Shown piece after piece: positions 1 through 33,375 of a DNA stretch of 33,375 bases. The notes below the pieces were generated by a model, which ran no database searches, was not told where the DNA came from, and saw only the letters and a list, made by a program, of their open reading frames with translations. Every line of letters begins with the position of its first letter. Position 1 is the stretch's first letter. Position numbers and translations under genes: made by a program. The DNA is from a virus, in IMG/VR virus record IMGVR_UViG_3300032069_000036, positions 1 through 33,375 of that record. One strand, 5' to 3'.

Positions 1-1151
1 GACTTTGCTTCAAGTAATCCCAATCCCGGTGCAGCGCCGCCACCAAGCAATGATCCACCACCTACACCACCAGCCGCGAAACTAACGTGACTTGCGCCGC
101 CACCACCTTGACCTGGTGCACGAAATACAACTCCTGCTCCTCCTGCTCCTCCATATCCACCCTCACCTCCACTATACTTGCCGTAGTCAATACCTCCGTA
201 CCCTCCCCCAGCTTCTATTCCATTGAAAATAGTACTGCTGCCTTGTACTCCCGGGTAATCAATTTCCCCGCTGCCGCCACCTCCGCCGCCACCAACCATC
301 CGAATGCGAAGCTGTCGTGGAGTCACCCCTGTAGAAGCTGTTGAATAATAAACATTATTGGTTCCAGTTTTTAGTACTTGTTGAGTCGAAACAGGTATTG
401 GCCACTGTATACCAATAATTGCATTGGTAGTAATTAATACTCGATCATCTCCAAATTTACCAGATACAACTCCCGCTGTGGAGATCGCTACACTGTTATC
501 ACTAAATTGTCCTGATACAATAGCTCCAGTAGTAATAGATACACGGCTATCACTAAATTGTCCTGATACAATAGCTCCAGTAGTAATAGATATACGGTTA
601 TCACTAAATTGTCCTGATATAATAGCTCCAGTAGTTAAATATACTGAAGAATCTTGCCATTGACCTGCGTTAAGATTTCCTGTAGTAATATAAGTATTAA
701 AAGGTAAAAATCCTGAGGGAAATATTAATGTAGAAAAATCATTAGTAGATTTTAAAATTGTAAAATCAGGGAATATATAACCGCCAAATTTTGAATAGAC
801 ATAACCGTTAATTGTTACTGTACCAACAAGTAACTCTCCATTAATAGTAGCGCTTCCTAAGCTTATTATCTGACCTCCACTTAGGATATCTCCATTGGAA
901 TAAATACCTCCAGCTCCAAAAGTGCCACTAAAAGAGTTTAAACCCCCTTTAAAGAGCCCGTCGCCTGTTACACCTATTAATTGAATTGATGTAGTAGAAG
1001 TGGGTAAAGCTCCTGTCGTAATATAAAGAGTTCCAGCTACTTTAAAAGTTTCAGTATCTTTATAAGTAACTGATTCTTGAAATTTACTCGCCCCAAATAC
1101 TGGAGTAGTTAAAAATAATCCCAATAATATTTGTTTAAATATTTTTAACAT
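1..1151 (-). CDS. Gly-rich fibre/adhesin-like protein with signal peptide (3' end outside window)
   Basis: An open frame of about 383 codons begins with ATG at 1151 and runs off the left edge without a stop, so the C-terminus is missing. The first 20 or so residues (MLKIFKQILLGLFLTTPVFG) form a classic signal peptide: two lysines, a Leu-rich core, then small residues before the likely cleavage site. The middle is Ser/Thr/Gly-rich with four in-frame 17-aa repeats (447..650). After 'RQLRIRMVGGGGGGSG' comes a strongly glycine-rich domain of the kind seen at the ends of phage tail fibres and adhesins. It follows a 30-aa membrane ORF by 6 bases. I infer a surface or fibre protein; the host-binding role is a guess from composition. 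The frame was translated by eye. Confidence 0.75.
   Translation of the reverse strand, partial: MLKIFKQILLGLFLTTPVFGASKFQESVTYKDTETFKVAGTLYITTGALPTSTTSIQLIGVTGDGLFKGGLNSFSGTFGAGGIYSNGDILSGGQIISLGSATINGELLVGTVTINGYVYSKFGGYIFPDFTILKSTNDFSTLIFPSGFLPFNTYITTGNLNAGQWQDSSVYLTTGAIISGQFSDNRISITTGAIVSGQFSDSRVSITTGAIVSGQFSDNSVAISTAGVVSGKFGDDRVLITTNAIIGIQWPIPVSTQQVLKTGTNNVYYSTASTGVTPRQLRIRMVGGGGGGGSGEIDYPGVQGSSTIFNGIEAGGGYGGIDYGKYSGGEGGYGGAGGAGVVFRAPGQGGGGASHVSFAAGGVGGGSLLGGGAAPGLGLLEAK
447..650 (-). repeat. Four in-frame 51-bp tandem repeats
   Basis: The phrase 'atcactaaattgtcctgata' starts at 498 and 549, and recurs with one change from 600. A more diverged copy starts at 447, so the period is 51 bp. 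Read on the minus strand each copy encodes 17 residues of the form SITTGAIVSGQFSDxRV. The period keeps the reading frame and lies inside the Gly-rich fibre-like protein, so this is a protein repeat that expands by slippage or recombination. Confidence 0.9.
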
Positions 1152-1157
1152 GTGTAA

Positions 1158-1250
1158 TTACCAGTGTTTTATAAGCCATACTATACCAACAAGCCACCCT
1201 ACTATACCAACAAGCCAATATAAATCTTTCGCCCAAGATAAATCTGGCAT
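1158..1250 (-). CDS. 30-aa single-pass membrane peptide
   Basis: A small ORF starts in a TAATG overlap with the stop of the upstream 841-aa gene (stop 1252..1250, ATG from 1250) and ends with TAA at 1158..1160. An AAGGA Shine-Dalgarno lies about 7 bases upstream inside the end of that gene. The peptide is an amphipathic start (MPDLSWAKDLY) followed by a hydrophobic helix with the unit WLVGIV twice, ending IKHW. It sits between two genes for signal-peptide proteins. Length and composition fit a small holin-like or export-associated membrane peptide, but no family is recognised and the function is unknown. The coupled start and SD argue that it is translated. Confidence 0.6.
   Translation of the reverse strand: MPDLSWAKDLYWLVGIVGWLVGIVWLIKHW
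1180..1217 (-). repeat. 17-bp direct repeat with 21-bp period
   Basis: The 17-mer 'actataccaacaagcca' is present at 1180..1196 and again at 1201..1217. The 21-bp spacing keeps the frame and produces the doubled WLVGIV unit of the 30-aa membrane peptide. This looks like a recent in-frame duplication. Confidence 0.9.
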
Positions 1251-3775
1251 TACTGTATCCTTGAGCAAATTACGTAAGCGTCTAAAATTGCCGTAGAGAC
1301 TGCGGTCGTATTGCAAGTCCATGAAGTAGAAGTACTTGGGTAACCTCCCTGTAAGCTTACATCGGTATTACATCCTCCACCTGTTACTTGTTTATTAGCT
1401 GAACAAGATGCTGTACAAGTAGTCACCCCCGCGCCACAGGAATTGGTTATGATTTCATAACCCATATTAACTTGACCTCTAGTTGTGACGGTATCCACTA
1501 AAAGATCTCCATCAACTTGCGCTCCAGCTCCTGTGCCATCTATGAGTAAGGTACCGCTTGATAGATGTAGTTTGGCCGCAGGGTTAGTAGTTCCAATGCC
1601 TACATAACCCGTGGATGATATATACATTTCGGTTGTACTATTATTTTGACGGAACCATATCCCGAAAGTCAGGGGTCGATTTATAATTAGGTTTTTATCG
1701 TCCGCGTTTCCGCTTGACGCAAAATTAAAATCCGTGAGATTTCGCGAGCCATTCATCGACATGAAGTTGTAGCTGTATTGCCTGAACATATTAATACCAC
1801 GTCCTGAATTTTCCGCCGTTAAGAACATAGCTAGGTCGGCACCATCACCGTTGGTAGTACTAAGGTGTATTAATGCTTCCGGTACCGTCGTGCCTATCCC
1901 TAGATTGTGCGACAAGGTTGCCGAGTTATCATCTTTAATGATAAAGCATGCGCCAAATCCGTTATTGCACAAGTACGTTCCCAGGTTATGCCCTAGGAAA
2001 CCGGAAGTTGCATAGTTGTCATTGGTCAGTGCGATATAACCGTTTCCAATTATATTAAGTGCGGGGTTGATCTCACTGACTCCGTTAGGCAGGATATTGT
2101 AACCTCTGCCGTCTTGGTCTTGCAATTGGATAGAGCCAAAGTTATTTTTTGTCAGGCAAGCGGAAGTGCTGAATCCCGATGTGGTCAAGCATATACTCGC
2201 GCTTATCGGGGTGGCGATGGCGATATTTCCACTTAAAATACCACCTGTCGTGCTGAATTTGGCGGCGTATATTGTAGTTGTATCTGCTGCGACAGCAACA
2301 GCTAGATTTTGTCTATCAGTAATTTCAGAATCAATATTATTTTGAAGGGTAGTAGTATCAACTGCGATTGCTAAATCTACAGTATACCTCGCTGAGATCT
2401 CGCTTATAAGATCATCATCAATAGTAGTTGTATCGACACCTATTTGATTTAAGGTTGCGTCGAGACCTAATACCCCTATTGTTGGAATTCCGGTTATCTT
2501 AGTTCCTACCCCACTAAATCCAGAAGAGTCAAAAAATGTAATACCATTTAATTGATAAGCCGAATCTACAGCGTTAAAAGTAGATGCTGTTACAATACCT
2601 GTAAATGAACTATTACCTGCTACAAAAAGTTTTTCAGAAGAATTAGCAACACCAATCCCTACATTTCCTCCACCAAATTCTATAGCACCATTATTCCACA
2701 TTTTCATATACGCAGGAGTTTGTGGTTCAAATACTAGTGGGAAGTAATAATTCACCCAATCTATTGTATTCCCCATACGGAATACATTATCTTCATTAGA
2801 ATTCTGCCACCACCAAGTTTGGGCAGTTACACTACTTACGAAATAATGTTCTTGACCATAGAAGTCTTCGAAAAAGGCATTAGCACTCCCACTTCTTGAG
2901 AATTCAACATTTCCCTCAACATCCAAACTCCAAGATGTTGGGAGTTTACCCACAGACAATCGACTATTAAGTAGATCAATCGAAACAGATGGAGCAAAAC
3001 CATCATTACCAATGTCCAACCTATTATCAACAAAGTTCGTAACTACTGCTCCATTCTGTAGGTTCAAATCATTAGTAAACCCACCACCAGCTGACCTAAT
3101 GTTTATACCATTCGTAACTGGAACCGTAGGATGCTCATTATACAACCACAAACCATGGAAGTTGTTAATATTCGTTGTGGATGCTGCTGTGAAATAAGGA
3201 GCCATCCATATTCTAGCACCAACAAAAGCAGTCCCAGATTCTGCAACTATAGGTGTCCCTCCATTATAAGAGGCCCTAGCAGAGAACTCACCACCTATAC
3301 TAGTTCTCATAGTAGATCCAGAACATGCTGGGTTAATGTAAACCCTTCCATACAAACCACGACCAGTCATTGATTCATCTGCCCCACAAGAACGAACTAC
3401 ACCTTCTACACCATTAGCAATGAAGTCTTGATTGTCTCCTACATACCAATTGTACTGACCCGATACCCCTGACACTTCCGCTCCTGCTGCTGGAGAAGAA
3501 GCTCCTGCCGTAGTCCTAAATAGATTATACACCGTTCCATCTGGGGTGGCAGTATTGTCTACCACATCCTCCACTACCTTACCACCAATACCGACATTTC
3601 CATAAAAAGAGGCGTTACCTAAACTAGTAAATGAGTTTCTTGTGGTCATGGTATCAACAACCACACCTTTAAAATCAAAAGGTTGACTTAAATCTATTTG
3701 ATAGGGTTTAATTAAAGTATGCTGTGCAAATAGATTATTACAAAGTAATCCTAAAAGCGCAAATAAATAAAGCAT
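1250..3775 (-). CDS. Large fibre-like protein with signal peptide (841 aa)
   Basis: ATG start at 3775. The N-terminus (MLYLFALLGLLCNNLFA, then QHT) is a clear signal peptide, which is unusual for a virion protein because these are normally assembled in the cytoplasm. The body is beta-rich with several 'VGIG' motifs (NVGIGG, GNVGIG, LGIGTTVPEALIHL, VGIGTTNPAAKLHL), a repeat type found in trimeric tail fibres and large secreted surface proteins. A central stretch (around residues 440-520) repeats VDTTT/ADTTT units and is likely a trimeric stalk. The C-terminal 70 residues are Cys-rich (CTASCSANK, GGGC, WTCN, VICSRI) and could form disulphides, which fits export. It is coupled to the 30-aa peptide downstream. 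I infer a host-binding fibre or exported adhesin. Confidence 0.75.
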   Translation of the reverse strand: MLYLFALLGLLCNNLFAQHTLIKPYQIDLSQPFDFKGVVVDTMTTRNSFTSLGNASFYGNVGIGGKVVEDVVDNTATPDGTVYNLFRTTAGASSPAAGAEVSGVSGQYNWYVGDNQDFIANGVEGVVRSCGADESMTGRGLYGRVYINPACSGSTMRTSIGGEFSARASYNGGTPIVAESGTAFVGARIWMAPYFTAASTTNINNFHGLWLYNEHPTVPVTNGINIRSAGGGFTNDLNLQNGAVVTNFVDNRLDIGNDGFAPSVSIDLLNSRLSVGKLPTSWSLDVEGNVEFSRSGSANAFFEDFYGQEHYFVSSVTAQTWWWQNSNEDNVFRMGNTIDWVNYYFPLVFEPQTPAYMKMWNNGAIEFGGGNVGIGVANSSEKLFVAGNSSFTGIVTASTFNAVDSAYQLNGITFFDSSGFSGVGTKITGIPTIGVLGLDATLNQIGVDTTTIDDDLISEISARYTVDLAIAVDTTTLQNNIDSEITDRQNLAVAVAADTTTIYAAKFSTTGGILSGNIAIATPISASICLTTSGFSTSACLTKNNFGSIQLQDQDGRGYNILPNGVSEINPALNIIGNGYIALTNDNYATSGFLGHNLGTYLCNNGFGACFIIKDDNSATLSHNLGIGTTVPEALIHLSTTNGDGADLAMFLTAENSGRGINMFRQYSYNFMSMNGSRNLTDFNFASSGNADDKNLIINRPLTFGIWFRQNNSTTEMYISSTGYVGIGTTNPAAKLHLSSGTLLIDGTGAGAQVDGDLLVDTVTTRGQVNMGYEIITNSCGAGVTTCTASCSANKQVTGGGCNTDVSLQGGYPSTSTSWTCNTTAVSTAILDAYVICSRIQ

Positions 3776-3783
3776 CTTTTCCT

Positions 3784-4032
3784 CTATTTTCTATAGTTAG
3801 CTAATAAGATGTCGGTAGCTCCAGGAGCTGTATCGAACGTTATAGTGTTTCCTGTAAGAGTATAATCGTTGGTCGCACCCCGTTTTTGAAGTTGCCCATT
3901 TAAATAAAGATTTAAAGAGCCACCTATAGGAGCTAAAGTTAAAATAAAAACTTTATTCATTCCGTTTAGTGGTCCAGACGGAACTTCTGAATCTACAAAA
4001 TATGAATTAATATTTTTAAATATTTGAGACAT
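3784..4032 (-). CDS. Small fibre-associated protein (82 aa)
   Basis: ATG at 4032, placed directly after the stop of the 140-aa gene. The sequence follows a pattern common in phage fibre and baseplate-associated proteins: a Gly-Ser strand, then LYLNGQLQKRG, a short loop, DYTLTGNTITF, and a hydrophobic end (ILLANYRK). This 'NG.....DYT..G..I.F..AP' signature forms a small beta-sandwich in known structural proteins. No catalytic residues are visible. Its place just before the 841-aa fibre gene fits an accessory virion role; the exact position in the virion is unknown. Confidence 0.6.
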   Translation of the reverse strand: MSQIFKNINSYFVDSEVPSGPLNGMNKVFILTLAPIGGSLNLYLNGQLQKRGATNDYTLTGNTITFDTAPGATDILLANYRK

Positions 4033-4455
4033 TTAATATACCATTAACCTATAATCTGAAGGATTCCCACTAACTGTTTTTAGCCAAATTGAAGATTGGC
4101 TTCTAAAATCTTGAGTGATACCTTCTCCTGATTTTAGTCTTCCGTGAACATTAGTTCCATCAAAGCTAAATTCAATGACTTCCACGTTTGAATCATTAAA
4201 TAAAGTTATATTGATACTTGTAAATCCAAATGCAAAATTTTGAAATGTGCCACTCAGCGCAGTAACAACTTGATCACTAAAGTAAGAATTAGCTGATCCC
4301 GCGGTTATTGACGTAGTTGTATACAAAACTCCATTATTGTCAACTTTTACTGATACAAGGGTACCATCAGCTCTTCGCCCATACACCGTTCCTACAGTTC
4401 TATCAGCAGTTGTGATATCATTTAAATCAACAAAGATTTGAGGAAGTGTGGCCAT
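4033..4455 (-). CDS. Putative virion protein with YGRRxDG motif (140 aa)
   Basis: ATG at 4455. The N-terminal 45 residues contain VYGRRADGTLVSVKVDNNG, which closely matches VLYGRRSDGALIPINIDNNG in the 235-aa protein at 30393..31100, so the two share an N-terminal module. The rest is a beta-rich domain (FAFGFTSINITLFNDSN, then VIEFSFDGTNVHGRLKSGEG) ending SDYRLMVY. No enzyme motif is present. I infer a structural protein of a virion family that has expanded in this phage. Confidence 0.6.
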   Translation of the reverse strand: MATLPQIFVDLNDITTADRTVGTVYGRRADGTLVSVKVDNNGVLYTTTSITAGSANSYFSDQVVTALSGTFQNFAFGFTSINITLFNDSNVEVIEFSFDGTNVHGRLKSGEGITQDFRSQSSIWLKTVSGNPSDYRLMVY

Positions 4456-4464
4456 ATTTTGCCT

Positions 4465-5118
4465 CTATTTTAATTCCTGTAATCTCATACTAGCGTTGTG
4501 AATGAGCTGAGGATACTCGGATTTTAAAATTATTTCATTAAGTAAAGAAACACTTGTTGTTTCTTTAATCATCTTAAGTTTTTGAAAATATTTCAAAGAC
4601 ATAAACTTTGAAAATTCAGTCTCTTTAATTTGATTTTCAGTTATAGCAAATAAATTAGGTGAGCGCGATTCTTTAATAAAAACATTTTCTTTAGAAGAAA
4701 CATCTATTTTTTCTTCAGGGAAAGGGCTTACACCTTTTCTAGCTTGAGTAATTTCAGATATTTTACCCGTCACATTTTCCGACTTAATAATTCCCGCTTT
4801 TGTTTCAGTAATTGTAGAGGTTTCAATAGGTAATCTTACATTTTCCTCAGAACAGGTAACCACTTCAATAAATGCGGGATTTTCTACGACAATCCACTTG
4901 TTGTCTATGCATTTCTTAAGTGAGCCATTAAGCCTTGACTTTTTAACATCGTCAAAATCAAGCAATTCGGTAGGGACATACATTCCTTTTGACAATCTAA
5001 CAGGTCTCTTGATAGTTCCGTTAGACAACTTTATAAATAGGTCAGCGATTTCGAGATCTGCGGAATTGTCACTTACTTCACAGCGATACTTTTCTTGCTT
5101 TAATGATAAGTCATCCAT
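4465..5118 (-). CDS. Unknown protein, putative virion-associated (217 aa)
   Basis: ATG at 5118 with a good Shine-Dalgarno (GGAAAGG) just upstream. I do not recognise the family. The N-terminal 85 residues are a compact predicted domain (GTIKRPVRLSKGMYVPTELL, then a Lys/Arg-rich stretch and KWIVVENPAF). The middle (about 95-150) is polar and Ser/Thr/Glu-rich, probably a linker. The C-terminal 60 residues look helical (EFSKFMSLKYFQKLKMIKE, then LLNEIILKSEYPQLIHN). It sits among fibre-type genes, separated from the LamG gene by a perfect hairpin. Confidence 0.55.
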   Translation of the reverse strand: MDDLSLKQEKYRCEVSDNSADLEIADLFIKLSNGTIKRPVRLSKGMYVPTELLDFDDVKKSRLNGSLKKCIDNKWIVVENPAFIEVVTCSEENVRLPIETSTITETKAGIIKSENVTGKISEITQARKGVSPFPEEKIDVSSKENVFIKESRSPNLFAITENQIKETEFSKFMSLKYFQKLKMIKETTSVSLLNEIILKSEYPQLIHNASMRLQELK

Positions 5119-5144
5119 TTCCTTTCCTCTTTAAGTAGAGATAT

Positions 5145-5167
5145 GCCAGCCTACTTTGTAGGCTGGC
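5145..5167 (-). terminator. Perfect 10-bp stem-loop between genes (attenuator or processing hairpin)
   Basis: gccagcctac (5145..5154) and gtaggctggc (5158..5167) are perfect inverted repeats around a 3-base loop, in the 66-bp gap after the LamG gene. On the minus strand the stem is followed by ATATCTC and not by a U run, so it is a poor intrinsic terminator. An mRNA-end-stabilising or attenuating hairpin that lowers expression of the downstream gene is equally likely. Confidence 0.5.
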
Positions 5168-5184
5168 GCGATTCTTTATTAAAA

Positions 5185-6912
5185 TTACTGCCAAAACATT
5201 GCTATGTTACCTAACACTGAAGTTGCGGCGGGTAGAACAACTTTATATCTCACCTGAGTTCCACTAGGTTGAGTGCTAATAGTAGTAAGCACTCCATTGG
5301 TCACCTGAGTCCAAGTTGTTCCGTTATCTCGACTTACATACAACTCTAGATCACTAGTTCCCTCAGCAATAATAACAGCCTTGGTTGGATCCGTTGCGGC
5401 AGTATGAGCCTTAGATATTACTGTCGCAGAAGTGATTCCACCTAAGGTTAATACTTTATTGGTGTAAATATTCTGAACTTCTGTAGGAGTTAATGCTCTT
5501 GTGAAAACAGATAGTTCATCAATATCACCTATAATTCCAGTATCTCCATAGCCCGGACCCAGAGAGCCAATATACAACTGATTGTACAAGGACTGTAATG
5601 CTCCAAGGCTACCAACGATACCCCATACTTGTTCAACTCCATCGTAGTAAAGTTTTGCTGTTCCAGCTACAGTATCATAAACCATCACCACATGAACCCA
5701 CTGTAAAGGAGTAGGCATTACTGCAATGGTCTCGTATCCTGAACCACTCAAGAAACCATATGTTGTAGATACTCCGTCAAAGTAAAGGCCAAAGTCGGAG
5801 GGTGGCCACGGAGTTGAGCCAGATTTAAGTGCAAACAACCCCCCTATAAAACCTCCATATTGAGACACATAACCTTTCATCCAGACTGATATAGAAATGG
5901 AGGTAGGATTTACCAAACCAAAATTATCTACTAGAATTCCTGATACTAAACCACCAGGACCCCCAGCTCTTTGGTCTGGAGTAACTGCTAAGAAATTCCC
6001 TACTAAAGGATCGACACTATCAAGTAGGCTATCTCCAAACACTATACCATCATGACCATTGCCACTTGAATCCTTAGCAAGCAATGAACCAATATTCTCG
6101 TCAAGTTTATAGTAAGCATGTAATCCAGGGATACTCCCACTACTCACCTCTACTTTCTGTAAAACTGAGTCAACCTTATAATTACTGGATAGACTACCAT
6201 CAATTCCACTAGAATCAGCAAATACATCAACGAACCCCTTTTGAAGTTCATTATTACTCATACTTAGAATTGAATCCACCTTAAAGTTTGTCTTGGCAAC
6301 ATCAACTAAAAGGTCTAAGGTAGAAACTGCCTCTGCACTCTTTGGAACATTTGCTAATTGCCATACATCATCTATATTTTTTAGGTAGAACTTAACATCA
6401 TTAATGATCATTCCTGAAGTAATTTGTGTTGCTCCGGGAGGAACAACAACTTTTGCCACAACTAATCCTGATCTATCACCAGCAGGTAAGACAGATAATT
6501 CTGCCGTCAAAACACCTGTTGAAAAATCAGGTCTATCTTGTCCATCCGTTCCTACTACTCTAGGAGGTCGGAGCATTATGTACCAAGTCTTATTTGCAGA
6601 TGGTATTGCTACATTAGTTAAATTATTAGGATCCAACTGCGCCTTATTTTTATCACCAAGAACTACTCCATCAACCTGAGCAATCCAATCCCTTACCTTT
6701 ACCTGCAAACCAGTACCCGGAATAACCTCTCCGTTTACATCCTTGATCAATCGAGTCACACCTCCAACTGCTATAATCCCTGAAAGAGCGTAAAATCCAT
6801 CGCCCAATTGTACTCCGTGCAATTGAGTAACGTCAGCAATTTTGAAGTGATCTGGAACAACGACAGATTTTCCTGCGGCACTTGTTGCCGGAATTTGAAT
6901 TTTTTCTGACAT
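5185..6912 (-). CDS. LamG/concanavalin-A-like domain virion protein (575 aa)
   Basis: I place the start at ATG 6912 (MSEKIQIPAT), directly after a GGAGAGAG Shine-Dalgarno; the in-frame TTG four codons upstream is less likely. Residues 1-200 form a tail-collar-like N-terminal region. Residues about 265-485 are a LamG-type beta-sandwich: HAYYKLDENIGS, DSSGNGHDG, ISISVWMKG, WVHVVMVYD, AKLYYDGVEQ, YIGSLG and GDIDELSVFTRAL, in the order typical of Laminin_G_3 domains. A final beta domain (490-575) follows. These domains bind glycans or matrix, so this is a likely receptor-binding or decoration protein. No hydrolase motif is visible. Confidence 0.75.
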   Translation of the reverse strand: MSEKIQIPATSAAGKSVVVPDHFKIADVTQLHGVQLGDGFYALSGIIAVGGVTRLIKDVNGEVIPGTGLQVKVRDWIAQVDGVVLGDKNKAQLDPNNLTNVAIPSANKTWYIMLRPPRVVGTDGQDRPDFSTGVLTAELSVLPAGDRSGLVVAKVVVPPGATQITSGMIINDVKFYLKNIDDVWQLANVPKSAEAVSTLDLLVDVAKTNFKVDSILSMSNNELQKGFVDVFADSSGIDGSLSSNYKVDSVLQKVEVSSGSIPGLHAYYKLDENIGSLLAKDSSGNGHDGIVFGDSLLDSVDPLVGNFLAVTPDQRAGGPGGLVSGILVDNFGLVNPTSISISVWMKGYVSQYGGFIGGLFALKSGSTPWPPSDFGLYFDGVSTTYGFLSGSGYETIAVMPTPLQWVHVVMVYDTVAGTAKLYYDGVEQVWGIVGSLGALQSLYNQLYIGSLGPGYGDTGIIGDIDELSVFTRALTPTEVQNIYTNKVLTLGGITSATVISKAHTAATDPTKAVIIAEGTSDLELYVSRDNGTTWTQVTNGVLTTISTQPSGTQVRYKVVLPAATSVLGNIAMFWQ

Positions 6913-6936
6913 TTCTCTCTCCAATAAAATTATAAA

Positions 6937-7545
6937 TTAAGAAAATGTTACTATTGCAGTATCTGTTACATCAAGTGTAACAGATGGGTGCGTAGGTAAA
7001 CTGAGATCTAAATTAACGTCTCCCGCTCCAGTAGTAGTAATAATAACAGACGTTTCACCTAACACTACAGTTTTTGTAACTGGCCCCGCAACTCCATCAA
7101 TTTTTGCTCCAGGAGCTCCTCCACCAGTAATAGAAACTTGAAAAGTAGTAACACTATTTATCAAATCTTTTATACCAATTCCGTTTGTTACTACTATTGA
7201 TACGGTAAATGGAGACCCTACAGTAGCACTATAAGTATTAGGTCCTGCGCTTATGGGAGCAAACTGAACATATTTGTCAGTAGAAAGAACCCACTGCTCA
7301 AGTAATGAAGTAGATGTTGCTTGAGTATCACTTGTATTAGCGGTAGCAACTACTGCAACTGAATTTGTTGCAACTAAATGAGACAAATGATAAGACTTCG
7401 CTAAATCTTCATCAGCAGCTAATGCAAATAAATCAACATTTACACTAGGAAGCAATTTTATCGGGGTACCATCAAAGGCACGAACATCATCTAAAGTTAT
7501 AACATCATTGAGAAGATTTCGAACCACCTGAGGAATTAACGCCAT
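6937..7545 (-). CDS. Small virion protein, paralogue of the adjacent upstream gene (202 aa)
   Basis: ATG at 7545 preceded by GGAGGATTTACA, the same leader as its neighbour. Residues 1-60 are nearly identical in pattern to the protein at 7612..8433: DDVRAFDGTPIKLLP, then AADEDLAKSYHLSHLV. After that the sequences diverge. Here the remainder is an Ig-like beta domain (ATVGSPFTVSIVVTNG, then VTTFQVSITGGGAPG and a closing VTLDVTDTAIVTF). A shared attachment module with a swapped C-terminal domain fits fibre or decoration proteins that bind the same place on the virion. Confidence 0.65.
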   Translation of the reverse strand: MALIPQVVRNLLNDVITLDDVRAFDGTPIKLLPSVNVDLFALAADEDLAKSYHLSHLVATNSVAVVATANTSDTQATSTSLLEQWVLSTDKYVQFAPISAGPNTYSATVGSPFTVSIVVTNGIGIKDLINSVTTFQVSITGGGAPGAKIDGVAGPVTKTVVLGETSVIITTTGAGDVNLDLSLPTHPSVTLDVTDTAIVTFS

Positions 7546-7611
7546 TGTAAATCCTCCATCATTTAGGTTACGGTCTATTATAAGCGGACCGATAGCGCTT
7601 TCTAGATTAAA

Positions 7612-8433
7612 TTACGGAACCATTGTAAGGGTGACAGACTTCCCACCCTTGCTAAATACAATATTGTCTCCGCTAATGGTAATGAGGCAGCCATCTAGCG
7701 TAAGAGTTCCGCCCATCACTGTTCCAAGGCCATTTCCGTCATTGATGTGAAGAGGACCCGCACTAGTTTTTATTTCAACATCAGAAGTATTAGCATCTCC
7801 GAAGTTAACTTCATCAACACGACTTACCTGTAGCTTCTTGACCGCAATAGTGTCTCCGTCAGCATAGCAGTGGAAATCTACTGTTTTATTTGAGCCGAGC
7901 TTAATAAACCCATCATGGAAATTAATATCTTGAGCTGAGAGAAGTACTGAGTGAGAACCCTGAATCTCAATATCCATAAGCTCATTAGAGCCTATAATAG
8001 TGCGAGTCTTTTTAATACCAAGACCTGGAGAATCATATTGATCGTTATAATATACTCCAGCGTAAGATTGTACATCAGCGCCGTAGAAGTCTTTCCCAGC
8101 TAGTCTGAATGATGCTGAATTATCATTTTTACAAATTACAGTACCATCAAATGTCTTAACTCCTGTAAGAGTTGTAGTTCCTGATTCAATTGTAGATATT
8201 GCAAGTGCTTGCGTATCAGCGATTGTAAAAGTAGCTGATACTGAGAGAGCTCCAATTAGAACTAAATGAGACAGATGATAAGACTTCGCTAAATCTTCAT
8301 CAGCAGCTAAGAGGAGTAGATCGGTAGCTACTCCAGGCATTAGCTTTATCGGGGTACCATCAAAGGCACGAACATCATCTAGATAAATAGGATCCGCATA
8401 AAGATTTGTTACTATTTGGGGACGTGTTGCCAT
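7612..8433 (-). CDS. Small virion protein with shared DDVRAFDGTPIKL module (273 aa)
   Basis: I choose ATG 8433 (MATRPQIVTN), with a strong GGAGG Shine-Dalgarno 8 bases upstream. A longer frame from 8484 would begin inside the loop of a terminator hairpin and is rejected. Residues 5-60 carry DDVRAFDGTPIKLMPG and AADEDLAKSYHLSHLV, shared with the next gene. The C-terminal part is beta-rich, with turns such as GTVICKNDNSASF, VYYNDQYDSPG and INDGNGLG that suggest a beta-helix or fibre shaft. It ends KGGKSVTLTMVP. It is the first gene after the capsid-side terminators and the homing cassette. Confidence 0.65.
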   Translation of the reverse strand: MATRPQIVTNLYADPIYLDDVRAFDGTPIKLMPGVATDLLLLAADEDLAKSYHLSHLVLIGALSVSATFTIADTQALAISTIESGTTTLTGVKTFDGTVICKNDNSASFRLAGKDFYGADVQSYAGVYYNDQYDSPGLGIKKTRTIIGSNELMDIEIQGSHSVLLSAQDINFHDGFIKLGSNKTVDFHCYADGDTIAVKKLQVSRVDEVNFGDANTSDVEIKTSAGPLHINDGNGLGTVMGGTLTLDGCLITISGDNIVFSKGGKSVTLTMVP

Positions 8434-8464
8434 TGTAAATCCTCCGTAAAATATTTTTATAAAT

Positions 8465-8497
8465 ACAAAAAAGCGAATATGCATTACATATCCGCTT
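8465..8497 (-). terminator. Rho-independent terminator after the homing cassette
   Basis: On the minus strand AAGCGGATATG and CATATTCGCTT (8497..8487 and 8481..8471) pair over 11 positions with one G-U and a 5-base loop, and are followed by a run of T (8470..8465). It lies downstream of the HNH/Hef-like pair and only about 35 bases before the next start codon, so it should isolate the cassette or act as an attenuator for the genes that follow. Confidence 0.75.
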
Positions 8498-8530
8498 ACT
8501 AAAAAGGTCGAATTAGTCGTCTTTAACTCG

Positions 8531-8546
8531 AAGACAAACTTGTCTT
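8531..8546. other. Short palindrome in the 181-bp gap
   Basis: aagacaa-ac-ttgtctt is a perfect 7-bp inverted repeat with a 2-base centre. It lies in the gap 8434..8614, which also holds the terminator and otherwise no ORF that I can support. The palindrome could be an operator or a weak hairpin; nothing decides between them. Confidence 0.3.
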
Positions 8547-8614
8547 AACCGATACTTCTTCTTATTATTAAAGAGAAAGATTACGTGTTAGGTAAGCGTA
8601 ACCGTGGCGGGATT

Positions 8615-9370
8615 CTACACTAATTTAAATTTACGTTGGCCAGCATCAAAAATCTTAAACCAGCCTCTTTCAGCTGCATTTTCTTTTTCAGTTTTATCTT
8701 TAGTCGCACGACACATTAAACGATTAAATCTATTTTCACCGTCTGTCCAATTCCATCCAAGAGTTTCTCCGACACAGTTAAAGCCGACTTTTTCATAGCT
8801 ATGACCGTCGGCGTATCGCAGATCACAATAAGAAATTATTGACTTATTAAATTGTTTTAAATTAGAAACTAATTTACCAAAGCCGCCCGCACAAGATGTA
8901 TTTAACTTTGTACAAAATCGCTCAATTTCAATATGACTATTAAATTCTTTGTAAGCTAAAGCGCAAATTAAATTGTTATTTTTATAAAGGCCAGTCGCGC
9001 GACCTACTTTATAACCCATTAAATGATTTTCATTAAAAAACTTTTTAGATTCGCTAATAGAAACATCTTTAAGAACTAATTCTCTAGCAGCAAATTTATT
9101 TGTGCAAAGTCCGAGTTTAGATAAGATCATTGAGCGAACAACATCAGATTTTTTATAGATTTCATCAGCAAAAAATTGAAGATATTTTAAATTGGCGGCG
9201 TGAAAAGCTTTAGCTTTTTCACAATTAACTGAATTTAAAGCAGCTAACTCTGAATTAGCAGCTAAGTCTATCACATCTATATAAAACTTATTACTATTGT
9301 ATTCTACAATAATTAAATTGTTATCTTCTGTACAAATAACAGAGGTATTTATAAAAAGATTTTTAATCAT
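8615..9370 (-). CDS. Hef-like homing-endonuclease-associated protein, GNAT-like C-terminal fold (251 aa)
   Basis: The start ATG (9370) overlaps the stop of the HNH gene as ATGA, so the two are co-translated. The layout matches a family of phage mobile-element proteins: a variable N-terminal part, then YLQFFADEIYKKSDVVRSMI, KFAARELVLKDVS, ESKKFFNENHLMGYKVG, and a C-terminal domain with GLYKNNNLICALAY, ERFCTKLNTSCAGGFGKL, YCDLRYADGHSYEKVGF and LGWNWTDGENR. These proteins travel with homing endonucleases (Hef-type) and the C-terminal part resembles an acyltransferase fold. A role in nicking, target recognition or modification is unproven. Base composition is much more AT-rich than that of the capsid gene next door. 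Confidence 0.65.
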   Translation of the reverse strand: MIKNLFINTSVICTEDNNLIIVEYNSNKFYIDVIDLAANSELAALNSVNCEKAKAFHAANLKYLQFFADEIYKKSDVVRSMILSKLGLCTNKFAARELVLKDVSISESKKFFNENHLMGYKVGRATGLYKNNNLICALAYKEFNSHIEIERFCTKLNTSCAGGFGKLVSNLKQFNKSIISYCDLRYADGHSYEKVGFNCVGETLGWNWTDGENRFNRLMCRATKDKTEKENAAERGWFKIFDAGQRKFKLV

Positions 9371-10020
9371 GAAGAATGTTTTGAAATGATAGTCTGTATT
9401 TTAGTAATAAAATCTTTTACAGAAAGATCCATTTTCATTTTATTGCAAATTTTACAACAAGCGACGATATTATCCACTGTATATCCTTTATTATTGTTTA
9501 TCCTGTCTAAACCAATAGTATCTATAAGACATCCACAATAATAACAAGGTTTTTGCCAAAAGGATAAAAATTGTTCATAAGTTAACTTAAAAGTGAAATT
9601 TCGTAATTTAGCAGATCGCTGATATACTTTAAAAATTACTTCAGGCTTTTGACTATATTCTTTCGACCATTTTTTAATTTCGTTTTTGTGCTCTCCCTTG
9701 TAATTTTTCAATTGAGCCCTAACGCTATCTCTATTTTCATCAATATATTTTTTAATTTTATCCTTATTATTTTTATAATATTCCCGTCTTTTTTCCAAAA
9801 TACCATTCCTATGATTTTGATAATAGACTTCGTGACCTTTATGAATATTATCAATATTTTTTTGATGGTATTCTTCCCCTCCTTTTAAAATATCTTCTTT
9901 ATTTTCTAAATAAAACTTTTGGTTATATTCACTTATTTTTTTCGCTTTTTCTTTATTATAAATAGGTCTATACTTTTTATTATATTCAGCACGATCTTTT
10001 TTTTGTTGATCGGATAACAT
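9367..10020 (-). CDS. HNH homing endonuclease with N-terminal helical repeats (217 aa)
   Basis: ATG at 10020. Residues 1-125 are about six degenerate repeats of 18-22 aa with a Tyr-Tyr-x-x-Asn-Lys core (EYNQKFYLENKEDI, VYYQNHRNGI, EYYKNNKDKI), probably a DNA-binding helical array. Residues 155-195 hold the HNH domain: C159-x2-C162, GLDRINNNKGYTVDNIVACC, and C189-x2-C192. The two CxxC pairs would bind zinc, and the LDRI/N/N residues match the active site of this HNH subgroup. Hand-counted GC over 9661..9840 is about 27%, against about 48% in the neighbouring capsid gene. Inserted right after the capsid gene, it is a free-standing mobile element. Confidence 0.85.
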   Translation of the reverse strand: MLSDQQKKDRAEYNKKYRPIYNKEKAKKISEYNQKFYLENKEDILKGGEEYHQKNIDNIHKGHEVYYQNHRNGILEKRREYYKNNKDKIKKYIDENRDSVRAQLKNYKGEHKNEIKKWSKEYSQKPEVIFKVYQRSAKLRNFTFKLTYEQFLSFWQKPCYYCGCLIDTIGLDRINNNKGYTVDNIVACCKICNKMKMDLSVKDFITKIQTIISKHSS

Positions 10021-10025
10021 ACTAA

Positions 10026-10031
10026 ATTATA
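10026..10031 (-). promoter_or_regulatory. Candidate -10 box for the homing cassette
   Basis: A perfect TATAAT (minus strand, 10031..10026) lies 5 bases before the HNH start codon. A convincing -35 box is not visible at 16-18 bp. If used, transcription would start at or just inside the start codon, giving a leaderless mRNA, which fits the absence of a Shine-Dalgarno there. Confidence 0.4.
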
Positions 10032-10087
10032 CCGCAAAATGTTAAATTTGATACAGGTATCTCAAGTATCTTGGTACCTTATGAATA

Positions 10088-10124
10088 ATAAAAAAGGGTA
10101 GAGTATATTTCAACTCTACCCTTT
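10088..10124 (-). terminator. Strong rho-independent terminator after the capsid gene
   Basis: aaagggtagagt (10093..10104) and actctaccctt-t (10113..10124) form a perfect 12-bp stem with an 8-base loop. On the minus strand the stem is followed by a T run (10095..10090). It lies 20 bases downstream of the major capsid stop and closes the head operon. Confidence 0.85.
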
Positions 10125-10144
10125 AATATTTAACGAATTAAGAT

Positions 10145-11110
10145 TTAAGCGACTGTGATCTTAACAATACCTTTCGCATATCGGATGACAAAGCCTACGT
10201 CCTCCCATATTGCGAAAACATCTGCGAATTTATTACTATCTTTAAGCGTTTCGACGGAGACATCGGTACGAACTGCGAGCACACCGAGGTAATCTGCAGG
10301 TGCGAGGACGTATACTTCATTAGTAGGAACAATAATGTCCTCAAGAACTTCGACGCCCCAAATGGTACCGACGCGACCAGCCTTTAGCGCCTGGTCTTGG
10401 TAGTTGGGTGCGAATATTCCCGCACCGCCAGCTGAACCAATAACAGTGTTAAATAGCATTAAGTCTTTGCCGCGTACTGGGTTGTAAAAGATCTTGCTTG
10501 CAGGAAGAAGCTTCGACCGTAGACCAACAATACCACTTACTAGGGACTCTTGAGAAAGCTTTCCAGAAGTCTCAGGAATAACTAGGGGGTTATTAACAGA
10601 TGCGGTAGTACCCGCAAGAGAAACAACCGTAGGTTGATTGGTTAGAGTAGAAGCGTACTGTAGAAGAGCAAAACCACGTGCGTCTTCCTGGAACTGAATA
10701 GAGGCCTTACCGCGCTCTTGTGCCCTGTTTAGAATGTCGAACTTACGGAAGTTTGATTCATTCCAACGAACCATTGGGCGAACAGTGATTGGAGAAGTTT
10801 CTACGCGAATACGATCGGACCTAACCTCGAGCTGTTCTGGTAAGCCTTCTACCGAGATTCCAGCAGCGGGCACGTCTAGATCTGCGTCGAAAACTGCCTC
10901 TTCACCGAGTGCTAACTTATACGTCTGATACAGCTGGCGAATTCGTCCTTCAAACAGTAGGTCGCGCTTCAGAGGTGAAAGCATCTGTTGAGCGATCTTC
11001 TGGAGTCCGCCAGGAGAATTCATAAGACGGGTTAGTCTTTCCTCAACTTGCTGGGAGGTTAGATTAATCCCATAAACCTGCTCTTCAGCAGGTACATTCT
11101 TGTTATCCAT
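10145..11110 (-). CDS. Major capsid protein, HK97-type (321 aa)
   Basis: ATG at 11110 after an AAGGAG Shine-Dalgarno. Order after protease-scaffold and decoration genes is the canonical head order. The first 60 residues are helical and charged (QQVEERLTRLMNSPGGL). A domain rich in strands follows (IRVETSPITVRPMVRW), then FRKFDILNRAQERGKASIQF, which resembles the spine helix and E-loop region. The C-terminal half has the A-domain look, with KIFYNPVRGKDLMLFN, IWGVEVLEDIIVP and YLGVLAVRTDVSVE. GC is about 48% by hand count over 10201..10380, the highest seen here, fitting codon selection in the most abundant virion protein. Assignment rests on context and overall pattern. Confidence 0.8.
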   Translation of the reverse strand: MDNKNVPAEEQVYGINLTSQQVEERLTRLMNSPGGLQKIAQQMLSPLKRDLLFEGRIRQLYQTYKLALGEEAVFDADLDVPAAGISVEGLPEQLEVRSDRIRVETSPITVRPMVRWNESNFRKFDILNRAQERGKASIQFQEDARGFALLQYASTLTNQPTVVSLAGTTASVNNPLVIPETSGKLSQESLVSGIVGLRSKLLPASKIFYNPVRGKDLMLFNTVIGSAGGAGIFAPNYQDQALKAGRVGTIWGVEVLEDIIVPTNEVYVLAPADYLGVLAVRTDVSVETLKDSNKFADVFAIWEDVGFVIRYAKGIVKITVA

Positions 11111-11138
11111 TGTTTTAATCTCCTTATGGGCTCCTTAC

Positions 11139-11606
11139 TTAAATTTGCGTAAGCTTAATCTGAAGTCGGGTTACGGGTGAACCCGTTACCTGCATTACTG
11201 TACCAATAAGAACGTTAGAGGTAGAGGTAGAGGTAACCAGACCAGAGCTATTTGCGTATACAGGGCCGTTTAATACATAAACATCACCAGGTAAGAAAGG
11301 AAGACCTGTGCTGTCATCATAAAGCTCAAAGACGCCTCCGTTTAGGAATGCGCCAATTAAGCCACCGCGGTTGAAATTAGTGTAGTCAAAACCTACACCA
11401 ACAGTTAAACCACCGGGACCTGCTAGGGGCTGTAATACATTGCTGTCAGACGCGAGACCTAGCGGATACGTTCCAGAAACATCCGTGAACGGTCGCACGG
11501 TGGAAGCGGTTACTAGCTCGATTGGCTGACCTGCAATGATGGTAGCACCAGTCGCAGGAAGGCGTCCGCCATCGCGGCTAACTTCCTTTATAATTCGAAT
11601 AGCCAT
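11139..11606 (-). CDS. Capsid decoration/stabilisation-type protein (155 aa)
   Basis: ATG at 11606 with AAGGAGAACACG leader. The small beta-rich protein opens with MAIRIIKEVSRDGGRLPATG and has the Gly/Pro/Thr-rich pattern of head decoration proteins: ATIIAGQPIELVTAS, YPLGLASDSN, LPFLPGDVYVLNGPVY, and a closing strand VTRLQIKLTQI. It lies between the protease-scaffold and the capsid gene, the usual place for a decoration protein in HK97-type phages. No catalytic motif is visible. GC and codon use resemble the capsid gene. Confidence 0.65.
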   Translation of the reverse strand: MAIRIIKEVSRDGGRLPATGATIIAGQPIELVTASTVRPFTDVSGTYPLGLASDSNVLQPLAGPGGLTVGVGFDYTNFNRGGLIGAFLNGGVFELYDDSTGLPFLPGDVYVLNGPVYANSSGLVTSTSTSNVLIGTVMQVTGSPVTRLQIKLTQI

Positions 11607-11673
11607 CGTGTTCTCCTTAAAAATTTTTAAAAATTATTTGTCGTTTCATTCCACTTCTTTTCTTTACCAACAC

Positions 11674-11690
11674 AACAAGTTAACTTTGTT
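11674..11690. other. Palindrome in the gap before the decoration gene
   Basis: aacaa-gttaac-t-ttgtt is an imperfect 17-bp palindrome centred on GTTAAC in the 129-bp non-coding gap 11607..11735. The gap is AT-rich and otherwise shows only the decoration gene's Shine-Dalgarno. It could be an operator or part of a promoter for the decoration-capsid pair; no clear -35/-10 pair is seen. Confidence 0.3.
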
Positions 11691-11735
11691 AAAATGTTAA
11701 TGTTAAATACTTTTCGTTACTTTATGTTACATTAC

Positions 11736-14700
11736 TTACTTCATTTTATTGAAAATATCTGATAGCCACTTGTCTTCATCATTTAACGAAGAATCAAATT
11801 GCATGTTAAAAGCTCGTCTCAGTACTTTACTTTCAGAAAGATTTGTAGCTCGATTAACCCTTCCTATTGATTTTGCAAAAGCTGATAGTGTTAAATTATC
11901 AAGCTTTAGTAAGTCAGCGCATTGCTTATCCATTGCTTTCTTAAAAGCCTCATGCCGAGCATCAAATAGCGAAAGGCCTGACTTGATACTCTCTTGCACA
12001 TCTACTTCGTCAGCAACAATTAAACCTTTATCGGCCATTTCATTGACAACCGACTGAGCTCTAAGAGTTTTTTCACGAAGTGTATTAGATAACTTCAAAC
12101 TTGCGAGTTCAGCTTCAAGCTGTTTTTCTCGTTCATTAACAACAAGTGTTGGAGATGAAGGAATTTCAGTCTTTGTGGTTGACGCTTCCTTAGCGACGGG
12201 AGGCTCAACCTCAGACTTTTTCTCTTCCTTAGGCTCTTCCTTAGGCTCTTCCTTTTTCTCCATTGGAAGTTCTTTCTTTACCTCAACCTTTTCCTTCTTT
12301 TCCTCTTTTTTCTCAGTTTTTTCTTCTTTAGCTTTTTCCTTTTCCTCTTTAGCCCTTTCCTTCTCTTCTACCTTAGCGGCTTTATCTGCTTCTTTTTTTG
12401 CTTCAGCTTCAGCTTTCTCCTGCTCTTTCCTCGCTTCCTCAGCAGCCTTATCCGCTGCTTTAGCATCTGCTTCTTGTTTCTTTGCTAAAGCGGATTCCAT
12501 CTTCTCAAGAGCCTTATGGACGCCTTCTAAGGGTTTCCTAAGTTTATCATCGGGTTGCATGAGGTCTAAGACAGACGCTATATACTCCAATTTTTCCATG
12601 TCCGACATTGCAGCGACGTCCTTGGCTGGAGTAATTGGCCCATCTTTAGGAAGCTCAGTCGGAATATTTTCTTTAAGAACTTCTGGTTCTGCTTTTGTTT
12701 CTAGCTCAGCTTTCTTTTCAGGAACATCAAAACCATGTTTGCGAGCTTCATCATAAGCAGCAGCCTTAGCTCGCTCGGGCTCCATTTTATCCTCTTTAAT
12801 ATGTTTCTCAATATGTTTAGAGATAAACTCTTGAGCCTCAGGAGTTACTTTAGCAGGTTCAGCAGTGATTGTAATAGCTACCTCTTCAGAAGCGTGTTTG
12901 CCACCAGCTGGTTTATATTGACCCTTATCCATTGTTTTTTGAGTTGGCCACTCAGTTGCACTTCCGCCAGTTTGACCTAACGCTGGAGTATGACCCCCTC
13001 CCGACATATCCACACCTTCAGGAGTTTTCTTTATTTTAGCGTGTTCACTCTCTGCGGCGGGCGTATATTGGTCGCGACCAACTGATTTTTCTGCAGGCCA
13101 TTCACCTCCGGCTGGGCCAACTTGCCCACGAGAAGCTGGAGGAGCGGGTTTTACTGGCTCTTCCTTACCTTGTAAATTTTTATCATCCTTATGAGCTGCG
13201 GCCACATAAAGAATAGCATTAGTAATAGTGGCTACTTTAGCTACACCATCTTCTTGAATGCGTGTAAGGAGAGCATCTCCATAGTCTGCTGAAGTAGCAT
13301 AATCAACCATCTTAGCTAATTTGTCTTGCCAAATTTTTTCAAGAGTTGCTTTCATTACCGGCTTACCATTATCAGTTACGACCCAGTATGACTCTTTGAG
13401 AGATGGCTTAGAAACAAAAATAGCTTTTAGATCAGTATTTTCAACAGGAGTCTCCAGAGACTTAGGTGCACATATTAAATCTTTAGGAAGAGTTTCCATG
13501 GCAGATTTTGTAGCCAATTCATCATTTTTACTAGCATTAAAAGAAGTTTTCCAAGTATCTTTAAACTTTTGAAGAACTTCCGCAGAAACTTTCTTTTGTT
13601 CTAAATGAGTAAGCCAAGCGTCTAGATGAGGGCTCTTAATTTCCTCAACTTTTGTAACTTCAGATATTTTAACTTCAGGAGTTTCTGTAGCTTCTATTTT
13701 TGGTGTTTCAATTTTAGAGGCATCAGAGGCAATTTCAACTTTAGTTTCGACTTCAGCTTTCTTCTCTTCTTTCTTCTCTTCTTTCTTCTCTTCTTTCTTC
13801 TCAGCTTTTTCCTCTTTTCTTTCAGCCTTCTCTTCCTTTTTCTCTTCCTTTTCTTTCTTCATTTCAAGCTCCTTTTTGGGCTCTTCCTTCTTCGCTTCCA
13901 CCGCTCCCTTTTTAACAAAATCCAAAATATCTAAATATTCAAGTGCGGATAATTTTTCACTAAAAAGTTTTTTAATTCTAGATTCTTTATCTTCAAGTTT
14001 TACTTCAGAAACAGGGGCTTCTAATTTTACAGGCTCATTAGGTGTACTCATTTTGACTAAATCCTCCAACTGACGTAGCATTTCAGCAGGAACTTCTTGC
14101 TTAGCTGCTGCGATCTCTTTAAGTTGTGATATTACCTGAACAATTTTCGCATTATTCCATGCAGGAACATTTACTACAGAAAGTTCAGTAAAATTAATTC
14201 CTTGGTTAATGGCAAAAGCTTTTACTCTTTGACCTTTTTTTATGTTGAAATCCGGAAGATCAGTTTCGGCTAGATACTCTTTTAAAAGACCTTTTGATAA
14301 ATGAAAACATTTTGTGTCTTGATCAGAATAAACTGTATGACCACAAATTGAACATATTGAAGATTCGCATGAACAATTATGTACTGCAATTCCATTTGCG
14401 ACGTAAGAATTTCTATTTTCTACTTCAAGATTATAAACATAATCGTTATAATCCTCAGCTTCTATAGCGGCGACAGGTACCATTACATAATTATTGAGAA
14501 TAAATTTTCGTTGATTATGTGATGGAACATCTGCTACTTTTACTAAATCGGGAATTTTATCGGTTATTTTTTTAAAAGGTTTAATAGCTGCGCCGCTGAT
14601 ACAAATTCGATAAGTTGTTGATTCTTTAATTTTAACTGTTCCCTTTTTAAAATGAGCTTCATGCTCTTTGTAATGTTTCTTTTCTAATGACCATAAGATA

Positions 14701-15989
14701 TTGTTTCTACTTAAAATCCAACAAAATTGTAATGCTAAATTATACGAGCCTGTTTCTGCATATAATCTTTTAACAGGAGATGTTTGCTCATTTTTATATT
14801 CACTTGAAAATCCATCGCCGTTGATAAAAGAACCCAGTAATTCAAGTTGTAGTTTAGGATCCCAATACCATACTGATTCAGCTAGAGATTTTTCTTTAGC
14901 ATACTCTTTTCCAAGCTCTAAAAATCTACTAGCTAGAGGCTCATCAAATAATGAGATATTAGTCCCTAGTTTTCTTTCATCATGATAAATATGCGCGGTT
15001 TTTCCTGTAATCTTTTTAATAAGAGATAAAATTTCTTCGTGATATTTGGTTTCGTTAAGATGTAACGAAAAGTAAACGCCTACAGGGATTACGCCGCGCC
15101 CTGCTCTTTTATCATAAGTAATATTTCCTTCAGATAAATAATAGCCAAAAAGACGTGCAAAATCTTTAGTAACGTATTTTGGAGTTTCAATTTTTGTTGG
15201 AAAAGGTATAGCTACATAATCACCTATTCTTAGATCAGCAGCTTTAACCCACTCAAAATTATCTGTGCCTGTAACTGAAGAAAATTTACTAGAAATATAT
15301 GCATTTTGGTTTTCAGTAAGACATAAAACTAAATCATCTTTTTTAACAATATTTTCTTTTTTAATAACCCAAAAGGGATGTTCTTCTGTAGTAACTAGAG
15401 GTAATTGAAAAAGCCCTCTAAACTTAATATTATAAATTTGATTAAGATATGGACGTTTAAATGTTTTTAGAACTTTATCTTTTGTGCCTGCATGAGTAAT
15501 TACATATTCACCTTCTTTAACATTTTCTATATTACGGTGCGTACCATCAGCCATTAAAACAGGAGTGCCTGCTTTAAAACAACCCATACTTACTGCATCA
15601 AGAATCCCTGCAATCAACTGTCTAGCTAAATCAGGATTAGCTACAGCATCAATTTTTGCTAAACATTCTATATACTTCTCCCCTGTTTGAGAATCTTCTA
15701 CTGGATACGCGTCTAAAACTTTTCCAATAGCTTTTCTAGGATCTGAGGAGTCGTGGTTTAAAAATAAATTACGACCAACAAATGTTGAGTGAGATTTCAG
15801 CAATTGTGACCATGGAAAGTAGTCACCATTACCGTTTGGGTCATCTCCAGCAATTGCTTTAGACGCGAAATAAAGAAATTCGGATGTTTTGTGAGGGTGA
15901 GATTCTACAAGCTGCGACTTACCATTTGCGACCACATCTAAGCTACCTACACGAATAATTCTTAAATCAACTCCTCTTTTTATAAGCAT
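11736..15989 (-). CDS. Prohead protease-scaffold fusion interrupted by an intein (1417 codons, about 1015 aa after splicing)
   Basis: ATG at 15989. Exteins: residues 1-136 plus 539-1417. The protease part fits HK97-like (S78-type) prohead proteases: H79 in LFLNHD is the candidate catalytic His and S134 in DAVSMG the nucleophile, with KYIECLAKID between. Right after the Ser motif comes a Cys cluster (C539, C541, C546, C549, C561), probably a zinc site, seen in some large-phage proteases. A long Lys/Glu-rich region follows, with two WP repeats (EWPAEK and EWPTQK, about 50 aa apart). The C-terminal about 130 residues are helical (EAELASLKLSNTLREK to the end) and look like a scaffold core. The protein would cleave the prohead core and itself during maturation. 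The intein (137-538) is annotated separately. Confidence 0.8.
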   Translation of the reverse strand: MLIKRGVDLRIIRVGSLDVVANGKSQLVESHPHKTSEFLYFASKAIAGDDPNGNGDYFPWSQLLKSHSTFVGRNLFLNHDSSDPRKAIGKVLDAYPVEDSQTGEKYIECLAKIDAVANPDLARQLIAGILDAVSMGCFKAGTPVLMADGTHRNIENVKEGEYVITHAGTKDKVLKTFKRPYLNQIYNIKFRGLFQLPLVTTEEHPFWVIKKENIVKKDDLVLCLTENQNAYISSKFSSVTGTDNFEWVKAADLRIGDYVAIPFPTKIETPKYVTKDFARLFGYYLSEGNITYDKRAGRGVIPVGVYFSLHLNETKYHEEILSLIKKITGKTAHIYHDERKLGTNISLFDEPLASRFLELGKEYAKEKSLAESVWYWDPKLQLELLGSFINGDGFSSEYKNEQTSPVKRLYAETGSYNLALQFCWILSRNNILWSLEKKHYKEHEAHFKKGTVKIKESTTYRICISGAAIKPFKKITDKIPDLVKVADVPSHNQRKFILNNYVMVPVAAIEAEDYNDYVYNLEVENRNSYVANGIAVHNCSCESSICSICGHTVYSDQDTKCFHLSKGLLKEYLAETDLPDFNIKKGQRVKAFAINQGINFTELSVVNVPAWNNAKIVQVISQLKEIAAAKQEVPAEMLRQLEDLVKMSTPNEPVKLEAPVSEVKLEDKESRIKKLFSEKLSALEYLDILDFVKKGAVEAKKEEPKKELEMKKEKEEKKEEKAERKEEKAEKKEEKKEEKKEEKKAEVETKVEIASDASKIETPKIEATETPEVKISEVTKVEEIKSPHLDAWLTHLEQKKVSAEVLQKFKDTWKTSFNASKNDELATKSAMETLPKDLICAPKSLETPVENTDLKAIFVSKPSLKESYWVVTDNGKPVMKATLEKIWQDKLAKMVDYATSADYGDALLTRIQEDGVAKVATITNAILYVAAAHKDDKNLQGKEEPVKPAPPASRGQVGPAGGEWPAEKSVGRDQYTPAAESEHAKIKKTPEGVDMSGGGHTPALGQTGGSATEWPTQKTMDKGQYKPAGGKHASEEVAITITAEPAKVTPEAQEFISKHIEKHIKEDKMEPERAKAAAYDEARKHGFDVPEKKAELETKAEPEVLKENIPTELPKDGPITPAKDVAAMSDMEKLEYIASVLDLMQPDDKLRKPLEGVHKALEKMESALAKKQEADAKAADKAAEEARKEQEKAEAEAKKEADKAAKVEEKERAKEEKEKAKEEKTEKKEEKKEKVEVKKELPMEKKEEPKEEPKEEKKSEVEPPVAKEASTTKTEIPSSPTLVVNEREKQLEAELASLKLSNTLREKTLRAQSVVNEMADKGLIVADEVDVQESIKSGLSLFDARHEAFKKAMDKQCADLLKLDNLTLSAFAKSIGRVNRATNLSESKVLRRAFNMQFDSSLNDEDKWLSDIFNKMK
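14376..15581 (-). mobile_element. LAGLIDADG intein in the prohead protease (402 aa)
   Basis: Residues 137-538 of the precursor. Block A starts at Cys1 (CFKAGTPVLMADGTHRNIENV); block B is LPLVTTEEHPFWV with the T-x-x-H pair. The two LAGLIDADG motifs are LFGYYLSEGNI (about 280-290) and LLGSFINGDGF (about 384-394), with acidic residues retained. Block F is YVYNLEVENRNSYVANG and block G is IAVHN followed by Cys+1. All canonical splice residues are present, so it should splice and may still encode an active homing endonuclease. It sits one residue after the catalytic SMG motif. Confidence 0.95.
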
Positions 15990-16005
15990 AATTGTTTAAC
16001 GAAGT

Positions 16006-16239
16006 TTATTTTTTATGCCGCTCAAGCTGTTCAAATAGAGTAGTAAAATGTTGCAAAATATTATAAAAGTCGTCTTTTACATTCTTACGGTACTGTTCAA
16101 AGCTTCTGTCACTCATTCCTGAAATACGGGCGTAATCTAAACTACGACCCATAAGTCTTTGCATAAAAAGACGAAGTAGTTGGGCGGAAGTACTGACATC
16201 TTGTTCTTTAATTATCTCTTCTTTATCAGATTTTTCCAT
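16006..16239 (-). CDS. Small helical protein of the head operon (77 aa)
   Basis: ATG at 16239, stop 16 bases before the protease start. I do not recognise it. It is charged and helical throughout: a polar start (MEKSDKEEIIKEQDVS), a Leu/Met-rich helix (AQLLRLFMQRLMGRSL) and a C-terminal coiled-coil-like helix (DDFYNILQHFTTLFEQLERH). Position between portal-side genes and the protease-scaffold suggests a head-assembly factor. The 117-bp gap 16240..16356 separates it from the divergent HNH gene and should hold promoters for one or both; no clear boxes are visible. Confidence 0.55.
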   Translation of the reverse strand: MEKSDKEEIIKEQDVSTSAQLLRLFMQRLMGRSLDYARISGMSDRSFEQYRKNVKDDFYNILQHFTTLFEQLERHKK

Positions 16240-16356
16240 TTCGTTTATACCTCTTAAAATTGTGAGACCTAACTTTTCTGTTTATTTAAAAACATAAAGA
16301 TACTATTTTTTATGTTTGTTACGACCAGTTTAAGGTGACAAATAGTAATATTAAAT

Positions 16357-17016
16357 ATGAATGAACAGAGTATACTTAATCAAGCCGACATATCGGGACG
16401 CCTTTATAAAATTTATAATTTATGGGTAAATGAAGGAATATCTCACACAAATATAGCTAAAGCAGCTAAAATATCTCCAGCTCGCTTGTCTTTTCTTTAT
16501 AGAAGAATTGAAAAAATTCTAAGTAAGAAAATAGAACGTAAGAAAAAATCTTGTTCAGTATGTGGCATTAAACTTGTAGGCGCAAATTATAATGAATACC
16601 AATCTGTTAAAAGAAAAAGTCCAATATGCAAGGAGTGTGTTAAAAAATTAAAACCGGATTTATGGGAACGCATTTTCTCTAAAGTTAAATTAGGTAGGGT
16701 CATTCGACCTTATGTTACTACTCCCTGTTTTGAATGGCAGGGCGCTATTAGTGGTGGCCGCGCAATGGTTGCATATAAAAAAGATAATGAAAAGGTGGCT
16801 CGTGCTCATTACGCTTATAGAGTAGTATATGAACTTGTTAATAAAACACGTATTCCAGATGGATTAATGATATGCCACCATTGTGATAATGGCGCGTGTG
16901 TTAACCCCTCTCATCTTTTTCTAGGGAGTGCCATTGATAATTTTAAGGATATGGTGTCTAAAGGAAGAGGTTATGTGTTTGTTAAAGGAGGCCCAGGTCG
17001 AGGACATAAAAAATAA
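16357..17016 (+). CDS. HNH homing endonuclease on the opposite strand (219 aa)
   Basis: ATG at 16357, the only supported plus-strand gene. Residues 15-55 look like a helix-turn-helix (LWVNEGISHTNIAKAAKI), and C66-x2-C69 with C91-x2-C94 form a zinc ribbon. Residues 120-205 are an HNH_3-type nuclease: TPCFEWQGA, ARAHYAYRVVYEL, IPDGLMICHHCDNGACVNPS with H174, H175 and H186, then the closing LGSAIDNFKDMVSKGRG. It interrupts the minus-strand head operon, divergent from the 77-aa gene and convergent with the 136-aa gene with only 5 bases between stops. That fits a mobile gene inserted in an intergenic spot, not an essential phage function. Confidence 0.9.
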   Translation: MNEQSILNQADISGRLYKIYNLWVNEGISHTNIAKAAKISPARLSFLYRRIEKILSKKIERKKKSCSVCGIKLVGANYNEYQSVKRKSPICKECVKKLKPDLWERIFSKVKLGRVIRPYVTTPCFEWQGAISGGRAMVAYKKDNEKVARAHYAYRVVYELVNKTRIPDGLMICHHCDNGACVNPSHLFLGSAIDNFKDMVSKGRGYVFVKGGPGRGHKK

Positions 17017-17021
17017 GATAA

Positions 17022-17432
17022 TTAAACCTTTTTTGCGAATTCGAGGGCTTCTTCTTCTGAATTAAAATTACGAACTGTTCTTACGTTAGAAATAACTTGC
17101 CACTTACTATCTTTTTTATTAAACCGAATTTCTTTCCACTTTGTGGAAGAAGGCTCGGGCTGCTTTCCTGGTAAAATTTTTCTTTCAGGTAGTTTCTCTG
17201 CGGGAAGAGAATCTCTAAGAGTTTCTGCAGCTTCTATTTTGGAGTTAATAAGTTTTGGGATAACTGAATTAATAATTTGTAATAGATAAGTTATTTCCTC
17301 AACTGCAGAGGCCTCAACTTCTTTTAATTCACCTTTTTTATACTTTGAAAGTAAATCTTTATAATCTTTCTCAGGAAAGATTTCTTCCACAGATTCATCA
17401 GCAACTTTAAAAATCCAGTTAGCTATAGACAT
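17022..17432 (-). CDS. Unknown helical protein with C-terminal small domain (136 aa)
   Basis: ATG at 17432. No family recognised. Residues 1-70 are helical and acidic (WIFKVADESVEEIFPEKD, then VEEITYLLQIINSVIPKLI). A Pro/Lys-rich linker (about 75-95) leads to a C-terminal mini-domain (WKEIRFNKKDSKWQVISNV, RTVRNFNSEEEALEFAKKV) resembling a SPOR- or AP2-like beta-beta-alpha unit. Placed between the Com-like gene and the inserted HNH gene; a head-assembly or regulatory role is possible but not shown. Confidence 0.5.
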   Translation of the reverse strand: MSIANWIFKVADESVEEIFPEKDYKDLLSKYKKGELKEVEASAVEEITYLLQIINSVIPKLINSKIEAAETLRDSLPAEKLPERKILPGKQPEPSSTKWKEIRFNKKDSKWQVISNVRTVRNFNSEEEALEFAKKV

Positions 17433-17456
17433 TATTTTTCTCCGAATAATTTAATA

Positions 17457-17714
17457 CTAAAGTATTACTTGATTTGTTGCGGAACAAACAGGACATTTGA
17501 TAGATAATTCAGTCGTACGGGCTATAATGTCCATGTCTTTCCTTTTAATACTAACTAATCCATTTTCGTTAGCTTTAGCTAAAAGTTTTCCACATTTATG
17601 ACATCTTACCAAAGCATTTTCACTAATAATTTTTTCTTTCAGTTGCTCAAACTCTTGTTCATTCACTGCAACAGTTTTAATTTTTTGTACAACACCATAT
17701 TTAAATATAGCCAT
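17457..17714 (-). CDS. Com-like zinc-finger protein (85 aa)
   Basis: ATG at 17714 with TTAGGAG leader, 19 bases after the portal stop. The C-terminal half has C38-x2-C41 (RCHKCGKLLAK) and C74-x2-C77 (IKCPVCSATNQ), the signature of the phage Mu Com family: 'RCxxCgKLL' then 'IKCPrCxxxN'. In Mu, Com binds mom mRNA and switches on its translation. Here the spacer between the two pairs is longer than usual and the N-terminal 30 residues (MAIFKYGVVQKIKTVAVNEQ) are extra. No mom-like gene is visible in the window, so the RNA target is unknown; a structural zinc-ribbon role is the alternative. Confidence 0.6.
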   Translation of the reverse strand: MAIFKYGVVQKIKTVAVNEQEFEQLKEKIISENALVRCHKCGKLLAKANENGLVSIKRKDMDIIARTTELSIKCPVCSATNQVIL

Positions 17715-17733
17715 TTTTGACTCCTAATTGTAG

Positions 17734-20700
17734 TTATGTTCCAACTGGCGGAGTAGGTGGAGTAGGTGGTGTGGGGGAAGTAGGGACAGGAGGTGTTCCA
17801 ACTTCAGGAGTCGGAATTCCTACTTTAGGGGCACCACCTACTCCAGGTAAAATTTCCTCAGAGGTATTTTCAGGTTTTTCTAGAGCTTCAATTGCACCAG
17901 AAGGTAGCCTATGATCCCCCTTATCAAAAATTGTCTTCCTTTCTTTTTGTAGCTTAATTGCTTCTGTTGCAAAATCAAGATCTGGAAATTTTCCAAAGAA
18001 GGTTTCAGTACTTATAATTCCCTCTTTCCACATTTCATGATACATTTTTCTTTCTTCGTCTCTTTCTTCAATATCAAGAGACTTATACCACGAAATGGTA
18101 GGAAGAATATACTTCTTTTTACCTCTCACAATAGTATAAAGATTATTTTTGACAGCAAGAGGCCTAAAGAAACATCTAATCATCCAATTTTCAAATTGAT
18201 CTCTTATAGCTTTATACACCATCATCAATTTGTGTAACGACATCGTTTTTACATTACTATTGCCTGTAATAATAAAACGACCATTGCGTTCACAAATAAA
18301 CGCGTGATTAATAGGTAAATGAATACACCATACCTTACCTTTGTACTGAACTTTAAAAGTATGTTGTCGTTGCCCTTTATCCTTTTCACCCCTTTTATCG
18401 AGAATAAAGAAAGGATTTTTATGTTCGCTCCAATTTACATGAAATAAGTTATTGTTAGCAGAAGTTTTTTCAACACTAATATGTGGAGTATTTCCACATT
18501 TAAGACTAATTTCGAAAACATCTTCTGCTAGCTGGTTAGATGTAGTATGATAAGTAAAATAGTGCGCTTTAGCCTTTCTCCGTCCTGTTGGTTTATGTAT
18601 CGATCCATCTCCCTGCATCATGGCGTCAAGAAGAATTTTTAAATATTTAGGAGAAAGATTTTTTATCCAAAGAGGAATTTTTTTGTTAAAAGCTCCTTTG
18701 CCAAAGTTGTCAATAAAATATAAAGCTAAATTTTTATTACTTATATTCCACGTGTAGCAGTCATAACTTTCTTTTATAAGAACATTACTATTCGCTGGAA
18801 CATAAGTAGAAACCGAACGATATTTAGCAACTTTAAATGGTAAATGTTCTGTAAGTTCACCAAATTGGTTCAGGTATTGACTATTAATACTTTGGGAAAA
18901 TTTGACGTCATATTGGCCTTTTTCCTCATTAAAAGTTACTGAACCTTCTGATAACCAATACCCTACCCATTTGAGATATGTTTCAATTGGAATTTTTTTG
19001 TCTAAAACTTTAACAGTTTTAGGAGCTTCATCTCCATCCCAATCAATTCCCAGCCTAAAATGTGAGCGATGGCCTATATCTTTAGCTTGACGGAATTGCC
19101 AGGGTGATTTACCACCATTATTAGGTTGGACCCAACAATTGTGGTTGGGGGTAACCAGGTGGTCTATCTTCTGGGTTTTAAAATGAATCATCTCCCCTTC
19201 ATAATTTTTTACGAAAATTTCTTCGTAAGGAACATACTCAAGTTTATTTGTTTCGGAATCAAAGGACGCTATCTTATCTTTTTTGGATAATTGCCAGTAA
19301 TATTTTAATCCTTCTTGGGTTAATGCGCGAGTGTCAGCGGAGCAGGGGAAATTAGGACCTTCTCCAGTAATAATATTTTTATTTACGCCAAGACCTACCA
19401 TTATTTGTTCGTAGACTGACGCAAGTTCGTTAGCAACAGGGAAAAAAGATTTTCCTGAAGTACTTAATGCTTCATATTTTACTATTGGTGGAAAGACAAG
19501 CGAAAAAGGTGGTGACTGGACTGCTAAATTGATTGTATTTTTAAATTTCTCTAAATCATCTTCAGTAGGCCATATTCCTTGCGAAGCGTCACCTATTTGC
19601 CAAAGCTCAATTGGAAATACATATCTCTGATAAAAAGCAGCAGTTGCTAAACGAAGCCAGTCAACCCAAATTAAGGGTTTGAAACAACATTGGATTGGCG
19701 AAGTTCCCCTAGTCGCCGAAGGGTCAGTTATTCTAGCTATCATGCTAACTTGATCACTATCTAACGGAATTAACCGATTATTTCTAACACTTTCCAAAAC
19801 CACATCTGGAACTTTCTTCTGTCTTTCTTGAGCAACCTGATCAGTAGAACGACAAAGTTGTTTTAATTCTTCAGTAGGTACAAGTTCAAATCGAGGTTTG
19901 TCTTCAAAGAGTTCCTGTCTAACTTCCACAAGTTCAGGTTCAAGAAGAATAAAATTCTGCCATTTCCACATCCCATCTTCTTCATCCTGAATCATATTAC
20001 CAAAATGTAATGACTCTCCAAATTTACAATATGATAAACTTGCTTTAAGAATATGTTCATACAGATCAAAAGAATCACTAAAAGATACATCTTTATAAAA
20101 AGCAGTTACAGAAGGATCACTTGTAATAATATCAAATTTAGAAAAAGGATAAAGTGAATGCATTTCTATAATACTTTTTATATAGGGATCTAAATTATAG
20201 AAGATTCTACAGTTATGAGCAGCTACAGGTAGGCACAGTGAATGATCTTTTGTGGTGATTTCTTCAATAGGTTTATTTATAACTTTTTCAATATTAACAT
20301 ATTCAACATCTAAATAATAAAATTTATCATCTTGAGTAATTGTTTCAATATCTTTATTAATTATTTGAATTTGTCCCGTAACTTCTCGCCTTAAAATTCT
20401 ATTGGCGCGTAATCCTAATAAAAATAATTGATTTGATTTCTGAGATGAGTCACACCAAATAGTATCGGTTCTTCGGTTAGATCCCCAAATAAATAAAGAA
20501 TTGAGTAATTCTTGAGAAGTATTTAGCGGAAGAGAGAATACCCATTTTGGAAAATTTTTATTGAGTAGAGTTCCTCTTCCAAAATATTGTTGAAGAAAAT
20601 CGCTTAAAATGGGAAATTTTAACACAAAAAATCCATTTGAAGCAATTTTAAGTAATAAAGAAGGTATACCACAATCTTTTAATAAAGAAGAAATATCTTT

Positions 20701-23115
20701 AGCAAAATAGATATGCTTATCGTGCGCATCAATAGTTCCTCCAGATAAGTAAGCTCCAAATAATCTAATAAAGGGCTCATTATCTGTGGAAATAAATCGA
20801 GGTAGCTTAAAATTAATATTTTCAGGACGATATTTTACTTCAATGAAATCGTTAGTTACTGAATAAAACCAAAATTTACGAATAGCTTTTGGAATATAAT
20901 TTGCTAAATCAAATTTTTCTATGCTAAATTCTTTACATTTAGGTACTACTAATATATCGTTTGCTTTAAGTAAAGATGCTGTAATCCATGTTAAATATTT
21001 TTCGGAAGGATAAGTTTTGGATTTTATAACTTCAACAAATTCTTTTTGCTGTTGATTAGTCCAGTGTCCTCGAACAACTTTAATTCCCATTAAAACTTTA
21101 GCGTCGGTAACTTCAAATTCGGGAATGCCATTTACCTTTACTTTACAAATTTCTCCAGAATATTTTCGTGCAAATTTACTTACAATGGGGGTAAATTTAC
21201 CTGAAGCACTTAGCGCTTGTTGCTCAATATTAATAGCTCGAATTTCCTCAGGTTTTGCTTCAGTAATTAAATCGCCTAAAGTTTTACAGTTAAAATTAAG
21301 AATCGGAACCGCAGTAGTAGTATCCGCGGTTAAAAAGTCATAAGCTTCTCCAACTACGTGGCGGTGTTTAATTTCAGAAATAGGAAGATAAAAATATTTG
21401 CTGTCCTTTAAATATTTAGCTCGATTAATTTTTGGGGAGGTATACCCAAAGCGCTCGAGATCTTTACCAAAAACAGATAATTCGACATAATAAGGTTGAG
21501 TTGGAATTACTTCAACTCCATTACAAATATTACCTCTTTTTGAATCATCTAAATTTAAATGAGGTATTATTCCTATTTTAGTAAATAGCCAGAAAAGCTG
21601 ACCCCCCATTCTTCGAGAAGCAGTGACTCCCTTTACTCTGTCGCGAACCTGTGTACCATTTCCTCCAAGCCAACCACGAAGAAAAGCTTCTACATTTTCT
21701 TTAGAAGTATACATTAGCCAATCGGGAAGAGTTTTACTTGGCGCTTTAGAATTTCCAAGTGATTGATTGATAAAAATCGCTAAAGGAACATTATTTATAT
21801 TTAAAGAAATCCCTTTAGTTCCTTTTTTGTGTGATATATTATAATAACCCCCATAAGTAGCAATAATATATTTTCCTAAACTATGTGCGATTTCGTTTTC
21901 ATCAATATTTAAAGAAAGATTTAGTGATCTTCCTGTGCAAGTATTTTCCGCTGCGCACCATCCAAGAAAATTAAAAAATTCAGGTTCCCATTTAATAAAG
22001 CGAGAAAATTTCTTGTCAAAATAAGAAATGTGTGAGTTATTAGCAAAATATCTTTGAGAATTTTTTACATATTCAAATAAATCAATAGTGGGAAGAATTT
22101 TTTCTTCTAAAAATCTGGGAAGTACAACCCAGTCTCTAGTTGTCAAATTTTGAACAGGCATTTGGATACAACGATCTAAAAGCTCTCCGGTAAATTTGTT
22201 TAAAACATTAGAATGCCCTGCTATAGAAATTCCTGGTTTATGTCCATCACGTAGAGCTAAAATGGGATGACCATAGGTGAACTCAAGAGGAAAATTTCCA
22301 AGACTTTTAACTTTAAGACTAACAACATCTCCCGTAAAAGCAATTTTCTTAAGTTGTTTAATTTGTTCTGAATCATTTGTAATAGTAACAAATCTTAAAT
22401 CATCAGTTAATTCATCTTTATGATAAATACCATCAAGAGAGAGAACTTTATCAGAAAATTGCGACCATTTTAATATTTCCACGCGACTATTTTTTGTTAC
22501 AATTTTTCTTCCGCTAGAAGTTAATACAACATAGTTGTAATTATTAGTTACGTTAATTGCATCATAACCATCAGCTATACCTCCATCTTCAATATGATCT
22601 ACATAAAGTGGTTGATCGTCTTGAGTTAAAATAGAATCCCCTTTTTTAAGACTACGAGAAGCAATTGTATTTCCATTAGAGAGATAAAATTCATGCTCTT
22701 TACCTGAAGAAATAGTGGAGCCATCAGAAAAAACAATTTTCAATAGAGGAACATTTCTGCCGTGACATTGAGAGGAATGAGCATATTCAACACAGAATTT
22801 ATTTTCAGCAAGATTGTAACTTACAACAGGAATATGTCGAACATCTTTTTTCGCAAGCTCGCCCAAAGTTGGAGTGGATCCATCTGCAAGAAGAATTTTT
22901 GTTGAAAAACTGGTGTACTTAGGAAGTAGAAATGATTCAACAGTAAGCTCAGGGCTGTAGAAAAAAGATGGAGTTTGTGACGTAGGGAAAGCTCCACCGA
23001 TAGAAGATCCTGCGAAATTAGGAGAAGAGGATGCTTGTTTACGAATCCCGTTTAATCCTGCTGCATAAACACCCGCTTTATTTATTCTTGGCGCTGTTGC
23101 TTTTCTTTTACCCAC
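17734..23115 (-). CDS. Portal protein carrying multiple inteins (1793 codons, about 539 aa after splicing)
   Basis: GTG start at 23115 after GAGG. Joined exteins: 1-68, 210-217, 969-1257 and 1620-1793. They read as a portal: FFYSPELTVESFLLPKYT, SRVEILKW, CRIFYNLDPYIKSIIEMHS, then SYCKFGESLHFGNM, a crown/stem region with FKPLIWVDWLRLATAAFYQR, and GLGVNKNIITGEGPNFP joining SNVKTMSLHKLMMVYKAIRD. A Pro/Thr-rich tail ends the protein. The portal is the dodecameric ring through which DNA enters the head; it follows terminase, as in most tailed phages. Three intein blocks interrupt it (22489..22911, 20212..22464, 18259..19344), and intein sequence makes up 70% of the frame. No stop or frameshift breaks the 5.4 kb frame, which argues that it is expressed and spliced. 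Confidence 0.9.
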   Translation of the reverse strand: MGKRKATAPRINKAGVYAAGLNGIRKQASSSPNFAGSSIGGAFPTSQTPSFFYSPELTVESFLLPKYTSFSTKILLADGSTPTLGELAKKDVRHIPVVSYNLAENKFCVEYAHSSQCHGRNVPLLKIVFSDGSTISSGKEHEFYLSNGNTIASRSLKKGDSILTQDDQPLYVDHIEDGGIADGYDAINVTNNYNYVVLTSSGRKIVTKNSRVEILKWSQFSDKVLSLDGIYHKDELTDDLRFVTITNDSEQIKQLKKIAFTGDVVSLKVKSLGNFPLEFTYGHPILALRDGHKPGISIAGHSNVLNKFTGELLDRCIQMPVQNLTTRDWVVLPRFLEEKILPTIDLFEYVKNSQRYFANNSHISYFDKKFSRFIKWEPEFFNFLGWCAAENTCTGRSLNLSLNIDENEIAHSLGKYIIATYGGYYNISHKKGTKGISLNINNVPLAIFINQSLGNSKAPSKTLPDWLMYTSKENVEAFLRGWLGGNGTQVRDRVKGVTASRRMGGQLFWLFTKIGIIPHLNLDDSKRGNICNGVEVIPTQPYYVELSVFGKDLERFGYTSPKINRAKYLKDSKYFYLPISEIKHRHVVGEAYDFLTADTTTAVPILNFNCKTLGDLITEAKPEEIRAINIEQQALSASGKFTPIVSKFARKYSGEICKVKVNGIPEFEVTDAKVLMGIKVVRGHWTNQQQKEFVEVIKSKTYPSEKYLTWITASLLKANDILVVPKCKEFSIEKFDLANYIPKAIRKFWFYSVTNDFIEVKYRPENINFKLPRFISTDNEPFIRLFGAYLSGGTIDAHDKHIYFAKDISSLLKDCGIPSLLLKIASNGFFVLKFPILSDFLQQYFGRGTLLNKNFPKWVFSLPLNTSQELLNSLFIWGSNRRTDTIWCDSSQKSNQLFLLGLRANRILRREVTGQIQIINKDIETITQDDKFYYLDVEYVNIEKVINKPIEEITTKDHSLCLPVAAHNCRIFYNLDPYIKSIIEMHSLYPFSKFDIITSDPSVTAFYKDVSFSDSFDLYEHILKASLSYCKFGESLHFGNMIQDEEDGMWKWQNFILLEPELVEVRQELFEDKPRFELVPTEELKQLCRSTDQVAQERQKKVPDVVLESVRNNRLIPLDSDQVSMIARITDPSATRGTSPIQCCFKPLIWVDWLRLATAAFYQRYVFPIELWQIGDASQGIWPTEDDLEKFKNTINLAVQSPPFSLVFPPIVKYEALSTSGKSFFPVANELASVYEQIMVGLGVNKNIITGEGPNFPCSADTRALTQEGLKYYWQLSKKDKIASFDSETNKLEYVPYEEIFVKNYEGEMIHFKTQKIDHLVTPNHNCWVQPNNGGKSPWQFRQAKDIGHRSHFRLGIDWDGDEAPKTVKVLDKKIPIETYLKWVGYWLSEGSVTFNEEKGQYDVKFSQSINSQYLNQFGELTEHLPFKVAKYRSVSTYVPANSNVLIKESYDCYTWNISNKNLALYFIDNFGKGAFNKKIPLWIKNLSPKYLKILLDAMMQGDGSIHKPTGRRKAKAHYFTYHTTSNQLAEDVFEISLKCGNTPHISVEKTSANNNLFHVNWSEHKNPFFILDKRGEKDKGQRQHTFKVQYKGKVWCIHLPINHAFICERNGRFIITGNSNVKTMSLHKLMMVYKAIRDQFENWMIRCFFRPLAVKNNLYTIVRGKKKYILPTISWYKSLDIEERDEERKMYHEMWKEGIISTETFFGKFPDLDFATEAIKLQKERKTIFDKGDHRLPSGAIEALEKPENTSEEILPGVGGAPKVGIPTPEVGTPPVPTSPTPPTPPTPPVGT
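18259..19344 (-). mobile_element. Portal intein 3, LAGLIDADG type (362 aa)
   Basis: Residues 1258-1619 of the precursor, between GPNFP and SNVKT. Block A: CSADTRALTQEGLKYYWQL with Cys1. Block B: HLVTPNHNCWV with T-x-x-H. LAGLIDADG motifs: YLKWVGYWLSEGSV and YLKILLDAMMQGDGSI, acidic residues present. Blocks F/G: VWCIHLPINHAFICERNG, then RFIITGN with Ser+1. The residue before Asn is Gly instead of His, a common variant in phage inteins. Likely active in splicing and perhaps in homing. Confidence 0.93.
20212..22464 (-). mobile_element. Portal intein 2: composite of two fused intein modules (751 aa)
   Basis: Residues 218-968 between SRVEILKW and CRIFYNLDPY. Module a (218-609, 21289..22464) has Ser1 (SQFSDKVLSLDG), an intact block B (FTYGHPIL), two weak LAGLIDADG motifs (FLGWCAAENT, FLRGWLGGNGT) and a block F/G ending ILNFN before Cys610. 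Module b (610-968, 20212..21288) has CKTLGDLITEA in place of a full block A, a block B with Lys for His (EVTDAKVL), weak LAGLIDADG motifs (LFGAYLSGGTI, LLNSLFIWGSN) and an intact block G (PVAAHN then Cys+1). The outer splice motifs are good; the inner ones are altered. The whole thus may splice as one unit. Two sequential splicing events sharing Cys610 are the alternative. Confidence 0.85.
22489..22911 (-). mobile_element. Portal intein 1, mini-intein without endonuclease (141 aa)
   Basis: Residues 69-209, between LLPKYT and SRVEILKW. It starts SFSTKILLADGSTPTLGEL (Ser1, block A), continues with a block-B-like segment (VFSDGSTISSGKEHEF, His141), and ends with YDAINVTNNYNYVVL and RKIVTKN before Ser+1. 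Its length matches a bare splicing domain, so the endonuclease has been lost or was never there. The residue before the last Asn is Lys, not His. The exact first residue (S69 against S71) is uncertain. Confidence 0.85.
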
Positions 23116-23116
23116 T

Positions 23117-23326
23117 TTATTTATCCTCTACTGACTGAATTTCTTTTTGTTGGATTTCTTTTTGTTCAATTAAATTCTTATTCGCGTATATCAAAGCGTC
23201 GATTGATTTTTCGAGAGGAGTAACATCGCTCACACCGTGTAGAAGACGATGGCTTTCAGAGAGCAAAGCGATTAAATATAAAATCTGATTCACCCCTTCG
23301 ACTATTGCTTTGTTTGGGTCTATCAT
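23117..23326 (-). CDS. Small helical protein between terminase and portal (69 aa)
   Basis: ATG at 23326; the stop is one base before the portal GTG, so translation is likely coupled. No family recognised. It is helical: NKAIVEGVNQILYLIALLSE, a short break (HGVSDVTPLEKS), and a Lys/Glu/Gln-rich end with a doubled QKEIQ unit. Small ORFs at this place in other phages include head-assembly and connector factors, but nothing in the sequence fixes a role. Confidence 0.55.
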   Translation of the reverse strand: MIDPNKAIVEGVNQILYLIALLSESHRLLHGVSDVTPLEKSIDALIYANKNLIEQKEIQQKEIQSVEDK

Positions 23327-23352
23327 TTATTTAAAATAAAAAGATAATAAAT

Positions 23353-24594
23353 TTAAGTGAGAAATCGGCGACCTTGTGTATTAATATCATTTGGTCGCGG
23401 TGATAAAATACTTCGAGGCATTGTTGCGGAAGGTATATGAATTGAGGAAAGTCCCTGCTTAAAAATTGTGGTTTTGTCCGCTGCAAATATAGACATACAA
23501 TCCGAAAAAACTCCGTCGTCGTGGCCATTTGGAACTGAAATTTTAGAGTTGAGTCCTAATCCTATATGGTTTTCTAAAGCTACCCATTGATAATAATGTT
23601 TTCGAAAAAGTGTATTTGACTCTATTTCATCCATTGAAGGATATTTGATTCTACCTGCTTGTAATTCAAACTTAAATTGTTCACACATCGCATTCTTATA
23701 GTTTTTATGAGAACTAGGCTCAGTAGCCGCAAACATAATACCAGCAACAGGTACTTTTGCTCTTTTAAAAGTTTCTACGGCAGTAATTCCTACATTACTG
23801 TAGTCTATAAGGCCAAATGTACAAGGAAATACTCCATAACTTGGATGTACAATTTGAATTGCTTCTTCAATTTGTGTTAGACTGTCACCTCCTTGCCACT
23901 CGTATACGCCAACTTTCTCTTTAATATTTAAACCGGTTTTTCTCCAGATAGAAAGAGCTGTATAATCAAGATCATATTTTCCTGGCATTAATGTGTTGCT
24001 AGCCGTATCAAGTCCATAAAAATATTCCTCTCCCGCTTTACTTCTTAATAAAATTTTGTGCTTACTATCCAATAATTTTTCTAAATCTGCAACAGATAAA
24101 AATGTATTAACATCATCCATCCATTTCATTCCATATTGAGTATTAAACTCAATCTCAGACATATCTCCGTCAGTATGTAATTCAGGATGATTAGGAAACA
24201 TCTTAACTTTTAGCGACCGAGGCATACGGTCTAACACTTTTGTAGGATACTTCTTACCATCAATCTCTGTAACACCCGATTCTAATAAAATTGGAGAGTG
24301 TAACCAATCATGTTCTATAACTTTATATTTAGGATCAGAATAGCTTTGAAAAAAATGATTTTTGAATAAAGGAATACCTATTTTAATTAATTTGTATATT
24401 TTTTTTGAGCCAGCCATTGGCATGATTCTTTGTCGAATAGAAACATCTGAAATTCTGTGTGATTCGTCGCAGTTATGTACAATAATTCCATTAGCAACAT
24501 AATTATGATTGTCTTTTACAGTAATGTCATAAACATATTTATCTAAAATATTAGGCTTAATTTTTTTAATAGAAACTATTTGTCCTTTTACCAT
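23353..24594 (-). CDS. terL: Large terminase C-terminal half with split-intein C-piece (413 aa)
   Basis: ATG at 24594. Residues 1-41 are an intein C-fragment: YVYDITVKDNHNYVANG (block F) and IIVHN (block G). The terminase resumes at Cys42 with CDESHRISD, the acidic half of Walker B and the following motif III region. The RNase-H-like nuclease domain follows: GLDTAS (D196), FGLIDYSNVG (D264) and NGHDDGVFSDCMS (D359/D360, D365), the three acidic sites expected for headful-packaging nucleases. Trans-splicing to the half encoded at 24965..26014 would give about 529 aa, a normal terminase length. Without it, neither half has both the full ATPase site and the nuclease. Confidence 0.92.
   Translation of the reverse strand: MVKGQIVSIKKIKPNILDKYVYDITVKDNHNYVANGIIVHNCDESHRISDVSIRQRIMPMAGSKKIYKLIKIGIPLFKNHFFQSYSDPKYKVIEHDWLHSPILLESGVTEIDGKKYPTKVLDRMPRSLKVKMFPNHPELHTDGDMSEIEFNTQYGMKWMDDVNTFLSVADLEKLLDSKHKILLRSKAGEEYFYGLDTASNTLMPGKYDLDYTALSIWRKTGLNIKEKVGVYEWQGGDSLTQIEEAIQIVHPSYGVFPCTFGLIDYSNVGITAVETFKRAKVPVAGIMFAATEPSSHKNYKNAMCEQFKFELQAGRIKYPSMDEIESNTLFRKHYYQWVALENHIGLGLNSKISVPNGHDDGVFSDCMSIFAADKTTIFKQGLSSIHIPSATMPRSILSPRPNDINTQGRRFLT
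24472..24594 (-). mobile_element. Split intein, C-terminal fragment (about 41 aa)
   Basis: Residues 1-41 of the downstream terminase gene. It holds blocks F and G with His-Asn at the end and Cys+1 in the extein. The length is typical of natural split-intein C-pieces. It starts with its own ATG, with no clear Shine-Dalgarno, which suggests coupling to translation of the endonuclease region just upstream. Confidence 0.9.
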
Positions 24595-24974
24595 ATAGAG
24601 TTCTCTAAATGATCATATTCAAATTTTCCCATTAATTTAATTACAACTTGAGGATATTGATTTTTTAAACGCTTCATAAACTCTTCGACTCTTATCGCAA
24701 ATTTTGCAGCAACACCCCCAATCTACCGAAGATTTAGCATGTCCTTTAACCTCAATATATTTATTTAAAAGTTTAAAATCGGGTGTATAATAATGTATTT
24801 TATCATCAAGATTCACGGGGAAAGTGTCGAACTCATATTGATATTGTATATTTTTGCTTTTTAAAGATCTGCAAACATTGGCTTCCCACTCGGATCTAAC
24901 ATAATGACTTAAATCTTGACGAAATCCTCCGCGACAGTTAGAAAACATATTTGGATTTTTAATTTTACATTTTT
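24588..24974 (-). other. Two apparent +1 frameshifts at homopolymers in the endonuclease region
   Basis: Removing one A from the A5 run at 24974..24970 joins the NUMOD3-like end of the upstream gene to the nuclease frame (reading SEKLKCKIKNPNMFSN). Removing one G from the G5 run at 24719..24715 replaces the odd CCCKICDKSRR end with VAAKFAIRVEEFMKRLKNQY, then PQVVIKLMGKFEYDHLENSI and a TGG-TAA end at 24588, overlapping the next ATG (24594) by 7 bases. Both repaired readings look like the usual end and start of this nuclease family. Either indels in the assembly or decay of the endonuclease explains this. Confidence 0.7.
24637..24948 (-). CDS. PD-(D/E)XK homing endonuclease between the terminase halves (103 aa as read, C-terminus frameshifted)
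   Basis: ATG at 24948. The core matches Vsr/PD-(D/E)XK-type phage homing nucleases: FRQDLSHYVRSEWEANVCRS, a strand with FDTFPVN, then the active site YTPDFKLLNKYIEVKG with the PD and ExK residues. In this family a NUMOD3 DNA-binding stretch usually precedes the nuclease; here that stretch is the tail of the upstream terminase gene, one reading frame away. The C-terminus as read (CCCKICDKSRR onward) looks out of frame; the +1 frame continues a proper helix-strand end. The arrangement of a split intein with an endonuclease gene between the halves is the 'fractured gene' type described by Dassa and colleagues (2009). The active-site residues are intact, yet activity is doubtful if the frameshift is real. 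Confidence 0.8.
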   Translation of the reverse strand: MFSNCRGGFRQDLSHYVRSEWEANVCRSLKSKNIQYQYEFDTFPVNLDDKIHYYTPDFKLLNKYIEVKGHAKSSVDWGCCCKICDKSRRVYEAFKKSISSSCN

Positions 24975-26014
24975 AGTTTTTCTGAAGTGGATTTTAAACC
25001 TGAGTGTGTTTCTTTTGTTAACCCTTTTTGATAAGCGCTAAGCTCACCATTCGCCCACTTTTTCTTAAGTGCAATAGACGCATTAACAGAGGCTCTAGCT
25101 ACCCCGGAAGAAGTTTCTTTGGTAAGCCCCTTGTTCCAAGAAATATAGCTTCTTTTTTGTTTTCTCGTTTTAACCATCTCGGCTGTTCTTACTAAATAAG
25201 GTTTATATGTTGAAGCCAAATGTAAATTTCCCGATATTTGTGCTAGATCAAGAATATCCTCTGTAGTAAGATCTTTTGCACAAACAAATCCCCTATTTTT
25301 AGTTAAAAGCTTATGATCTTCAGTACAAATTAAATACTTAGTTCTTTTACCCCGTGAATATTCAATTTTTAAAAGATTTCTATTTTCTCTTTTATTTTTA
25401 CGGTATTCTTCAATTTCTTTCCATTCCAATTCCCCATTATTAATATTTTTTGATAAAACTTTAACAAATAATTTTTTTTCAACAATATCTTTAATAGGAA
25501 TCAAACCATTATCCGTAAGAATTTTAGTAGTACCTTTCACACAAATAATTATCGAAAAATGAAAACCTTCTTGGAGACTAGTCTCCGCGGCAGACAACGC
25601 TAACATTGAAGATTGATTTTTAAAAACTAATCTTTCAGCGGTAGTATGGTCCCAATCAACTCTATCTTTAATTTTAGAATTCGATAATATTTTTTTTGTT
25701 TCAGTAATAATACGTGTTGCTTGATCAGCGCGTGGACCAAAAACACCAACTTCTAATCCAGCATTTTCTAAACAAAGTTTAATAACTCCAATACAAACAG
25801 AATAGGTCTTACCTTCACCTCTTGATCCAATTATTACATTATATCCTTGATTCAAATCTATAACTGCCTTAACGATTTCAACTTCATTAGAGTATAATTC
25901 AACTCCAAGAAATTCTGTGGCCCACATTCCAATATCATTGACTTGTGAAACAAGTTTAGACGCTGATTCTAGCATCTGTTGCCAAATTAATTTTTGAAGT
26001 TCACTATCTTTCAT
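24965..26014 (-). CDS. terL: Large terminase N-terminal half with split-intein N-piece and NUMOD3-like tail (349 aa)
   Basis: ATG at 26014, overlapping the upstream stop as ATGA. Residues 1-157 are the N-terminal ATPase half: Walker A is IIGSRGEGKT (62-70), with FGPRADQATRIITE after it, and Walker B begins FHFSIII (151-157). At Cys158 the intein starts: CVKGTTKILTDNGLIPIKDI (block A) and YLICTEDHKLL (block B, T-x-x-H). Beyond about residue 260 the tail is no longer intein-like: two copies of a KGLTKETxSG unit (WNKGLTKETSSG, YQKGLTKETHSG) resemble NUMOD3 DNA-binding motifs of homing endonucleases. The gene stops at KLKM. Terminase pumps DNA into the prohead, so packaging here would depend on protein trans-splicing. 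Confidence 0.92.
   Translation of the reverse strand: MKDSELQKLIWQQMLESASKLVSQVNDIGMWATEFLGVELYSNEVEIVKAVIDLNQGYNVIIGSRGEGKTYSVCIGVIKLCLENAGLEVGVFGPRADQATRIITETKKILSNSKIKDRVDWDHTTAERLVFKNQSSMLALSAAETSLQEGFHFSIIICVKGTTKILTDNGLIPIKDIVEKKLFVKVLSKNINNGELEWKEIEEYRKNKRENRNLLKIEYSRGKRTKYLICTEDHKLLTKNRGFVCAKDLTTEDILDLAQISGNLHLASTYKPYLVRTAEMVKTRKQKRSYISWNKGLTKETSSGVARASVNASIALKKKWANGELSAYQKGLTKETHSGLKSTSEKLKM
24968..25543 (-). mobile_element. Split intein N-terminal fragment with NUMOD3-like extension (192 aa)
   Basis: Residues 158-349 of the upstream terminase gene. About 100 residues form the IntN splicing domain (blocks A and B as described for the gene), and the last 60 carry two NUMOD3-like repeats. 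The extension suggests that the endonuclease was once, or still is, translated in one piece with IntN. Confidence 0.88.
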
Positions 26015-26499
26015 ATAATTTGGTTCAGCATACCTGTTTCAATTAATTCATTTGGGCCAATAAAACGTCCCGCTTTACCGGTTAAATCAACACCTATAGA
26101 TTTGTAGTCTTCTCCTATAAATTTAGTACAAGAATAAGCATTTGATAATTTAAATAATCCCAAGAAAACTTGACCTAAATCATACCAACAATTTAAATGA
26201 GAATTAGCCCAAGAAAGAATATTCTTTGTTTGATTTGGAGTAAGGGGTGGATTAAATCTCCAAACTTCAAGACAGGGGTCATTCCAATTAATTTGAGATG
26301 CCCGAGTTTTTGGCCATACTGCTTCTAATTGAGAATTTTTATCCCAATTAAGAAGGGAAACGTGGCTGTAGTAGGAAGTACTTTTGCCTTCTTTTCTAAA
26401 TAATTGGATGATAGCGATTATACGATCTTTTAAAGAACTTTGAGGAGTTACTTTATAGAAAAGAAGATCGCCAGGAAGAGATTGATCCTTTATATTCAT
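26011..26499 (-). CDS. Permuted papain-like (NlpC/P60, YiiX-type) hydrolase (162 aa)
   Basis: ATG at 26499. The order of catalytic residues is that of circularly permuted papain-fold enzymes: PGDLLFYKV at the start, H46 in YYSHVSLLN, E59 in LEAVW, and the nucleophile candidate C124 in AYSCTKFIGE, then RFIGPNELIETG. Such proteins cut amide or ester bonds in peptidoglycan or lipids. There is no signal peptide or binding domain, so a tail-associated or endolysin-accessory role is guesswork. Its stop overlaps the terminase start (ATGA), so the two are co-translated, which is an unusual partner for terminase. Confidence 0.65.
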   Translation of the reverse strand: MNIKDQSLPGDLLFYKVTPQSSLKDRIIAIIQLFRKEGKSTSYYSHVSLLNWDKNSQLEAVWPKTRASQINWNDPCLEVWRFNPPLTPNQTKNILSWANSHLNCWYDLGQVFLGLFKLSNAYSCTKFIGEDYKSIGVDLTGKAGRFIGPNELIETGMLNQII

Positions 26500-26539
26500 T
26501 AAATTTTCTAAACACAGAAATTAAAATAAATTAACAAAC

Positions 26540-26710
26540 TTAAATATTTCGATAACAAAACTTTTCAAGACAATTATTTAATCTTCGAGAACATTGAATA
26601 CAATAAGTAGCTAATGGAATATTTTTAGAAATATCTTTAAGATTACTATCAGTTAAATTAATATTTTGTTGTAAAGCTTTCCATATAAGACATTTGGGAT
26701 TAAGTAGCAT
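26540..26710 (-). CDS. Small Cys-containing protein (56 aa)
   Basis: ATG at 26710, overlapping the end of the 215-aa gene by 11 bases, with a GGAG Shine-Dalgarno 5 bases upstream (GGAGACCTTATG); stop TAA at 26540..26542. The peptide starts MLLNPKCLIWKALQQNINL, continues KDISKNIPLA and ends TYCIQCSRRLNNCLEKFCYR. C7 plus the CIQC, C and C residues of the tail could bind a metal or form a small zinc knuckle. The overlap and good ribosome site support translation. Function unknown. The rest of the gap (26500..26539) is AT-rich and empty. Confidence 0.6.
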   Translation of the reverse strand: MLLNPKCLIWKALQQNINLTDSNLKDISKNIPLATYCIQCSRRLNNCLEKFCYRNI

Positions 26711-27347
26711 AAGGTCTCCAAAAACTAAACCATATTGCGCATTTCTTTTGGGATAAAGAGTTTACGTCAAACTGTTTATATGTAATTTTGATGATAATTC
26801 CTTGAGGAAGAGGATTGCTTTTCGTATTTGAATGGTCATCAGCAATATAATTTCCTCCAGTAAAATATAAAGTTTTACCGTACCATCCTAGCTGCACCCA
26901 ATTTTCGTTTACATAATATCCTAACTCCACAATATCTAAAGAGTCGCCGCACTCGGTATCTTTAATATCTAACCGTATACCTTGCAATTGAATATAAGAA
27001 TATGGAATTACCCATTCTGCGGTCAGATGATCTTTGTCAAAAACATGATAAATTCCTTCGCGAGTATCTACTAAATATGGATCTACTGCGGGAGGAGTTG
27101 CTACTAAAGGTAATCCATCAGCGCTTAATGGAAGAAGCGATTTATTAGAGGAAGATTTATAATTTGTTTCAAAATCTAGCGCCTCAGCTTCATTATTCTT
27201 CTTTAAAGTTAATTGCCAAATAAAAGGAGAATCTCCCGCATAAATTTCATAACGATCAATATATTCCACATATTGCGGGACGAGCTTTTTTAAATTAATT
27301 ATCTCAGATTTAAATGCTACCCAAGAATCTATGGGTATAATATTCAT
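26700..27347 (-). CDS. Putative virion protein, second copy of duplicated module (B2, 215 aa)
   Basis: I choose ATG 27347 (MNIIPIDSW), which overlaps the stop of B1 as ATGA and has GGCGGA just upstream; a GTG four codons earlier is also in frame. The N-terminal 70 residues (QYVEYIDRYEIYAGDS, then ALDFETNYKSSSN) match the protein at 27870..28376. The C-terminal part differs: YSYIQLQGIRLDIKDTECG, LGYYVNENWVQLGWYGKTL and a closing WFSFWRPYAT, beta-rich and aromatic. No catalytic motif. Likely a structural protein built from a common attachment domain and a swapped tip. Confidence 0.6.
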   Translation of the reverse strand: MNIIPIDSWVAFKSEIINLKKLVPQYVEYIDRYEIYAGDSPFIWQLTLKKNNEAEALDFETNYKSSSNKSLLPLSADGLPLVATPPAVDPYLVDTREGIYHVFDKDHLTAEWVIPYSYIQLQGIRLDIKDTECGDSLDIVELGYYVNENWVQLGWYGKTLYFTGGNYIADDHSNTKSNPLPQGIIIKITYKQFDVNSLSQKKCAIWFSFWRPYAT

Positions 27348-27868
27348 AGTTCCGCCCACATAAATGTTAAAGATGAAAGTCGATTATTACTTCCCGGATT
27401 CCCTGTTAACAAAATTGAGTGACCTGGAGCGATTGCTATTGAAAAATCTTCGGTAATTAAATTAGAAGCGTTTGAATTATTTTGGCTTACATCTATGGAG
27501 ATTAATTTAGTTCCAGGAGAAGATACTGTAGGTAGAGTTGTAGTGAGCATAGAAGAAGTTCTGCTAGAACCTACATACATATTGACAGGAAGTTGAGAAG
27601 CTCCATAATTTGAAACTGTGGGATTAGAAAACATTCGAAACGCTCCTAATACATTAGTAACCTCAACATTTACTGAAACTCTATATATCCAACCAATCTT
27701 ATTACTTCCAGAAGGATTGCGAAGTAAAAATAAAGGATTATCTACACCGGAGTATGTCATATTTAATTCGGTGGCGACTGAATAAACTCGCCCACAACTA
27801 ACCCAAAGAGATAAATTTTCCTTTGACGGAAGGATTGTCGCAAGAGAATTGAAAAGAGTTGAAGCCAT
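27344..27868 (-). CDS. Putative virion protein, second copy of duplicated module (B1, 174 aa)
   Basis: ATG at 27868, two bases after the stop of A2. It is a paralogue of the protein at 28379..29062: GVDNPLFLLRNP here against GVDNPLIYIRNP there, RMFSNPTVSNYGAS against KMFYDPTVTSNGGA, and the shared end HSILLTGNPGSNNR with MWAEL. It lacks the first 50 residues of the larger paralogue. The fold is predicted all-beta. Its gene is translationally coupled to B2. Confidence 0.65.
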   Translation of the reverse strand: MASTLFNSLATILPSKENLSLWVSCGRVYSVATELNMTYSGVDNPLFLLRNPSGSNKIGWIYRVSVNVEVTNVLGAFRMFSNPTVSNYGASQLPVNMYVGSSRTSSMLTTTLPTVSSPGTKLISIDVSQNNSNASNLITEDFSIAIAPGHSILLTGNPGSNNRLSSLTFMWAEL

Positions 27869-27869
27869 A

Positions 27870-28376
27870 TTAATACACCACTAAAATTTCGTAAGGACAA
27901 GAAGATTCCGCGGCCTTAATTATCAAAGAAGTTAATCTAACTTCTATGCTAATAGAACTAGTTGGAGTAACAGTTTTAAAATTTTCGCCCCCATCAAAGC
28001 TAACTAACATATTTTCAGTACCTAAATTATCAATTATTAAATCTGAACTTAATCCTGGAAATGTTATAGTAGTTGGTTCTGTAGTGGCTGTCCCATTAAC
28101 ATGTTTAACTTTACGCAAACCACAAATTGTCGATATTACTGCAGGGGCATTTGCATTACTTTTATAATTTGTTTCAAAATTTAAACAATTAGCTGTTTCT
28201 GCAGTATTCGCACCAATAACACCCTCGGTACTCCTAAGAATTGTAGATTCCCAGGAAATATCACCTTCTGCTGCAAATAATTCATATTTATTTGCATATT
28301 CAGTATATTGCAGTGAGAGATTTTTGGCAGCAACAATATTTATTAATGTAGTATAATCTAGTGAAATAGTTTTCAT
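27870..28376 (-). CDS. Putative virion protein, first copy of duplicated module (A2, 168 aa)
   Basis: I choose ATG 28376 (MKTISLDYTT), two bases after the A1 stop; a GTG six codons upstream is in frame. The N-terminal half (LQYTEYANKYELFAAEGD, then LNFETNYKSNAN) matches B2. The C-terminal half is a beta-sandwich ending SLIIKAAESSCPYEILVVY, with NMLVSFDGGENFKTVTPTS in a pattern often seen in small phage head or tail-fibre proteins. No enzyme motif. Confidence 0.6.
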   Translation of the reverse strand: MKTISLDYTTLINIVAAKNLSLQYTEYANKYELFAAEGDISWESTILRSTEGVIGANTAETANCLNFETNYKSNANAPAVISTICGLRKVKHVNGTATTEPTTITFPGLSSDLIIDNLGTENMLVSFDGGENFKTVTPTSSISIEVRLTSLIIKAAESSCPYEILVVY

Positions 28377-28378
28377 AT

Positions 28379-29062
28379 TTAAACTTCTACCCACATTAGA
28401 TAGAGTACCAATGTTCTATTATTAGAACCAGGATCACCCGTAACAAGTAAAGAGTGATTTGAGTTTATAATAAATGAAAAATCATTAAAATACTCAATAG
28501 TTTGAGTATTTTGTCCAAAAACAGCTGCAGAAATTTCAGTACCGTTGGCAGTTACTGTAGGAATAGTTGTACATAGTAATGAAGTGGCGGGAGAGGGGCT
28601 ACCTCCAATATTTAAATTAATTGGAGTTAACGCTCCTCCATTAGATGTAACCGTGGGGTCATAAAACATTTTAATAGTAGCTAACTGATTAGTTACAGGA
28701 ATTCCAAAAGCTAACCTATAAAAAAACATCTTCTTTGTATTAGCTAAGGGATTTCTAATATAAATTAAAGGATTATCCACTCCAGCCGTTGCCATATTAA
28801 TGGTCTGAGAAGTTGCATAGCCCTGACCATTAGCTATTAATGAAGATAAGTTTGAAGTTGTAGGATTACCTGAAGCAACAGGTACAAAGTGTACATCTAG
28901 CGCGCGAATATCTCCACTTACTGTAGAAGTGAGTGTATTTCCAACACCATCCTTTATATTAGCCGTGAGCGCTCCGCCACTGTTAATGGAGAGTCGATTA
29001 CCTGTAGTTTCGTCTAATAAACTTACATCTTGGGCAAACTCGTTGCCCGGCTTATCAGCCAT
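28379..29062 (-). CDS. Putative virion protein, first copy of duplicated module (A1, 227 aa)
   Basis: ATG at 29062. The N-terminal 60 residues (MADKPGNEFAQDVSLLDETT, then RLSINSGGALTANIKDGVG) look like an attachment region, and the rest is the domain shared with B1 (GVDNPLIYIRNP, KMFYDPTV, HSLLVTGDPGSNNR, MWVEV). Followed closely by A2, giving the order A1-A2-B1-B2. I infer a structural beta protein; the position in the virion is unknown. Confidence 0.65.
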   Translation of the reverse strand: MADKPGNEFAQDVSLLDETTGNRLSINSGGALTANIKDGVGNTLTSTVSGDIRALDVHFVPVASGNPTTSNLSSLIANGQGYATSQTINMATAGVDNPLIYIRNPLANTKKMFFYRLAFGIPVTNQLATIKMFYDPTVTSNGGALTPINLNIGGSPSPATSLLCTTIPTVTANGTEISAAVFGQNTQTIEYFNDFSFIINSNHSLLVTGDPGSNNRTLVLYLMWVEV

Positions 29063-29071
29063 GACCTACTC

Positions 29072-29620
29072 CTACTGTTGCATGTTGAATGTTGAATGCA
29101 CATCATACTTGGGGGCGCCCGGGTTATAACTAGTCTTTATTATTTTAATCTTTCCACCAGATGCAACTGCGTAGCCTTCACATGGTACGGTCACAATAGG
29201 GCTAGCTTCACTTGTTATAGCCATCCAATGTGAAGTATATCCTGAACTACCAGTTGGATCAATCTGAATTAAGAAAGTAGCATAAACAGTAGCGGCACAT
29301 ACTATGCTTAATAGACTTGTATCTGCCCCACAAGTATAAATATAATCGGTAGGCCCATCAGCCGCATTAATGGTGTTTACCTTATAGTCAGAAATATCTG
29401 TACCGCTACCCCCTATAGCTGCAAGAATTTGTCTGAGTAGCTTGTTTGTAGAGCCACTAGATGGGCCGGATGTATCACCAATGCGGTCCTTAATATCAGA
29501 TAGATTACCCCCTTCTTTAGCTGGGTCTATTCTGGTGATATCATCAGAATTTATAACCCCGACAGCTACATCCCCATAATCTAAATTTCTAACGCCCTGT
29601 TTACCATATATATCTGCCAT
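29072..29620 (-). CDS. Putative virion protein, paralogue of upstream gene (182 aa)
   Basis: ATG at 29620. It is the same length as, and aligns end to end with, the protein at 29632..30180: MADIYGKQGVRNLDYGDVAV against MADEYGKQGIRTLDLGDVVS, then IDPAKEGGNLSDIKDRIG, SGSTNKLLRQILAAIGGSG, CAATVYATFLIQIDPTGSSG, and the end YDVHSTFNMQQ. Residues 1-70 look like an anchoring region, and the rest is a beta domain. A recent tandem duplication. Function probably structural. Confidence 0.65.
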   Translation of the reverse strand: MADIYGKQGVRNLDYGDVAVGVINSDDITRIDPAKEGGNLSDIKDRIGDTSGPSSGSTNKLLRQILAAIGGSGTDISDYKVNTINAADGPTDYIYTCGADTSLLSIVCAATVYATFLIQIDPTGSSGYTSHWMAITSEASPIVTVPCEGYAVASGGKIKIIKTSYNPGAPKYDVHSTFNMQQ

Positions 29621-29631
29621 ATGTCATTCCC

Positions 29632-30180
29632 CTACTGCTGCATATTTAGCGTAGAGTGCATGTCATACGCTGTCACAGGAGGATTATAATTAGTCTTAAC
29701 TATATGAACCTTCCCACCGGTTGGAATAGCATATCCTCCACAATCCACTACTACAGTAGGGCTGGACTCGCTCGTTATGGCCATCCAATGAGTAACCCAG
29801 GAGGTACCGCCTAAAGGATCAATTTGAATAAGAAAGGTTCCGTATACTGTTGCTGAACAAACCACAGAAAGAAGTTGAGTAGCTGATGACATAGCGGCTG
29901 TAGTGTATGTGGATGTGCCCCCATTACCTGCAGTAGAATCAGCCGAATAGAGGGCTATATCAGTACCTCCACCTCCAACCGCAGCTAGAATACTTGTTAG
30001 CAGTCCATTAGTAGAACCGGCGTCGGGTGATGTCAACGCGCCTACCCTATTTTTAACATCTAAAAGATTACCTGCTTCCTTGGCAGGATCAATCTTAACA
30101 TTGGAGCTGTCAAGGATACCAGAAACTACATCGCCCAGGTCCAATGTACGTATACCCTGCTTACCATATTCATCAGCCAT
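29632..30180 (-). CDS. Putative virion protein, paralogue of downstream gene (182 aa)
   Basis: ATG at 30180. Shares its whole length with the next gene (see the MADxYGKQG start, IDPAKEAGNLLDVKNRVG, VYGTFLIQIDPLGG, and HSTLNMQQ end). The largest differences are in the loop around residues 75-95 (YSADSTAGNGGTSTYTTAAM), which is where a surface-exposed tip would vary. No catalytic residues. It follows a 67-aa coiled-coil gene by 9 bases. Confidence 0.65.
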   Translation of the reverse strand: MADEYGKQGIRTLDLGDVVSGILDSSNVKIDPAKEAGNLLDVKNRVGALTSPDAGSTNGLLTSILAAVGGGGTDIALYSADSTAGNGGTSTYTTAAMSSATQLLSVVCSATVYGTFLIQIDPLGGTSWVTHWMAITSESSPTVVVDCGGYAIPTGGKVHIVKTNYNPPVTAYDMHSTLNMQQ

Positions 30181-30189
30181 ATTTACTCC

Positions 30190-30393
30190 TTAAATATTTC
30201 TCAAATTTGCTACTTCTTTTTCAAGAGATGTAATTTGCTCCTGTGTTAGTTTCATCGCTTCACCTAGACTTGTTTTTTCATCTTCGATTTCCACCTGGCG
30301 TAACGACTGTCTTTGCAGAAACAAGCGTTTCTCAGAAAGCTCAAGCTCCTTTCTTTTCAAAACCACAATAGGATTTATTTTTCTATCAGCCAT
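30190..30393 (-). CDS. Small coiled-coil protein (67 aa)
   Basis: ATG at 30393 in a TAATG overlap with the stop of the 235-aa gene. The sequence is a long charged helix with heptad leucines (KRKELELSEKRLFLQRQSL, then TQEQITSLEKEVANLRNI). Similar in style to the 61-aa protein at 31107..31292. Likely oligomeric; role unknown. Confidence 0.55.
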   Translation of the reverse strand: MADRKINPIVVLKRKELELSEKRLFLQRQSLRQVEIEDEKTSLGEAMKLTQEQITSLEKEVANLRNI

Positions 30394-31100
30394 TAGATGA
30401 TTCTACTTTCTAGGTTAGTATAAAAGTCAACAGTTTTACCACTATAATAGTGCTTTACCTTAATGGTCACCACATCTGGCCCAACTACCTTTGGTCCCAC
30501 CTTGTAGATGACTGTCTCAGACAAACGAGATGGAGAGGTACGAACGCCTCCTATTTGGGCCGAAGTTTTTTCCAATGACCATTCTGCGTCGGCGTCACCC
30601 CACACAGTAAATCCTAATACACATAGAGTTTCTCCTGCTAAAATAGACTTAGTAATTATTGTGGACCAAGATCCATCTATAGTAGATGTAGCTCCAAATT
30701 GATTATAAGTATTATATATAGGAGAAACAGTTGTAACATAAAGTGAGCCACTTGAATCAAAAGAAAGTGGTTGAGCATTTCCTGCGGGAGATTTACCTAA
30801 TATAAGAAATCCTCTATAATTATCAGAGGTTCCCGAATAAGGAGGAAAACTTATAGAGTCGCCTATTTGAATTACATCTGTACGTATCCCACTGTCGTTA
30901 TCTTGTATTTCAACAGCTCCTAATTTTATATCAGACGGAGCTAATACAATGCCAGTACCAATAACGATATTTCCGTTATTATCGATGTTTATTGGGATTA
31001 AAGCTCCATCTGACCTTCTTCCATATAAGACAGTGAGAGCTTTATCCCGTGAATCTATCTCATCGATATTAACGTAGGAAGGCTTAAGATTATACGCCAT
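30393..31100 (-). CDS. Putative virion protein with YGRRxDG module (235 aa)
   Basis: ATG at 31100. Residues 1-50 (YVNIDEIDSRDKALTV, then YGRRSDGALIPINIDNNGN) share a module with the 140-aa protein at 4033..4455. Then come LGAVEIQDNDSGIRTDV, a SFDSSGSLYVTTVSP strand, and a C-terminal beta-sandwich (WSTIITKSILAGETLCVLGF, VVTIKVKHYYSGKTVDFYTN). The C-terminal fold resembles small adhesion or decoration domains. No enzyme motif. Confidence 0.6.
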   Translation of the reverse strand: MAYNLKPSYVNIDEIDSRDKALTVLYGRRSDGALIPINIDNNGNIVIGTGIVLAPSDIKLGAVEIQDNDSGIRTDVIQIGDSISFPPYSGTSDNYRGFLILGKSPAGNAQPLSFDSSGSLYVTTVSPIYNTYNQFGATSTIDGSWSTIITKSILAGETLCVLGFTVWGDADAEWSLEKTSAQIGGVRTSPSRLSETVIYKVGPKVVGPDVVTIKVKHYYSGKTVDFYTNLESRII

Positions 31101-31106
31101 AAGAAT

Positions 31107-31292
31107 TTAAGCCTTTGGCTTTAAATTTTCCTGTTTTTGAATTTGAATTAAGTCGTTAAGTTGCTTAATTGCCCCTTGAAGCTCCAACGCTTCTTGAAGT
31201 AACTGCTGCTTTTCGTTTTCAATATCTGTCAAACGGTTCTTAAGCTGATTATAACGATCTACTTTAATCTTTACAAGACTATTAAGATCCAT
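31107..31292 (-). CDS. Small coiled-coil protein (61 aa)
   Basis: ATG at 31292, two bases after the stop of the long upstream gene. Almost entirely a single amphipathic helix: VKIKVDRYNQLKNRLTDIEN, then KQQLLQEALELQGAIKQLND, ending with a Lys/Gln-rich tail. Too short and simple to assign; a virion-assembly or scaffold-like helper is possible. Confidence 0.55.
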   Translation of the reverse strand: MDLNSLVKIKVDRYNQLKNRLTDIENEKQQLLQEALELQGAIKQLNDLIQIQKQENLKPKA

Positions 31293-31294
31293 AA

Positions 31295-33375
31295 TTATTT
31301 CGCCCCTTTAATCTCTAAATATATTTTTCCAGAAGCAATAACTCCAATTTCATCTTGTAGCTTATTTTTTTCCTGCTCAATTTTTACTCTTTCTTTTTCA
31401 AGATCTTCTATTTCTTTTCGTGTATAACCCTTTTCTATATTTTCTCTAAGATCATGTATTTCTTTAATTAATGTATCAGCTTTTGATTGGTGTTCAGGAA
31501 GTAATTTAGATTTTTGTAAAGCTTCCTGCCGCTCTTTTTCGAGTTTACCTATAGCATCTTGAAATTTTTCAATTATTTCTGGAGCTGGATCAGGATTACG
31601 AACGAGATAGTCAGAAAAATAAGAATCTACGTGATTAATTCGCTGTTGAATCGCAGCCTCATACTCATACCCAGGTAAACTCTTAAACATTTCCCAGAGC
31701 TGGTCCTCTTTTTCCTCGGTCTGATTGATTAGATTATAAATTTGTTGTCGAACTTTATTAGTTTTATCAACAATTTCTTTCTCTTTCAACATCACTTCTC
31801 TAAGTTTTTTAGAAGTAGCTGCAGTAGTCGCAGGGTCTCTTTCTTCACTCAATTGAACCTTTGCAGTAGAGAGAGGAGCATACTTGTAAAAGAGTTGAAT
31901 TAAAGCCTGTTTAAATCCTTCAGGGTCTACATAAACTCTCCGATACTCTCGTTTACCTCGCTGAAATTCCTCTTCTAACTTTGAGAGTTGATCTTGTAAT
32001 TTTTCTTTTTTTTCAACTAGATCGGTAACAGCTCGATCATTTTTATCAACTTCGGCTCTTTTAATATCATCGTTTAATGACATTATATCAGAGCCTATCT
32101 GCTTCATTTTTTTAGCAATTTCATTCTTACCCTCAGCTAGTTTTTTGTATGCTTCTTCACTTCTTTTTCTTTTTTCGTCAAGTTCTTGTACTTCTACTTT
32201 TAACCCCGGAAATTTTAGGTCTTCTGTCGGCCCTACCTTAAAAGGTTCGCCTAGTTTTTTATAAACTTCTTTCATCCACGTATTTGGTAATCCCTTCGGC
32301 CAAGTTATCCATTGAGCTAAAGCTGCCTTAACCTCAATATTTGAAAGAGGTCGAAAGAAAGTTTCTAACTCTACTTCTCCATGTTCTGGAGCACCCTCTT
32401 CTGGCTCTATTACTTCCTCTTCTTCTTCCAATTTTTCAGGAGTGACTCTTTCTTCTAAAATTTCAGAAGGAGGTGTTATCTCAAAAGGAGAAAGAACACC
32501 TTTAGCTTTTTCAATATTATACTGTACTTCTCGATGTTTTTCAGCGGCCCACTCTTCAGGTCGCATAAAATGAGAAATTAATTCACCCTCGGATCCAATT
32601 TCTTCTTCACACCCTTTTAAAAATACTTCATTAATATTTGAAGGTTTTGCTAAATCTACTTTAGTTGTATCATTTTCAACATATTTTTTTGCAACAACTC
32701 CTTTTATAGTTTTCCCTTCTGTTCTATAAATAACAGTATCTCCCTCTTTAATATCTTCAATTTTTAGGCGAGATTTAATATTAAGAGAAGATTTCATAAA
32801 AGGAAGAGTCTTACTAGGCACCTTTTCCAGAGTTTCCATAGGAGAGCCAATCTCTCCTGGACTAATCGACTCCGGCATCTTCTTTTCTTCTAATTCTTCT
32901 AATGAAATAGTGGAGGGGCTTTTTTCTTTTTCTTCTACAGGCGATTCCTTCCCCTCCTTAGGTTCAGGAAGTTTTTCCGTTTTACCCTTTGTTGGCTCGC
33001 CTGCTAAATTTTTCTGCTCTTCTTGATATTTTAATAAATCCTCTAGAGTATCAAAAAAGAGGTTCTGAAGAACTGCTTTTGCTGTCTTAATCCATTTTCC
33101 GGTATCTTTGTCGTAAAGTAATCCGTAATCTACAAAGGTAGGAGTCAAACTAGAACAAATTACATCAAATTGCTCGGGAGAAATATTTTTACGCACTATT
33201 CTAATACACTCCCCCTCATATTGAGATGTAAGATCATTAAAGTCGTTACGTTCAATTTGTACGACATTTCGAACAATATTTCCTTCTTTAGTTAAAGTTT
33301 TTTTCCAATAACTAACCACATAATTATGTAAACCACAATGCTCCTTAGTAGTTGTATGATAAACTATTTCAGGTT
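31295..33375 (-). CDS. Long coiled-coil protein, 5' end outside window (at least 693 codons)
   Basis: The frame has no stop upstream of the first candidate start (GTG 33319) and stays open to the window edge, reading PEIVYHTTTKEHCGLHNY before VVSYWKKTL. I therefore treat it as 5'-partial. N-terminal part: a small domain (FVDYGLLYDKDTGKWIKTA). Middle: a Glu/Lys/Pro-rich linker (KTEKLPEPKEGKESPVEEKE) with a short KOW-like beta segment (IEDIKEGDTVIYRTEGKTIK). C-terminal about 300 residues are coiled coil (KKMKQIGSDIMSLNDDIKRA and similar). No catalytic motif or Walker box. It could be a head or tail structural or scaffold-like protein; I do not recognise it. Confidence 0.6.
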   Translation of the reverse strand, partial: PEIVYHTTTKEHCGLHNYVVSYWKKTLTKEGNIVRNVVQIERNDFNDLTSQYEGECIRIVRKNISPEQFDVICSSLTPTFVDYGLLYDKDTGKWIKTAKAVLQNLFFDTLEDLLKYQEEQKNLAGEPTKGKTEKLPEPKEGKESPVEEKEKSPSTISLEELEEKKMPESISPGEIGSPMETLEKVPSKTLPFMKSSLNIKSRLKIEDIKEGDTVIYRTEGKTIKGVVAKKYVENDTTKVDLAKPSNINEVFLKGCEEEIGSEGELISHFMRPEEWAAEKHREVQYNIEKAKGVLSPFEITPPSEILEERVTPEKLEEEEEVIEPEEGAPEHGEVELETFFRPLSNIEVKAALAQWITWPKGLPNTWMKEVYKKLGEPFKVGPTEDLKFPGLKVEVQELDEKRKRSEEAYKKLAEGKNEIAKKMKQIGSDIMSLNDDIKRAEVDKNDRAVTDLVEKKEKLQDQLSKLEEEFQRGKREYRRVYVDPEGFKQALIQLFYKYAPLSTAKVQLSEERDPATTAATSKKLREVMLKEKEIVDKTNKVRQQIYNLINQTEEKEDQLWEMFKSLPGYEYEAAIQQRINHVDSYFSDYLVRNPDPAPEIIEKFQDAIGKLEKERQEALQKSKLLPEHQSKADTLIKEIHDLRENIEKGYTRKEIEDLEKERVKIEQEKNKLQDEIGVIASGKIYLEIKGAK

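Follow-up and report, generated by a model that had tools for sequence, protein, structure and literature searches.

Two LAGLIDADG inteins arranged head to tail at a single site of a viral portal gene

Each insertion site is expected to hold only one intein, because an intein abolishes its own target when it inserts. Host proteins with two inteins are well known, for example the Haloferax mcm (PMC10643990) and M. smegmatis DnaB (PMC6195587). However, those inteins lie at different sites, and a stretch of extein parts them. In the virus record analyzed here (IMG/VR IMGVR_UViG_3300032069_000036, all 33,375 nucleotides of which are referred to as the window), the portal gene likewise carries two inteins, but they lie in one site and share one peptide bond. 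In the literature accessible without subscription, we found no prior description of tandem or composite inteins in one site.

The portal gene and its relatives

The portal ORF (Table 1) matches a PHROG portal family (9e-25), and the Bacillus phage G portal gp14 is a relative, with 30% identity over 100% of the portal piece (tblastn). Once three insertions of 143, 751 and 363 aa are taken out, a portal of 536 aa is left. The 751-residue insert comprises residues 218-968, is encoded at 20212-22464 (-) and stands at W217|C969, with W217 as its -1 residue. We place it there because L005 and L042, the closest related portals (74% identity), are free of the insertion and show the exact empty site, reading SFLLPK-SRVEILKW-CRIFYNLDPY. 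The original prediction had given the same boundaries, which hold on the 1793-aa ORF, and its key residues (S218, T280-Y-G-H283, ILNF608-N609|C610, V669-T-D-A-K673 and AAH967-N968|C969) are all located as it had claimed.

Used directly as queries, neither the 751-aa insert nor the isolated portal piece retrieved relatives from IMG/VR, whereas alignment-based searches did. A query alignment that combined portal pieces of the window and of phage G gave 40 related portals in IMG/VR, and a second search gave 14 further portal loci; the GTDB genomes searched contained no relatives. The insertion site is readable in 47 distinct portals. The +1 residue is Cys in 24 of them, five of which have an intein there, and it is Ile, Ala or Val in the other 23, none of which has one. 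A second tandem insertion was not seen among these 47.

The portal gene has other interruptions. By comparison with empty sites, mini-intein 1 seems to begin with an odd first residue, Tyr1 (Y67), followed downstream by Ser+1. Intein 3 seems to combine Pro1 (P1257) with Ser+1; at the same site, the intein begins with Pro1 in L051 and with Cys1 in L046 and L057. Position F:4 of intein 3 is Cys and position G:5 is Thr, which is reminiscent of class 3, but the Trp is one position off. Among the relatives, L024 has a further portal intein with an HNH-like core at GTSPIQ|CLFKAL, and the L066 portal ORF contains several inteins. Group I introns (Rfam RF00028) split the portal genes of L008 (4443-4641, 60.8 bits) and L016 (5698-5895, 65.1 bits) between SPEL and TSDSW, and the intein site follows a few codons downstream.

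Inteins are also present elsewhere in the window. The terminase large subunit (TerL) gene is fractured (23353-26014, -) into the three pieces listed in Table 1 and looks like either a broken intein or a split intein whose two parts flank an endonuclease ORF. Because the ORF for the head maturation protease and scaffold also contains an intein, at least three virion genes of the window are affected.

Table 1. Coordinates of the portal gene, its inteins and neighboring features.
Locus	Feature	Position	Strand	Remarks
Window	Portal protein ORF	17734..23115	-	1793 aa
Window	Mini-intein 1	22489..22917	-	143 aa (residues 67-209), flanked by K66 and S210; empty-site comparison
Window	Extein SRVEILKW	22465..22488	-	8 residues (210-217), separating mini-intein 1 from the tandem; empty site in L005/L042
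Window	Module a	21289..22464	-	392-aa intein, S218 to N609; five-intein profile E=4e-36, ending at N609
Window	Block B of a	22267..22278	-	T280-Y-G-H283, intact
Window	LAGLIDADG motif 1 of a	21943..21969	-	FLGWCAAEN, acid kept
Window	LAGLIDADG motif 2 of a	21655..21681	-	LRGWLGGNG, Asn for Asp of GDG
Window	Blocks F/G of a	21289..21342	-	YDFLTADTTTAVPILNFN (592-609); Asp593 at F:4, Phe608 for penultimate His
Window	Shared junction N609|C610	21286..21291	-	AAC TGT; end of a is start of b, zero residues between
Window	Module b	20212..21288	-	359-aa intein, C610 to N968; profile and model
Window	Block B of b	21097..21111	-	V669-T-D-A-K673, Lys for His; His in 5/5 single inteins
Window	LAGLIDADG motif 1 of b	20737..20763	-	LFGAYLSGG, Glu lost
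Window	LAGLIDADG motif 2 of b	20470..20496	-	LFIWGSNRR, acid lost
Window	Blocks F/G of b	20212..20268	-	IEEITTKDHSLCLPVAAHN (950-968); Glu952 at F:4, His967-Asn968 intact
Window	C969	20209..20211	-	+1 residue of C-extein CRIFYNLDPY
Window	Intein 3	18259..19347	-	363 aa (residues 1257-1619), flanked by F1256 and S1620; L005, L046 comparison
Window	TerL-N, intein N-part and repeats	24965-26014	-	Intein from C158; NUMOD3-like repeats
Window	Small nuclease ORF	24637-24948	-	Weak Pfam Phage_endo_I
Window	Intein C-part, then TerL-C	23353-24594	-	Intein ends HN|C
Window	Intein in protease region	14376-15581	-	402 aa (C137 to N538), in head maturation protease/scaffold ORF 11736-15989
Window	Free-standing HNH endonuclease ORF	16357-17016	+	Between protease and portal genes, opposite strand
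L008	Single portal intein	4750-6000		Residue 1 Pro
L024	Single portal intein	4750-6000		Residue 1 Pro
L022	Single portal intein	3557-4744		Residue 1 Thr
L046	Single portal intein	4753-6000		Residue 1 Gln
L048	Single portal intein	4744-6000		Residue 1 Met

The boundary between the two inteins

Five distinct inteins of 396-419 aa, one per portal, are inserted exactly between the W and the C of this site in relatives (L008, L024, L022, L046 and L048), and the intein of L056 is identical to that of L048. Both splicing His residues (block B and penultimate) are present in all five, as are the terminal Asn, the +1 Cys and the acid of each LAGLIDADG motif; F:4 is mostly Asp, and residue 1 varies (Table 1) and is never Cys. 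Judged by their sequences, the single inteins are an allelic family without a nucleophile at residue 1, a possible Thr aside. A profile search of IMG/VR with this family returned the same alleles and two distant inteins.

A profile of the five inteins matches each module of the insert separately, in agreement with the claim that two intein layouts with LAGLIDADG-type cores lie in series. Module a is matched at 259-609, up to the last position of the profile (E=4e-36), and its site, being empty in L005 and L042, marks it as an in-frame insertion. Its model (range 13-391) aligns to the TliVMA intein 7qsu with a Z of 24.3 (VIA-align), and model and profile together show the two halves of a Hint fold as well as a LAGLIDADG core. 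The catalytic residues T280, H283, N609 and C610 (+1) are present, with Phe608 where His is usual. Module b is matched at 616-875 (8e-18) and 923-968 (5e-7), again ending at the last position, and its model aligns to solved inteins with a best Z of 13.1. It has a Hint fold with its own blocks A, B, F and G, in a register from 609/610 to N968 given by profile and model. The mean pLDDT values of the predicted models, 58 and 50, indicate modest quality. The class 3 WCT triad (B:12, F:4, G:5) is absent from both modules, which have Ile, Asp and Asn (a) and Leu, Glu and Ala (b) at these positions.

Several registers agree on where b begins. Position 8 of the profile falls on residue 616, so that position 1 falls on 609 and the boundary is fixed to within a residue. 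In the MAFFT alignment, the first residues of the two modules, S218 and C610, both fall on residue 1 of the family and are followed soon after by the same one-residue gap. In the structural comparison (VIA-align), residue 613 of b coincides with residue 5 in almost every solved intein among the matches listed, and in the 769-residue model residue 221 lies on residue 5 in most mini-intein matches; S218 and C610 therefore occupy an equivalent place. In the model of residues 592-978, the first strand of b is DLIT (615-618), and the first 22 residues, which include YDFLTADTTTAVPILNFN, have low confidence. In the single inteins, the C-terminal blocks are the counterpart of this segment, to which they align without gaps. 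Because the alignment, profile and structural registers start b at about C610, we consider YDFLTADTTTAVPILNFN to be the C-terminal end of a, outside b.

These registers do not fit three parts of the original prediction. It had held that b lacks a normal block A, whereas the allele alignment, the profile and the structure all start b at C610 with the DLIT strand; block A of b is present, though weak. It had read YDFLTADTTTAVPILNFNCK as serving both as the F/G block of a and as the block A of b, whereas YDFLTADTTTAVPILNFN is the F/G block of a alone. It had also described two inteins fused through this shared segment, whereas the join is an exact tandem at N609|C610. The segment FLTADTTTAVPILNFNCKTLGDL was considered as a candidate block A of b and is ruled out, since allele alignment, profile and model all begin b at C610. 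The insert therefore consists of two homologous LAGLIDADG inteins, each of them complete, which follow one another head to tail at one site and share the N609-C610 bond. C610 is the sole Cys at residue 1 in the family, as would be expected if a uses it as the nucleophile at +1.

An artificial origin of this join was considered, in which the assembly would have combined two intein alleles from a mixed population. The record is a metagenomic virus contig, and relatives do have allelic inteins at the site. However, the longest word shared between the a|b and C-junction zones is 10 bases (8 for the other pairs), no exact match of a to b exceeds 11 bases, long repeats are absent, and the reading frame continues through a join that is precise to the residue. 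We regard such a chimera as highly improbable.

With regard to the natural origin of the tandem, the similarity between a and b is weak (blastp E 0.016). A tree of a, b and the alleles has long branches and places a and b with weak support, so that it is compatible with either a duplication or two separate arrivals. A composite intein would have no use for an exact inner junction, and the precision of the join therefore suggests that each intein was spliced on its own at the time the tandem formed. The idea that the a|b junction was a homing pseudo-site is not supported: its local DNA similarity to the empty homing site scores 8, below chance matches elsewhere in the gene, and only AAC TGT A is shared.

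Possible routes of portal maturation

The virus must excise both inteins, probably one after the other, to obtain a working portal. We consider serial splicing, with a first and b second, to be the best explanation of portal maturation that the sequence offers, at a probability of slightly below one half. Module a, for which Ser1 makes class 1 chemistry possible, would splice first by means of T280, H283, Asp593 and Asn609, with C610 as the +1 nucleophile, and its exit would join W217 to C610. This would put module b at an ordinary W|C site, preceded by Trp217 in position -1, from which it would splice with C610 acting as residue 1. The bulk of Trp217 (or Lys673) may make good the His that block B of b lacks, and H967, N968 and C969 would finish the reaction. 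The end products would be the W217-C969 portal and excised inteins of 392 and 359 aa. Because the -1 residue of b is Asn609 before a leaves and would be Trp217 afterwards, we infer an ordered relay from a to b. Either order of two splicing events, or one composite event, yields the identical W217-C969 portal.

The intact outer motifs and the loss of one His in each inner half (F608, K673) are as originally described. The loss of the block B His is the more serious of the two. In approximately 5% of functional inteins another residue takes the place of the penultimate His (PMC4031507), and in mycobacteriophages this His is often absent from working inteins, in one of which its restoration slowed splicing (PMC5050341). 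Therefore, F608 need not signal decay. The block B His was missing in two of the inteins known to a 2014 review, one being a pseudogene and the other using a Lys (PMC4031507). A block B His mutant of Ssp DnaB M86 is rescued by bulky -1 residues, with Phe allowing up to about 50% splicing; this rescue has been shown mainly in an evolved intein and with partial yields, and we found no mention of Trp at -1 (PMC6333167).

Two points count against the serial reading: independent working inteins should not each lose a His on their inner side, and the N-terminal half of a is highly divergent from the family. In leave-out profile scoring, this half reached 6.5 bits, compared with about 50 (49-54) for the N regions of single inteins. 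The N half of b scored 45.2 bits, and the C halves of a and b scored 32.0 and 23.1 bits, respectively, the C regions of single inteins ranging from 25.5 to 38.5 bits. The inner halves are thus family-typical but for one His each, and the N half of a is the outlier, which argues against wholesale decay on the inner side. The claim of decayed inner motifs accordingly stands for the F608 and K673 losses and fails for the remainder of the C half of a and the N half of b, which score near the family range.

The same scores bear on a composite intein, in which the N half of a (S218, T280, H283) would pair with the C half of b (H967, N968, C969) and the 751 residues would leave in one event with the inner ends idle. 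Both lost His residues sit in inner halves, whereas all five single inteins keep both, and if b cannot splice alone, an active inner C-junction risks a dead end. However, two random losses would both fall inside in one quarter of cases by chance, the frameworks of the inner halves are family-typical while the N half of a, which the composite needs, is not, and an exact inner junction would be superfluous. A structure prediction had been suggested to see whether the first N domain packs on the last C domain. The AlphaFold model contains no such match and pairs the N half of a with the C half of a, which is weak evidence because the alignment rows, which favored a with a, lay on a, and b was below pLDDT 50. 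We regard this composite, although chemically possible, as rather unlikely. A 751-residue composite with the N half of a domain-swapped onto the C half of b and a silenced inner junction, or else an obligatory relay activated by Trp217, is a doubtful pair of alternatives when the two are taken together.

Alternatively, the element may be dead or limited to cleavage, with at least one intein no longer splicing and the portal being cleaved, left unspliced or supplied from elsewhere. Active homing endonucleases carry an acid in each LAGLIDADG motif; a has GNG in motif 2, and b lacks both acids. Residues are therefore missing from the motifs of both endonucleases, b is without the block B His and a without the penultimate His, and the decay of inteins to pseudogenes is known (PMC4031507). 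Nevertheless, the 1793-aa frame has stayed open despite three insertions, the outer junction residues are intact, and the portal is essential, with no second portal seen in the 33-kb record (which is possibly incomplete). We consider a dead element unlikely and retain serial splicing as the preferred reading.

Comparison with described inteins

In the tandem, a single site of a gene required by the phage is filled by two inteins, exactly to the residue. Whether inteins that share a bond splice in order, interfere or merge can be tested directly on it, and so can the idea that a -1 extein residue replaces the most conserved intein His. Its nearest counterparts, the five single portal inteins, have the same site, full-length homology, the +1 Cys and the LAGLIDADG core; unlike the tandem, they are one per site and keep both splicing His residues and both LAGLIDADG acids.

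The best structural matches of a are the Thermococcus VMA inteins TliVMA (7qsu/7qss) and PI-PkoII (2cw7), with Z values of 24.3, 23.7 and 23.0. Like a, they consist of a Hint fold with an inserted LAGLIDADG endonuclease; however, they are single inteins with 17-18% identity to a in the structural alignment.

The allelic family widens the range of residue 1 (Q, M, T, P) among inteins with Cys+1. It resembles the class 2 intein of Mja KlbA in its nonstandard residue 1, its Cys+1, its block B His and its mostly Asp F:4, and it may, from these residues, be a class-2-like group outside the KlbA inteins. The KlbA type combines Ala1 with Ser at G:6. In contrast, residue 1 of the alleles is not Ala, and G:6 is the penultimate His in the alleles and in b and Phe in a.

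The closest parallels to the proposed behavior of b are the Tko CDC21-1 intein and Ssp DnaB M86(H73A), which splice without the block B His by means of a compensating Lys or a bulky -1 residue. Both are single inteins, whereas in b the Lys sits at the block B position itself.
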